From: Blastococcus sp. CCUG 61487
GTDB taxonomy: Bacteria; Actinomycetota; Actinomycetes; Mycobacteriales; Geodermatophilaceae
Reading direction: 5' to 3'
Length of the DNA: 48,388 nucleotides
Assembly (NCBI RefSeq): GCF_005222955.1
Contig: NZ_LWUA01000289.1
Span: 1 to 48,388 of the forward strand
Shown: positions 1 to 48,388 of the stretch, piece by piece
How positions within the stretch are numbered: position 1 is the first letter of the stretch
How the letters are laid out: every line of letters starts with the position of its first letter
Position numbers and translations under genes: made by a program
Notes under the pieces: generated by a model
The model's database searches: none
What the model saw: only the letters and a program-made list of their open reading frames with translations
Told to the model about the DNA's origin: nothing

Positions 1-294
1 CACCCCGCGGGACGTCACCCACCATGCTTGGCCGTCCTGGCATGGAATGACGGTGCCGGAGGGGCTGACAGTGCAGACAGCCGGCGAGGTACCGCCACCG
101 GCGGCGGGAGTTGTTGCGCCCGGTGGGGCCGCCGTCCCACCGTCATCCTCGGCCGTCTCGACTTCGACCACACAGATGCCGTGTGAGTCGTACTGCTGGC
201 AGGTCGCCGGATCAGCGACAGCAGCCGGCGAGAGGACCAGCGAGGCGCCGACGCACAGCAGCGCACCCGCCAAGGCAAGAGCTACTCGTCGCAT
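1..294 (-). CDS. Secreted hypothetical protein, C-terminus cut by window edge
   Basis: The frame is open from an ATG at 294 to the left edge, giving 98 residues. The first 27 or so form a signal peptide (MRRVALAL, a hydrophobic core, then a cleavage site near AVA-DP). The exported part has paired Cys residues, a Pro/Thr/Ala-rich linker and a C-V-P-C-W-W pattern. The start overlaps the stop of the upstream lipoprotein gene by 13 nt, so the two are probably translationally coupled. I recall similar small secreted proteins beside lipoprotein genes in actinobacterial integrative elements; that is inference. No enzymatic function can be assigned. Confidence 0.6.
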   Translation of the reverse strand, partial: MRRVALALAGALLCVGASLVLSPAAVADPATCQQYDSHGICVVEVETAEDDGGTAAPPGATTPAAGGGTSPAVCTVSPSGTVIPCQDGQAWWVTSRGV

Positions 295-899
295 GACTGC
301 GCCTGCCGGTTCGGAGCCTCGCTGACCCGCCACGACGACGTGTCCGGATAGTTCGGGTTCACCACGGTGAGTTGCTGGATGAGGTATCTCGGACGACCTG
401 ACGGCACGATTGACGACCCGGAGGCATCGATCGCGTCCACCTCGCCCACGTCGACGCAGGCGGTGACGACGACGGTCGGCAATACGGGTGACGGCGAAGC
501 AGCGGGACTGTTCGAGAGGTCGGTGCTGGCGGCAGACGCGGTCACCAGCTGCGACCGGCCGGTCTGCCGGTAGCCCTGAGAACGGAACTTGCCGATCGCT
601 GTGGCCTGGGCTGTGGCTTCCGGAGCCACAGCGACCTGGTGGATCCCGTCGAGCGGGAGCGACGGGTCGAGGTACAGGTCGTCGATGGTCTCCAGGTAGT
701 CCGGAACGAGCGCGATCGCCAGTGCCTGCGCTTCCTCGACGGGGCCTGGAGTGGGCGGTGAGGGGCTCGGCGTCTGGGAAGGCGCTGTCCCAGACGTCGG
801 CGAACTCGACGAGCCAGGGTCGGACGACGACGAACAACCCGAGGCCGTCAGCGCCAGGAGCACCGCGGCTGCCCCCGCCGCCGTCCGTATCACCGTCAC
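282..899 (-). CDS. Putative lipoprotein, hypothetical
   Basis: This 205-residue protein starts with a lipoprotein signal peptide: MTVIRTAAG, a hydrophobic stretch and the lipobox LTASGC, with Cys22 as the lipidation site. A Ser/Pro/Thr-rich linker follows to about residue 52. The globular part contains VVVTACVDVGEVD, DASGSSIVPSGRPRY and a C-terminal SWRVSE strand. This layout resembles the NTF2-like lipoproteins often carried on actinobacterial integrative elements, perhaps as surface parts of a conjugation apparatus; that link is inference. The gene overlaps the next secreted-protein gene. The 256 bp upstream, to the divergent prepilin peptidase gene, probably hold promoters, but no clear motif was found. 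Confidence 0.7.
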   Translation of the reverse strand: MTVIRTAAGAAAVLLALTASGCSSSSDPGSSSSPTSGTAPSQTPSPSPPTPGPVEEAQALAIALVPDYLETIDDLYLDPSLPLDGIHQVAVAPEATAQATAIGKFRSQGYRQTGRSQLVTASAASTDLSNSPAASPSPVLPTVVVTACVDVGEVDAIDASGSSIVPSGRPRYLIQQLTVVNPNYPDTSSWRVSEAPNRQAQSCDE

Positions 900-1155
900 G
901 CCTGATCACCTCCCAGCACGTCACCGTCCGTCGACCGAGGTTGCCCTCCCGGCCGAGCGGACGTGTGACCGTCGTCTCGTTCCCACCCTTTCGGGTGACA
1001 GGTTGTCCCTGAGTCCGTCACTCGTCCTCCGCGTCTGGATGTATCGCGTGGTCCTGACACGCTCCCGCACCGGAAGCTGGGATGGCGCAGATATCCACAG
1101 GGCTGCGCAGCGAAGGGCAAACAGACCCCTGGAGCTCGAGGGTGGCCGCCAGCGG

Positions 1156-1794
1156 ATGAACGGCACGTGGATGGCGGCGTCGGCGGCGGCAGCGTTGATC
1201 GGCGCCGCAACCACCCCCTGGCTTGCTTCTCGTGGGCTTGCGCAGCTCGCGCGGCTCGACGCTGCCCGTCCGGGCCTGGCGCTGGCCAGCGCCGTCGCCG
1301 GCGGTGGGGCGGGAGCCGCTGCGATCGTGGCGTCTCACCGTGCGGGGACGTGGTGGCTCGTGCCTGCCCTGATGGTCTGGGGATGCGCCCTGGTCGCCGC
1401 GGCCTCCTGCGATGCGGTCACCCAACGCATCCCGACACCACTCGTCCGCCAGGCCGCCGTCGGCACCGGCGTGCTGCTGACCGTCGGTCTCGCCGTGCAC
1501 GGTGACTGGCGCGGTCTGCTGCTCAGCGGCGTCGCTGCTGCGGCGGCGGGTGCCGTCCTGCTGGTGTGCTGGCGGTTTGCGGGAGCGGGCTTCGGTGACG
1601 TCCGACTGGCGACCCTCGGTGGGCTAGGCCTTGGACACGCCACGCATCACGGCTTGTTGTTCGCGCTCGTCGCGTTCACCGTGATCACCTCGACGCAAGC
1701 CGTGATCACGTTGATGCGTGGCGGGGACCGCCAGAGCACCTTTCCCTACGGCCCTGCCCTCACGGTGGGCTTCCTGCTCGCGGCCACCTTCTGA
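1156..1794 (+). CDS. Prepilin peptidase, A24 family (type IV leader peptidase)
   Basis: This is a 212-residue polytopic membrane protein. Both catalytic aspartates of A24 peptidases are visible: Asp86 in CDAVTQRIP and Asp148 in GFGDVRLA (the GxGD motif). These enzymes cut the leader from prepilin-like proteins at the cytoplasmic face. The N-terminal methylase/zinc region of full-length enzymes is absent, as in TadV/FppA-type peptidases. The ATG at 1156 was chosen because the upstream in-frame extension lacks protein-like character. No pilin gene is visible in the window, so the substrate is unknown. The gene lies in the putative integrative element, divergent from the lipoprotein gene. Confidence 0.85.
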   Translation: MNGTWMAASAAAALIGAATTPWLASRGLAQLARLDAARPGLALASAVAGGGAGAAAIVASHRAGTWWLVPALMVWGCALVAAASCDAVTQRIPTPLVRQAAVGTGVLLTVGLAVHGDWRGLLLSGVAAAAAGAVLLVCWRFAGAGFGDVRLATLGGLGLGHATHHGLLFALVAFTVITSTQAVITLMRGGDRQSTFPYGPALTVGFLLAATF

Positions 1795-1940
1795 CGGTGA
1801 CGTCCATCCGGGACCGGGGCAGCGGGTTCCCTCAACGTCTATGGCACGGCGGCAGGGCGCCGATCCCCACAGGGCGATCCCATCGCGGATTCCACAGGGC
1901 GCAGCGGCGAAGGACCGAGCCTGGCCACGCTGCTCCGGTG

Positions 1941-3146
1941 TCAGTCGCGGGTCTCTCCGGTTCCTGTGGCCGTGCTCTCGCCTCGGCGCCGTGCGCGTCC
2001 CGCGGGTGACTGGGGGCGCCGCGTCTTGGTAGTCACGGCGTTGTCGAGTCTGGCTTCGGCTCGGTCGGCTCTGCTGCGCTGCACGCGGGCTTCATCGCGC
2101 GCCGTGTTGAGCTCGCCGCGCAACTCGGCGAGTTCCTCGCGCAATCGTCGGTTCTCCTCGTCGTGACGGGCACGCAGGTCCTCGACTCGCTGGTGGCCAT
2201 GGGTCTTCTCGCGCTCGGCGTCGTGTATGGCGGCATCACGCTGCGCGGTCATCGCCGCCAGCTTCTCGCGCAGATCGCTGATCTCGTCACGGAGGTCCGC
2301 CCCTCGCCGTTCAGCCTGCGCCAGGCCCCGGCGTACGGATTCGACCGCATCCTCAGCTCGGGCAGCGCGCGCCGACTCGGCGTCGGCCCGTTCAACAGCG
2401 TTGCGGGATCGCTCTTCCGCCTCGGACTGCGCAACCATCGCGGCTTCCGCTCGTCGGATCGCAGCGTCGCGGTCGCCGTGTGCCTCGACCAGCCGCGCTT
2501 CGACGGCAGTCAGCTTCTCTGCAAGATCGATCAACTTCGCGGCGGACTGCTTTCGTTCTGTGTCAACGGCCGCGAGGGCGTCGGCCAGCTCGGCGTTCAG
2601 CCTGTCTCGCTCGGTTTCGGCCTCCGTTAGCCGCTGGCGAGCCTCTACGAGCCCGGTACGGAGCTGCTCGCTCAGGGCAGAGGCCTCCTCAGCAGCGGAG
2701 TCAGCCTCCGCGCGCTCGGCCTCGGCGCGCTGTCGCGCTTGCTCGGCCCGGCTGGCGTGAGCCGCGGCGGTCGCCACCTGCTCTGCCGCCTCGCTCGTCA
2801 CAGCATCGATCTGTAACTCGGCGGCCTCGGGATCGGCCACCGTCCGCAGCTCCTCGAGCAACACTTTCAGCTGCTGATTCAGGTGCTCAATCATGCCGGC
2901 GACCTGGCCGTGCAACTCACTGGCCCGCTGTCGCGCGGCATCTATCGGCCGCTGCTCCATCCCCGCCGCGTGCCCGGACTGCTCTGTCCGCAGCCGGCGG
3001 CGGGCGTGCCAGGCGGCGGTCCGATTGTGCGCGCTGTCGTCGCAGTACTCCGGCGGGCGGCCTGCCCCGGATTGCGACTCCGCCGCCGGACGACGGCAGT
3101 CCGGGAATCGGCAGATTCGCTGTTCGGTCTCCGTTGCGTCGCTCAT
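1941..3146 (-). CDS. Zinc-knuckle coiled-coil protein, KfrA-like
   Basis: The 401-residue protein begins with a putative zinc knuckle, C12-x4-C17-x17-C35-x4-H40, containing GRPPEYC. From about residue 60 to 375 it is almost continuous coiled coil, rich in Ala, Glu, Arg and Gln (for example EAEERSRNAVERADAE). A basic tail full of Arg and Lys ends it. The architecture recalls KfrA-type plasmid partition and DNA-binding proteins. Similar proteins occur on actinobacterial plasmids and integrative elements, so a role in maintaining or replicating the element is plausible but unproven. The ATG at 3146 was chosen because the longer frame upstream is an unrelated shadow. Confidence 0.75.
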   Translation of the reverse strand: MSDATETEQRICRFPDCRRPAAESQSGAGRPPEYCDDSAHNRTAAWHARRRLRTEQSGHAAGMEQRPIDAARQRASELHGQVAGMIEHLNQQLKVLLEELRTVADPEAAELQIDAVTSEAAEQVATAAAHASRAEQARQRAEAERAEADSAAEEASALSEQLRTGLVEARQRLTEAETERDRLNAELADALAAVDTERKQSAAKLIDLAEKLTAVEARLVEAHGDRDAAIRRAEAAMVAQSEAEERSRNAVERADAESARAARAEDAVESVRRGLAQAERRGADLRDEISDLREKLAAMTAQRDAAIHDAEREKTHGHQRVEDLRARHDEENRRLREELAELRGELNTARDEARVQRSRADRAEARLDNAVTTKTRRPQSPAGRARRRGESTATGTGETRD

Positions 3147-3264
3147 AACGTAAAGCTGCACCGACGTAATGACGACAGAACGCTTCTCCAGCGGTCTGTG
3201 GACAGTGAGCCTGCTTCCACATCTCCGGATGCAAGGCGCCTTCCGCGCCTGTGCCGCGTCGTTG

Positions 3265-3870
3265 CTAGAGCCCGAAGGCACCACCCTCGACAAGAATGAC
3301 GACACCGAGGCCGATGAGGACCAGCGGGAACAGCACGTGCTCCCACCGCTCGAGGAACTCGGCGATCGTCTTGCGGGTGGCGACGAACCGGGCGGCGACG
3401 ACCAGCACGGCGACCAGGGCCAGGAAGACGACGCAGTAGGCGACGATGCCGGCAGGACCCACGGTGGCGAACACCGGCACGTAGACGCCGATGTTGTCCC
3501 CACCGTTGGCGAAGGTGACCGCGGCGACGGTCAGCGCGCTCACCGACTTGCCAGAGACCTTGCCCTCGTCGTCGTCGTCATCATCGTCGTCGCGCCATGC
3601 CCGCCACGCGGCGAGCAGGCCCAGCACCAGCGGGATCAGCCCGAAGTACGGGATCGCCTCCTCGGGCAGGAAGCTGCGGGCGCCGAGCGCGACGAGGACC
3701 GCGGCGGCCAGGATGGCGCCGAAGCCGAGGTACTGCCCGGCGAGGATCGCCGCGGTGGTGCCGCGCCGGCCGGCGCCGCGGGCGTAGAACAGCGACAGCA
3801 CGATGATGTCGTCGATGTTGGTGGCCACGAACAGGCCCACCGCCTGCAGGACCCAGGTGGCGATCTCCAC
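3265..3870 (-). CDS. cadD: Cadmium resistance transporter, CadD family
   Basis: This 201-residue membrane protein has about five or six hydrophobic segments and the typical CadD motifs ATNIDDIIVLSLF near residue 16 and FANGGDNIGVYVPVF near 115. The family confers cadmium resistance at the membrane, though the transport mechanism is not well defined. A run of eight aspartates (residues 94 to 101) lies in the central cytoplasmic loop and could bind cations. The gene follows the CDF exporter on the same strand after a 169-bp gap, so it may be read from the same ArsR-type promoter or have its own. Confidence 0.85.
   Translation of the reverse strand: MEIATWVLQAVGLFVATNIDDIIVLSLFYARGAGRRGTTAAILAGQYLGFGAILAAAVLVALGARSFLPEEAIPYFGLIPLVLGLLAAWRAWRDDDDDDDDEGKVSGKSVSALTVAAVTFANGGDNIGVYVPVFATVGPAGIVAYCVVFLALVAVLVVAARFVATRKTIAEFLERWEHVLFPLVLIGLGVVILVEGGAFGL
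3568..3591 (-). repeat. GAC/GAT trinucleotide tract coding Asp8
   Basis: Eight consecutive GAC or GAT codons in the CadD-like gene encode an acidic run between two hydrophobic segments. The codons are not all identical (GAC with some GAT), so the amino-acid run may be under selection rather than being pure slippage. Confidence 0.75.
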
Positions 3871-4039
3871 GTACTGCTCTCCGATTCTGTGGGGCGCGGT
3901 CTGCGCCGTCAGGCACGGCCGCGACGGTCAGGCGACGGTCAGCTGGGGCCGTGATCGGACCGGCGTGCTCGCCGGCGGCGAATGGATCCGGCGGTGACGG
4001 TTCCTCTGCCCTCCGGCCTCCGCGGCCGGTGGACGGCGG

Positions 4040-4978
4040 TCAGCGGTGCGCGGCGAGTTCGTGATCGGCGTGTGTGCGGGCTTCCAGCTGGAACGTCGAG
4101 TGCGCGACGCTGATCGGGAAGTGCTCGGCGAGGCAGTCCTGCATCTGGTCGAGAAGCTGCGGTGCCCGCGCGTCCACGAAGCAGGCGTCCTCGACCACCA
4201 CGTGCGCCGTCAGGACCGGCAGGTCGTCGCTGATCTGCGAGGCGTGCAGGTCATGGATTGCCACGACCCCGGGCAGCTCTTCCAGATGCGCGCGGACTGC
4301 CTCGAGGTCCAGGCCCGGCGGAGTGCTTTCCAGGAGCACCGACACCGTTCGCCGCAGCAGCCCGATGGTGCGCGGCACGATCATGGCTGCGATCAGCAGC
4401 GAGGCGACCGAGTCCGCGGCCTGCCAGCCGGTGACCGCGATGACCGTGGCGGCGACCAGCACCGCGACCGACCCGAGCGCGTCGTTGATCACCTCCAGCA
4501 GCGCCGCCCGCATATTCAGGTTCCCGTTGCGTGCACCGCCGCGGGTGAGCACCCAAATGCCGAGGGCGTTGGCCGCCAGGCCGATGCCGCCGAACACCAG
4601 CACCGGAGTCGCCGCCACCTCTGCTGTCCCGGGCTCGAGCAGCCGGCCGACCGCCTCGACGGCGACCAGCACGCCCACGGCCAGCAGCACCGCCGCCTGC
4701 AGGGTGGCGCCGAGCACCTCGGCGCGCCGGTAGCCCCAGGTGCGCCGGGCCGTCGGCGGGCGCAGCGCCAGGGTGGCCGCGACCAGCGCGATCACCAGGC
4801 CGGCGGCATCAGTGGCGGCGTGCGCGGCGTCGGCGAGCAGCGCCAACGATCCCGACAGCAGCGCGCCGACCACCTGGACGACCAGCACCGAGGCGGTCAG
4901 CGCCAGCACGACCGCCAGCCGCCGACGGTTGCCCGCCGCGCCGCTGGAACCGTGCGCGTGGTCGTGGCCGCCGCTCAT
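4040..4978 (-). CDS. Cation diffusion facilitator (CDF) family metal exporter
   Basis: The 312-residue protein has a short His-rich N-terminus (SGGHDHAHGSS), about six membrane segments and a C-terminal cytoplasmic domain with the ferredoxin-like fold of CDF exporters. The membrane metal site shows LADAAHAATDAAG (HxxxD) in TM2 and EVINDALGSV in TM5, where the usual His is replaced by Glu or Asn, suggesting altered metal choice. Family members exchange Zn2+, Cd2+ or Co2+ for protons. The start overlaps the stop of the methyltransferase gene as ATGA. With the upstream ArsR-type sensor this makes a cadmium/zinc efflux operon. Confidence 0.9.
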   Translation of the reverse strand: MSGGHDHAHGSSGAAGNRRRLAVVLALTASVLVVQVVGALLSGSLALLADAAHAATDAAGLVIALVAATLALRPPTARRTWGYRRAEVLGATLQAAVLLAVGVLVAVEAVGRLLEPGTAEVAATPVLVFGGIGLAANALGIWVLTRGGARNGNLNMRAALLEVINDALGSVAVLVAATVIAVTGWQAADSVASLLIAAMIVPRTIGLLRRTVSVLLESTPPGLDLEAVRAHLEELPGVVAIHDLHASQISDDLPVLTAHVVVEDACFVDARAPQLLDQMQDCLAEHFPISVAHSTFQLEARTHADHELAAHR

Positions 4979-5592
4979 CGCTGCGCTCCCTGGGTCGCCG
5001 GCAGCCGGCCGATGCCGGGCAGGAACCGACCGGCACGGGCGGCGTAGGCGTCGTACGCCCCGCCGTGCACCGAGCGGAGATAGGGCTCTTCGACGGCCCT
5101 GACCTGCAGCTGGACGGCAGCCACCAGCGCAGCCAGCGCCAGCACGCTGACCCACGTGGGCACCATGAGCACCACCCCGGCCTGGGCGGCGGCCATCCCG
5201 GTGAAGATTGGATTGCGGACGTGCGCGAACACGCCGCCGGTCACCAGCTCGGTGCGGTCGGCCGAGTCGACGCCGATGCGCCACGAGGCGCCCATCCCGG
5301 TTTGAGCCGCCAGCGTCGCGGCGAAGCCAGCCAGCGCCAGCACCAGGCCGACGATCTGCACCGCGATCGGCGGATCGGCGGTCACGACGTCGGCCACCGC
5401 CAGCACCGGTCCGGCCAGGCCGAGCACCATCGCGGCGGCGAACAGCACCCCGCCCCACCAGCCGGCCTCGGCCGGGGTGCCGGAGATGCCGACGAACCCC
5501 GTGGACCCGGTACGGCGCAGCTGGATCCACGACCGCACACCGAACAACACGACGAGGGCCACGACGTAGAGGACGAGCGCGGCGGCGGTCAC
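4975..5592 (-). CDS. ICMT-like membrane methyltransferase
   Basis: This is a 205-residue integral membrane protein with about five hydrophobic segments. The C-terminal half carries the isoprenylcysteine carboxyl methyltransferase signature: GVFAHVRNPIFTGM at about 134 to 147, then VRAVEEPYL and a final GxYDAYAAR stretch that forms the SAM-binding part. Bacteria lack the eukaryotic prenyl-CaaX substrate, so the true substrate is unknown. The GTG start overlaps the repressor stop as GTGA, and its own stop overlaps the CDF start, so it is tightly built into the metal-resistance operon. It might alkylate a metal, metalloid or lipid, but that is speculation. Confidence 0.8.
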   Translation of the reverse strand: MTAAALVLYVVALVVLFGVRSWIQLRRTGSTGFVGISGTPAEAGWWGGVLFAAAMVLGLAGPVLAVADVVTADPPIAVQIVGLVLALAGFAATLAAQTGMGASWRIGVDSADRTELVTGGVFAHVRNPIFTGMAAAQAGVVLMVPTWVSVLALAALVAAVQLQVRAVEEPYLRSVHGGAYDAYAARAGRFLPGIGRLPATQGAQR

Positions 5593-5987
5593 GCCGAGGC
5601 TCCCGCTCCGTACACGGGGCAGAGTGCGACCTGGTCACCGGTCGCGGCCAGCAGCTTCTCGGCCGAGGCGAGCAGCTCGAGCAGCTCGGGCTGGGTGCTC
5701 AGTGACCACAGCGACGCCCGACCCTGGGGCTGGCTCTCGGCAAGGCCGCAGTCACGCAAGCAGGCCAGCGCCGCGGACACCGAGCTCTGCGCGGGTCCAC
5801 CCAGGTGACGGGTGAGGTCCACAACGCGATGCGGGCCGAGCATCAGGTGGCGGACGATCGCCAGCCGCATCGGGTCACCCAGGCTGCGGAACAGGCACGC
5901 GGCCGTCGACAGCGCAGCAGCCTCATCGACCGGCGGCTCGCTCGCCTTCGGCGTCGTCGTGGTCACCACGGTGTCCGCTCCATTCAT
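5589..5987 (-). CDS. cmtR: ArsR-family metal sensor repressor, CmtR-like
   Basis: The 132-residue winged-helix protein has the ArsR signature FRSLGDPMRLAIVRHLM and a recognition helix around QSSVSAALACLRDCG. Cys76 and Cys80 in LACLRDCG match the two recognition-helix cysteines of mycobacterial CmtR, and Cys123 in ALCPVYG corresponds to its C-terminal ligand. CmtR senses Cd2+ and Pb2+ and leaves its operator when metal binds. The same assignment is expected here but untested. It is the first gene of a four-gene resistance cluster and probably autoregulates it. The ATG at 5987 lies inside an inverted repeat, just downstream of a good -10 box. Confidence 0.88.
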   Translation of the reverse strand: MNGADTVVTTTTPKASEPPVDEAAALSTAACLFRSLGDPMRLAIVRHLMLGPHRVVDLTRHLGGPAQSSVSAALACLRDCGLAESQPQGRASLWSLSTQPELLELLASAEKLLAATGDQVALCPVYGAGASA

Positions 5988-6027
5988 CGGGTAATTCCGA
6001 TGATAGCGCCATTAGGGGAAAGATCAA
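5985..6027 (-). promoter_or_regulatory. Promoter and operator of the metal-resistance operon
   Basis: Reading the minus strand, TTGATC (6027 to 6022) and TATCAT (6005 to 6000) are separated by 16 bp, giving a good -35/-10 pair. Only 12 nt separate the -10 from the ATG, so the transcript would be leaderless or nearly so, and no Shine-Dalgarno sequence is seen. CATCGG-N6-CCGATG (5985 to 6002) is a perfect inverted repeat covering the expected transcription start and the start codon. It is the likely ArsR-type operator. Confidence 0.6.
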
Positions 6028-6169
6028 CACTCGCCACTCCCAGACCGGCTGGACAGGCAGCAGGGACTTCCCGCTAGAGGGCGCGAGGCGGACGAGCTGT
6101 CCATCCCTCGCCCTACCTTGCGGTGCAGGGCCTCCCCCGGGCGGCGTCACGAGACCAAGGAGGTTCGTC

Positions 6170-6373
6170 ATGGACAACCCCGATGACCTGCTGACCACGG
6201 CCGAGGTTGCGCAGATCATGCGCTCGCCCGTCTCCACGCTGAGGTACTGGCGACACCTCGGCACCGGCCCGCACAGCTTCCGTGTGGGCCGGCGCGTGGT
6301 CTACCGGCGCGCTGACGTGACCGCGTGGCTGAATGAGCAGGCGGAAGCAGGGCGCGCCGATCGAGCCGGGTGA
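6170..6373 (+). CDS. xis: Excisionase-like helix-turn-helix protein
   Basis: The 67-residue protein is a MerR/AlpA-type winged helix: LLTTAEVAQIMRSPVSTLRYWR, then GPHSFRVGRRVVYRRADVTAWL. This is the usual form of small excisionases that bend DNA to direct tyrosine integrases toward excision. A strong ribosome-binding site, AAGGAGG (6157 to 6163), precedes the ATG. It faces the integrase gene, tail to tail, 55 bp away, and is divergent from the metal-resistance operon. A role as transcriptional regulator of the element is an alternative. Confidence 0.8.
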   Translation: MDNPDDLLTTAEVAQIMRSPVSTLRYWRHLGTGPHSFRVGRRVVYRRADVTAWLNEQAEAGRADRAG

Positions 6374-6375
6374 GC

Positions 6376-6394
6376 GGCGGCAGCGAGCGCCGCC
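6376..6394. terminator. Weak hairpin between xis and int
   Basis: GGCGGC-N7-GCCGCC lies between the convergent xis and int genes. There is no T-tract on either side, so its role in termination is uncertain. Confidence 0.3.
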
Positions 6395-6428
6395 CCGCCG
6401 TTGTGCCAGGACTTCACAGCGATCCAGC

Positions 6429-7679
6429 TCAACGGTTCAGCACCCGCGCTGCCTCGGCGCTGACGACCTGCCGGCCGAAGTAGACGTCGAGCGTCATCGA
6501 CGGGTTGGCATGGCCCAACTGGTCGGCCACCTGGCGCGCGGTGAGCCCGGCCTCGTCGAGTCGCGTGGCGACGGTCTTGCGGAAGGTGTGCGAGGTGACC
6601 CACGACCACGGCCCCTCCTCGCAGCGGATGCGTCGCCCGCCCGCCCCCGCCCTGAAGGAGCCGTCCTCATCGAGCTGATAGCCCGTTCCCCCACAGGCCT
6701 CGCACTGGAACGAGTCGAGCAACTGGCGGAGGTCTCCTGAGACGTTCGACGGATCCCGCAGGGCGCCGGCCAGCGGCGAAGTGAAGACGACCTCAGCGTC
6801 CGTCTGCCGGCGGGAATTCACCCGCCGGTCCTGCAGCATCCGGACGGCGAACTCGGGCAGCGCGATGATCCGCCAGCCGGCCGTGGTCTTCGGCCGCGGC
6901 TGGACCGTCAGCCCGGCGCCTGGAACGCGGACCACGGTGGCATTCACCTCCCATGTCCCGGCTTCGAGATCGAGGATCGGCTTGCCGTCGCCGTTGATCC
7001 CGTACCGCAGGGCCAGCGCTTCGCCGATCCGGCAGCCGGTGGCGAGCATCCAGTCGACGATGTCGGGCAAGTCGATCTCGACCGCGCGGTCGCTGGTCCG
7101 GAACAGCTCGACGAGTCGTCCGGTCTCTGCCGCAGTCAGTGCGCGCGGCGCTCGCTTGCCGGTACTGATCTTGGCAGTGGCGTCGCGGACCGGATTGACC
7201 GTGACGGCGCCGTCCTGGATCGCCATCGCGAACATCCCGGAAAGGCACGCCCGCGCTGTCTTGGCCGCCCCCGGTCCGCTGCTCTTGGCGATGGCGGCCA
7301 GCGCCCGGCTGACCACGCCGGGGGTCACCTCGCGGATGCAGAGTTGACCGAAGGCCGGCTTGACCTGCTTGCTGACCACCGAGCGGTAGGTGCGCTGCGT
7401 GCCGGTCGACCAGCCGTGGTCGGCCTCGATCCAAGCTTCGGCCAACGTGGCCATTCGTGTTGCGGCAGTGATCGCGCCGACGCCGCCGGGCGCCTGGCGG
7501 CTGGTGAACTCAGCTTTCAGCGCCCGTTCGGCGGCGGCGCGCGAAGGCCCCACCTTGGACACCAACCGGACCCTGCCGTCGTAGTCGCGGAACTTGACCC
7601 GGGCTCTGACCCGACCGTTGGGCAGCGTGGCGAACAGGACCTTGCCGCTGGTGCCCAGCGGCAGCGGGGGACGGCCCAC
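6429..7679 (-). CDS. int: Tyrosine recombinase (integrase)
   Basis: The 416-residue integrase has an N-terminal arm-binding region, a SAM-like core-binding domain (about 75 to 165) and a catalytic domain. Catalytic residues are visible: Arg217 in ATGCRIGEA, His364 and Arg367 in HTFRKT, His390 in QLGHANPS and the nucleophile Tyr400 in DVYFGR. A four-Cys-like insert (CEACGGTG and IRCEEG, about 326 to 353) sits just before the HxxR box. The GTG at 7679 was chosen because GGAGG lies 7 nt upstream; the longer frame runs into the tRNA gene. Its position beside tRNA-Asn indicates that this tRNA is the attachment site. Confidence 0.93.
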   Translation of the reverse strand: MGRPPLPLGTSGKVLFATLPNGRVRARVKFRDYDGRVRLVSKVGPSRAAAERALKAEFTSRQAPGGVGAITAATRMATLAEAWIEADHGWSTGTQRTYRSVVSKQVKPAFGQLCIREVTPGVVSRALAAIAKSSGPGAAKTARACLSGMFAMAIQDGAVTVNPVRDATAKISTGKRAPRALTAAETGRLVELFRTSDRAVEIDLPDIVDWMLATGCRIGEALALRYGINGDGKPILDLEAGTWEVNATVVRVPGAGLTVQPRPKTTAGWRIIALPEFAVRMLQDRRVNSRRQTDAEVVFTSPLAGALRDPSNVSGDLRQLLDSFQCEACGGTGYQLDEDGSFRAGAGGRRIRCEEGPWSWVTSHTFRKTVATRLDEAGLTARQVADQLGHANPSMTLDVYFGRQVVSAEAARVLNR

Positions 7680-7700
7680 GAGGCACCTCCGGCACCGAAG

Positions 7701-7722
7701 TAAAGAGTGCCTAAAGAGTGCC
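7701..7722. repeat. Tandem 11-bp direct repeats upstream of int
   Basis: TAAAGAGTGCC occurs twice in a row with no spacer. The AT-rich repeats lie between the integrase start and the tRNA gene, which suggests arm-type binding sites for the integrase N-terminus or operator sites for int expression. Confidence 0.7.
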
Positions 7723-7746
7723 TGACCCCTCTGACAGGGACAACAG

Positions 7747-7782
7747 AAAAGCCCCCGACCGGCGTCTCCGCTGGTCAAGGGC
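7747..7782 (-). terminator. Rho-independent terminator after tRNA-Asn
   Basis: On the minus strand a 10-bp stem (GCCCTTGACC with GGTCGGGGGC, two G-U pairs) encloses a 12-nt loop and is followed by TTTTCTG. It begins 8 nt beyond the tRNA 3' end and would end tRNA transcription before int. Confidence 0.8.
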
Positions 7783-7790
7783 TTGATGTG

Positions 7791-7863
7791 CTCCCCCGAC
7801 TGGACTTGAACCAGTAACCCTGCGATTAACAGTCGCATGCTCTGCCAATTGAGCTACGGGGGA
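7791..7863 (-). tRNA. tRNA-Asn (anticodon GTT)
   Basis: The 73-nt cloverleaf is complete: acceptor TCCCCCG pairs with CGGGGGA, the D arm holds AGCTCAATTGGCAGAGC, the anticodon stem TGCGA/TCGCA holds loop CTGTTAA with anticodon GTT, and the T arm is CTGG-TTCAAGT-CCAG. The discriminator is G and no CCA is encoded. The 3' end faces the integrase gene, the usual layout where a tRNA 3' end serves as the attachment site. Confidence 0.95.
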
Positions 7864-8005
7864 CGAGCGGGCGCGAGCACCCGCCGACCCGACGAGACTA
7901 CCTCAGCCGCCGGCACCCACCTCGCCCCCCTCGGCCGTGTTCGGAGCGACGCGGCTCACAGGTAGCGTGTGCGCCGGTTCATCTCTCGCCGTCCTGGAGG
8001 TCCCC

Positions 8006-8215
8006 GTGGCGAAGCTGTCGTTCCTGGCCGGATTCGGAGCCGGATACGTGCTCGGCGCGCGGGCCGGCCACGAGCGGTACGAGCAGATCCGTCGGGCCTG
8101 GGACCGCGCGAAGGACGACCCCCGCCTGCAGAGCCTGGCCGGGATGGCCCAGGCCCGTGCCGACGACGCGCTCTCCTCGATCCGCGACCGGATGGGCAGC
8201 GACGCCCCCCGCTGA
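8006..8215 (+). CDS. Small YtxH-like membrane-associated protein
   Basis: This 69-residue protein begins with a short glycine-rich hydrophobic helix (KLSFLAGFGAGYVLGARAG) followed by a charged amphipathic tail (RYEQIRRAWDRAKDDPRLQ). Such small proteins are widespread in actinobacteria with no known function. The GTG at 8006 is favoured because CTGGAGG lies 5 nt upstream and the protein begins with the conserved VAKLSFLAG segment. It is convergent with the dnaG cluster. Confidence 0.8.
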   Translation: MAKLSFLAGFGAGYVLGARAGHERYEQIRRAWDRAKDDPRLQSLAGMAQARADDALSSIRDRMGSDAPR

Positions 8216-8227
8216 GTCGGCCTCCGG

Positions 8228-8779
8228 TCAGTCCGGCTGCTCGGCCGCCACGGCCTCGGCCAGCCTCTGGCGCGCCACCTCCCGCGCCGCAGGATCGGCC
8301 CGCTGGGCGTCGTCGTCGAACACGACCGTCCACTCCCGCCCCGGCTGACCGGGGACCCGGCGGGCGACGAGCAGCACCCCGCCCCGCTCCGGCAGCGGGA
8401 CCCGCCTGCTGGCCACGACCGTCTGGTCGACCCGCCGGCGCACGACCGCGGGGAGGTCGCCGGCCTCGGTGAGCGTGTGCCGCGTCGGCGCCAGCCGCGC
8501 CTGCACGCCCGGCTCCACCTCGGCGAGCGGCGTGACGACGAACGTGCCTCCCTCGCCGGCGCCGGTCCAGGTGGCCGAACCGATCTCGTGCCACGGCAGC
8601 GGCTCGTCTGCCGTGCCGTCGGCGCCCACCCGGCGCAGGCCGCGCGGCGTCGCGACCAGCCATCCGTCGTCGCGGACCAGCGGCCCCCAGGCGAGCGCCT
8701 GCTCCTCGGCGGGCAGCGCCAAGCGCACCACCTCGGGGGCACGGGCGAACCGGCGGCGGAGCACGTCCAGCAGGCTCAC
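8228..8779 (-). CDS. Conserved hypothetical protein downstream of dnaG
   Basis: The 183-residue soluble protein has no signal peptide or membrane segment. It looks beta-rich in the first half (WGPLVRDDGWLVATPRGLRRV) and ends in helices rich in Ala and Arg (DPAAREVARQRLAEAVAAE). Its GTG start overlaps the dnaG stop as GTGA, indicating co-translation. I recall similar genes after dnaG in actinobacteria, but no function is known. A replication-linked role is only suggested by position. Confidence 0.75.
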   Translation of the reverse strand: MSLLDVLRRRFARAPEVVRLALPAEEQALAWGPLVRDDGWLVATPRGLRRVGADGTADEPLPWHEIGSATWTGAGEGGTFVVTPLAEVEPGVQARLAPTRHTLTEAGDLPAVVRRRVDQTVVASRRVPLPERGGVLLVARRVPGQPGREWTVVFDDDAQRADPAAREVARQRLAEAVAAEQPD

Positions 8780-10656
8780 CCCAGCCCCCCGATGGCCCGC
8801 TTGCGCAGCGAGATCGCCAGCTGCTCGAGATCCATGAGCTGCTTGAACGCCCGCATGTACTCGTCTCCGCTCTCGACCGGGTTCATCCGCTGCAGCCGAC
8901 CCTTGAGCGCGGCGATCTGGCGGACGGTCGCCATCTCCTGCAGCCGCGCCATCACCGCGGTGACGTACCCGGCGTCGGCCTCGCCGACCGAGCGCAACGG
9001 CTCGACCGCCAGCGCGGTGAGCTGGGCTCGCGCGCTCTCCCGGTCGCACCGCTCGGCGACCAGGTCGAGCCAGGCGGGGCCGGTCACGGTCGCACCCGCT
9101 GCTCCCCCGGCGGCCGCGACCGCCGCGGCCACCGCGGCGTAGTCGGGCTCGGTGTAGGCATCGGCCGGCACCGCGTCGAACGCGGGCCCCGCAAGCTCGG
9201 GAACCTGCAACGCTGCCTTGACCGCCTCCCGCTCGACGGCGACCGCGGCGTCGTCCGGGGTGCGCTGCGGCGCCCGTGGCCGGCCGCGCGAGGGCGCCTG
9301 CCCCTCCCCCGTGTGCCGGCGCACCCTCGCCAGCACGTCGGCCTCGTCGGTGTCGCCGATGAGCGCGGCCAGCCGGCGGGCGTAGGCCGGGCGCAACGCG
9401 TGGTCCTTGATCTGGGCCAGCAGCGGCGCGGTCTTCTCCAGCGCGGCGACCCGCCCCTCGACGGTCTCGAGGTCGTAGTCCGCCAACGTCGTCTTGAGGA
9501 CGAACTCGATCAGCGGCGAGCGCCGGGCGATGAGGTCGCGCACCGCGGCGTCGCCGTGCTCCTGGCGCAGCTCGCACGGGTCGCGCCCGTCGGGCTCGAC
9601 GGCGACGAAGGTCTGCGCGACGAAGCGCTGGTCCTCCTTGAACGTCTTCATCGCGGCCGCCTGCCCCGCGGCATCGCCGTCGAAGGTGTAGACCACCTCG
9701 CCGCGGAACTCGTCCTGGTCCATGAGCAGCCGCCGCAGCACGCTGATGTGCTCGCCGCCGAAGGCGGTGCCGCAGGAGGCCACGGCGGTGGTGACGCCGG
9801 CCAGGTGGCAGGCCATGACGTCGGTGTAGCCCTCGACGACGACGGCCTGGTGGCGCTTGGCGATGTCCCGCTTGGCGCGCTCGATCCCGTAGAGGACCGT
9901 GCTCTTCTTGTAGAGCGGCGTCTCCGGGGTGTTCAGGTACTTCGGCCCCGGGTCGTCGTCCATGAGCTTGCGGGCGCCGAAGCCGATGACGTCGCCGGTG
10001 ATGTCGCGGATCGGCCAGATCAACCGCCGGTGGAAGCGGTCGATCAGCGTGCCGCGGGAGGACTCCTTGGCCAGTCCCGCCGTCACCAGCTCCTGCTGGG
10101 TGTAGCCCGCCGCGCGCAGGTGCCGGGTGAGGGCGTCCCAGCCACCGGGGGCGAAGCCGCAGCCGAAGTCGAGCGCCACCTGCCGGTCGAAGCCGCGGTC
10201 GGCGAGGAACTGGCGGGCGGGCGCCGCCTCGGGGCTGCCGAGCTGCTCGGCGAAGAAGGCGGCCGCGGCGGTGTTGGCGGCCACCAGGCGGGCGCGCTGC
10301 CCGGCGTGGGCGCGGTCGGGGCCGGCCGTGGGCCGTCCGCCGTCGTCCTCGTACTTGAGCTCGATGTTGGCGCGGGTGGCCAGCAGCTCGACGGCCTCGG
10401 TGAAGGAGAGGTGGTCGATCTGCTGGATGAAGGAGATGACGTCGCCGCCCGCCCCGCACCCGAAGCAGTGCCAGAGGTTTCTCGACGGCGTCACCTGGAA
10501 CGACGGCGACTTCTCGTCGTGGAACGGGCAGAGCCCCTTGAGACTTCCCCCACCGGCACGCTTGAGCTGCAGGTGCTCGCCGACGATCTCGTCGATCCTC
10601 GACCGCTCGCGGACCAGCGCGATGTCGGCCGCCCGGATGCGTCCTCGCCCGGCCAT
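8776..10656 (-). CDS. dnaG: DNA primase
   Basis: The 626-residue protein has the standard three-part primase architecture. The N-terminal CHC2 zinc finger uses Cys43, His46, Cys64 and Cys67 (LCPFHDEKSPSF, WHCFGCGAGGD). The catalytic core contains the TOPRIM motifs VVVEGYTDVMA and TFDGDAAGQAA. The C-terminal helical region should bind DnaB helicase. It makes RNA primers at the replication fork. The ATG overlaps the stop of the upstream hypothetical gene by 1 nt (TGATG), and its own stop overlaps the downstream gene, giving a three-gene coupled unit. Confidence 0.97.
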   Translation of the reverse strand: MAGRGRIRAADIALVRERSRIDEIVGEHLQLKRAGGGSLKGLCPFHDEKSPSFQVTPSRNLWHCFGCGAGGDVISFIQQIDHLSFTEAVELLATRANIELKYEDDGGRPTAGPDRAHAGQRARLVAANTAAAAFFAEQLGSPEAAPARQFLADRGFDRQVALDFGCGFAPGGWDALTRHLRAAGYTQQELVTAGLAKESSRGTLIDRFHRRLIWPIRDITGDVIGFGARKLMDDDPGPKYLNTPETPLYKKSTVLYGIERAKRDIAKRHQAVVVEGYTDVMACHLAGVTTAVASCGTAFGGEHISVLRRLLMDQDEFRGEVVYTFDGDAAGQAAAMKTFKEDQRFVAQTFVAVEPDGRDPCELRQEHGDAAVRDLIARRSPLIEFVLKTTLADYDLETVEGRVAALEKTAPLLAQIKDHALRPAYARRLAALIGDTDEADVLARVRRHTGEGQAPSRGRPRAPQRTPDDAAVAVEREAVKAALQVPELAGPAFDAVPADAYTEPDYAAVAAAVAAAGGAAGATVTGPAWLDLVAERCDRESARAQLTALAVEPLRSVGEADAGYVTAVMARLQEMATVRQIAALKGRLQRMNPVESGDEYMRAFKQLMDLEQLAISLRKRAIGGLG

Positions 10657-11168
10657 CAGCTGCTCCCTCCGGTCACGGTGACGCCCGTGCCGGTCAGCGC
10701 CGCGGCCTGGTTGCGGCGGCCGACCACCAGCAGGAGCCACAGGAGGAAGACCTGCTCGTCCAGCGGCAGCTCCACGTCGACGGTGAGCGTCGGGCGCGGC
10801 GACCAGCCACCGGTGGTGCCACCCCGGGCCACCTCGCGCCCGTCGGCCAGGAATCGGTGCGTGCCCTTCCACCAGGACACCGACTCCACCTGCAGCGCAC
10901 CACCGGTCAGCTCGACGGTCCAGGTGCCCTTCCACCACGACGTCTGCTCCGCCCGCAGCCGGGCCGTCTCCTCGGGGTCGACCTCCCAGCGAGCGGTGAG
11001 CACGCCCTTGCGCTTGCCGAAGACCCAGCGCCGGTCGCCCAGCACGGCCGTCGCCGACTCCGTCCAGCTGGACGCCTGCAGGGTGGCCACCACGACGCCG
11101 TCCCGCAGGACGGGGAGCACGCCCTTGCCGACGCCGGAGCTGCCCGCCTTGCCCAGTTCGAGCACCAC
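10656..11168 (-). CDS. Conserved hypothetical protein upstream of dnaG
   Basis: The 170-residue protein appears all-beta, with repeated Trp-containing strands (SSWTESATAV, SWWKGTWTVEL, SWWKGTHRFL). It ends in a hydrophobic segment, LDEQVFLLWLLLVVGRRNQAAA, which could be a membrane anchor. The double SWWKGT repeat suggests duplicated beta units, as in tubby-like or lipid-binding folds, though this is only a resemblance. The GTG start has GAGGAG placed over the end of the preceding gene, and the stop overlaps dnaG, so expression is linked to primase. Confidence 0.75.
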   Translation of the reverse strand: MVLELGKAGSSGVGKGVLPVLRDGVVVATLQASSWTESATAVLGDRRWVFGKRKGVLTARWEVDPEETARLRAEQTSWWKGTWTVELTGGALQVESVSWWKGTHRFLADGREVARGGTTGGWSPRPTLTVDVELPLDEQVFLLWLLLVVGRRNQAAALTGTGVTVTGGSS

Positions 11169-11176
11169 GTGACTCC

Positions 11177-11806
11177 TCAGCCGATCCCGGGCGCGCCGGC
11201 GACGCTCTCGCCGGTCGCGCGGTAGAGCAGGTAGGCCGCCGTCTCCCGGAGGATGTAGCGGAACTGCGTGACCCTGGTCTGCACGGCCGGCCCCTGGCGG
11301 GTCGGCGAGCTCTCCGCCGAGATGCCTGCATCCTCCGCCATGCGCTCCGCCCGCATCGCGTGCCAGGGGTCGGTCACGAGGACGGCGGTGGTCCAGCCAC
11401 GGTCGGCGAACGCCTCGGCGGTCACCCGCATGCTCTCCAGGGTGTCGACGCCCTCGGGGATCGCGAGCAGCGCCTCCGGCGGGAGGCCTGCCCGGAACAG
11501 GTAGTCGCGGCCGGCGTCGGCCTCGGTGAACGCGTCACCGGCCGCCTTGCCCCCGACGGTGACGACCACGGGCGCGACGCCGTCCTCGTAGAGGGCCAGG
11601 GCGTGCTCCAGCCGGGCCTCGAAGATCGACGACGGGACCCCGTTGTACTGCGCCGATCCCAGCACGACGATCGCGTCGGAGGCAGGGCGCGAGTCCTGCC
11701 GCGCCGTCCACCAGATGGCCAGCGCCGTGGAGGCGACCAGGAGCAGGGACGCGAGGACGGCCGCCGCGACCACCCGCGTCAGCAGACCTCCGAGCCACAC
11801 CCCCAC
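11177..11806 (-). CDS. YdcF/SanA family (DUF218) membrane protein
   Basis: The 209-residue protein has an N-terminal membrane helix (about 10 to 33), then an extracytoplasmic DUF218 domain: SDAIVVLGSAQYNG, TVGGKAAGD, EGVDTLESM, LVTDPWHAMRAERMAEDAG. These match the conserved motifs of YdcF and SanA (ElyC-like) proteins, which act in envelope or peptidoglycan precursor metabolism in other bacteria. The exact reaction is unknown. It starts with GTG at 11806. Its TGA lies just before the RBS of the next gene, so it belongs to the dnaG operon. Confidence 0.85.
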   Translation of the reverse strand: MGVWLGGLLTRVVAAAVLASLLLVASTALAIWWTARQDSRPASDAIVVLGSAQYNGVPSSIFEARLEHALALYEDGVAPVVVTVGGKAAGDAFTEADAGRDYLFRAGLPPEALLAIPEGVDTLESMRVTAEAFADRGWTTAVLVTDPWHAMRAERMAEDAGISAESSPTRQGPAVQTRVTQFRYILRETAAYLLYRATGESVAGAPGIG

Positions 11807-11874
11807 GCGTCATGGGTACCACGGTCCGCCGACGTCCCCGAGCCCCCTGGGGACGGTGTGCCGTGGGTCGCTGC

Positions 11875-14586
11875 TCAGCCGCCCGCCGGCTCGCCGAGCA
11901 ACGCGGCGCGCCCGGCCTCCAGCCGCGCCACCGGTACGCGGAAGGGCGAGCAGGACACGTAGTCCAGCCCGACGTCGTGGAAGAAGTGCACCGACTCCGG
12001 GTCGCCTCCGTGCTCCCCGCAGATGCCCAGCTTGAGGTCGGGGCGCGCCGCCCGGCCGGCCTCGACGCCGATCCGCACGAGCTGCCCCACTCCGTCGCGG
12101 TCCAGCGACTCGAACGGGGAGATGCCGAAGATGCCCCTGTCCAGGTACTGGTGGAAGAACGCCGCCTCGACGTCGTCGCGGGAGAACCCCCAGGTCATCT
12201 GGGTGAGGTCGTTGGTGCCGAACGAGAAGAACTCCGCCGAGCCGGCGATCTCGCCGGCGGTCAGCGCCGCCCGCGGGACCTCGATCATGGTGCCGAGCAG
12301 CCCGGGGACCTCGCAGCCCTGCCGCTCGAACACCTCCGCGAGCACCTCCAGCGACTCCTCGCGGATCGCCTCGAGCTCCTGCACCGCGCCGACCAGCGGG
12401 ATCATGATCTCCGGCTTCGGATCACCGCCGGCCTTCTGCCGCTCGCAGGCCGCCTCGGCGATCGCCCGCACCTGCATCGCGAACAGCCCGGGCACCACCA
12501 GGCCGAGCCGCACCCCGCGCAGGCCGAGCATCGGGTTCTCCTCGTGCATCCGGCGCACGGCGGCCAGCAGCCGCAGCTGGCCCTCGTCGTGGTGCCCCTC
12601 GGCCTCGGCGACCGCGACCCGGACGGCGAGGTCGGTGAGGTCGGGCAGGAACTCGTGCAGCGGTGGGTCCAGCAGCCGGATGGTGACCGGCAGGCCGTCC
12701 ATCTGCTCGAAGATCTCCAGGAAGTCCTGCTTCTGCAGCGGCTCCAGCGCGTCCAGCGCGGCCTGCCGCTCGTCGTCGCCTTCCGCGAGGATGAGCTTCT
12801 CCACGAACCCGCGCCGGTCGCCCATGAACATGTGCTCGGTGCGGCACAGCCCGATCCCGCGGGCGCCGAACCGGCGGGCGCGTGCGGCGTCCTCCGGGGT
12901 GTCGGCGTTGGTGCGGACGTCCAGCCGCCGGACCTCGTCGGCGTGGGCGAGGATCCGGTGCACCGCCCGCACCAGATCGTCTGCACCGCCGTCGGCATCC
13001 GTCGATCCAGGGTCGATCTCGCCCTCGAAGTAGCGGACCACCGACGACGGCTCCACCGGTACGGCGCCGAGCCAGACCTGCCCGGTGGACCCGTCGATGG
13101 AGATGACGTCGCCCTCCTCCACGACCGTGCCGTCGGGCGCGGTGAAGCGCTTCGCCTTGGTGTCGACCTGCAGCTCCTCGGCGCCGCACACGCAGGTCTT
13201 GCCCATGCCCCGGGCGACGACGGCGGCGTGCGAGGTCTTGCCGCCGCGGCTGGTCAGCACGCCCTCGGCGGCGATCATCCCGGAGAGGTCGTCGGGGTTG
13301 GTCTCGCGCCGGACGAGGACGACCTTCTCGCCCTTCCGCGCCCACTCCTCGGCGGTCTCGGACGAGAACACCGCCTTGCCGACGGCGGCGCCCGGCGAGG
13401 CGTTCATGCCCTGGGTCAGCTGCTGGGCCTCCCCGCCGAGCACGAATCGCGGGAACATCAGCTGGGAGAGCTGCTCGCCGGTGACCCGCCGGACCGCCTC
13501 GTCCATGTCGATGAGGCCCTCGTCGACCAGCTGGGTGGCGATGCGGAAGGCGGCGGCCGCCGTGCGCTTGCCGACCCGGGTCTGCAGCATCCAGAGCTTG
13601 CCGCGCTCGACGGTGAACTCGATGTCGCACAGGTCGCGGTAGTGCGACTCCAGGCGCGACATGATGCCCATGAGCTCGTCGTAGGCGGACCGGTCGATCT
13701 CCTCCAGCCGGGTCAGGGGCACGGTGTTGCGGATGCCGGCGACGACGTCCTCCCCCTGGGCGTTCTGCAGGTAGTCGCCGTAGACGCCCTGCTCGCCGCT
13801 GCCCGGATCGCGGGTGAAGGCGACGCCGGTGCCGGAGTCCTCGCCGAGGTTGCCGAAGACCATCGAGCAGACGTTGACGGCGGTGCCGGCGTCACCGGGG
13901 ATCCGCTCGCGGCGCCGGTACAGGACGGCCCGCTCGGCGTTCCAGGAGTCGAAGACGGCGTCGATCGCCAGGTCCATCTGCTCGCGGGGGTCCTGCGGGA
14001 ACTCGGAACCGCTGTGCTCGTGGACGATCGCCTTGAACCTGTCGACCACGTCGCGCAGGTGATCGGCGTCCAGGTCGAGATCCAGGTCGGTGCCCTGCTC
14101 GGCCTTCACCGCGTCCAGCGCGTCGTCGAACAGCTCGCCGTCGATGCCGAGCACGGTCTTGCCGAACATCTGGATCAGCCGGCGGTAGGAGTCCCAGGCG
14201 AAGCGCTCCGAGCCGGACTGGGCGGCCAGCCCGCGCACCGACCTGTCGTTGAGGCCGACGTTGAGGACCGTCTCCATCATCCCGGGCATCGAGGCCGCCG
14301 CGCCGGAGCGGACCGAGACCAGCAGGGGGTCGTCCGGGTCGCCGAGGGTCTTGCCCATGGCTGCCTCCAGGGCGGCCAGGTGCGCGGAGACCTCGGCGTC
14401 GAGCTCCGGCGGGGTCTGCCCGTGCTCCAGGTAGTACCGGCAGGCGTCGGTGGTGATGGTGAACCCGGGCGGGACGGGCAGCCCGAGGTTGGTCATCTCG
14501 GCGAGGTTCGCGCCCTTGCCGCCGAGCAGGTCCTTCTGCTCCTTGCTGCCCTCGCCGAAGTCGTAGACCCACTTCGTCCCGCTCAT
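11875..14586 (-). CDS. ppdK: Pyruvate, phosphate dikinase
   Basis: The 903-residue enzyme interconverts pyruvate, ATP and phosphate with PEP, AMP and pyrophosphate. The N-terminal ATP-grasp domain shows LLGGKGANLAEMTNLGLPVP. The swivelling phosphohistidine domain has the catalytic His in GGKTSHAAVVARGMGKTCVCG. The C-terminal TIM-barrel PEP domain contains GIGLCRTEHMF, FGTNDLTQMTWGFSRDD and GICGEHGGDP. Length is normal for the family. The ATG at 14586 follows a GGAGGG site, excluding an upstream 10-residue extension. No PPDK regulatory protein gene is nearby. In many actinomycetes dgt lies between dusB and dnaG; here that interval holds ppdK instead. Confidence 0.96.
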   Translation of the reverse strand: MSGTKWVYDFGEGSKEQKDLLGGKGANLAEMTNLGLPVPPGFTITTDACRYYLEHGQTPPELDAEVSAHLAALEAAMGKTLGDPDDPLLVSVRSGAAASMPGMMETVLNVGLNDRSVRGLAAQSGSERFAWDSYRRLIQMFGKTVLGIDGELFDDALDAVKAEQGTDLDLDLDADHLRDVVDRFKAIVHEHSGSEFPQDPREQMDLAIDAVFDSWNAERAVLYRRRERIPGDAGTAVNVCSMVFGNLGEDSGTGVAFTRDPGSGEQGVYGDYLQNAQGEDVVAGIRNTVPLTRLEEIDRSAYDELMGIMSRLESHYRDLCDIEFTVERGKLWMLQTRVGKRTAAAAFRIATQLVDEGLIDMDEAVRRVTGEQLSQLMFPRFVLGGEAQQLTQGMNASPGAAVGKAVFSSETAEEWARKGEKVVLVRRETNPDDLSGMIAAEGVLTSRGGKTSHAAVVARGMGKTCVCGAEELQVDTKAKRFTAPDGTVVEEGDVISIDGSTGQVWLGAVPVEPSSVVRYFEGEIDPGSTDADGGADDLVRAVHRILAHADEVRRLDVRTNADTPEDAARARRFGARGIGLCRTEHMFMGDRRGFVEKLILAEGDDERQAALDALEPLQKQDFLEIFEQMDGLPVTIRLLDPPLHEFLPDLTDLAVRVAVAEAEGHHDEGQLRLLAAVRRMHEENPMLGLRGVRLGLVVPGLFAMQVRAIAEAACERQKAGGDPKPEIMIPLVGAVQELEAIREESLEVLAEVFERQGCEVPGLLGTMIEVPRAALTAGEIAGSAEFFSFGTNDLTQMTWGFSRDDVEAAFFHQYLDRGIFGISPFESLDRDGVGQLVRIGVEAGRAARPDLKLGICGEHGGDPESVHFFHDVGLDYVSCSPFRVPVARLEAGRAALLGEPAGG

Positions 14587-14705
14587 GGCCGACCCTCCGC
14601 GCTCGACAGCACCCACCCGTCGATCGAGATCGTGCCGTACCCGGACGCAACAGGCGCGCCACCCCCGCCTGCCCGTCCCCCGTGCGGAGGACCGGTGGCC
14701 GAGGG

Positions 14706-15152
14706 TCAGTCGACCCCGCAGATGCGCGGGCCGTCCTCGCTGATCACGGAGAACGTGGAGGACCCGCCGTCGGCCCAGCGCACGTCGACCCGCTGCACCT
14801 TGTCGCCCTCGACCGGGTCGCTCTCGGCGCCGACGACCTCCCCCTCACCGGAGCCGAGGTAGGTGCCGGCGACGTCCTCGGGCGCGATCCGGGCCCGCTC
14901 GTCCTCGCAGAGCAGCTCGTGCGCGGTCTCGGTGTCGCCGTCGGCGAGAGCCGCGAGGAAGACGCCGGTCGCCTCGCCGGCCTGCTCGCCGGGCGAGCCC
15001 TTCACCAACAGCAGGGCCCCGGCCATGCCCACCGCGAGCAGCACGATCGCCACCAGCGTGCCGATGAGCCACCCCTGCCGGTTCCGCGGGGTGCCGGTGT
15101 GCAGCGGCGCCGGCCCGTCGTCGTAGAGAAAGGGCCCTGTCGGCGCGGTCAT
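14706..15152 (-). CDS. Membrane-anchored hypothetical protein with NTF2-like domain
   Basis: The 148-residue protein has a short cytoplasmic N-terminus (PLHTGTPRNRQG), a single membrane helix (WLIGTLVAIVLLAVGMAGAL, about 28 to 48) and an extracellular domain. That domain starts EATGVFLAALADGDTETAHELLC and ends in beta strands with VQRVDVRWADGGSSTFSVI, a pattern typical of NTF2-like or DUF4878-like domains. Two Cys residues could form a disulfide. The ATG overlaps the dusB stop as ATGA, so the two are co-translated, although no functional link is known. Confidence 0.75.
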   Translation of the reverse strand: MTAPTGPFLYDDGPAPLHTGTPRNRQGWLIGTLVAIVLLAVGMAGALLLVKGSPGEQAGEATGVFLAALADGDTETAHELLCEDERARIAPEDVAGTYLGSGEGEVVGAESDPVEGDKVQRVDVRWADGGSSTFSVISEDGPRICGVD

Positions 15153-16306
15153 CCACCACTCACTTCGAGCTCGGCCCCGACCGGCGGCCGGGGATCGTCA
15201 CGGTCGGCCAGCCAGCCCTCGGGCAGGGCGACGGGTCGGGGCGGGCTGGTCCGCCCACGCGGGGCACCGAGGACGGCGACCGGGTAGGGCTGGTCGGGGA
15301 TGCCGGCCAGCAGCTCGGCCAGCTCGTCCAGGCTGCTCACCATCGCCAGCGCGCGGCGGACCTCCGAGCCCACCGAGAAGCCCTTGAGGTACCAGGCGAC
15401 GTGCTTGCGGAAGTCGCTGCAGCCGTGCTGCTCGCCGTGCTCCTCGGCCAGGAGGGTGGCGTGCCGGTGCATGATCGCGGCGACCTCGCGGAACGTCGGC
15501 AGCGCGCGCTCGGCGCGGCCGGCGAAGGCGGCGGCGAGGTCGCCGAACAACCACGGCCGGCCGAGGCAGCCGCGGCCGATGACGACGCCGGCGCACCCTG
15601 TCTCGGCGACCATGCGCAGCGCGTCGTCGGCCTCCCAGATGTCGCCGTTCCCCAGCACCGGGATGTCGACGGCCTCGACCAGGCGGGCGATGTGGCTCCA
15701 GTCCGCGGTGCCGCTGTAGAGCTGGTCGGCGGTGCGCCCGTGCAGGGTGATCGCCGCGGCGCCCTCGTCCTGGGCGATCCGGCCGGCGTCGAGGTAGGTG
15801 ACGTGGTCGACGTCGATGCCGATCCGGGTCTTGATGGTGACCGGGACGTCCTTCGCGGCGCGCACCGCCGCACGCACGATGTCGCGCAGCAGGACGCGAC
15901 GCCACGGCAGCGCGGAGCCCCCGCCCTTGCGGGTCACCTTGGGTACCGGGCAGCCGAAGTTGAGGTCGATGTGCGCCGGGCGGGTGCCGGCGACACCCTC
16001 GTCCACGAGCATCTCCACCGCGCGGCCCACCGTGGCCGGCTCGACGCCGTAGAGCTGGACGGAGAACGCGTCCTTCTCGTCGGCGGTCGCGCGCACCATC
16101 TGCAGCGTCTTCGCGTTGCGCTCGACCAGCGCCCGCGTGGTGATCATCTCGCAGACGTAGAGGCCCGCCCCGAACTCCCGGCACAGGGTGCGGAAGGCCG
16201 GGTTGGTGATGCCGGCCATCGGCGCCAGGACGACGGCGGGCTCGACGGTGAGCGCCCCGAGCCGCAGCGGCGGGAGCGCCGTCATCGGGTCGAGCGTGGC
16301 GGTCAC
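15149..16306 (-). CDS. dusB: tRNA-dihydrouridine synthase, DusB family
   Basis: The 385-residue FMN enzyme reduces uridines in tRNA. Motifs are clear: VVLAPMAGITNPAFR (FMN site), IDLNFGCPVPKVTRKGGGSALP with catalytic Cys, TIKTRIGID, ITLHGRTADQLYSG, VLGNGDIWEADDA and GVVIGRGCLGRPWLF. The GTG at 16306 lacks a Shine-Dalgarno sequence but sits 7 nt after TACCCT, a plausible -10, so a leaderless transcript is likely. An ATG seven codons later is the alternative. The C-terminal 40 residues are a proline/arginine-rich extension. Confidence 0.95.
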   Translation of the reverse strand: MTATLDPMTALPPLRLGALTVEPAVVLAPMAGITNPAFRTLCREFGAGLYVCEMITTRALVERNAKTLQMVRATADEKDAFSVQLYGVEPATVGRAVEMLVDEGVAGTRPAHIDLNFGCPVPKVTRKGGGSALPWRRVLLRDIVRAAVRAAKDVPVTIKTRIGIDVDHVTYLDAGRIAQDEGAAAITLHGRTADQLYSGTADWSHIARLVEAVDIPVLGNGDIWEADDALRMVAETGCAGVVIGRGCLGRPWLFGDLAAAFAGRAERALPTFREVAAIMHRHATLLAEEHGEQHGCSDFRKHVAWYLKGFSVGSEVRRALAMVSSLDELAELLAGIPDQPYPVAVLGAPRGRTSPPRPVALPEGWLADRDDPRPPVGAELEVSGG

Positions 16307-16420
16307 GACACCCAGGGTAGGCGGCAGGGTCCGTCACCTGCGCCGCCCGGCGGGGTGAGCCGCACCGCCCTCCCGGCCGGTCGACGGCGCTAGGTTCCCG
16401 TGCATGAGCGAGCGGGCCCC

Positions 16421-17398
16421 GTGAAGGCCGTCGTCCACGACCGCTACGGGCCGCCGGAGGTGCTGCGCGTCGAGGAGGTTCCCCTGCCGACGCCCGGCCC
16501 CGGCCAGGTGCGGGTCAGGGTGGCCGCGACGTCGGTCAACCTCAGCGACTGGGAGGGGCTCGTCGGGTCACCGGCCTACGCCCGCCTCGGCGGTCTCCGC
16601 TCCCCGGGGGTCCGCACGCTCGGATCGGACATCGCCGGGACCGTGGACGCCGTCGGTGATCGCGTCACCCGCTTCCACCCCGGCGACGCCGTCTACGGCG
16701 ACAACCTCCGGCTGAAGGGTGGTTTCGCGGAGTTCGCGATCGCGCCGGAGACGGCTCTGGCGCGCAAGCCGCCCGAGTTGACCTTCGCGCAGGCCTCGGC
16801 GATCCCCCAGGCCGGAGCGATCGCGTCGTCCGGCACGCGGGGGGTCGCTGGCGGGACCCGGATGCTGATCAACGGCGCCGGCGGCGGGTCGGGGGCGTTC
16901 GCGATCCAGCTCGCCACGCAGCTCGGAGCGCACGTGACCGGCGTGGACAACGCCGGCAAGCTCGACTTCATGCGCTCCGTGGGCGCCGACGTCGTGATCG
17001 ACTACCGCGCCGACGACTTCACCCGTCACGGACCGTACGACCGGATCCTCGACCTGGTGGCCCACCGCTCGGTGTTCGCCTACCGGCGCGCCCTGGCACC
17101 CGGTGGGCGGTACCAGTGCGTCGGGGGATCCGTACGTGCCCTGCTGCGGGTGCTCACGGTGGGACAGGTGGCGGGCCGGCTGACCGGCCGGCGTCTCGGC
17201 GTGCTGGTGGTGAAGGAGGAACCCGCCACGTTCGAGCCGGTGGCCGCCCGCTGCGCCGCCGGGGACGTCGCCGTCCACGTCGACCGCACGTACCCCTTGG
17301 ACGAGGTCGCCGAGGCCCTGACCTGCGTCGGGGAGGGACGCGCCCGGGGCAAGATCGTCGTCGAGACCGCCCACGGATCTGGCAGCCTCCGCGCATGA
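16421..17398 (+). CDS. Medium-chain dehydrogenase/reductase, zinc-independent
   Basis: The 325-residue protein is an MDR family oxidoreductase of the quinone-oxidoreductase type. The N-terminal GroES-like domain begins VKAVVHDRYGPPEVLRV and the Rossmann domain has MLINGAGGGSGAFAIQLA with the NADP-binding glycine pattern, followed by GVDNAGKLDFMRSVGADVVIDY. The catalytic zinc ligands of alcohol dehydrogenases are missing. The GTG at 16421 matches the family start; an in-frame GTG at 16400 is an alternative. The stop overlaps the methyltransferase start (ATGA), forming a two-gene operon. The substrate is unknown. Confidence 0.88.
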   Translation: MKAVVHDRYGPPEVLRVEEVPLPTPGPGQVRVRVAATSVNLSDWEGLVGSPAYARLGGLRSPGVRTLGSDIAGTVDAVGDRVTRFHPGDAVYGDNLRLKGGFAEFAIAPETALARKPPELTFAQASAIPQAGAIASSGTRGVAGGTRMLINGAGGGSGAFAIQLATQLGAHVTGVDNAGKLDFMRSVGADVVIDYRADDFTRHGPYDRILDLVAHRSVFAYRRALAPGGRYQCVGGSVRALLRVLTVGQVAGRLTGRRLGVLVVKEEPATFEPVAARCAAGDVAVHVDRTYPLDEVAEALTCVGEGRARGKIVVETAHGSGSLRA

Positions 17399-18024
17399 TC
17401 ACGGACTGGGACCACAACAGCTGGTACCACCGGCTGCTCCTGCGCCAGGTGCCCGCCGGCGCCGAGCGGGCGCTGGACGTCGGCTGCGGCGCCGGCACGC
17501 TCGCCCGCCGGCTCGCCGACGTCGTCCCGCACGTCGACGCGTTCGACAGGTCGCCGGAGATGGTGGCCGAGGCGCGCGCCGTCGCACCACCCAACCTGGA
17601 CGTGCAGGTCGCGGACGCGCTCACCGTCGAGCTGCCGCAGAACTCCTACGACGCCGTCGTCAGCATGGCCGTGCTGCACCACCTGCCGCTGGCGGAGGCG
17701 CTGCCCCGGATGGCCGGCTGGCTGCGGCCGGGCGGCGTGCTCGCGGCGGTGGCTCTCCCCCGCGCCGACCTGCCCCGCGGGCTGCCGGTCGAGGCCGCGG
17801 CGGCGGTGGCCCACCACGGCCTCGGCCTGGCGTTCCGCGCGCTGCGCCCGCTGACCGGCGCCGAGCTCTTCCGGCACGAACCGAGCCACGACGCCATGCC
17901 CGTGGCCGACGGGCGGCTGACCACCCGGCAGGTGCGGGCCGAGGCGAGCGCGGTGCTCCCGGACGTCCGGGTGCGGCGGCTCCTCTACTGGCGCTACCTG
18001 CTGGTCTGGCGCAAGCCGCTCTGA
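17395..18024 (+). CDS. Class I SAM-dependent methyltransferase
   Basis: The 209-residue protein has a complete class I methyltransferase core: motif I ERALDVGCGAGTLARRLAD (about 23 to 41), motif II with acidic VDAFDRSPEM, then QVADALTVELPQNSYDAVVSMAVLHHLP and the GWLRPGGVLAAV strand. These features fit UbiE/Methyltransf_11-type small-molecule methylation in the cytoplasm. The ATG overlaps the dehydrogenase stop, so the two products may act on the same compound. The gene ends 4 bp from the convergent glyS stop, with no hairpin visible between them. Confidence 0.88.
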   Translation: MITDWDHNSWYHRLLLRQVPAGAERALDVGCGAGTLARRLADVVPHVDAFDRSPEMVAEARAVAPPNLDVQVADALTVELPQNSYDAVVSMAVLHHLPLAEALPRMAGWLRPGGVLAAVALPRADLPRGLPVEAAAAVAHHGLGLAFRALRPLTGAELFRHEPSHDAMPVADGRLTTRQVRAEASAVLPDVRVRRLLYWRYLLVWRKPL

Positions 18025-18028
18025 CCGG

Positions 18029-19432
18029 TCAGCAGCCGGGGAGACGGGCCGCCAGGTAGGACTCGACCTGGTCCAGGCCCACCCGCTCCTGGCCCATCGA
18101 GTCGCGCTCGCGGATGGTCACGGCCTGGTCCTCGAGGGTGTCGAAGTCGACGGTGATGCAGAACGGCGTCCCGACCTCGTCCTGACGGCGGTACCGGCGG
18201 CCGATCGCACCGGCGTCGTCGAAGTCGACGTTCCAGTTCCGGCGGAGCGCGGCGGCGAGGTCCTTGGCCTTGGGCGAGAGGTCGGCGTTGCGCGACAGCG
18301 GGAGGACGGCAGCCTTCACCGGCGCCAGCCGCGGGTCGAGCTTGAGCACCGTGCGGGTGTCGACGCCGCCCTTGGCGTTGGGCGCCTCGTCCTCGCTGTA
18401 GGCCTCGATGAGGAAGGCCATCAGCGACCGGGTGAGCCCCGCGGCGGGCTCGATGACGTACGGCGTCCAGCGGGTGTTGGTGGCCTGGTCGAAGTAGGAC
18501 AGGTCGGTGCCGGAGTGCTCCGTGTGCGTGGACAGGTCGAAGTCGGTCCGGTTGGCGATGCCCTCGAGCTCGCCCCACTCCGAGCCCTGGAACCCGAAGC
18601 GGTACTCGATGTCGACGGTCCGCTTCGAGTAGTGCGACAGCTTCTCCTTCGGGTGCTCGAAGTGCCGCAGGTTGTCCCGGTCGATGCCCAGGTCGGTGTA
18701 CCAGCGGGTGCGCTCGTCGATCCAGTACTGATGCCACTCCTCGTCGCTGCCCGGCTCGACGAAGAACTCCATCTCCATCTGCTCGAACTCGCGGGTGCGG
18801 AAGATGAAGTTGCCCGGCGTGATCTCGTTGCGGAACGACTTGCCGATCTGGCCGATGCCGAACGGCGGCTTCTTGCGCGCGGCGCCCATGACGTTGGCGA
18901 AGTTGACGAAGATGCCCTGCGCGGTCTCCGGGCGCAGGTAGTGCAGCCCGGACTCGTCCTCGACCGGGCCGAGGAACGTCTTGAGCATCATGTTGAAGTC
19001 GCGCGGCTCGGTCCAGGCGCCCTTGGTGCCGCAGTTCGGGCAGCTGATGTCGGCCAGACCGTTCTCCGGCGCGCGGCCCTTGCGCGACTCGAAGTCCTCC
19101 TCCAGGTGGTCGGCGCGGAACCGCTTGTGACAGCTCTGGCACTCGGTCAACGGGTCGGTGAAGACGCCGACGTGGCCCGAGGCCACCCAGACCTGGCGGG
19201 GCAGGATCACCGAGGAGTCGATGCCGACGACGTCGTCCCGGCTCTGGACGACGGTCCGCCACCACTGCCGCTTGATGTTCTCCTTGAGCTCCACGCCCAG
19301 CGGCCCGTAGTCCCACGCGGAGCGGGTCCCGCCGTAGATCTCACCCGCCGGGAAGACGAACCCCCGGCGCTTGCAGAGGTTCACGACCTTGTCGAGGAGG
19401 GCGGGGTCGTGCTTGGCGGTGCTGTCGCTCAC
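18029..19432 (-). CDS. glyS: Glycyl-tRNA synthetase, alpha2 (eukaryote-like) type
   Basis: The 467-residue class II synthetase charges tRNA-Gly. It shows [19 protein letters not shown] at the N-terminus, a putative zinc insert with CQSCHKRF and [39 protein letters not shown] (motif 2) and [10 protein letters not shown] (motif 3), then a C-terminal anticodon-binding domain. The GTG at 19432 was preferred over an ATG five codons upstream because GGAG lies 9 nt before it and overlaps that ATG. It is the single-chain form typical of actinobacteria. Confidence 0.95.
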
Positions 19433-19529
19433 GGCGGGGGGCTCCATCCGGCTGGCGGTCGGCGGTTGACCTGCCCACGGTAGTTCCCGGCCTCGGCCGC
19501 GGCCCGACCGCCGTCGGGACGGACGCCGT

Positions 19530-19871
19530 TCAGGCGTCGTCGAGCAGCATGCGGATCTCGGCGTGCCGGACCAGGAAGGCCCGCTCGTCCAGCCGCTTCC
19601 GGCGCAGCCAGCCGGTCACCTCGTCGTTGCACTTGCTGGCGTTGCACGAGCCGCAGGCCGGCGCGACGTTGTCGACGGTGTAACGGCCACCGCGGGAGAT
19701 CGGCAGCACGCAGTCCCGCTGCAGCGCGACGCCGGTGGCCCCGCAGTAGGCGCAGCCGCCCCAGAGCTCCTGCAGCGCCGTCCACTGCTCGGGGGTCAGG
19801 TCGTGCTCGACGGCGTCCATGCGGCGCTTGCGCCGGTGGGCGTACCGGGCGGTGCGGGTGCGGCTGACCAC
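19530..19871 (-). CDS. HNH endonuclease-like zinc protein
   Basis: The 113-residue basic protein has an HNH/McrA-like fold. Zinc ligands are Cys40 and Cys43 (CAYCG) and Cys73 and Cys76 (CGSCN). The beta-beta-alpha core reads [13 protein letters not shown], then [15 protein letters not shown]. The first catalytic His of the usual DH motif is replaced by Cys54, so nuclease activity is doubtful or altered. The N-terminus is very basic ([12 protein letters not shown]) and could bind nucleic acid. The GTG start at 19871 is uncertain. It sits alone between a rhodanese gene and glyS, with no methylase partner. Confidence 0.75.
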
Positions 19872-19917
19872 CAGGCGACCGTAGGTGCTGTCGCACCGCC
19901 GACGTGGGACCCCGACG

Positions 19918-20331
19918 TCACTCGCGCACGTCGGCCGAGCCCTCACCCATCGGCAGCCCGGCGGCGATCCACGCCTCGACACCGCCGACGAGGTCGGTGG
20001 CGCGGTGGAGGCCGACCGCACGCAGCGACGCGGCCGCGAGGCTCGAGCTGAATCCCTGCCGGCACACGACGACGACCTCGAGGTCGTAGCCGGTGGCCTC
20101 CGGGATCCGGTGGGCCGACGCGGGGTCCAGCCGCCACTCCAGCACCGTGCGGTCGATGACCACCGCCCCCGGCAGTTCGCCCTGCCGGCGACGCTGGGCC
20201 TCCGTGCGGGTGTCGACGACGAGGGCACCCCGGGCCGCGGCCTCGAGCAGCTCGCCCGGGTCCAGCCTCCGGACGCCGGCCCGGCTGGCGGCCAGCACTG
20301 CGTCGATCCCGGTCCGTGTCACCGCCGTCAC
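19918..20331 (-). CDS. Rhodanese-like domain protein
   Basis: The 137-residue single-domain rhodanese has LVVDTRTEAQRRRQGELPGAVVIDR (CH2A-like region) and an active-site loop with Cys90 in VVVCRQGFSSSLAA, ending GGVEAWIAAGLP. These proteins carry sulfur as a persulfide on the active Cys, in sulfur transfer or detoxification. The loop CRQGFSSS is close to the common actinobacterial CxxGxRS form but lacks its final Arg. It lies 46 bp upstream of the HNH gene on the same strand. Confidence 0.9.
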   Translation of the reverse strand: MTAVTRTGIDAVLAASRAGVRRLDPGELLEAAARGALVVDTRTEAQRRRQGELPGAVVIDRTVLEWRLDPASAHRIPEATGYDLEVVVVCRQGFSSSLAAASLRAVGLHRATDLVGGVEAWIAAGLPMGEGSADVRE

Positions 20332-20379
20332 GACGGCGAGCCTGCCAGCCCCGGCACCGCCCCGCCCGGCGACGACGGT

Positions 20380-20655
20380 TCACTCCCGGACGTAGGCACC
20401 TGGCTCGTCGAGGGCGTGCACCCACACCGGCGCCCCGGCGATCTTCACCGCCGCGGCCGACAGCCCGCGCCGGTAGGCACCGACGCCGTCCCAGCGGGTG
20501 ACCAGCGCCCACATCTCGGGGTCGTCGGTCGACCGCCCGAAGTCGCCGCTGCGGAACCCCGGCGCGGCGCCGAGGGCCTCCAGCAGCGCCGGGACGGCGG
20601 CGGCGAGCGCGTCGCCGTCCGCCCCCGCCGCCCGGAAGCGGGTGACCGCGAACAT
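20380..20655 (-). CDS. Antibiotic biosynthesis monooxygenase-like small protein
   Basis: The 91-residue protein fits a dimeric alpha/beta-barrel (ABM) fold: FAVTRFRAAGADGDALAA, LLEALGAAPGFRSGDFGRS, EMWALVTRWDGVGAYRRGL. Related proteins include small monooxygenases and stress proteins, so catalysis cannot be assumed. Its ATG overlaps the SDR stop as TGATG, which implies co-translation with that dehydrogenase. Confidence 0.8.
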   Translation of the reverse strand: MFAVTRFRAAGADGDALAAAVPALLEALGAAPGFRSGDFGRSTDDPEMWALVTRWDGVGAYRRGLSAAAVKIAGAPVWVHALDEPGAYVRE

Positions 20656-21419
20656 CAGCGGGGAGCCATCCGGATGGCGCCGTCGAGCCGGATCGTCTCG
20701 CCGTTCAGGTAGCCGTTCTCCAGGATCTGCGCGGCCAGCTGGGCGAACTCCGAGGTGTGCCCGAGCCGGGCCGGGTTCGGCACCGAGGCCTCCAACGACG
20801 CCCGGACGTCCTCGCGCAGGCGGGCCAGCAGCGGGGTGTCCATGATCCCGGGCGCGATCGTGCAGACCCGGATGTTCTTGCTGGCCAGGTCGCGGGCCGC
20901 GTTGAGGGTCATGCCGACGATCGCGGCCTTGGAGGCGGTGTACGGGAGCTGGCCGATCTGGCCCTCGAACGCGGCGACCGACGCGGTCATCACGATCGCC
21001 CCGCGCTCGCCGTCGACCGCCTCGTGGCGCGCCATCCGGGCCGCACCGAGCCGCAGGGCGTTGAACGACCCCGTCACGTTGAGCTTCATCACCCACTCGA
21101 AGTCCTCGAGCGAGCCGGGCTCGCCGTCCTTGTCGAGGACGCGCAGCCGCCGGCCGGCGCCCGCGCAGTGCACGAGACCGCGCAGCGGACCCTGCTCACC
21201 GGCGACGTCCAGGGCGGCGGCGAACTGCTCGGCGTCGGTGACGTCGGCGGGCGCGAACCGGGCGGCGTCCCCCAGGTCGGCGGCGACCTGCTCCCCCGCC
21301 GAGCTCGGCAGGTCGATGATCGTGACGCGGCCGCCGGCGGCGACGAGCCGCTGGGCGGTGGCCAGGCCGAGGCCCGAGGCGCCGCCGGTGACGGCGGTGG
21401 TGAGTCCGGAGAGCTGCAT
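20655..21419 (-). CDS. Short-chain dehydrogenase, 3-hydroxyacyl-CoA dehydrogenase type
   Basis: The 254-residue SDR has the cofactor loop TGGASGLG (about 11 to 18) with Asp36 in TIIDLPSS indicating NAD preference, LVHCAGAGR in place of NNAG, catalytic Ser in MTASVAAFEGQ and YTASKAAIVGM with catalytic Tyr and Lys. The sequence DLASKNIRVCTIAPGIMDTPLL is typical of the HSD10-like type 2 3-hydroxyacyl-CoA dehydrogenases, which oxidise fatty acyl or branched-chain intermediates. It lies 43 bp downstream of uppS and overlaps the ABM gene. Confidence 0.9.
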   Translation of the reverse strand: MQLSGLTTAVTGGASGLGLATAQRLVAAGGRVTIIDLPSSAGEQVAADLGDAARFAPADVTDAEQFAAALDVAGEQGPLRGLVHCAGAGRRLRVLDKDGEPGSLEDFEWVMKLNVTGSFNALRLGAARMARHEAVDGERGAIVMTASVAAFEGQIGQLPYTASKAAIVGMTLNAARDLASKNIRVCTIAPGIMDTPLLARLREDVRASLEASVPNPARLGHTSEFAQLAAQILENGYLNGETIRLDGAIRMAPR

Positions 21420-21462
21420 GGGTCCGGTGGTCCTTTCGACGGTTCGGGTCGGACGCTGTCTA

Positions 21463-22227
21463 TCAGGCGCTGCCGAACCGCCGCTGGCGCGAGGCGTACT
21501 CCTCGCACGCCGCCCACAGGTGCCGGCGGTCGAAGTCGGGCCAGAGCGTGTCGAGGAAGACGAACTCCGCGTAGGCCGACTGCCAGAGCAGGAAGTTGCT
21601 GGTCCGGTTCTCCCCGGAGCTGCGCACGAACAGGTCGACGTCGGGCATGTCGGGTTCGTCGAGGAACCGGGCGACGGTCTTCTCGTCGATCTTGTCCGGG
21701 TTCAGCCGGCCGGCGGCGGCCTCGCGGGCGATGGCTGCGGCGGCGTCGGCGATCTCGGCCCGGCCGCCGTAGTTCACGCACATGGTGAGGGTCAGGACGT
21801 CGTTGTCCTTGGTGAGCTCCTCGGCGATCTCGAGCTCCTTGATGACCGACCGCCACAACCGCGGCCGCCGGCCCGCCCAGCGCACCCGCACCCCGAGCTC
21901 GTGCATCTCGTCCCGCCGGCGGCGGATGACGTCGCGGTTGAAGCCCATGAGGAAGCGGACCTCCTCGGGGCTGCGCCGCCAGTTCTCGGTGGAGAAGGCA
22001 TACGCGGACAGAGCGCTGATCCCCACCTCGATGGCGCCCTCGACGCAGTCGAACAGCGAGGACTCCCCCGCCTCGTGGCCGGCGGTCCGCGGGAGCCCAC
22101 GCTCCTTGGCCCACCGGCCGTTGCCGTCCATGACGATCGCGACGTGGCCGGGGACCTTGTCCCGCGGCAGCTCCGGGGGGCGAGCGCCGGAGGGATGCGG
22201 GTTCGGCGCCTTGACCGCGCGCTTCAC
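21463..22227 (-). CDS. uppS: Isoprenyl diphosphate synthase, cis type (UPP/decaprenyl PP synthase)
   Basis: The 254-residue cis-prenyltransferase makes the polyprenyl carrier for cell-wall synthesis. Motifs include [20 protein letters not shown] with catalytic Asp, [25 protein letters not shown] and [19 protein letters not shown]. The order uppS after recO after era matches Mycobacterium, where the homologue (Rv2361c) makes decaprenyl diphosphate, so a similar product is likely. The GTG overlaps the recO stop as GTGA. Confidence 0.95.
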
Positions 22228-23003
22228 GCGTTCACCACCGGCCGCGTCGCCGCGTCGGAGCGGTCGACCAGGGGCAGGGACCGCAGCCCGCGCTCGAGGT
22301 GCCACTGCAGCAGTGCGGCCACCAGTCCGCTGCTCTCGCGGCGGTTGATGCCCTGGCTGGCGTCCGCGCGCGCCCAGTCGCCGGTCAGGAGCGCCTCCAT
22401 GAGCTCGAGGGTGACCGGGCTCGGCATCGCCGATCCGGTCGGCCGGCACGGCGGGCACACCGTGCCCCCGGCCGGCACCGAGAAGTGCCGGTGCGGCCCC
22501 GCCTCGCCGCAGCGGGCGCACTCCCCCAGCGCCGGCTCCCAGCCGGCCACCGACATGGCGCGCAGCAGGAAGGCGTCGAGCACCAGGCCCGACGGATGCG
22601 CCCGTTCGCCGAGGGCACGGAGCGCCCCGACGACGAGCAGGAACAGCCGGAGCGAAGGCTCCTTCTCCTCGGCTGTCAGCCGGTCCGCGGTCTCCAGCAC
22701 CGCGGTGCCGGCGGTGTAGGCGGGGTAGTCGGTCACGATCTCCTGGCCGTAGGAGCGGATGGACTCGACCTGGCTGACGATGTCGAGGTTGCGGCCGGTG
22801 TAGAGCTGCAGGTCGACGTGGGTGAACGGCTCCAGCCGCGCCCCGAACTTGCTCTTGGTGCGGCGGACCCCCTTGGCGACCGCGCGGACCTTGCCCGTGC
22901 GGCGGGTCAGCACGGTGACGATGCGGTCTGCCTCACCCAGCTTCTGGGTGCGCAACACGATCCCCTCGTCGCGGTAGAGGGCCTTCGGGGTGTGCGCGCT
23001 CAC
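22224..23003 (-). CDS. recO: DNA repair protein RecO
   Basis: The protein is about 259 residues. It has the N-terminal OB fold [20 protein letters not shown], the basic [19 protein letters not shown] region and a C-terminal zinc motif with CARCG and CPPC. RecO loads RecA onto SSB-coated gaps with RecR. The GTG at 23003 was preferred because a G-rich site lies upstream at usable distance; the GTG at 23012 is possible. It overlaps uppS by 4 nt. Confidence 0.94.
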
Positions 23004-23081
23004 TAGCCGCACCCCCCGGCGGCGGGTCGCTCCGTGCCTCGGTCGCTGGCGCTCCCTGCGATGCTCACTCCGCCCGCCACC

Positions 23082-23999
23082 TCAGTAACCGAGCCTGTTC
23101 AGCTTCTTGGGGTCGTCCTGCCACTCGCCGAGCACGGTGACGTGCAGGTCGAGGTGGACGCGGGCGCCGAGCAGCGTCTCCATGCCGGCGCGGGCCTCGG
23201 TGCCGATCGCCTTGATGATCGAGCCGCCCTTGCCCAGCAGCATCGGCTTCTGACTGGGCCGCTCGCAGTGCAGCAGGGCGTGGATCTCGACCAGCTCGCC
23301 GCCCTCCTTCTTCGGGTCGGGGCGGCGGTTCATCTCCTCGATGGTCACCGCCAGCGAGTGCGGCACCTCCTGGAACACCTTCTCCAGCGCCGCCTCGCGC
23401 ACCAGCTCGGCCAGCTGCCGCTCGGTGTCCTCGTCGGTGGTCTGCTCCTCCGGGTAGAGCGGCGGCCCCTCCGGCAGGAGCGTGATCAGCAGGTCCTCGA
23501 GCAGCTCGACCTGGTCGCCCTTGACCGCGCTCACCGGCACGATCTCGGCGGCCTCGACCAGCTGGCTGGCGGCGACGAGCTGCTCGGCGATCTGCTTCTT
23601 GGCCGCGGCGTCGGTCTTGGTGACGACGACGACCACCGGTGCCTTCACCTCGCGCAGCTGGCGGGCGATGAACCTGTCACCGGGGCCGACGGGCTGGTCG
23701 GCCGGGATGCAGAAGACGATCACGTCGACGTCGGCGAGCGTGTCGCGGACGACGTCGTTGAGCCGCTTGCCGAGGAGGCTCTTCGGCTTGTGCAGGCCGG
23801 GGGTGTCGACCAGGACGATCTGCCCCTCCGGCTTGTGCACCACCCCGCGGATGGCGTGCCGGGTGGTCTGCGGCCGGTTGCTCACGATGCCGACCTTCTC
23901 GCCGACCAGCGCGTTGGTCAGCGTCGTCTTCCCGGCGTTCGGGCGTCCCACGAGCGCGACGAATCCGCTGCGGTACGGCGGCTGCCCCGGTGTGGTCAC
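23082..23999 (-). CDS. era: GTPase Era
   Basis: The 305-residue protein assists 16S rRNA maturation and 30S assembly. G-domain motifs are VGRPNAGKTTLTNAL (G1), RPQTTRHAIRG (G2), LVDTPGLHKP (G3), VTKTD (G4 variant) and SAVKG (G5). The C-terminal KH domain has LGKGGSIIKAIGTEAR. The GTG at 23999 matches the family N-terminus; the 31 residues before it in the open frame are not conserved-looking. No strong RBS is visible. A divergent gene starts 57 bp away, so this short interval must hold promoters for both. Confidence 0.95.
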   Translation of the reverse strand: MTTPGQPPYRSGFVALVGRPNAGKTTLTNALVGEKVGIVSNRPQTTRHAIRGVVHKPEGQIVLVDTPGLHKPKSLLGKRLNDVVRDTLADVDVIVFCIPADQPVGPGDRFIARQLREVKAPVVVVVTKTDAAAKKQIAEQLVAASQLVEAAEIVPVSAVKGDQVELLEDLLITLLPEGPPLYPEEQTTDEDTERQLAELVREAALEKVFQEVPHSLAVTIEEMNRRPDPKKEGGELVEIHALLHCERPSQKPMLLGKGGSIIKAIGTEARAGMETLLGARVHLDLHVTVLGEWQDDPKKLNRLGY

Positions 24000-24055
24000 G
24001 GGGAGAAGTGTCCCACCCACCGCTGACGTCCCTGCCGCCCTGGGAGGATCGCGGC

Positions 24056-24643
24056 GTGGCACAGCGAGCGCGGGGTGGACGCCGGCCGTCACCGGAGGCG
24101 GTGGTCCGGGACCGGCGGCTGCACGTGGAGCAGGTGCGCGGGCACCGCTTCGTCGCCGGGCGGGGGCCCAAGCGCTCGGCCACGGTCGTGCCGGCGCCGC
24201 TGCGGTACTGGCAGTACCGCCCGGCCGGGCCGATCGCGACGGCCGCCACCGTCCTCGTCGTGGCGGTCTGGCTGATCCTGTTCGCCGTCCTGGGAGGCGC
24301 GGACGAGCTGCGGGGCGAGATCCCGCTGGCGCTGGCCGCGGGGCTGGCCGTCTTCGTGCTGAGCACCGTCCGGCTCACGGTGAGCGACCACGGGTTGTCG
24401 TTCGACGTGGCCGGCACCCGCCCGGCTCCCGACCGGGTGATCCCCCTGGTCGGCGTCCGCGAGCTGCGCACGGGCGCGCCTCCGGCGGACTGGCCGGCGG
24501 CCAAGCGCCGGGGCGGCTGGTGGCCGGGACGGACGCGGGTCGCCCTGCGGTACGCCAACGTCGACGGCGACCGCGCGCTCTCCCTGTGGGTGCGCGACCC
24601 CGAGGCGTTCGCCGCAGCGCTGCGCACGCCGCTGCAACGCTGA
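24056..24643 (+). CDS. Hypothetical membrane protein (PH-like)
   Basis: The 195-residue protein has a basic N-terminus (AQRARGGRRPSPEA), two membrane helices (about 63 to 105) and a C-terminal domain starting LTVSDHGLSFDVAG, containing RVALRYANVDGDRALSLWV. This two-helix plus beta-rich architecture resembles bacterial PH-like or DUF3093-like membrane proteins, but no family can be named safely. A good RBS, GGGAGG, lies 8 nt before the GTG. It is the only plus-strand gene inside the otherwise minus-strand phoH to uppS block. Confidence 0.75.
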   Translation: MAQRARGGRRPSPEAVVRDRRLHVEQVRGHRFVAGRGPKRSATVVPAPLRYWQYRPAGPIATAATVLVVAVWLILFAVLGGADELRGEIPLALAAGLAVFVLSTVRLTVSDHGLSFDVAGTRPAPDRVIPLVGVRELRTGAPPADWPAAKRRGGWWPGRTRVALRYANVDGDRALSLWVRDPEAFAAALRTPLQR

Positions 24644-24654
24644 CCGAGGGTGCG

Positions 24655-24987
24655 TCAGGAGGTGATGCGCAGGCTTCCGTCGGGGCCGGCGAGGTGCACC
24701 GGTGCCGACGGCGCGAGGTCGCGGACGGCGGCCAGCCCTTCCTGCTCCACCGCGTCGGCCTCCGACACGATGACGGCCGCCTCGAGCCCCTCGACGCCGC
24801 TGGACACGGCGGCGGCGACGGCGGCCTGCAGCGCCGACAGCTTCAGCGACGGCAGGGCGACGGCGCCGGCCACGTAGGTGCGGCCGTCGGTGTCCCGGAC
24901 CGCCGCGCCCTCGGCCGCGCCGGTGCGGGCACGGGCGGAGCGGGCGAGCGTGACGAGCTTGGCGTCCTCGGGCTGCAGGTCGGGCAC
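24655..24987 (-). CDS. Degenerate cytidine deaminase-like protein
   Basis: The 110-residue protein has the size and topology of a short cytidine deaminase (KLVTLARSARARTGAAEGAAVRDTDGRTYVAGAV, then helix SALQAAVAAAVSSG). The zinc ligands are missing: the expected HAE or CAE is LSA and no PCxxC motif follows. It is therefore probably non-catalytic. A similar small protein (Rv2365c) lies between era and the CorC-like gene in Mycobacterium, which supports a conserved but unknown role near ribosome assembly genes. GTG start, 6 bp from the CNNM stop. Confidence 0.8.
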   Translation of the reverse strand: MPDLQPEDAKLVTLARSARARTGAAEGAAVRDTDGRTYVAGAVALPSLKLSALQAAVAAAVSSGVEGLEAAVIVSEADAVEQEGLAAVRDLAPSAPVHLAGPDGSLRITS

Positions 24988-24993
24988 GAGTCG

Positions 24994-26331
24994 CTAGCTT
25001 TCCACGCCGATGGCCGGCTCGTCGGTGCGGGTCGCGGTGTCCTCGACGTCGTCCTCGGCCGGCTCCTCGACCCGGCAGACCACCATCGTGTCGATGCGGT
25101 TGCGCCGACCTCCGGTGCTCTCGGCGACCAGCCGCAGCCCGCCGATCTCCGCCATCGCACCCTCGATCGGGACCCGGCCGAGCTCGCGTGCCAGCAGCCC
25201 GCCGACGGTCTCGACGTCGTCGTCCTCGGGCAGCTCCACGCCAGGGAACAGCTCGGCGAGGTCCTGCACGGGCAGCCGGGCGATGATCCGCACCGACCCG
25301 TCCTCCAGCGGCTCCACCTCGGGCCGGGAGAACGCGTCGTGCTCGTCGGCGATCTCGCCGACGATCTCCTCGAGGATGTCCTCGATGGTGAGCAGCCCGG
25401 CGAAGCCGCCGTACTCGTCGACGACGATCGCGATGTGGATGCGCTGGGCCTGCATGTCGCGCAGCAGCTGGTCGACCGGCTTGGACTCCGGCACGAACGT
25501 CGGGGTGCGCATCAGGTCCTCGACCTTGGGCCCGCGCGCATCGGCGTTCTGCGACCGGCGGACGAGGTCCTTGAGGTAGACGACGCCGACGACGTCGTCC
25601 ACGTTCTCGCCGATGACCGGGATGCGGCTGAACCCGCTGCGCAGCGCCAGGGCGAGCGCCTGCCGGACGGTCTTGGTGCGCTCGATCCAGACGACGTCGG
25701 TGCGCGGGACCATGACCTCGCGGGCGATCGTGTCGCCGAGCTCGAACACCGAGTGGATCATGTTCCGCTCGCCGGACTCCACGACGCCGCGCTCCTCGGC
25801 CATGTCGACCAGCTCGCGCAGCTCGACCTCCGAGGAGAACGGCCCGTCGCGGAAGCCCCGGCCGGGCGTGAGCATGTTGCCGATCAGGATGAGCAGCGTG
25901 GCGATCGGGCCGAGCACCCGCCCGAGCAGCCGGACGACACCCGCGCTGGCCAGCGCGGTGGTGTAGGCGTGCTGGCGGCCCAGGGTCCGCGGGCCCACGC
26001 CGACGAGCACGTAGCTCACCACCGTCAGCACGCCCGCGGCGGTCAGGAAGGTGCGCCAGCCGCCGCCCCACAGGTCGTAGAGCAGGACGGTGACGAGGAC
26101 CGCCGAGACCATCTCGCAGGCGATCCGGAGCAGCAGGAGCAGCGCCACGTGGCGGGCCCGCTCGAGCACGACCTCCTCGAGGGCGGCCGCGCGCTTGATG
26201 CCCTCGCGGCGCAGCTCCTCGACGCGGGCCTTGGAGACCCGCTGGAGAGCGGCGTCCATCGCCGCGAAGATGCCGGCCAGCGGCACGAGGAGGCCGGCGA
26301 CCACCAGCATGGTGATCTCGCCGGAGCTCAT
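24994..26331 (-). CDS. CNNM/CorC (hemolysin-like) transporter family protein
   Basis: The 445-residue protein has an N-terminal DUF21 membrane domain (about 1 to 150, including the acidic [13 protein letters not shown] helix), a CBS pair ([61 protein letters not shown]) and a C-terminal CorC_HlyC domain ([13 protein letters not shown]). The family is linked to Mg2+ or Co2+ transport and homeostasis. The ATG overlaps the ybeY stop as ATGA. The order phoH, ybeY, CNNM, deaminase-like and era is conserved in actinobacteria. Confidence 0.92.
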
Positions 26332-26831
26332 CGGGGTGTCTGCTCCTGGCCGGCCGGTGCACCCGTCACCGGCTCGCGCGGCGCGGAGCGCCAGCCCTCG
26401 ATGAGCCGTGTCTGGAGGGCGAACATCTCCTTCTCCTCGTCGGGCTCCATGTGGTCGTAGCCGAGCAGGTGCAGCACGCCGTGCGTGGCGAGCAGGACCA
26501 GTTCGTCGTCCATGGTGTGGCCGGCCGCGCGCGCCTGGCGCACTGCGACGGCCGGGCACAGCACGACGTCGCCCAGCAGCGCGGGGCCGGGGTCGGGGTC
26601 GTCGGGACGCGAGGTGTCGAGCTCGTCCATGGGGAAGGCGAGCACGTCGGTCGGCCCCTTCTCCCCCATCCAGCGCTCGTGCAGGCTGCTCATGTACTCG
26701 ACGTCCACGCAGAGCACCGACAGCTCGGCCATCGGGTTGACCTTCATCTCACCGAGCACGAAGCGGCAGATGCCGGCGAGTTCGGCCTCGTCGACCGCGA
26801 TCTCCGACTCGTTGGACACCTCGACGGGCAT
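26328..26831 (-). CDS. ybeY: Endoribonuclease YbeY
   Basis: The 167-residue metalloprotein acts in 16S rRNA 3' end maturation and ribosome quality control. The metal site H-x3-H-x5-H is His117, His121 and His127 in [12 protein letters not shown]. The upstream [10 protein letters not shown] and LLGDVVLCP segments are also conserved. The C-terminal 20 residues are a Pro/Gln-rich tail. It begins 5 bp after the phoH stop, so co-transcription is near certain. Confidence 0.96.
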
Positions 26832-26836
26832 GCCGG

Positions 26837-29056
26837 TCAGCTCCCCTGCCGGCGCGGCCGGGCCGGTCGTGCCGGTGCGGCCGGCCGGGTGGTGGTGGGC
26901 TGCCGGGAGGCGTCCCAGCGCTCGTAGGCGTCCACGATGTCGCCGACCAGTCGGTGCCGGACGACGTCGGAGCTGGTCAGGTTGGCGAAGTGCACGTCCT
27001 CCACGCCGTCGAGGATCTCGCGGACGATCTTCAACCCGCTCTGCGCCCCGCCGGGCAGGTCGACCTGCGTGACGTCGCCGGTGACCACGATCTTCGAGCC
27101 GAAGCCGAGCCGGGTGAGGAACATCTTCATCTGCTCGGCGGTGGTGTTCTGCGCCTCGTCGAGGATCACGAACGCATCGTTCAACGTGTTGTGCGTGACG
27201 ATGAAGTCATCGGTGACGTACAGGGAGTCCTGCGCGGCCACCTGGATGCACATCGTCTCCATGACGCCGACCGGTTCGATGCTGTCGATGAAGCGCATCG
27301 GCCGGCCGCCGCCCGCGGCCTCGTAGACGCGCCGCTTCCGCTCCAGACGGAAGGGCTGGACGTCGGCCGGCAGGCGGATCTCGAGGACGTGCGCCGCACG
27401 GCGGTCGTGGACAGGGCGTCCCTGCGCCATGCCCGGTGCTCGGCCGGCGGGGAGACGAGTGCGACGGGTGACGACGCCACCCAGCGAACGGACGAGGAAC
27501 ATGACGTCGTCCCGCAGGCGCTCGGACGTCGTCGTGTACCGGATGCGGCACGTCCGATCCTGCTGGGTCACCGGGCCGCCGTCCGAGTCGAGCAGCCCTT
27601 GGAGCAGCGCGATGCGCACGTCTGCCGAGTTGTGCGAGTAGACCCAAGGCACGAACTTCGTCGCCGACCGCGTGCCGGCGAGGTCGAGCTCCCGGATCGC
27701 CTCGGTCACCGGATTCGCGATGCGGAGCCCGCCACGGCCCCCGTGCACCTGCCGCAGGACGTGGTCCGGACCGGACTCGTGCACGAGTTCGATGCCCTCG
27801 AGTGCCGACTCCAGCGCTCCGACGAGTTCGGGGTCGCTCGTCGAGAAGGACGGCGTGGTCGACGTCGTCCGGCACCCGTCCCCGAGCAGGAGGCCCAGCG
27901 CGTACGGGTCGAGCGGCACTTCCTGCGGCTCGAACTCGACCGCGTCCACGAGCGGGAGCTCGTAGCGGTGTGCGCCCGCCCCCCAGCGCAGGTTGCCGAC
28001 CATCTCCTGCGTCTCGAGCGTGCGACTCGTCCCGCGACGGCGATCGTCCGGCGTCGTCACGGTCCACAGGTGCTCGCCGCACGCCAGGGTCGAGGCGCCG
28101 TCCTGGGTGGTGACCCGGTAGACGTCCTTCACGCCCTGCGGGTACACCCCGAGCACGGGCGTCGGCAGGCCGTTCGAGCCGACCACCAGATCGCCGACCT
28201 GGAGGGTGCCGATCGGCATGAAGCCGTTCGGGGTCAGCACCTTCGCGTCGTAGGGCTGCGCGCGGCCACGCATGTACGCCAGCGGCGCGACCTCGATCGT
28301 CCCGGCCGCCATGAGCCGCGGGATCGACTCCGGGTCGACCATGTCGTGCAGCGCGTCGTAGAGCGGGCGCAGGTAGGGGTCGATCTTCTCGCTGAGCGTG
28401 CCGGGCAGGTAGCCCAGGCGCTCGCCGGCCTCGACCGCCGGCCGGGTCAGGATGATCCGGTTGACGTTCTTGGTCTGCAGCGCCTGCACGGCCTTGGCCA
28501 TGGCCAGGTAGGTCTTGCCGGTACCGGCGGGCCCGATGCCGAAGACGATGGTGTGCGCGTCGATCGCGTCGACGTAGCGCTTCTGGTTCAGCGTCTTGGG
28601 CCGGATCGTGCGGCCGCGGCGGCTGATGATGTCGAGGCTGAGGACGTCGGCCGGCCGCTCCGCGCCGCCGGCCTTGAGCATCCCGATCACCCGGCGCACC
28701 GAATCCGGGCGCAGCTGCTGGCCGGTGCCGAGCAGCGCGATCAGCTCGTCGAAGACCCGGACGGCGAAGGCGTTGTCGGCCGGCTGCCCGGTCACCGAGA
28801 TCTCGTTGCCGCGCACGTGCACGTCGGCGTCGAGCTCGGCCTCGACCAGCCGGAGCAGCTCGTCGGCCGAGCCGAGCAGGCCCACCATCGAGATCGACTC
28901 GGGCACGGCGATCGTGGTGCGGACGGCGGCCGGCGGCGGTGCGGCCGTGCCGGCGGCGGCGTCCTCGGCGCTGTCGTCCAGGGCCGCAGCCTGGGCCGAC
29001 GCCTCACGGGACGTAGGGGCATCCTGGACGGGATCGTGCGGGGAGGTGTCGGGCAA
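26837..29056 (-). CDS. phoH: PhoH-family ATPase precursor containing an intein
   Basis: The 739-residue precursor comprises an N-extein (1 to 265), intein (266 to 623) and C-extein (624 to 739). The spliced product would be 381 residues, close to the usual PhoH length. The N-extein has a KH-like region ([14 protein letters not shown]), the [10 protein letters not shown] segment and Walker A GPAGTGKT (175 to 182). The C-extein begins [16 protein letters not shown] with Walker B and ends with [10 protein letters not shown] and VRHRLV. PhoH proteins are ATPases linked to RNA metabolism. The start is uncertain: TTG at 29056 gives LPDTSP, while a GTG 50 codons later is another choice. Confidence 0.9.
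27188..28261 (-). other. Class 3-like intein with LAGLIDADG endonuclease, inside phoH
   Basis: The 358-residue in-frame insert lies between LAYMRGR and [13 protein letters not shown], which are contiguous in intein-free PhoH. It begins with Ala ([13 protein letters not shown]) and ends VTHN. Block B has His64 and Trp66 (CGEHLWTV), block F has Cys338 (ETMCIQV) and block G has Thr356, His357 and Asn358. This is the Trp-Cys-Thr signature of class 3 inteins, which use the block F Cys in place of an N-terminal nucleophile. Two LAGLIDADG-type helices are present, LGLLLGDG (122 to 129) and [10 protein letters not shown] (219 to 228), with their acidic residues kept. The +1 extein residue is Thr. Confidence 0.93.
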
Positions 29057-29147
29057 GAACCCTCGACCCTGCCTTCCTGGCTGGGGGTGCGGACCGTGCG
29101 ACTCTACCCGTGCAGCGGCCCGTTCACCCCCGTCGCACCCAATGGGG

Positions 29148-29969
29148 TCAGCGCCCCGAGTAGGTCGCCTTGCCCGGCCCCTCGGCGAGGAAGGACCGCA
29201 CCGCACCGCGCAGGTCCTCGCTGCCGAACAGCGCCCCGGACACCTCGGGAACCAGCGCGTCGGCGGCGCGCGCCCCGTTGCGGGCGGCGGTGATGACCAG
29301 CTGCTTGGTGGCCGCGTGGGCCAGGGTCGGACCGGCGGCGACCTCCCGCGCGTAGGCGCGGGCGGCGTCGGCGAACCCCTCGTCGGGCAGCACCCGGTTG
29401 ACCACGTTCCACCGCGCCAGCACCGCGGCCGGGTAGCGCTCGCCGGTGAAGATCAGCTCCCGCGCCCGGGCCGGGCCGGCGCGCTCGGCCAGCCGCTGCG
29501 GTCCGCCCATCGACGGGGTGAGCCCCACGACGATCTCGACCAGGCCGAAGCTCGCCTTCTCGGCGGCCAGCAGGATGTCGCAGCACAGCGCCAGCTCGAA
29601 GGCGGCGGTGAGGGTGAGCCCGTGGGCGGCGAACACGGTGGGGACCGGCAGGTCCTCGATGGTCTGCGCGACCCGCAGCAGCCGGGTCCACAGGTCCGCC
29701 CCCTGGCGCACCGGCTCGGGGCCCTCGGCGATGTCGCGGAAGAAGCTGACGTCGACACCGCCGGAGACCACCTTCCCGCGCGCCTCGAACAGCACGGCCC
29801 GCGCCCGGCCGGGATCGGCCGGGTCGGTGAGGGCGACCAGCTCCGCGGCGACGTTCTCCAGCGCGTTGAAGACGGGCGGGTCGAACAGGTTCAGCGGCGG
29901 GTTGTCGAGGACGACGACGGCGACGTCGCCGTCCCGCTCGATCCGGAAGGGCTCGGCGCTGGCGGTCAT
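29148..29969 (-). CDS. Enoyl-CoA hydratase/isomerase family protein
   Basis: The 273-residue crotonase-fold protein has VAVVVLDNPPLNLFDPPVF at the N-terminus, an oxyanion-hole strand near GKVVSGGVDVSFF, and HGLTLTAAFELALCCDILLAAEKASFGLVEIVVGL. The position of the first catalytic Glu of enoyl-CoA hydratase is Ala/Phe-Glu in AAFELAL, and the second is near VGLTPSMGG, so activity may differ from classical hydration. The substrate is unknown. It lies between phoH and the HIT gene on the same strand. Confidence 0.88.
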   Translation of the reverse strand: MTASAEPFRIERDGDVAVVVLDNPPLNLFDPPVFNALENVAAELVALTDPADPGRARAVLFEARGKVVSGGVDVSFFRDIAEGPEPVRQGADLWTRLLRVAQTIEDLPVPTVFAAHGLTLTAAFELALCCDILLAAEKASFGLVEIVVGLTPSMGGPQRLAERAGPARARELIFTGERYPAAVLARWNVVNRVLPDEGFADAARAYAREVAAGPTLAHAATKQLVITAARNGARAADALVPEVSGALFGSEDLRGAVRSFLAEGPGKATYSGR

Positions 29970-30011
29970 GGCCCCAGGGTGGCAGCCGTGCGGCTCGACG
30001 CTCCGGCGGGG

Positions 30012-30371
30012 TCAGCCGGGCGGCCAGCCGAGTCCACGACCGCCGAGCACGTGCAGGTGCAGGTGGTCCACGGTCTGCCCGCCGTGCGGACCGGTGTTGG
30101 TCACCAGCCGGTAGCCGGGCTCCGCTCCCTCTCCGGACACCAGGCCCTCCTGCCGGGCGACCGCGTGCGCGGCGGCGACGACGTCGGAGAGCAGCACGGG
30201 GTCTGCCTCGACCAGCGCGCCGACCGTGGCGTGGTGCTCCTTCGGGATGACCAGCACGTGCGTGGGCGCCTGCGGGTTGATGTCGCGGAACGCGAGCACC
30301 CGGTCGGTCTGGTGGACGACGTCGGCGGGGATCTCCCCCGCGACCATGCGGCAGAACAGGCAGTCGGTCAC
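30012..30371 (-). CDS. HIT family nucleotide-binding protein
   Basis: The 119-residue histidine-triad protein belongs to the Hint branch. It shows CLFCRMVAGEIPADVVHQTD, a DINPQAPTHVLVIPKEH segment and the triad VDHLHLHVLGGR. These enzymes hydrolyse adenosine phosphoramidates. The GTG start at 30371 fits the family N-terminus (TDCLFCRM). An AAGG site lies upstream. It is divergent from the ABC transporter unit; the 85-bp interval is a shared regulatory zone. Confidence 0.93.
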   Translation of the reverse strand: MTDCLFCRMVAGEIPADVVHQTDRVLAFRDINPQAPTHVLVIPKEHHATVGALVEADPVLLSDVVAAAHAVARQEGLVSGEGAEPGYRLVTNTGPHGGQTVDHLHLHVLGGRGLGWPPG

Positions 30372-30456
30372 GACCGCGACCTTAGAACGGGCCGCACGGC
30401 CCCGCGCCCGGCAAGATCCAGGCCACCGTTGCACCCACCGCCGAGGAGGTACCGCC

Positions 30457-30489
30457 ATGTCCGCTCCCCGCCCCGTGACGAGGACGTAG
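30457..30489 (+). CDS. Ten-codon upstream ORF (possible leader peptide)
   Basis: ATG at 30457 encodes MSAPRPVTRT and then TAG. It has a strong ribosome-binding site, GAGGAGG, 6 to 7 nt upstream, stronger than that of the following gene. Its TAG shares one base with the GTG start of the binding-protein gene (TAGTG), which would couple translation of the two. It may be a regulatory leader or chance. It lacks Cys or other runs of a single codon typical of attenuators. Confidence 0.45.
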   Translation: MSAPRPVTRT

Positions 30490-31463
30490 TGAGCACCGCT
30501 CCCGCTGCCCGGTCGGGTGGCCTCGATCCGTTCTCCCGCCGTTCCTTCCTCGGCGCCGCGGGCGTCGCGCTGGCCGCCACGCTCGCCGCCTGCAGCCGCT
30601 CCTTCACCGGGGCCTCCTCCACCGGGGCCTCCTCCACCGGGTCCTCGTCCGCCGATCCGGCCGGCCCGCTCCGCATCGGCGCCATCCCCGACCAGGACCC
30701 CGAGATCCTCGCCCGCCTCTACGGCACCGTGGCCGACGCGATGTCCGAGGGCCTCGGCCTCGAGGTGTCCTACGAACCGGTCACCGACTACGCCGCCGCC
30801 GTCTCCCTGTTCCGCACCGGCGACCTCGACCTCGTCTGGTTCGGCGGGCTGACCGGCGTCCAGGCCCGGCTCCAGCCCCCTGGCGCGCTCCCCATCGCGC
30901 AGCGCGACATCGACGAGGACTTCCACTCCGTCTTCGTCGTCAACGCCGGCACCGGCCTCGCGCCGGCCGACGACCTCACGCCGCTGGCCGACCTGCGCTT
31001 CACCTACGGCAGCGAGACGTCGACGTCGGGCCGGCTGATGCCCGCCTACTTCCTGGAGGAGCAGGGCGTCGACCCCGAGAGGTTCCCGGGTGGCCCCGGG
31101 TTCTCCGGCTCGCACGACGCCACACTGGCCCTCGTCGCCTCGGGCTCCTACCAGGCCGGCGTCCTCAACGAGCAGGTCTGGACGAGCCGGTCCGAGGAGG
31201 GCGCCGTCCCGCCGTCCGTGGTGCTGTACGCCCGGACGCCGGCCTACCACGACTACCACTGGCTGCTCGGTCCGCGGGCAGTCGAGCGGCTGGGTGACGA
31301 CCTGCCCGAGCGGCTGACCGACTGGTTCACCTCCCTGTCGGCCGACGACCCGGCCGACGCCGCGGTGCTCGAGCTGTTCGGCGCCGGCTCCTTCATCCCG
31401 ACCGAGGCGTCGAACTACGACCAGATCGAGGCGATCGGCCGCGATCTCGGGCTGGTCAACTGA
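30489..31463 (+). CDS. PhnD-like ABC transporter substrate-binding lipoprotein
   Basis: The 324-residue protein has a Tat-type lipoprotein signal, SRRSFLGAAGVALAATLAAC, followed by a Ser/Thr/Gly linker. The mature part matches phosphonate/phosphite-type binding proteins: IGAIPDQDPE, EPVTDYAAAVSLFRTGDLDLVWFGGLTGVQARL, TYGSETSTSGRLMP, GFSGSHDATL and YHDYHWL. These motifs also resemble the putative selenate-binding subfamily, as I recall it. It would bind an oxyanion outside the membrane and deliver it to the permease. GTG at 30489 has GAGGA upstream. The gene overlaps the ATPase by 4 nt. Confidence 0.85.
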   Translation: MSTAPAARSGGLDPFSRRSFLGAAGVALAATLAACSRSFTGASSTGASSTGSSSADPAGPLRIGAIPDQDPEILARLYGTVADAMSEGLGLEVSYEPVTDYAAAVSLFRTGDLDLVWFGGLTGVQARLQPPGALPIAQRDIDEDFHSVFVVNAGTGLAPADDLTPLADLRFTYGSETSTSGRLMPAYFLEEQGVDPERFPGGPGFSGSHDATLALVASGSYQAGVLNEQVWTSRSEEGAVPPSVVLYARTPAYHDYHWLLGPRAVERLGDDLPERLTDWFTSLSADDPADAAVLELFGAGSFIPTEASNYDQIEAIGRDLGLVN

Positions 31464-32206
31464 CCGAGACCGCGCGGCTCACCGGCATCGAGGTCCGCTA
31501 CGGCAGCACTCCGGCCCTGGCCGGGGTGGACCTCGCGGTGGCCGCGGGCGAGCGGGTGGCCGTCGTCGGGGCGTCGGGGGCGGGCAAGTCCACGCTGCTG
31601 GGCGTGCTCAACGGCTCGGTCGAGCCGAGGGCGGGATCGGTGCTGGTCCTCGGCACCGATCCGAGCGTGGTCCGGGGCCGGGAGCTGCGCCGGCTGCGGG
31701 CGCGCGTCGGCACCGTGCGCCAGCACCTGGAGCTGGTCGGCCCGCTGCGAGTGGTGCACAACGTCAACGCCGGGCGGCTCGCCTCGTGGTCGCCGCTGCG
31801 GGCCGCGTGGTCGCTGCTGCGCCCCCAGGGCGTCGAGGACGTGCGGGCGGCACTGACCCGGGTGGGGTTGGCCGAGCGGTTGTTCGAGCGGACCGACCGG
31901 CTGTCCGGAGGGCAGCGCCAGCGGGTCGCCCTGGCCCGCCTGCTGGTGCAGCACCCGGAACTCGTGCTGGCCGACGAGCCGGCGTCGGCGCTGGACCCGG
32001 CGCTCGCCGACTCCGCGCTGTCGCTGCTGGGGGAGCTCGCGCTCGCCGACGGCGGAGCCCTCCTGGCCTGCCTGCACGACCCGGAGCTGGCGCTCCGGCA
32101 CTGCGATCGGGTGGTCGGGCTGGTCGACGGACGGATCACCGTCGACTCCCCGACCGCCGGCCTGACCGTGGCCGACCTGGAGGAGTTCTACGGAGTCCGG
32201 CGGTGA
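31460..32206 (+). CDS. ABC transporter ATPase, PhnC-like, apparent CTG start
   Basis: The 248-residue ATPase has A-loop Tyr in IEVRYGSTPALAGV, Walker A VGASGAGKST, signature LSGGQRQR, Walker B LVLADEPAS and LACLHDPELALRHCD with switch His. The family N-terminus requires a start near 31460. No ATG or GTG lies in frame there; the only candidate is CTG at 31460, which overlaps the upstream TGA as CTGA in the manner of ATGA junctions. The next GTG (31526) would remove the first 22 residues, including the A-loop strand. It energises the adjacent permease. Confidence 0.85.
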   Translation: MTETARLTGIEVRYGSTPALAGVDLAVAAGERVAVVGASGAGKSTLLGVLNGSVEPRAGSVLVLGTDPSVVRGRELRRLRARVGTVRQHLELVGPLRVVHNVNAGRLASWSPLRAAWSLLRPQGVEDVRAALTRVGLAERLFERTDRLSGGQRQRVALARLLVQHPELVLADEPASALDPALADSALSLLGELALADGGALLACLHDPELALRHCDRVVGLVDGRITVDSPTAGLTVADLEEFYGVRR

Positions 32207-33825
32207 CCCTCGTCCGCGACCGGCCACCCGCGGCCGCGGCCGTGCTGCGGCGCGACCGGCGGCGGTGGCCCTGGGGCCTCGGCGCCGCCGCGCTGCTGGT
32301 CTGGTCGCTGGCCGGCTCGGGGCTGTTCACCGAACCGGTCGTGAACACCGGCGGGCTCGGGGAGTTCCGCCGGTTCGCCGCCGCCGCCCTGCAGCCCGAG
32401 CTCGACGGCGAGTTCCTCCGGGTCGTCGCCGAGTCGGCCCTCGTCACCGTGGCCTACGCCGCGCTGGGCGCCGGGCTCGCGGTGCTCCTGGGCTCGCTCG
32501 GCGCGGTCGCGCTGGCGCGGACCACCTGGGGACGACGACGCGCCGGCTGGACCGCCGCCCGCGGTCTGCTCGCCGTCCCCCGGGGTCTGCACGAGGCGGT
32601 GTGGGGGCTGCTCCTGGTCAACGTCCTGGGGCTGGACCCCTGGGTCGGCGTGCTGGCGATCGGCCTCCCCTACGGCGCGGTCACCGCCAAGGTCTTCGCC
32701 GACCTCGTCGACGAGGTCCCGCGCGGTCCGTACACCGCGCTGCTCGCGGCCGGCACCGGTCGCGCAACCGCGGCGGTGTACGGACTGCTCCCCCCGGCGG
32801 CGGGCGGTCTGCTGTCCTACGCCTTCTACCGGCTGGAGTGCGCGGTGCGCTCCGCCGTCGTCCTCGGCCTGATCGGTGCCGGCGGGCTGGGCTACCAGCT
32901 GGCGCTGTCGTTCAGCTCGCTGCGCTGGGAACAGGTGTGGACGACGGTGTACGCGCTCGCCGTCCTCTGCATGCTCGCCGACGTGGCCGGCCGGCGGGTC
33001 CGCCGCCGGCTCGCCACCGCGTCGACGTCCGGCGGCGCGGTGCTGCGCCGCGACCCCGTGCTGACCGGCGCGGTGGTGGGCTCGCTGCTGCTCGCCGCCT
33101 GGTCGTGGTGGTACCTCGCGCTGTCGCCCGCCACCCTCGTCTCGGAACGGACCCGTGAGCAGGTCGCCTACGTCGCGCGGGCCGGCTGGCCGCCGGACAC
33201 CGACGAGGCCCTGCTGTCGGCGATCGCCTCGACGGCCGTGGACACCGTGCAGATGTCGGTCATCGCGATCGCCCTGGCCGCGACGGGCGCACTGGCCCTG
33301 ACCGGGGTGACCGCCCGCCCGTCCGGGCCCAGCAGCCTCGTGCGCCGGTGGACCGGGTCGGCGGTGCGGGTCGGTCTCCTGCTGCTGCGGGCGATCCCGC
33401 CGCCGATCTGGGCGCTGGTGCTGCTGTTCGTGTTCCTCCCCGGCGTGCTGCCGGGTGCGCTGGCGCTCGGCGTCTACACGCTGGGTGTCCTGGGCCGGCT
33501 GCTCGGAGAGGCTGCCGAGGAGGTCGATCCCCGACCGCGGGAGCTGCTGCGGGCCGGGGGTGCGTCCCCGGCGAGCGCCTGGCTGTACGCCACCCTCCCG
33601 GCCCTGAGCGGCCCGGCGATCGCGCTGTCGCTCTACCGGTGGGAGGTCGCGATCCGGGACACCGTCCTCGTGGGGCTGCTCGGCGCCGGTGGCCTCGGTG
33701 CGCTGCTCTCGGCGCGCATCTCCGCGTTCGACTGGTCCGCCGTCACGACGGTGCTCGTCGCGATCGTGCTGCTCACCTTCGCCGTCGACCTGGTCAGCGG
33801 GCGGGCCCGGGCCGCTCTCCGCTGA
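32203..33825 (+). CDS. Fused ABC transporter permease (two PhnE-like domains)
   Basis: The 540-residue membrane protein consists of two tandem BPD_transp_1 domains. The ATPase-contacting EAA-type loops are GPYTALLAAGTGRATAAVYGLLPPA in the first half (about 180) and PRELLRAGGASPASAWLYATLP in the second (about 444), each followed by LGLIGAGGLG or VGLLGAGGLG. Most PhnE proteins are single-domain; fusion would supply the whole channel in one chain. The GTG overlaps the ATPase stop as GTGA. It ends the transporter operon, 110 bp before cstA. Confidence 0.9.
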   Translation: MTLVRDRPPAAAAVLRRDRRRWPWGLGAAALLVWSLAGSGLFTEPVVNTGGLGEFRRFAAAALQPELDGEFLRVVAESALVTVAYAALGAGLAVLLGSLGAVALARTTWGRRRAGWTAARGLLAVPRGLHEAVWGLLLVNVLGLDPWVGVLAIGLPYGAVTAKVFADLVDEVPRGPYTALLAAGTGRATAAVYGLLPPAAGGLLSYAFYRLECAVRSAVVLGLIGAGGLGYQLALSFSSLRWEQVWTTVYALAVLCMLADVAGRRVRRRLATASTSGGAVLRRDPVLTGAVVGSLLLAAWSWWYLALSPATLVSERTREQVAYVARAGWPPDTDEALLSAIASTAVDTVQMSVIAIALAATGALALTGVTARPSGPSSLVRRWTGSAVRVGLLLLRAIPPPIWALVLLFVFLPGVLPGALALGVYTLGVLGRLLGEAAEEVDPRPRELLRAGGASPASAWLYATLPALSGPAIALSLYRWEVAIRDTVLVGLLGAGGLGALLSARISAFDWSAVTTVLVAIVLLTFAVDLVSGRARAALR

Positions 33826-33935
33826 CGCCCTCCCCGGGCCGCGCTCTTCCGCACGCCGAGCGGCCTCCGGAGTCCTACGCTCCACCCCGGAGCGACGGGG
33901 CCGGCGACGGAGCCGGCGCCGGGGCGGGAGGCTTC

Positions 33936-36155
33936 ATGTCCACGGCGGTCACCTCAGGAGAGCCCGGCGGGACCTCGCCCGCTCCTCCCCACGCCCGGCG
34001 CAGGTCACCCCGGTCGATCGCGCTCTGGGCGCTCGTCGCCGTCGTCGGCGCGGTCTGCTGGACGGTGCTGGCGCTCGCCCGCGGCGAGAACGTCTCGGCG
34101 CTGTGGATCCTGTTCGCGGCGTGGTCGTCGTACGCCATCGCCTACCGCTTCTACGCCCGGTGGATCACCCATCGCGTGCTGCAGGCCGACGACCGGCGGG
34201 CCACCCCGGCCGAGCGGCTGGACAACGGGATCGACTTCGACGTCACCGATCGGCGGGTGCTCTTCGGGCACCACTTCGCCGCGATCGCCGGGGCCGGCCC
34301 GCTGGTCGGCCCGGTCCTGGCCGCCCAGATGGGCTACCTGCCCGGCACCATCTGGATCATCGTCGGCGTCATCTTCGCCGGGGCGGTGCAGGACCTCACC
34401 GTCCTGTTCTTCTCGATGCGCCGCAACGGCAAGAGCCTGGGCCAGATGGTGCGCGAGGAGATCGGCGTGGTCGGCGGGATCGCCGCGCTGATCGCCGTCT
34501 TCGCGATCATGATCATCATCCTGGCCGTCCTGGCGCTGATCGTGGTGAACGCGCTGGCCGAGTCGCCGTGGGGCGTGTTCTCCATCGCGCTCACGATCCC
34601 GATCGCGCTGTTCATGGGCTTCTACCTGCGGGTGCTGCGGCCCGGGCGGGTGCTCGAGGCGACCGGCGTCGGGGTGGCGCTCCTGCTGCTGGCGATCGTC
34701 GGCGGCGGCTGGATCCAGGACACCGCCCTCGGCGACGCGCTGACCCTGTCCAAGGAGTGGCTGGTCCTCGCGCTGGTGATCTACGGCTTCGTCGCCTCGG
34801 TGCTGCCGGTGTGGCTGCTGCTGACCCCGCGCGACTACCTGTCGACCTTCATGAAGGTCGGCGTCATCGTGCTGCTGGCCGTCGGGCTGGTCCTCGCCCG
34901 CCCGGTGCTCCAAGCCGACGCGGTCACCGACTTCGCCCGCGAGGGCACCGGCCCGGTGTTCGCCGGATCGCTCTTCCCGTTCGTGTTCATCACCATCGCC
35001 TGCGGTGCCCTCTCGGGCTTCCACGCCCTGATCTCGTCGGGGACGACGCCGAAGATGGTGGCCAAGGAGAGCCAGGCCCGCCTCATCGGCTACGGCGGCA
35101 TGCTGATGGAGTCCTTCGTGGCGATCAGCGCCCTGATCGCCGCCTGCGTGATCGACCAGGGCCTCTACTACGCGATGAACGCCCCCGCCGGTGCCACCGG
35201 GGGGACGTTCGACTCCGCCGCCGCGTTCGTGAACGGACTCGGCTTCGACACCACCTCGGCGCAGCTGGCGCAGGCCTCGGCCGACGTCGAGGAGGAGAGC
35301 CTGGTCTCCCGGACCGGCGGCGCACCCACCCTCGCCGTCGGCATCGCCGAGGTGTTCAGCACCGCGTTCGGCGGCGGCCTGAAAGCCTTCTGGTACCACT
35401 TCGCGATCATGTTCGAGGCGCTGTTCATCCTCACCGCGGTGGACGCCGGCACCCGGGTCGGGCGCTTCATGCTGCAGGACACGATCGGCAACGTGTGGAA
35501 GAAGTTCGGCGACCTGTCGTGGCGGCCGGGCAACCTCATCGCCAGCGCCGTCGTCGTCGGCCTGTGGGGCTCGGTGCTCTACATCGGCGTCACCGACCCC
35601 CTGGGCGGGGTCAACCAGCTCTTCCCGCTGTTCGGCATCGCCAACCAGCTGCTCGCCGCCATCGCGCTGACGCTGGTCACCGTCCTGCTGATCAAGCACG
35701 GGAGGCTGCGCTACGCGTGGGTGACCGGGATCCCCCTGGTCTGGGACCTGGTGGTCACGATGACCGCGAGCTGGCAGAAGGTCTTCTCCGGTGACCCGGC
35801 GGTCGGGTACTTCACCCAGCGTCAGCGCTACGCCGACGCCCGGGCCGCCGGAGAGGTCCTGGCACCCGCGACGGACCAGGCGGAGATGGACCAGGTCATC
35901 GTCAACTCGACGCTCAACGGGATCCTGCAGGCGGCGTTCGCCGTCCTCGTGCTCGTCGTCGTCGTGAACGCGGTGGTGGTCATCGCCCGGGCCGTCCGCA
36001 CCGGCGGGTTGCCGACGACGGAGGAACCGCCGGTGCCCTCGAAGCTGGTGGAGCCGGCCGGCTTCTTCCCCACCGCGGAGGAGAAGGCGGCGATGGCCGA
36101 GCACCGGCGGCTGGTCGGCGCCGGTGCCGGGCGCACCGCGGCGGAGGAGCGGTGA
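33936..36155 (+). CDS. cstA: Carbon starvation protein CstA family (pyruvate/peptide transporter)
   Basis: The 739-residue protein has about 16 or more membrane segments. Conserved CstA motifs include VLFGHHFAAIAGAGPLVGPVLAAQMGYLPG, GAVQDL, ISSGTTPKM and MLMESFVAISALIAACVIDQG. CstA proteins take up peptides, and some (BtsT/CstA) take up pyruvate. A long charged C-terminal tail follows the last helix. The ATG at 33936 has GGGAGG close upstream. It overlaps the ybdD-like gene as GTGA, the usual CstA-YbdD pairing. Confidence 0.94.
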   Translation: MSTAVTSGEPGGTSPAPPHARRRSPRSIALWALVAVVGAVCWTVLALARGENVSALWILFAAWSSYAIAYRFYARWITHRVLQADDRRATPAERLDNGIDFDVTDRRVLFGHHFAAIAGAGPLVGPVLAAQMGYLPGTIWIIVGVIFAGAVQDLTVLFFSMRRNGKSLGQMVREEIGVVGGIAALIAVFAIMIIILAVLALIVVNALAESPWGVFSIALTIPIALFMGFYLRVLRPGRVLEATGVGVALLLLAIVGGGWIQDTALGDALTLSKEWLVLALVIYGFVASVLPVWLLLTPRDYLSTFMKVGVIVLLAVGLVLARPVLQADAVTDFAREGTGPVFAGSLFPFVFITIACGALSGFHALISSGTTPKMVAKESQARLIGYGGMLMESFVAISALIAACVIDQGLYYAMNAPAGATGGTFDSAAAFVNGLGFDTTSAQLAQASADVEEESLVSRTGGAPTLAVGIAEVFSTAFGGGLKAFWYHFAIMFEALFILTAVDAGTRVGRFMLQDTIGNVWKKFGDLSWRPGNLIASAVVVGLWGSVLYIGVTDPLGGVNQLFPLFGIANQLLAAIALTLVTVLLIKHGRLRYAWVTGIPLVWDLVVTMTASWQKVFSGDPAVGYFTQRQRYADARAAGEVLAPATDQAEMDQVIVNSTLNGILQAAFAVLVLVVVVNAVVVIARAVRTGGLPTTEEPPVPSKLVEPAGFFPTAEEKAAMAEHRRLVGAGAGRTAAEER

Positions 36156-36334
36156 CGGTGATCCGGGTCTGGCAGGGGGTGCGCTGGTACCTGCGCGAGT
36201 TCACCGGCGAGGCGCGCTGGGACCGCTACCTGGAGCACTGCGCGGAGCACGGGCACGAGCCGATGACCCGGCGGGAGTTCGAGCGCGAGCGGTCCGACGC
36301 GATGGAGCGGAACCCGGGCGCCCGCTGCTGCTGA
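36152..36334 (+). CDS. YbdD/YjiX family small protein
   Basis: The 60-residue protein matches the CstA-associated YbdD/YjiX family: VWQGVRWYLREFTGEARWDRYLEHCAEHGHEPMTRREFER. It has no membrane helix and ends with Cys-Cys. Its function is unknown; strict pairing with CstA transporters suggests it modulates transport. GTG at 36152 overlaps the cstA stop. Confidence 0.9.
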   Translation: MTVIRVWQGVRWYLREFTGEARWDRYLEHCAEHGHEPMTRREFERERSDAMERNPGARCC

Positions 36335-36382
36335 GCCGCGGGTTCGTGCCCCGTTCCGCGCCGTCCTCCCTCGGCGTCCGGC

Positions 36383-36414
36383 GTCCTCCCTCACGGTCGA
36401 CCACGAGGGAGGAC
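36383..36414 (+). terminator. Strong hairpin after cstA-ybdD
   Basis: GTCCTCCCTC pairs perfectly with GAGGGAGGAC across a 12-nt loop. An extra copy of the left arm (CGTCCTCCCTC) lies at 36362 to 36372. There is no T-tract, as is common in high-GC actinomycetes, and it may work for both converging genes. Confidence 0.65.
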
Positions 36415-36417
36415 GGC

Positions 36418-36442
36418 CGATGATCAGGTGACCTGATCATCG
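36418..36442. repeat. Perfect 25-nt palindrome in convergent intergenic region
   Basis: CGATGATCAGGT-G-ACCTGATCATCG is a 12-bp inverted repeat around a single base, only 3 nt after the hairpin above. It contains two TGATCA sites. It lies between the ybdD and rsmE ends and could be a bidirectional terminator, a dispersed extragenic palindrome or a binding site. Confidence 0.7.
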
Positions 36443-36453
36443 CCGCGAAGCCG

Positions 36454-37227
36454 TCAGAGCCAGCGGGTGCGGGCGCTCAGCGCGGCCAGCGCGGCGGCGC
36501 CGGCGGTCGAGGTGCGCAGCACCTCCGGGCCCAGGCGCACCGCCTCGGCGCCGGCGGCGCGCAGGGCCACCACCTCGCCGTCGGTGAGCCCGCCCTCCGG
36601 CCCGACGATCACGGCGACGGTCCCCGACTCCGGGATCGTCAGCTCGGCGAGCGGACGGCGCGCCTGCTCGTGCAGCACCACGGCGAGGTCCACGTCCGCG
36701 AGCAGCCCGCACACCTCGCGGGTCGACAGCGGCTCGGTCACCTCCGGCACCCGCGGGCGCCTCGACTGCTTGCTGGCCGCCCGCGCCGCGGCCCGCCACT
36801 TGGCCACGCCCTTCGCCACCCGGTCCTCGCGCCAGCGGGTCACGCAGCGCGCCGCCGTCCACGGGACGATCCGGTCCACCCCGAGCTCGGTGGCCAGCTC
36901 CACCGCGAGCGGGCCCCGGTCGCCCTTGGGCAGCGCCTGCACGAGCAGGAACTCGGGCTGCCGGACCGGCACGTCGTACCGGGCGTGCACCGTCACGCGC
37001 AGCCCGTCGGGACCGGCGGCGGCGACCTCTCCGTCGGCGACGCCGCCCTGCCCGTCGCCGACCCGCACCCGCTCCCCCGGCTCGAGGCGGAGCACGTCGA
37101 CGGCGTGCCGCCCCTCGGCGCCCGCGACCAGCAGCTCCGCGCCCTCCTCGAGCCCCTCGGGGAGGGCGTCGAGGAGGAACAGCGGAGCCCCGCTGAGCTC
37201 GGGGGCCTCGGCGTCGGGAGAGGTCAT
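36454..37227 (-). CDS. rsmE: 16S rRNA (uracil1498-N3)-methyltransferase
   Basis: The 257-residue SPOUT-type methyltransferase has an N-terminal PUA-like domain (AEGRHAVDVLRLEPGERVRVGDGQGG) and a C-terminal knot with LVQALPKGDR, ELGVDRIVPWTAARCV, KQSRRPRVPEV, VIVGPEGGLTDGEV and LGPEVLRTSTAG. It methylates U1498 in 16S rRNA. It starts 4 bp after dnaJ on the minus strand, the order found in Mycobacterium (hrcA, dnaJ2, rsmE), so it is probably in the heat-shock operon. Confidence 0.95.
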   Translation of the reverse strand: MTSPDAEAPELSGAPLFLLDALPEGLEEGAELLVAGAEGRHAVDVLRLEPGERVRVGDGQGGVADGEVAAAGPDGLRVTVHARYDVPVRQPEFLLVQALPKGDRGPLAVELATELGVDRIVPWTAARCVTRWREDRVAKGVAKWRAAARAASKQSRRPRVPEVTEPLSTREVCGLLADVDLAVVLHEQARRPLAELTIPESGTVAVIVGPEGGLTDGEVVALRAAGAEAVRLGPEVLRTSTAGAAALAALSARTRWL

Positions 37228-37231
37228 GCGG

Positions 37232-38362
37232 TCAGCGCCCGTGGAAGGCGTCGCGCACCCGGGAGAACAACCCGCCCTGCGCGTCGCGGTTCGACTGCGG
37301 CTGGTCCTCGCCGCGCAGCGCGGCGAGCTCGCGCATCAGCTTCTCCTGCTCGGCGTCGAGCCTGGTGGGGGTGACGACGTCGACGTGCACCACGAGGTCG
37401 CCGCGGCCGGTGCCGCGCAACCGGGGCACGCCGTGCGCCCGGAGGGTGATGCGGCTGCCCGACTGGGTGCCCGCCGCGACGTCCAGCTCCTCCTCGCCGT
37501 CGAGGGTCGTGAGGTTCAGCGTCGTGCCCAGCGCGGCCGACGTCATGGGCAGCGTGACGCGGCAGTGCAGGTCCTCGCCGTCACGGGTGAAGACGTCGTG
37601 CGGCCGCTCGTGGATCTCCACGTACAGGTCGCCGGCCGGGCCACCGCCCGGACCCACCTCTCCCTGACCGGACAGCCGGATCCGCATGCCGTCCTCGACT
37701 CCGGCGGGCACCTTCACCGAGATCGTGCGGCGGGACCGCACGCGGCCGTCACCCGAGCACTTGGGGCACGGCTGCGGGATGACCTGGCCGGTGCCCGAGC
37801 AGGTCGGGCAGGTGCGGCTGGAGACGACCTGCCCGAGGAAGCTGCGCTGGACGCTCTGCACCTCCCCCCGACCCGAGCAGGTGGAGCAGGTGCTCACGTG
37901 GGTCCCGGGCGCGGTCCCGGCACCGGCGCACTGGTCGCACAGCACGGCGGTGTCGACGGTCAGCTCCTTCACCGTCCCGAAGACCGCCTCGTCGAGGTCC
38001 AGTTCGATCGGGATCAGCGCGTCCCGCCCGGCCCGCGTGCGGCTGCGGGGGCCACGGGTGGTGGCCCCGCCGAAGAAGGCGTCCATGATGTCGCCGAGGC
38101 CGCCGAAGCCGGCGCCGCCGAAACCGCCGCCCGCGCCGTTCCCGGTGTCGAACGGATCGCCCCCGAGGTCGACGATGCGCCGCTTCTCCGGGTCGGTCAG
38201 CGCCTCGTAGGCGCGGGTGACCTCCTGGAAGCGCTCCTTGGCCTCGGGGTCGGGGTTGACGTCGGGATGCAGGTCCCGCGCCAGCCGCCGGTACGCGCGC
38301 TTGATGTCGGCGTCGCTGGCGTCGCGGGCCAGGCCCAGCACGCCGAAGTAGTCGGTTGCCAT
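37232..38362 (-). CDS. dnaJ: Molecular chaperone DnaJ
   Basis: The 376-residue type I J-protein has the J domain with [10 protein letters not shown] (HPD motif), a Gly-rich region ([18 protein letters not shown]), four zinc repeats ([36 protein letters not shown]) and a C-terminal substrate-binding domain. It stimulates DnaK ATPase. It lies 14 bp after hrcA, so it is the HrcA-linked dnaJ2-type gene rather than the dnaK-grpE-linked copy. Confidence 0.97.
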
Positions 38363-38376
38363 CGAGAAGTTCGTCC

Positions 38377-39399
38377 TCAGCTCTCGGCCAGGATCTGGCC
38401 GACGTAGCGGGCCACGGCGCGGACCGCGGCCATGTTCGTGGGGTAGTCCATGCGGGTGGGGCCGACGATGCCCAGCCCGCCGAGCGCCCGGTCGGGAGCG
38501 CCGTAGCCGACGCTCACCAGGGACGCCCCGGTCAGCGCCTCGTGGGAGTTCTCCTCGCCGATGCGGACCATGACGGTGCCTGCCTCGACCTCGCTGATCA
38601 GCTTCAGCACGACGACCTGCTCCTCCAGCGCCTCGAGGAGGGGCCGCACCGTGCCGTGGAAGTCCAGCGCGTTGCCGCGCGCCAGGTTCGCCGTCCCACC
38701 GATGACCAGGCGGTCCTCACCGGGCTCGACGAGGGTCTCGAGCAGCGTGGCGCTGATCGTGGCGACCAGGCCGCGGAGGTGCTGCGGAGCTGTCTCCAGC
38801 AGGTCGGGCACCTTGTTCCCGGCCTCGGTGAGCTTGACGCCGCTGAAGGCGGAGTTGAGCACGGTCCGCAGCTCGGCGACCGCCTCGGCGTCGATCTCGG
38901 CCGGGCAGTCGACGACCCGCTGCTCCACGCGTCCGGTGTCGGTGATGAGCACCAGCATGAGCCGGGCAGCGGCCACCTGCACCACCTCGAGGTGGCGCAC
39001 CGCGCTGCGCGACAACGTGGGGTACTGCACGACCGCGACCTGCCGGGTCAGCTGGGCCAGCAGCCGGACGGTGCGGCCCAGCACGTCGTGCAGGTCGACG
39101 GCGCCGTCCAGGAACCGCTCGATGGCCCGCTTCTCGGCCACCGACAGCGGCTTGACCGCCGACAGCCGGTCGACGAACAAGCGGTAGCCCTTGTCGGTGG
39201 GAACCCGCCCGGCGCTGGTGTGCGGCTGGGTGATGTATCCCTGCTCCTCCAGCACCGCCATGTCGTTGCGGATGGTGGCCGGGGAGACGCCGAGATCGTG
39301 CCGGTCGGCCAGCGCCTTGCTGCCCACCGGATCGTTGGTCGAGACGTAGTCCTGCACGATGGCCCGAAGGACATCCATGCGGCGTTCGTCGTGCGCCAC
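38377..39399 (-). CDS. hrcA: Heat-inducible transcription repressor HrcA
   Basis: The 340-residue repressor has an N-terminal winged helix ([57 protein letters not shown]), a GAF-like middle and the conserved C-terminal [15 protein letters not shown] and VGPTRMDYP. It binds CIRCE elements and represses chaperone genes until heat shock. A perfect CIRCE operator lies 85 bp upstream, indicating autoregulation together with dnaJ and rsmE. It starts with GTG. Confidence 0.97.
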
Positions 39400-39483
39400 G
39401 AGATCCCTCCCCGTACCGGTCGACCCACCGTGCCGGCCACTCCGGCGAGGCCTTCCACGACTGTGTGCGGGACGACCCGCCTG

Positions 39484-39510
39484 CTGGCACTCGCACAGCC
39501 GGAGTGCCAG
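39484..39510 (-). promoter_or_regulatory. CIRCE operator for hrcA-dnaJ
   Basis: CTGGCACTC-N9-GAGTGCCAG is a perfect inverted repeat of 9 bp with a 9-bp spacer, the standard CIRCE layout bound by HrcA. On the minus strand a -10-like TATGCT (39519 to 39514) lies 3 bp before it, so HrcA would block early transcription. No clear -35 box is seen. Confidence 0.92.
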
Positions 39511-39689
39511 CCCAGCATACGGGACGATCGGGCCTCGGCCCCACCACGCGCGGGCGCCGGGCGGGCCCCTCCGGGCCCCGCCGGGCGTGTGCCGCCCGAT
39601 GGTCCGGAAAGCCGCGACGGCGGCCCCGCGGGGCCGATAAGGTGGACCGGGTCCGGCGCCCCCGACGGACAGGAAGCGGAGGTCGTGTC

Positions 39690-40067
39690 CTGATCTTCAA
39701 GGCAGTTCGAGACGGGCGCCCGTATCCGGACCACGGTCTGTCCACGCGGGACTGGGCGATGATCCCGCCCCGGCAGGTGCGGATGGACACGCTGACCACC
39801 ACGAAGAAGGAGCTCGCGCTCGACGCGCTCCTCGCCGACGACTCGACCTTCTACGGCGATCTGTTCCCGCACGCCGTCCTGTGGCACGGCGAGCTCTACC
39901 TCGAGGACGGGCTGCACCGCGCCCTGCGCGCAGCGCTCCAGCAGCGCAACGTCATCCACGTGCGGGTGCTCGACCTCGATGCGCTGAGCCCGGTCCAGGC
40001 GCCGTCCGGTCCCGCGACCGCCGCCATCCCGGCGCAGCCTCCGGTCCCCGGCCCGCGCCGCAGCTGA
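39690..40067 (+). CDS. Conserved actinobacterial protein (Rv2375-like), apparent CTG start
   Basis: The 125-residue protein reads [28 protein letters not shown], then [24 protein letters not shown] and [25 protein letters not shown]. It resembles small conserved proteins divergent from hrcA in Mycobacterium (Rv2375) and other actinobacteria; the function is unknown. No ATG or GTG is in frame near the conserved start. CTG at 39690 lies 7 nt after GGAGG, so it is the best start and gives the family MIFKAVR-like N-terminus. The C-terminal 20 residues are a Pro/Ala tail. Confidence 0.8.
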
Positions 40068-40069
40068 CG

Positions 40070-40089
40070 GTCCGCCTGCTCAGGCGGAC
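40070..40089. terminator. Hairpin between convergent genes
   Basis: GTCCGCCTG-CT-CAGGCGGAC is a perfect 9-bp hairpin that overlaps the stop codon of the DUF2254-like gene and begins 3 bp after the Rv2375-like gene. It probably ends transcription in both directions. No T-tract is present. Confidence 0.6.
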
Positions 40090-41429
40090 GGTCCCGCCCC
40101 ACCGCGGCCCGTGTGGTCGGCCGGGTCCACCTGGGCCTCCGCCACCTCGCGCAGGTGCGCGACGTCCTCGACGTGCAGGTCGGGATCGCCTTCGACCATG
40201 TCCAGCAGCAGGCGCAGCTGCCTGCGCAGTTCCGGCAGCGCCTCGGTGCGGCCGGCCTCCTCCAGGTGCAGCACGAGCATGCGGAGGACGCGGGCCAGCG
40301 CGGCCACCACCTGGGGCTGCGAGCCGGCCGTCTGCCGGAGCTGCTCGAACCCGTGGACCACGTACTCCTCGGCGCTGAGCTCCCACGGCCGCACCAGGCG
40401 ACGCCCCTCGGCCCCCTCGACGACAGGTTGCGGCAGCTCGGCCACGAGCACGCGGCGCAGCAGGCTGCCGATCCGCAGGACCACCTCCACCGCCGTGGTG
40501 GGGTCGTTGATCGCCGGGCTCAGCGCGCGCAGCCCGATGTCGACCAGCTGGCGCAGGGCGAAGTCGACGTCGTCCTGCATGGTGCGCACGTGGCCCACCA
40601 GGACGCTCGCCTGCACGTCCGCCAGGACCCGGTCGGGCCGGTCCGGCGGGGGCCAGACGTGCGCCAGGGGCTCCCCCTGGTGGATGTAGGCGCCGACGCG
40701 GGTCTCGAGACGCAGGGTGCTCCGCGGGGGCACCGCGGCCAGCAGCCGGTCGGTGGGCGCCTGGGTGACCCAGCCGTCCGTGGTCGCCGGCACCGCGAGC
40801 GCCGCCTCATCGGGGAACGGCGCCGGCCCGGGCACCGGACGTTCCGCGGCCGTCCGGCGGACGACGGCGGCGAGCACGTGCTCGGCCTCGCCGGTGATCC
40901 GCCGCACCACCTCGCCCACCTGCATGCCGTGCGCCAGGTGATCCAGGTAGGCGACGATCAGCAGCACGGTGACGACGGTGAGGACGACGGCCACCGTGAC
41001 CGGGATGGGCGCCGCGGTGTGCGACTCCGAGCCGCTCACCACCCGCAGGGTCAGGACGCAGTAGACGAAGGTGGCGACGAGCGCTCCGATGACAACCTGG
41101 GCCAGCCGGTCGCGGATGAACGAGCGCATGACCCGGGGCGAGAACTGGCTGCTGGCCAGCTGGAGGCTGACGACCGTCAGCGAGAAGACCACGCCGGCGG
41201 TGGTGATCATGGCGCCGGCCACCGTGCTGAGCAGCCAGGTCGCCGTGTTGTTGCTCATGTGCAGCGTGAACGGAGGATCGCCCCCCTCGCCGGTCCAGCG
41301 GTCGGCGAGGCGGGTCACCTCCGCCAGCAGGACGCCGCCCACGACGATGAGCGCAGGGAGCAGGAGCAGGCTCTCGCGGAAGCGGTAGCCGATCGCGGCG
41401 ACGTGGAGGCCCGTTCGAGGCCGGGACAC
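40080..41429 (-). CDS. DUF2254-like membrane protein
   Basis: The 449-residue protein has four N-terminal membrane segments (LLLLPALIVVGGVLLAEV, TWLLSTVAGAMITTAGVVFSL, VVIGALVATFVYCVLTLRV, VAVVLTVVTVLLIVAYLDHLAH), then a large soluble domain with ALSPAINDPTTAVEVVLRIGSLLRRVL. The order of VVSLQLASSQFSPRVMRSFIRD and the ALSPAINDPTTA signature mark the DUF2254 family. Function is unknown. The GTG at 41429 is 2 bp from the oxidoreductase stop, suggesting co-transcription. Confidence 0.88.
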   Translation of the reverse strand: MSRPRTGLHVAAIGYRFRESLLLLPALIVVGGVLLAEVTRLADRWTGEGGDPPFTLHMSNNTATWLLSTVAGAMITTAGVVFSLTVVSLQLASSQFSPRVMRSFIRDRLAQVVIGALVATFVYCVLTLRVVSGSESHTAAPIPVTVAVVLTVVTVLLIVAYLDHLAHGMQVGEVVRRITGEAEHVLAAVVRRTAAERPVPGPAPFPDEAALAVPATTDGWVTQAPTDRLLAAVPPRSTLRLETRVGAYIHQGEPLAHVWPPPDRPDRVLADVQASVLVGHVRTMQDDVDFALRQLVDIGLRALSPAINDPTTAVEVVLRIGSLLRRVLVAELPQPVVEGAEGRRLVRPWELSAEEYVVHGFEQLRQTAGSQPQVVAALARVLRMLVLHLEEAGRTEALPELRRQLRLLLDMVEGDPDLHVEDVAHLREVAEAQVDPADHTGRGGAGPSA

Positions 41430-41431
41430 GC

Positions 41432-42679
41432 TCAGCGCAGGGGGTCGAACGGCCGGAGCATGCCGGGAGTCTCGCCCTCGAGCACCGTCTCGGCAACGAG
41501 CCGGCCGGTGATCGGACCGAGGGCGATCCCCCACATCCCGTGCCCGCCGGCCACGAAGACCCGGTCGGAGCGGGTACGGCCGAGCAGCGGCAGGCCGTCG
41601 CCGGTCACCGGGCGCGAGCCGACCCACTCGTCGTGCCGGTCGTCCAGGTCCGCGCCGGTCAGCAGGGGGCGGACCGCCTCGACGACGGCGTCGATCCGCC
41701 GCGCGTCCAGCGGGTCCTCGGGCCGGCAGAACTCCATCATCCCGGCGACCCGCAGCCGGTCGCCCAGCGGCGTGCAGGCCACCCGCTGGGTCGGGAAGTA
41801 CAGCGGTCCGGACGGCAGTCGGTCGACCGGGACGCTGAAGCTGTAGCCGCGCCCGGCCTGGACCACCCGACGGACGCCGAACCGCTCGGCCAGCCGCCCC
41901 AGCCAGGCGCCGGTGGCCAGCACGACGGCGTCGTGCCGGTGCTCACCCGCCGCGGTCACCACCCGGACGCCGTCGGCCTCCGCGCGGACGTCGAGGACCG
42001 TGCAGCGCTCGGCCAGCGTGCCGCCGCGGGCACGCACGGACCGGCCGAGCGCGTCGAGGAACTGCGGCGGGTGGATGAACCGCTGCCCGTGCAGCCGCAC
42101 CGCGGCCCCGACCTCGGCGGTCAGCGCCGGCTCCAGGGCCCGCACCTCGTCGCCGGTCAGCAGGTCGAAGCGGACGTCGTCCTGCCCCTCGTCGCGGATC
42201 GCGCGCAGCTCCGCGACGAGGGGCTCGCGCTCCTCCTCGCTGCGGAAGCAGGCGAGGAAGGGATCGGCCGGGTGGGTCGGCGCGGTCACGCCGCCGGCGG
42301 CGAGCACGTCGAACGCCTCCAGCGCCCTGTCGTTCAGCGGCGCGTAGGCGGCCATCCCGCGCCGCCAGCGCCCCGGGGTGCTGTGCCGGACGAACGAGCC
42401 GAGGAAGCGCGCGAGCGACGGTCCGGCTGCCCGCGGCGGGACGTAGACGGGTGACCGCGGGCTGAGCACCGCCCGCAGCCCGTACCGCAGGACGGCCGGT
42501 TCGGGCAGCGGGGCGGTGAGGCTCGGGGTCAGCCAGCCGGCGTTCCCCCAGGAGGCACCCGCGCCGACGTGGTCACGCTCGTAGACGGTGACCTCGGCGC
42601 CCGCCTCCTGCAGGAACCATGCGGTCGACAGACCGACCATGCCACCGCCGACGACGGCGACCGACCGGCGCGCAGTCAT
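41432..42679 (-). CDS. FAD-dependent D-amino acid dehydrogenase/oxidase family
   Basis: The 415-residue flavoprotein has the dinucleotide motif VAVVGGGMVGLSTAWFLQEAGAEVTVYERD with Glu at the ribose position. It follows with GAGASWGNAGW (DadA-type), VVLATGAWLG and a C-terminal GGHGMWGIALGPITGRLVAE FAD site. It deaminates D-amino acids or a similar substrate at the membrane. It is immediately upstream of the DUF2254-like gene and 36 bp downstream of the DksA-like gene. Confidence 0.88.
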   Translation of the reverse strand: MTARRSVAVVGGGMVGLSTAWFLQEAGAEVTVYERDHVGAGASWGNAGWLTPSLTAPLPEPAVLRYGLRAVLSPRSPVYVPPRAAGPSLARFLGSFVRHSTPGRWRRGMAAYAPLNDRALEAFDVLAAGGVTAPTHPADPFLACFRSEEEREPLVAELRAIRDEGQDDVRFDLLTGDEVRALEPALTAEVGAAVRLHGQRFIHPPQFLDALGRSVRARGGTLAERCTVLDVRAEADGVRVVTAAGEHRHDAVVLATGAWLGRLAERFGVRRVVQAGRGYSFSVPVDRLPSGPLYFPTQRVACTPLGDRLRVAGMMEFCRPEDPLDARRIDAVVEAVRPLLTGADLDDRHDEWVGSRPVTGDGLPLLGRTRSDRVFVAGGHGMWGIALGPITGRLVAETVLEGETPGMLRPFDPLR

Positions 42680-42715
42680 GCCGCCCCCTCTGCTCCCTGC
42701 CGCACGGGGCGGACG

Positions 42716-43024
42716 TCAGCTGCAGGCGACGCAGCTGCGCGCCATCGGCCGGAACTCCAGCCGCTCCTGCGGGATCGCCTTGCCGCACTCGGTGCAGGAG
42801 CCGTAGGTGCCGGCGTCGATGCGGGCGAGCGCCGCGTCGATCTCCTCGATGGTGTCCTGCAGGTCGGCGCTGCGGCGGAGGGCGACCGGGTCGGGCACCG
42901 AGGTGGCGCACTCGGCCAGGGCCTGCTCGCGCTGCTGGACGCAGTCGGCGCGCTGCTCTTCGAGCTGCGCACGGATGCTGCTCCAGTCGGCGGTGCGGGT
43001 GGTGGAGTCGAGCGTGCTGGACAT
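42716..43024 (-). CDS. DksA/TraR family zinc-finger protein
   Basis: The 102-residue protein has a coiled-coil N-terminal half and a C4 zinc finger: Cys77 and Cys80 (CTEC), Cys98 and Cys101 (CVAC). DksA/TraR proteins bind the RNA polymerase secondary channel. The coiled-coil tip lacks the usual two acidic residues of DksA (DxxDxA region reads EIDAALARIDAGTYG), so it may act differently. A GAGGAGGA ribosome-binding site precedes the ATG. Confidence 0.9.
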   Translation of the reverse strand: MSSTLDSTTRTADWSSIRAQLEEQRADCVQQREQALAECATSVPDPVALRRSADLQDTIEEIDAALARIDAGTYGSCTECGKAIPQERLEFRPMARSCVACS

Positions 43025-43144
43025 GGGGTCCTCCTCGGACGAGGTATGGGACTGCGAGAGTCGGGAGAGAGCCGCCGAAGCGAGAAAAGACGCGGCACCG
43101 GTGTGGAGCGCGTCAGGACGGGGTGGGCACGACCCGGGTGCGGG

Positions 43145-43327
43145 TCAGGCTGCCTGCGGCGGGGCCCGGTCCTGGCTGCGGCGGAGTACGTCGAGGCCGC
43201 GGAGGCCGCGAGCGCGGCGGTTCATGACCAGGGCGACCAGCATGCCGCCGCTGAGGGCGGGCGCCGGCGCCGTGGCCGGATGGCCCGGCGGGGAGTCCAC
43301 GGTCCAGCGGGACGTGTGCGTCTGCAC
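43145..43327 (-). CDS. Small hypothetical protein (60 aa)
   Basis: The GTG at 43327 has a strong GGAGGAGG site about 9 nt upstream. The 60-residue product is Thr/Pro-rich first (QTHTSRWTVDSPPGHPATAP), then has a short hydrophobic stretch LSGGMLVALVMNRRARG and a basic tail. The good RBS is the main reason to call it. No homology is recognised. It lies in the 409-bp space between the DksA-like gene and hemW; the rest of that space shows nothing. Confidence 0.45.
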   Translation of the reverse strand: MQTHTSRWTVDSPPGHPATAPAPALSGGMLVALVMNRRARGLRGLDVLRRSQDRAPPQAA

Positions 43328-43432
43328 CGCTGACCACCTCCTCCGCCGGACCGGCGCGTGCCGGTACCGGACCTTAGCCCAGAAACGTGTGCGAGATCTC
43401 GCTCTTGTGGGTGAACGCGGCCCCGCGTCCAC

Positions 43433-44653
43433 TTAGTCCGCGAGGTCCCTGACCACCGCGTCGGCGAGCAGCCGGCCCGCGTCGGTGAGCACCGCGAATC
43501 CGTGATCGTACGCGTCGGCGACGAGCAGGCCCCTCGCGACGGCTCGCTCGGCGCGGCCCCGCCCGCCGGCCGAGAGGGCGGTGAGCGGGAGTCCGTCGCG
43601 CAGCCGCAGCCCGAGCATCACGGTCTCCAGGGCCCGGTCGGCGTCGTCGAGGAGCTCGGCGTCGGCGTGCGGGCTCTCCCCCCGGGCCAGCCGGTCGGCG
43701 TACGCGGCGGGGTGCTTGACGTTCCACCAGCGCAGGCCGCCGACGTGGCTGTGCGCCCCGGGGCCGATCCCCCACCAGTTCGCGCTCGCCCAGTACAGCT
43801 CGTTGTGCCGGCAGCGGGCACTGTCGGAGGTCGCCCAGTTGGACACCTCGTACCACTCGAAGCCGGCGCGCCGGAGGGTCGCGTCGGCCTGCTCGTAGCG
43901 GTCGGCGAGCACGTCGTCGTCGGGCATCGGCAGCTCCCCGCGGCGGATCCGCCGCGCCAGCCGGGTGCCCTCCTCCACGATGAGGGCGTAGGCGCTGACG
44001 TGGTCCACCGGCGAGGCGAGGACGGCGTCCAGCGAGGCGGCCCAGTCGGCGTCGGTCTCGCCGGGCGTGCCGTAGATCAGGTCCAGGTTGACGTGCTCGA
44101 AGCCGGCGGCGCGGGCGTCGTGCGCGGCCTGCACGGCGCGTCCCGGGGTGTGCCTGCGGTCCAGGACGGCCAGCACGTGCTCGGCGGCCGACTGCATCCC
44201 CAGGCTCACCCGCGTGAAGCCCGCCTCGCGCAGCCGCGCCAGGTAGCCGCGGTCGACGGTCTCGGGGTTGGCCTCGGTCGTGACCTCGACGTCGGGGGCG
44301 ACGGGGAAGAGGCGGCGGATCTCGTCCAGGACGGCGGTCAGGTCCTCGGCCGGCAGCAGGGTCGGGGTGCCGCCACCGACGAACACCGTGGAGACGGTCG
44401 GCAGGTCGGGGCCCAGGACCGCCGCGGCCCGGCGGAGCTCGGCGATCGCCGTCCCGGCGTACTCCGCCCGCGCGGCGCCCGGGCCCAGCTCCTCGGAGGT
44501 GTAGGTGTTGAAGTCGCAGTACCCGCAGCGGGTCGCGCAGAAGGGCACGTGCACGTAGAGCCCGAACGGCGTGCCCGGCAGTTCGGCGCGCGCGGACTCC
44601 GGCAGCTCGAGCGGCGGCGCGCTCGGCTCGACCAGGGGCAGGACGGTGTTCAT
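43433..44653 (-). CDS. hemW: HemW-type radical SAM protein
   Basis: The 406-residue protein has the radical SAM cluster Cys39, Cys43 and Cys46 (CATRCGYCDFNTYTS). It continues with TVFVGGGTPTLLP, VTTEANPETV, FTRVSLGMQSA, VNLDLIYGTPGET and YEVSNWA. Many actinobacterial proteins called HemN are HemW-like heme chaperones, lacking the HemN-specific N-terminus, as here. It would insert heme into respiratory proteins. Divergent from the enoyl-CoA hydratase gene, with starts 50 bp apart. Confidence 0.93.
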   Translation of the reverse strand: MNTVLPLVEPSAPPLELPESARAELPGTPFGLYVHVPFCATRCGYCDFNTYTSEELGPGAARAEYAGTAIAELRRAAAVLGPDLPTVSTVFVGGGTPTLLPAEDLTAVLDEIRRLFPVAPDVEVTTEANPETVDRGYLARLREAGFTRVSLGMQSAAEHVLAVLDRRHTPGRAVQAAHDARAAGFEHVNLDLIYGTPGETDADWAASLDAVLASPVDHVSAYALIVEEGTRLARRIRRGELPMPDDDVLADRYEQADATLRRAGFEWYEVSNWATSDSARCRHNELYWASANWWGIGPGAHSHVGGLRWWNVKHPAAYADRLARGESPHADAELLDDADRALETVMLGLRLRDGLPLTALSAGGRGRAERAVARGLLVADAYDHGFAVLTDAGRLLADAVVRDLAD

Positions 44654-44703
44654 CTGCTCCCAGTGTGCCGCGCTCCGCGCCGCGACCGGGCAGGATGCCG
44701 GGC

Positions 44704-45474
44704 GTGACCACTGACCGCGTCGTGCAGGTGGCCGTCTCCGGCGGCGTCGCCACGATCACCCTGGACTCCCCCGCCAACCGCAACGCGCTCTCCCGGGCCC
44801 TGCGCGCGCAGCTGCGCTCGGCGCTGGAGGACGCGCTGGCCGACGACGCCGTGCGGGCCGTCACGCTCGACCACACCGGGCGCGTCTTCTGCTCCGGGAT
44901 GGATCTCGCCGAGGCCGCCGGGGGCTCGTCGGAGGAGCAGGGGGTCAACGAGTTCCCCCGGCTCCTGGAGCTCATCTGGACCTCGCCCAAGCCCGTGGTC
45001 GCCGTCGTCCGCGGTCCGGCCCGGGCCGGCGGGGTCGGCCTGGTGGCGGCCTGCGACGTCGTCGTGGCGGCGTCGTCGGCCAGCTTCGCCTTCTCGGAGG
45101 TGCGGCTGGGCCTGGTGCCCGCGATCATCTCCGCCGTCGTGCTGCCGCGGATGACCCCGCACGTCGTGCACCGGCTGATGCTGACCGGCGAGGTGTTCGA
45201 CGCCGCGACGGCCGCGGCCGGCGGCCTGGTCGACGTCGTCGCCGGCGACGACGAGGTGGACGCGGTGCTCGCCGGGCAGCTGGCGGCGCTGACCGCCGGC
45301 GCCCCCGTGGCGCTGGCCGAGACGAAGCGGCTGCTCCGGGCGCGCCAGCCGGACCTGGAGTTCGGCGAGCTGCTCCGGCTCTCCGCCCGGTTCTTCGCGA
45401 GCGAGGAGGGCCAGGAGGGGATCGCCTCCTTCCGCGAGAAGCGCCCGGCCCGCTGGGTGCCCGCGCGCGACTGA
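44704..45474 (+). CDS. Enoyl-CoA hydratase/isomerase family protein
   Basis: The 256-residue crotonase-fold enzyme has VSGGVATITLDSPANRNALSRAL, the oxyanion strand GRVFCSGMDLAEAAG and RGPARAGGVGLVAACDVVVAASSASFAFSEVRLGLVPAIIS. The Glu residues typical of hydratases are partly kept (SEVRLG), so it may catalyse hydration or isomerisation of an acyl-CoA. GTG at 44704 lies 8 nt after CAGGAT, a -10-like box, so translation is probably leaderless; a longer frame upstream is not conserved. Confidence 0.88.
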   Translation: MTTDRVVQVAVSGGVATITLDSPANRNALSRALRAQLRSALEDALADDAVRAVTLDHTGRVFCSGMDLAEAAGGSSEEQGVNEFPRLLELIWTSPKPVVAVVRGPARAGGVGLVAACDVVVAASSASFAFSEVRLGLVPAIISAVVLPRMTPHVVHRLMLTGEVFDAATAAAGGLVDVVAGDDEVDAVLAGQLAALTAGAPVALAETKRLLRARQPDLEFGELLRLSARFFASEEGQEGIASFREKRPARWVPARD

Positions 45475-45476
45475 GA

Positions 45477-46124
45477 TCAGGCCAGCCGCGCCGCCCCCGG
45501 GCCGGCGAGCTGGTCCCGGACGGCCGCCGTCCGGCCGGTGAGGACCATGAGCAGGGCCTGGACCGGGCCCTCGACCAGCTCGCCGTCGCCCACGGCCCAG
45601 TCGGTGTCGCAGGCCACCAGACGCACCCCGGCCACCCGCGGGAACGTCGCCGACATCGGCCAGCGCATCGTCCACACCCGGGTGGCCGCCGCCGCGGCGG
45701 CGTCGACCGGCATCGCGCGGGGTCTCCCGAGCGGGACGGCGATGTCCTGACCGTGGACCAGGACGTCGAGCAGCGGCTCCAGCGGGGACAGGCCCGGGAC
45801 CTTCCGGCGCGAGCCGGCCATGGCGCGGATCTGCTCGACGAGGCGCTCCGGCGGGAGCTCGGCGTGCCGGACGGCGGCGTCGTGGATCATCCGCGGCATC
45901 CGGCCGCCGGCCCGGATCAGGTCCAGCGCCGCCCGGCCGGCGCCGGTGTGCGCGAGCGCCAGGTGCGCCGCGACGTCCCGCACGCGCCACCCCTCGGCCA
46001 GCGACGGGTGCTCCCATTCGGCGCGAGCGAGGTCGGCGAGCAGGTCGGCGAGGTCCAGCCGCTCGCGGTCGATGGTCGCCCAGACGGCATCGACGGGCAT
46101 GGTGCTGCTCGACAGCGATCCCAT
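45477..46124 (-). CDS. Maleylpyruvate isomerase-family (DinB-like, mycothiol-dependent) protein
   Basis: The 215-residue protein has the N-terminal DinB-like four-helix domain of the mycothiol-dependent maleylpyruvate isomerase family: LADLLADLARAEWEHPSLAEGWRVRDVAAHLALAHT, with a later VLVHGQDIAVPLGRP metal-site His. Many members have unknown substrates. The ATG at 46124 has GAGGGG upstream. It is divergent from the MarR gene with a palindrome between them, so it is probably the regulated target. Confidence 0.85.
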   Translation of the reverse strand: MGSLSSSTMPVDAVWATIDRERLDLADLLADLARAEWEHPSLAEGWRVRDVAAHLALAHTGAGRAALDLIRAGGRMPRMIHDAAVRHAELPPERLVEQIRAMAGSRRKVPGLSPLEPLLDVLVHGQDIAVPLGRPRAMPVDAAAAAATRVWTMRWPMSATFPRVAGVRLVACDTDWAVGDGELVEGPVQALLMVLTGRTAAVRDQLAGPGAARLA

Positions 46125-46154
46125 GAGGTGCCCCTCGGGAGCTAGTACGATGAC

Positions 46155-46171
46155 CGAACCAAAATAGTTCG
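46155..46171. promoter_or_regulatory. Palindrome between MarR gene and its divergent target
   Basis: CGAAC-N7-GTTCG sits in an AT-rich stretch (CAAAATA) between the two divergent starts. It is the likely MarR operator that controls both promoters. Confidence 0.6.
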
Positions 46172-46202
46172 ATGTCCTGACCGTCGTCAAGAAGGGATCC
46201 GT

Positions 46203-46643
46203 GTGGCCGAGGCCGCCGAGCTCAATCTCGGGCTGCTGCTGTTCATCCCGCACCGGGCGATGGAGAACCGCATCTTCGCCGCGCTGACGGAGGCCGGCTT
46301 CGACGACTTCACCCTGGCGCAGGCCCGGGTCATGCAGCGGATCGGGCCGCACGGCACCCGCCTCACCGAGCTCGCGGAGGCGGCACAGGTGACCAAGCAG
46401 ACCGCGAGCCACCTGGTCGACCAGCTCGAGCGCACCGGCTACGTGCGTCGGACCCCGGACCCGACCGATGCGCGCGCCCGGCTCGTCCGGCTGGCCGAGC
46501 GCGGACTCGCCGCCCAGCCGATCGCCGCAGCCGTGGTCGCCGAGGTGGAGGCCGAGTGGCGGGCGCACCTGGGCGAGCGTCGCTGGCGGCAGCTGCGCGA
46601 GGCGCTCGCGAGCCTGCGCGAGATCACCGACCCCTACCGCTGA
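46203..46643 (+). CDS. MarR-family transcriptional regulator
   Basis: The 146-residue protein is a complete MarR winged helix: FTLAQARVMQRIGPHGTRLTELAEAAQVTKQTASHLVDQLERTGYVRRTPDPTDARARLVRLAERG, with helical dimerisation ends. Such repressors respond to small phenolic or reactive compounds. The GTG start has AAGG upstream. Its 3' end overlaps the convergent TetR gene by 10 nt. Confidence 0.92.
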   Translation: MAEAAELNLGLLLFIPHRAMENRIFAALTEAGFDDFTLAQARVMQRIGPHGTRLTELAEAAQVTKQTASHLVDQLERTGYVRRTPDPTDARARLVRLAERGLAAQPIAAAVVAEVEAEWRAHLGERRWRQLREALASLREITDPYR

Positions 46644-47296
46644 CCGGGCTCCCGGAGCAGCAGCCGTCCCCACGCGTCCTCGAGCCAGTCGCGGAAGCGC
46701 TCGGACGACCACCCGCGGGCGCCGACGAGCAGGGCGCGGTACTCGGCGGCGTTCGTGCTCCAGAGGATGTCGGCGACCTCGTCGTCGGTGAGGTCCGGAC
46801 GCAGCTCCCCGGTCGCGCGCAGATCGGCGGCGAGCAGCCGCATGTTGGCAGCCCGCCGGGCGTCGATCTCCGCTCGCAGGGCGGCGCAGTCGCGATCACC
46901 CACCGCCGCCTCGGCGAGCGCGGCGTGGACCGGGGCCAGCCGCTCCCCGATCTCCCCGACCGCGACCGCGTGGATCCGGAGCATCTCGCGCGCCGACCCG
47001 GCGGCACGGACGCGGGCGACGTAGTCGCGCTGCAGCGCCGGGACGGCGTGGTCGCTGCCGGAGAGGCTGGTCTCGACGAGCTCGCGGAGGAGCTGCGGCT
47101 TCCGGCCCGCGGCGGCGTAGACGGTGTCGACCGCGACGCCGGCCCGCTCGGCGATCGCCGCGATCGACGTCGCCGCGTACCCGCGCTCGGTGAACAGCTC
47201 GCGCGCGGCCCGCAGGACCGCCGCCCGGGTCGCCGCCGCCTGCTCCGCGCGGACGGCCGAGACGTAGCGCCGCGGCCCCTTGACGGCGTCGGCCAT
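46634..47296 (-). CDS. TetR-family transcriptional regulator
   Basis: The 220-residue regulator has an N-terminal helix-turn-helix, AVLRAARELFTERGYAATSIAAIAERAGVAVDTVYAAAGRKPQLLREL, and a helical ligand domain. It is divergent from the small barrel-protein gene, with a clear palindrome in the 59-bp gap, so it probably represses both. The ligand is unknown. Confidence 0.92.
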   Translation of the reverse strand: MADAVKGPRRYVSAVRAEQAAATRAAVLRAARELFTERGYAATSIAAIAERAGVAVDTVYAAAGRKPQLLRELVETSLSGSDHAVPALQRDYVARVRAAGSAREMLRIHAVAVGEIGERLAPVHAALAEAAVGDRDCAALRAEIDARRAANMRLLAADLRATGELRPDLTDDEVADILWSTNAAEYRALLVGARGWSSERFRDWLEDAWGRLLLREPGQR

Positions 47297-47313
47297 GCGG
47301 AGAACGCTAGCAG

Positions 47314-47342
47314 AATCCGTCCGAAGGCAGTTCGGACCGATT
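47314..47342. promoter_or_regulatory. TetR-type operator palindrome
   Basis: GTCCGAA-N5-TTCGGAC is perfect, and it extends outward as AATC and GATT with one mismatch. At 29 bp, it fits a TetR dimer or pair of dimers and covers the short divergent promoter region. Confidence 0.75.
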
Positions 47343-47355
47343 CGAGGAGACCGTC

Positions 47356-47658
47356 ATGGTCTACGCCTGGACGCAGGACCTCCCCATCGACGCCGAGTTC
47401 TACGGCCGCATCACCGACGCCCTCGGGGACGCCCCCCTGGACGGCCTGCTCCTGCACCTCTGCGTGCAGAACCCGGCCGGCGGGCTGCGCTACATCGACG
47501 TCTGGGAGAGCAAGGAGCACTGCGACCGCGCCTTCGACGAGCGCATCCACCCGGCGGTCGACGCCGCCTTCGGCGGGGCTCGGCCGCCGGTGGAGCCGAC
47601 GCGCGACCTCCTCGAGGTGGTGGACGTCCGGGGCGCCGTCACCGGCGTCCGGGCCTGA
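47356..47658 (+). CDS. Small protein, ferredoxin-like barrel type, TetR target
   Basis: The 100-residue protein reads AWTQDLPIDAEFYGRITDALGDAPLDGLLLHLCVQNPAGGLRYIDVWESKEHCDRAFDERIHPAVDAAF. The helix-strand pattern, with RYIDVWESKEHCDRAF, resembles small dimeric alpha/beta barrel (ABM-like) proteins. No catalytic residue is assigned. The GAGGAG site lies before the ATG. It is the divergent partner of the TetR gene. Confidence 0.8.
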   Translation: MVYAWTQDLPIDAEFYGRITDALGDAPLDGLLLHLCVQNPAGGLRYIDVWESKEHCDRAFDERIHPAVDAAFGGARPPVEPTRDLLEVVDVRGAVTGVRA

Positions 47659-47661
47659 CGC

Positions 47662-48388
47662 TCAGCGCAGCCGGCGGGTGTTGTCCGGCAGCCGCGCGGT
47701 GACGCCCCGGGCGTCGAGCCACTCCATCAGCGGGACGGCGACCCGCCGGGTCGTCCCCCACGCCTGGCGCGCCTGGCTCACGGTGAACGGCTGCTCGAGC
47801 CCCGCGAGCCGGGTGCGGGCCGTCTCCGCGATGCCGGGAGCGAGGTAGACGCCGTCGGTGATCCGGACCAGCTGACCAGCGCGCACGGCGGCCGCCAGCT
47901 CCTTCGGCCCCAGCCCCGCGGCGGCCAGCTCCGGCGCCTCGGGGGCGGCGAAGGGGTCCGCCGCCAGCCGGGTCCGCACCCGGTCGACCGCGGCCTGGAC
48001 CGCGGGCGGCAGCGTCGCCGCCGCATCGACCACCCGGCCGTCGCGCAGCGCGTGCGGAGCGCGGACCAGGGCGGGGACGAGGTCGGCGTCCGGGAGCTCC
48101 AGTGCCCGCCGGACCACCTCCACGGGCGGCCCGTCCTCCAGCGGCCGGAGCCGCCGGTAGCGGGCGACGACGTCGGGCACCCGCCCGGCGAGCTCCTCGG
48201 CGAGGCCGGCGGCCATCAGCCACGGCCCGTGCACGGTGGCGTCCTCGGGCACCGGCCAGCCCATCGCGGTGAAGTCCGCGGCCCGCACGATCCGCCGCCG
48301 GGCGAGGTCGGCCGCCGCTCCCACGGAGCCGCTCGGCTGGGCCGCGAGCGCCGCGGCGCGCTCCCTGGCTGCCCCCCGCCGGCGGAGC
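47662..48388 (-). CDS. selB: Selenocysteine-specific elongation factor SelB, C-terminal part
   Basis: The frame is open from the stop at 47662 to the right edge, about 241 residues, so the GTPase domain lies outside. The visible part is the C-terminal winged-helix region that binds the SECIS element: LAGRVPDVVARYRRLRPLEDGPP, then GLGPKELAAAVRAGQLVRITDGVYLAPG and FTVSQARQAWGTTRRVAVPLMEWLDARGVTARLPDNTRRLR. The last two segments are strongly SelB-like. The organism therefore should insert selenocysteine, and selA, selC or selD may lie beyond the edge. A GTG at 48324 is internal, not the start. Confidence 0.9.
   Translation of the reverse strand, partial: LRRRGAARERAAALAAQPSGSVGAAADLARRRIVRAADFTAMGWPVPEDATVHGPWLMAAGLAEELAGRVPDVVARYRRLRPLEDGPPVEVVRRALELPDADLVPALVRAPHALRDGRVVDAAATLPPAVQAAVDRVRTRLAADPFAAPEAPELAAAGLGPKELAAAVRAGQLVRITDGVYLAPGIAETARTRLAGLEQPFTVSQARQAWGTTRRVAVPLMEWLDARGVTARLPDNTRRLR

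Follow-up and report, generated by a model that had tools for sequence, protein, structure and literature searches.

The phoH gene in the window (the whole stretch of 48,388 nucleotides that was analysed) is interrupted by an insert that, on its sequence, is a class 3 intein with a LAGLIDADG endonuclease, and in three clades rich in this element synonymous change is concentrated in the codons at its target site. This hotspot and the scattered presence of the intein on gene trees are new here. The phoH intein itself adds one more host to a known and widespread family, and we regard the hotspot as the part worth following.

The insert (27188-28261, minus strand) encodes 358 stop-free residues ending in DDFIVTHN and lies wholly within a single open phoH frame (26837-29206, minus strand). 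The two stretches of the PhoH Pfam match (E 1.9e-89), the better of which covers residues 201-316, flank the intein; the precursor also matches Pfam LAGLIDADG_3 (E 1.6e-11), and the phoH product matches PDB 3b85 (E 1.1e-100). The insertion point, written here as a slash, falls between the Arg and the Thr of MRGR/TLNDAF, just ahead of the Walker B motif of PhoH, and the joined flanks are unbroken in 18 intein-free genomes out of the 23 genus genomes searched. The translation, the open frame and these intein-free flanks bear out an earlier sequence-only reading, which had described a 358-residue insert in phoH starting with Ala. Its recurrence at this position in 25 of 394 class genomes shows that it is no chance feature. 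GC content is 0.709 in the intein and 0.718 in the phoH flanks. The features are as follows.

26837..29206, minus strand: phoH precursor open reading frame, 789 amino acids including the intein, stop codon counted, putative start codon
28262..29206, minus strand: coding part of the N-extein, terminating in Met-Arg-Gly-Arg
28262..28285, minus strand: left half of the homing site, the final 8 codons of the N-extein, within the synonymous hotspot of the intein-rich clades
27188..28261, minus strand: intein, Ala1 to Asn358, 358 residues (translation and flank comparison)
28259..28261, minus strand: Ala1, no N-terminal nucleophile (translation)
28079..28081, minus strand: Cys61 of CxxH, at the position of the class 1 TxxH Thr and the MsmDnaBi1 DxxH Asp (alignment)
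28070..28072, minus strand: His64, block B
28064..28066, minus strand: Trp66, W of the WCT triplet (aligned to solved class 3 inteins)
27875..27904, minus strand: LAGLIDADG motif 1, with Asp128 (motif)
27578..27604, minus strand: LAGLIDADG motif 2, LQGLLDSDG, with Asp227 (motif; Pfam LAGLIDADG_3)
27248..27250, minus strand: Cys338, block F nucleophile, C of the WCT triplet (alignment)
27194..27196, minus strand: Thr356, T of the WCT triplet (alignment)
27188..27193, minus strand: His357 (penultimate) and Asn358 (terminal) (translation)
27185..27187, minus strand: Thr+1 of the C-extein, second nucleophile (translation)
27167..27187, minus strand: right half of the homing site, the initial 7 codons of the C-extein
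26837..27187, minus strand: coding part of the C-extein, with the Walker B region, stop codon counted

Trp66, His64, Cys338, Thr356, His357, Asn358 and the +1 Thr all stand where the sequence-only reading had placed them. The alignment that it had proposed as a check on its class 3 assignment likewise came out in favor of that assignment, with W, C and T occupying class 3 positions: Trp66, Cys338 and Thr356 match the WCT residues of MchDnaB1, MsmDnaBi1 and gp41-1_WCT. In the native class 3 references (6rix and 6bs8), the WCT residues and the closing THN pair with Trp66, Cys338 and Thr356-His-Asn; in 6riz (gp41-1_WCT, the gp41-1 mutant C1A, F65W, D107C), the partners are the engineered F65W and D107C plus Thr123. 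The WCT positions of the references are those indicated in PMC7664689 and PMC6195587. On its own the alignment of the block F/G segment to native class 3 inteins is worth only about 1 bit, yet it is consistent, so it is conservation across relatives that carries the class 3 point.

A scan of contigs gave 490 relatives, and the 80 that are listed by name all sit at the same phoH site; because the scan used the endonuclease motifs as patterns, these 80 are biased toward full-length inteins. The Trp, the Cys, the Thr, both His, the Asn and the +1 Thr are present in 80 of 80, as is Arg at -1. The intein opens with Ala in 77, with Ser in three and with Cys in none; residue 61 is Cys in 74 and Ser in six, Asp128 is kept in 78 and Asp227 in all. 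None of the 47 loci collected at genus, family and class level departs from the W, C, T, two His or Asn either; this set partly shares genomes with the 80, includes some inteins of other genes and excludes L068 and the window copy, and the +1 residue of these loci is Thr in 42, Ser in four and Cys in one. Class 3 inteins are described as having Ser or Thr, rarely Cys, at +1 (PMC5222942), and the window intein follows this rule with Thr+1. Two LAGLIDADG motifs were found, in line with the intact homing-endonuclease motifs of the sequence-only reading, and both acidic residues of the homing endonuclease (Asp128 and Asp227) are kept in the window copy. A separate observation concerns Cys61, which sits in CxxH rather than TxxH or DxxH; it might be a redox partner of Cys338, comparable to Cys48 for Cys118 in MsmDnaBi1, where the two are reported as a redox pair (PMC6195587).

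An AlphaFold2 model of the intein, built from a 26-row alignment, had a pLDDT of 91.2 and a pTM of 0.90. The best Foldseek match in the PDB was PI-SceI (E 1.8e-17), and the class 3 inteins 6riy, 6rix and 6bs8 were among the best structures consisting of Hint only.

A working model that we hold with high confidence is that the insert splices in cis as a class 3 intein, has a LAGLIDADG homing endonuclease nested within it and resides in actinobacterial phoH. After translation of the precursor, Cys338 would attack the Arg/Ala1 peptide bond directly, assisted by His64 and Thr356, and a thioester branch would form on Cys338. The N-extein would then pass to Thr+1 to give a second branch, and cyclization of Asn358 would release ligated PhoH. 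The endonuclease, for its part, would cut intein-free phoH alleles at the joined Arg-Thr, and repair off the occupied allele would copy the intein in, allowing it to spread across species. In this model the chemistry of splicing, the cutting of DNA and homing are extrapolated from published work on other inteins.

Class 3 inteins in PhoH have been seen before. An alignment from 2018 includes those of M. fortuitum and M. xenopi (PMC6195587, Fig. 6a), an intein is reported in M. smegmatis PhoH (PMC7360933), and LAGLIDADG motifs are given for 82.5% of 1701 class 3 inteins (PMC7891396). The mycobacterial PhoH inteins have both the host gene and the class 3 signature in common with the window intein. 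Five Mycobacterium/Mycolicibacterium loci from our own searches (L155, L161, L168, L171 and L172) share its exact site, Ala1, WCT and +1 Thr at 62-64% identity. The sequence-only reading had held that such an intein, full-length and in a bacterial chromosomal gene, deserves a second look; given the published mycobacterial cases, the high share of LAGLIDADG motifs among class 3 inteins and how widespread the element is in the class, that appraisal is not supported. The window intein is of an already described type that is common in actinobacteria, and its rarity is not supported.

Relative to the DnaB mini-inteins MsmDnaBi1 and MchDnaB1 (6bs8, 6rix, 6riy), the window intein is alike in the absence of a nucleophile at position 1, in WCT, and in the His and Asn; it differs in carrying an endonuclease, in having Thr+1 rather than Ser+1 and in residing in PhoH. 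MsmDnaBi1 is moreover described at a P-loop site and with DxxH in block B, whereas the window intein has a pre-Walker B site and CxxH (Cys61). PI-SceI, the VMA1 intein, shares the Hint plus LAGLIDADG architecture and is the best fold match, but it has 454 residues and is only 18% identical in the structural alignment; it is a class 1 intein with Cys1. Class 3 inteins of phage helicases and terminases are full-length and contain LAGLIDADG motifs like the window intein, often with the A-Q-P start in common, and in the rows listed (the best 40 of 751 phage records and the best 80 of 435 IMG/VR loci) they are 33-44% identical to it, L179 (55%) excepted. W, C and THN are invariant in the best 80 of the 435 IMG/VR loci, where the W is not independent evidence as the search pattern held the Trp. 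Lys stands at -1 in 41 of these 80 viral loci and, by motif, is mostly the Lys of a P-loop.

Several related elements were encountered along the way. The exception just mentioned, L179:2063-3781, is an IMG/VR viral contig with a phage-type phoH whose intein lies at the identical MRGR/T and has both endonuclease motifs. Such a virus is a possible vehicle between hosts. We did not accept it as proof of phage descent, since it is a single viral contig that does not give the direction of transfer, and a blastn comparison of the L179 intein DNA with phage records gave no match. Six viral loci that are phoH-like by their P-loop context (L202, L204, L236, L249, L250 and L251) have a class 3 intein, recognized by motif only, at the P-loop and not at MRGR/T. 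Further related class 3 inteins, 338-358 aa long with W, C and THN and mostly an A-Q-P start, follow what is by motif a P-loop-like Lys in actinobacterial helicases or ATPases (L094, L096 and L097, RecG-like with LLQGEVGSGK/T, and L093, L067 and L069).

The distribution of the phoH intein is patchy. Of the 23 genus genomes searched, 5 carry an intein at this phoH position, and a looser cut-off gave some match in 10. Carriers number 18 among 112 family genomes, where 20 matched (G048 and G060 in other genes), and 25 among 394 class genomes, where 30 matched. Carriers among the 80 listed relatives include Blastococcus, Geodermatophilus, Micromonospora, Lentzea, Streptomyces and Mycobacterium, as well as one that is non-actinobacterial, Calidithermus chliarophilus. 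On a tree of the phoH flanks the genus required 5 presence changes for 5 occupied genomes, and on gene trees without the site there were 18 changes for 18 occupied genomes in the family of the window host (f1), 17 for 26 in clade g15 and 10 for 14 in clade g53, counts that are rough as each tree is of one short gene with support values mostly absent. From its 68-70% matches to Micromonospora, we infer that g15 is a Micromonospora-like clade. The scatter of presence over the gene trees may be taken as an indirect sign of mobility and homing. A plasmid origin was rejected, as the best match in a plasmid collection (59.5%) was NZ_LT559118, which at 11.85 Mb is chromosome-sized.

Endonuclease decay is a stage of the homing cycle. 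The inteins of L548 (g15, 328 aa) and L095 (g53, 331 aa) have lost both LAGLIDADG acidic residues and kept W, C and THN; they appear to represent this stage, with decay of the endonuclease under way. Intact-looking, decaying and empty phoH alleles coexist within the same genera. A search of the class sample for a mini phoH intein, i.e. one devoid of the endonuclease, found no clean loss of the domain: all 20 genomes with a two-piece phoH match also had an intein match, as did five with a half-length single phoH match (G171, G182, G230, G334 and G394), and the check covered genomes other than three with weak single phoH matches (G158, G185 and G261). Shortened phoH inteins of about 331 aa were present in G145 and G182.

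Two other explanations of the element have to be weighed against our working model. The insert could be a class 2-like intein, or one derived from class 1 that lost Cys1, that does not splice, leaving phoH inactivated or only cleaved. A decayed class 1 intein would likewise show Ala1; the class 3 residues are all invariant across the 80 named relatives, however, Ser1 is limited to three and Cys1 is absent, and the intein is stop-free in all 80 as well as in the family and class matches listed. Furthermore, phoH of the window type is single-copy in the 23 genus genomes, where it is accompanied by one more distant PhoH-like paralogue. We therefore consider a non-splicing insert very improbable. 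Less easily set aside, but still unlikely, is that the intein splices with a dead endonuclease and owes its distribution to vertical inheritance with losses. Endonuclease decay does occur, Asp128 being gone in two of the 80 named relatives in addition to the decayed L548 and L095. Against this idea are (i) the retention of both endonuclease aspartates in the window copy; (ii) the interleaving of occupied and empty alleles on the gene trees and (iii) intein-adjacent codons that differ from their surroundings as would a short conversion tract, both in the family alleles L062, L059 and L065 and in L008 versus L027, although five other close pairs lack a clear peak at the site. The model of a splicing, homing class 3 intein thus remains the one that we favor; the anatomy, residue positions, predicted fold, patchy distribution and one fixed insertion site on which it builds are all results of this analysis.

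The synonymous hotspot was recognized in empty alleles. The Arg codon just before the insertion point is AGA or AGG (AGR) in 9 of 18 empty genus alleles; in the family AGR stands there in 19 of the 87 empty alleles that were parsed and in none of the 18 occupied ones, compared with 12 of 1465 for other Arg codons. Addition of one partial locus brought the count for empty family alleles to 20/88 (112 genomes, of which 18 are occupied, 3 gave no match and 3 are fragments missing part of the gene). When the arginines at -3 and -1 of empty alleles were taken together, AGR was found in 22/176 versus 9/1275 at other arginines in f1, the discovery family. Four clades outside the data from which the idea was formed gave 19/140 versus 2/936 (g15, 70 of 75 empty alleles), 17/48 versus 23/313 (g53, 24 empty alleles; its 40 genomes comprise 24 empty, 15 occupied and one unassigned), 6/28 versus 4/174 (f2, 14 alleles) and 2/38 versus 13/273 (f21, 19 alleles), the last showing no excess even though 5 of 39 f21 genomes contain the intein. 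The corresponding values in controls were 0/68 versus 7/503 (f20, 34 alleles, all 35 genomes intein-free), 0/34 versus 25/237 (other genera of f19, 17 alleles; one genome beyond the control sample, G488, is occupied) and 0/24 versus 2/162 (f29, 12 parsed of 14 alleles).

Changes mapped on gene trees of empty alleles agree with these frequencies. Switches between AGR and CGN at the two site arginines numbered 15 in f1, 16 in g15, 12 in g53, 5 in f2 and 2 in f21, and neither of two control sets had any; the remaining 11 to 14 arginines gave 5, 0, 8, 3 and 8, and 5 and 8 in the controls. With f1 left out, the ratio of site to other switches was 35:19 versus 0:13 in the controls (p 1.4e-5, on the assumption that the changes are independent). 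In f1, g15 and g53, third-base S/W changes were 3.6 to 3.9 times as common in the core (codons -6 to +3) as over the remaining codons, and no 9-codon window elsewhere reached the core ratio (0/143, 0/143 and 0/144, respectively). The core excess was 2.3-fold in f2, 2.1-fold in f21 and 1.9-fold in both controls, where 2/143 and 9/143 windows exceeded the core; since the controls show it too, part of the third-base excess is general. Some family alleles have a patch of codons ending in A or T that extends from about codon -21 to +17; as many as 11 of 18 codons close to the site are of this kind, versus 2-6% elsewhere in the gene. As a side observation, a site patch of approximately 115 bp is silently recoded with A/T-ending codons in eight empty family phoH alleles (L322, L309, L038, L313, L026, L311, L323 and L025) from several genera, for example GGA ACA ATT GAA ... 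CCA TTA, and the codon choices are common across genera despite a difference at residue -16 (Gln or Ala).

The hotspot may record invasions by the intein, and two rival causes of this kind fit it, namely silent mutations that confer resistance, and traces left by recurrent rounds of break repair and conversion. In the former scenario, empty phoH alleles under pressure from the homing endonuclease would escape by acquiring silent AGA/AGG and A/T-ending codons at the cut site: in GC-rich hosts an enzyme tuned to C/G wobble bases would leave A/T wobbles as an escape route. We regard this scenario as conceivable but doubtful. AGR at -1 was more frequent in empty than in occupied alleles of f1 (20/88 versus 0/18, p 0.021), and the values were 10/70 versus 3/26 in g15 (p 1) and 11/24 versus 3/14 in g53 (p 0.18). 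At -3 they were 2/88 versus 0/18 in f1 and 6/24 versus 0/14 in g53 (p 0.067), with the direction reversed in g15 (9/70 empty versus 10/26 occupied, p 0.009). The pooled contrast between empty and occupied alleles was modest at -1 (41 observed versus 34.9 expected, CMH chi2 4.66) and absent at -3 (chi2 0.72). The notion that AGR at -1 marks resistance was dropped, as these counts do not show a simple two-codon resistance. A further candidate, the absence of rare +1 Leu codons from occupied Micromonospora alleles (0/20 named), fell in the larger set (3/26). At most positions rare codons are about as frequent in occupied as in empty alleles, and in g15 they are more frequent in occupied alleles at -6, -5, -3 and +7; their presence in occupied alleles argues against simple resistance.

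Conversion has some support of its own. Three occupied family alleles (L062, L059 and L065) have A/T-rich codons farther out and GC-rich ones adjoining the intein, and between L008 and L027, 11 of 60 bases differ in the site region versus 0-2 of 30 in other blocks (5 of 30 in one block). Both the codon pattern and this peak of differences favor conversion; in five other close pairs the site block was not clearly higher than the rest. There is precedent in yeast, as described in PMC7282813, both for resistance at the level of the allele and for conversion around a homing site. In the haloarchaeal system of PMC10643990, resistance is attributed to an amino-acid change at +1, and the endonuclease is described as still cutting a target with mostly synonymous differences, which together argue against easy silent escape. 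Among the papers listed by our literature searches on the hotspot idea, we noticed none on synonymous recoding of an intein target.

It is also possible that the hotspot has nothing to do with the intein and reflects a codon or RNA constraint of phoH. In line with this, the intein-free controls have a third-base core excess of their own, with a few windows that are higher still, f21 bears the intein yet lacks the AGR excess, and the A/T-rich family patch is wider than the HO and VDE sites, which are given as roughly 24 bp (PMC7282813). Speaking against it, the core ratio in f1, g15 and g53 is unmatched by any 9-codon window elsewhere, and the many AGR/CGN changes at the site arginines of these clades contrast with none in the controls. 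We rate such a constraint as improbable, slightly more so than silent escape.

What the finding offers is a setting in which silent host resistance can now be asked about: 182 empty and 58 occupied alleles from three clades were parsed (the occupied set leaving out one locus, L559) around one fixed homing site, with controls. If silent escape were true, it would amount to a natural, protein-neutral arms race against a selfish gene, legible from genome sequence alone, with a parallel in engineered gene drives.
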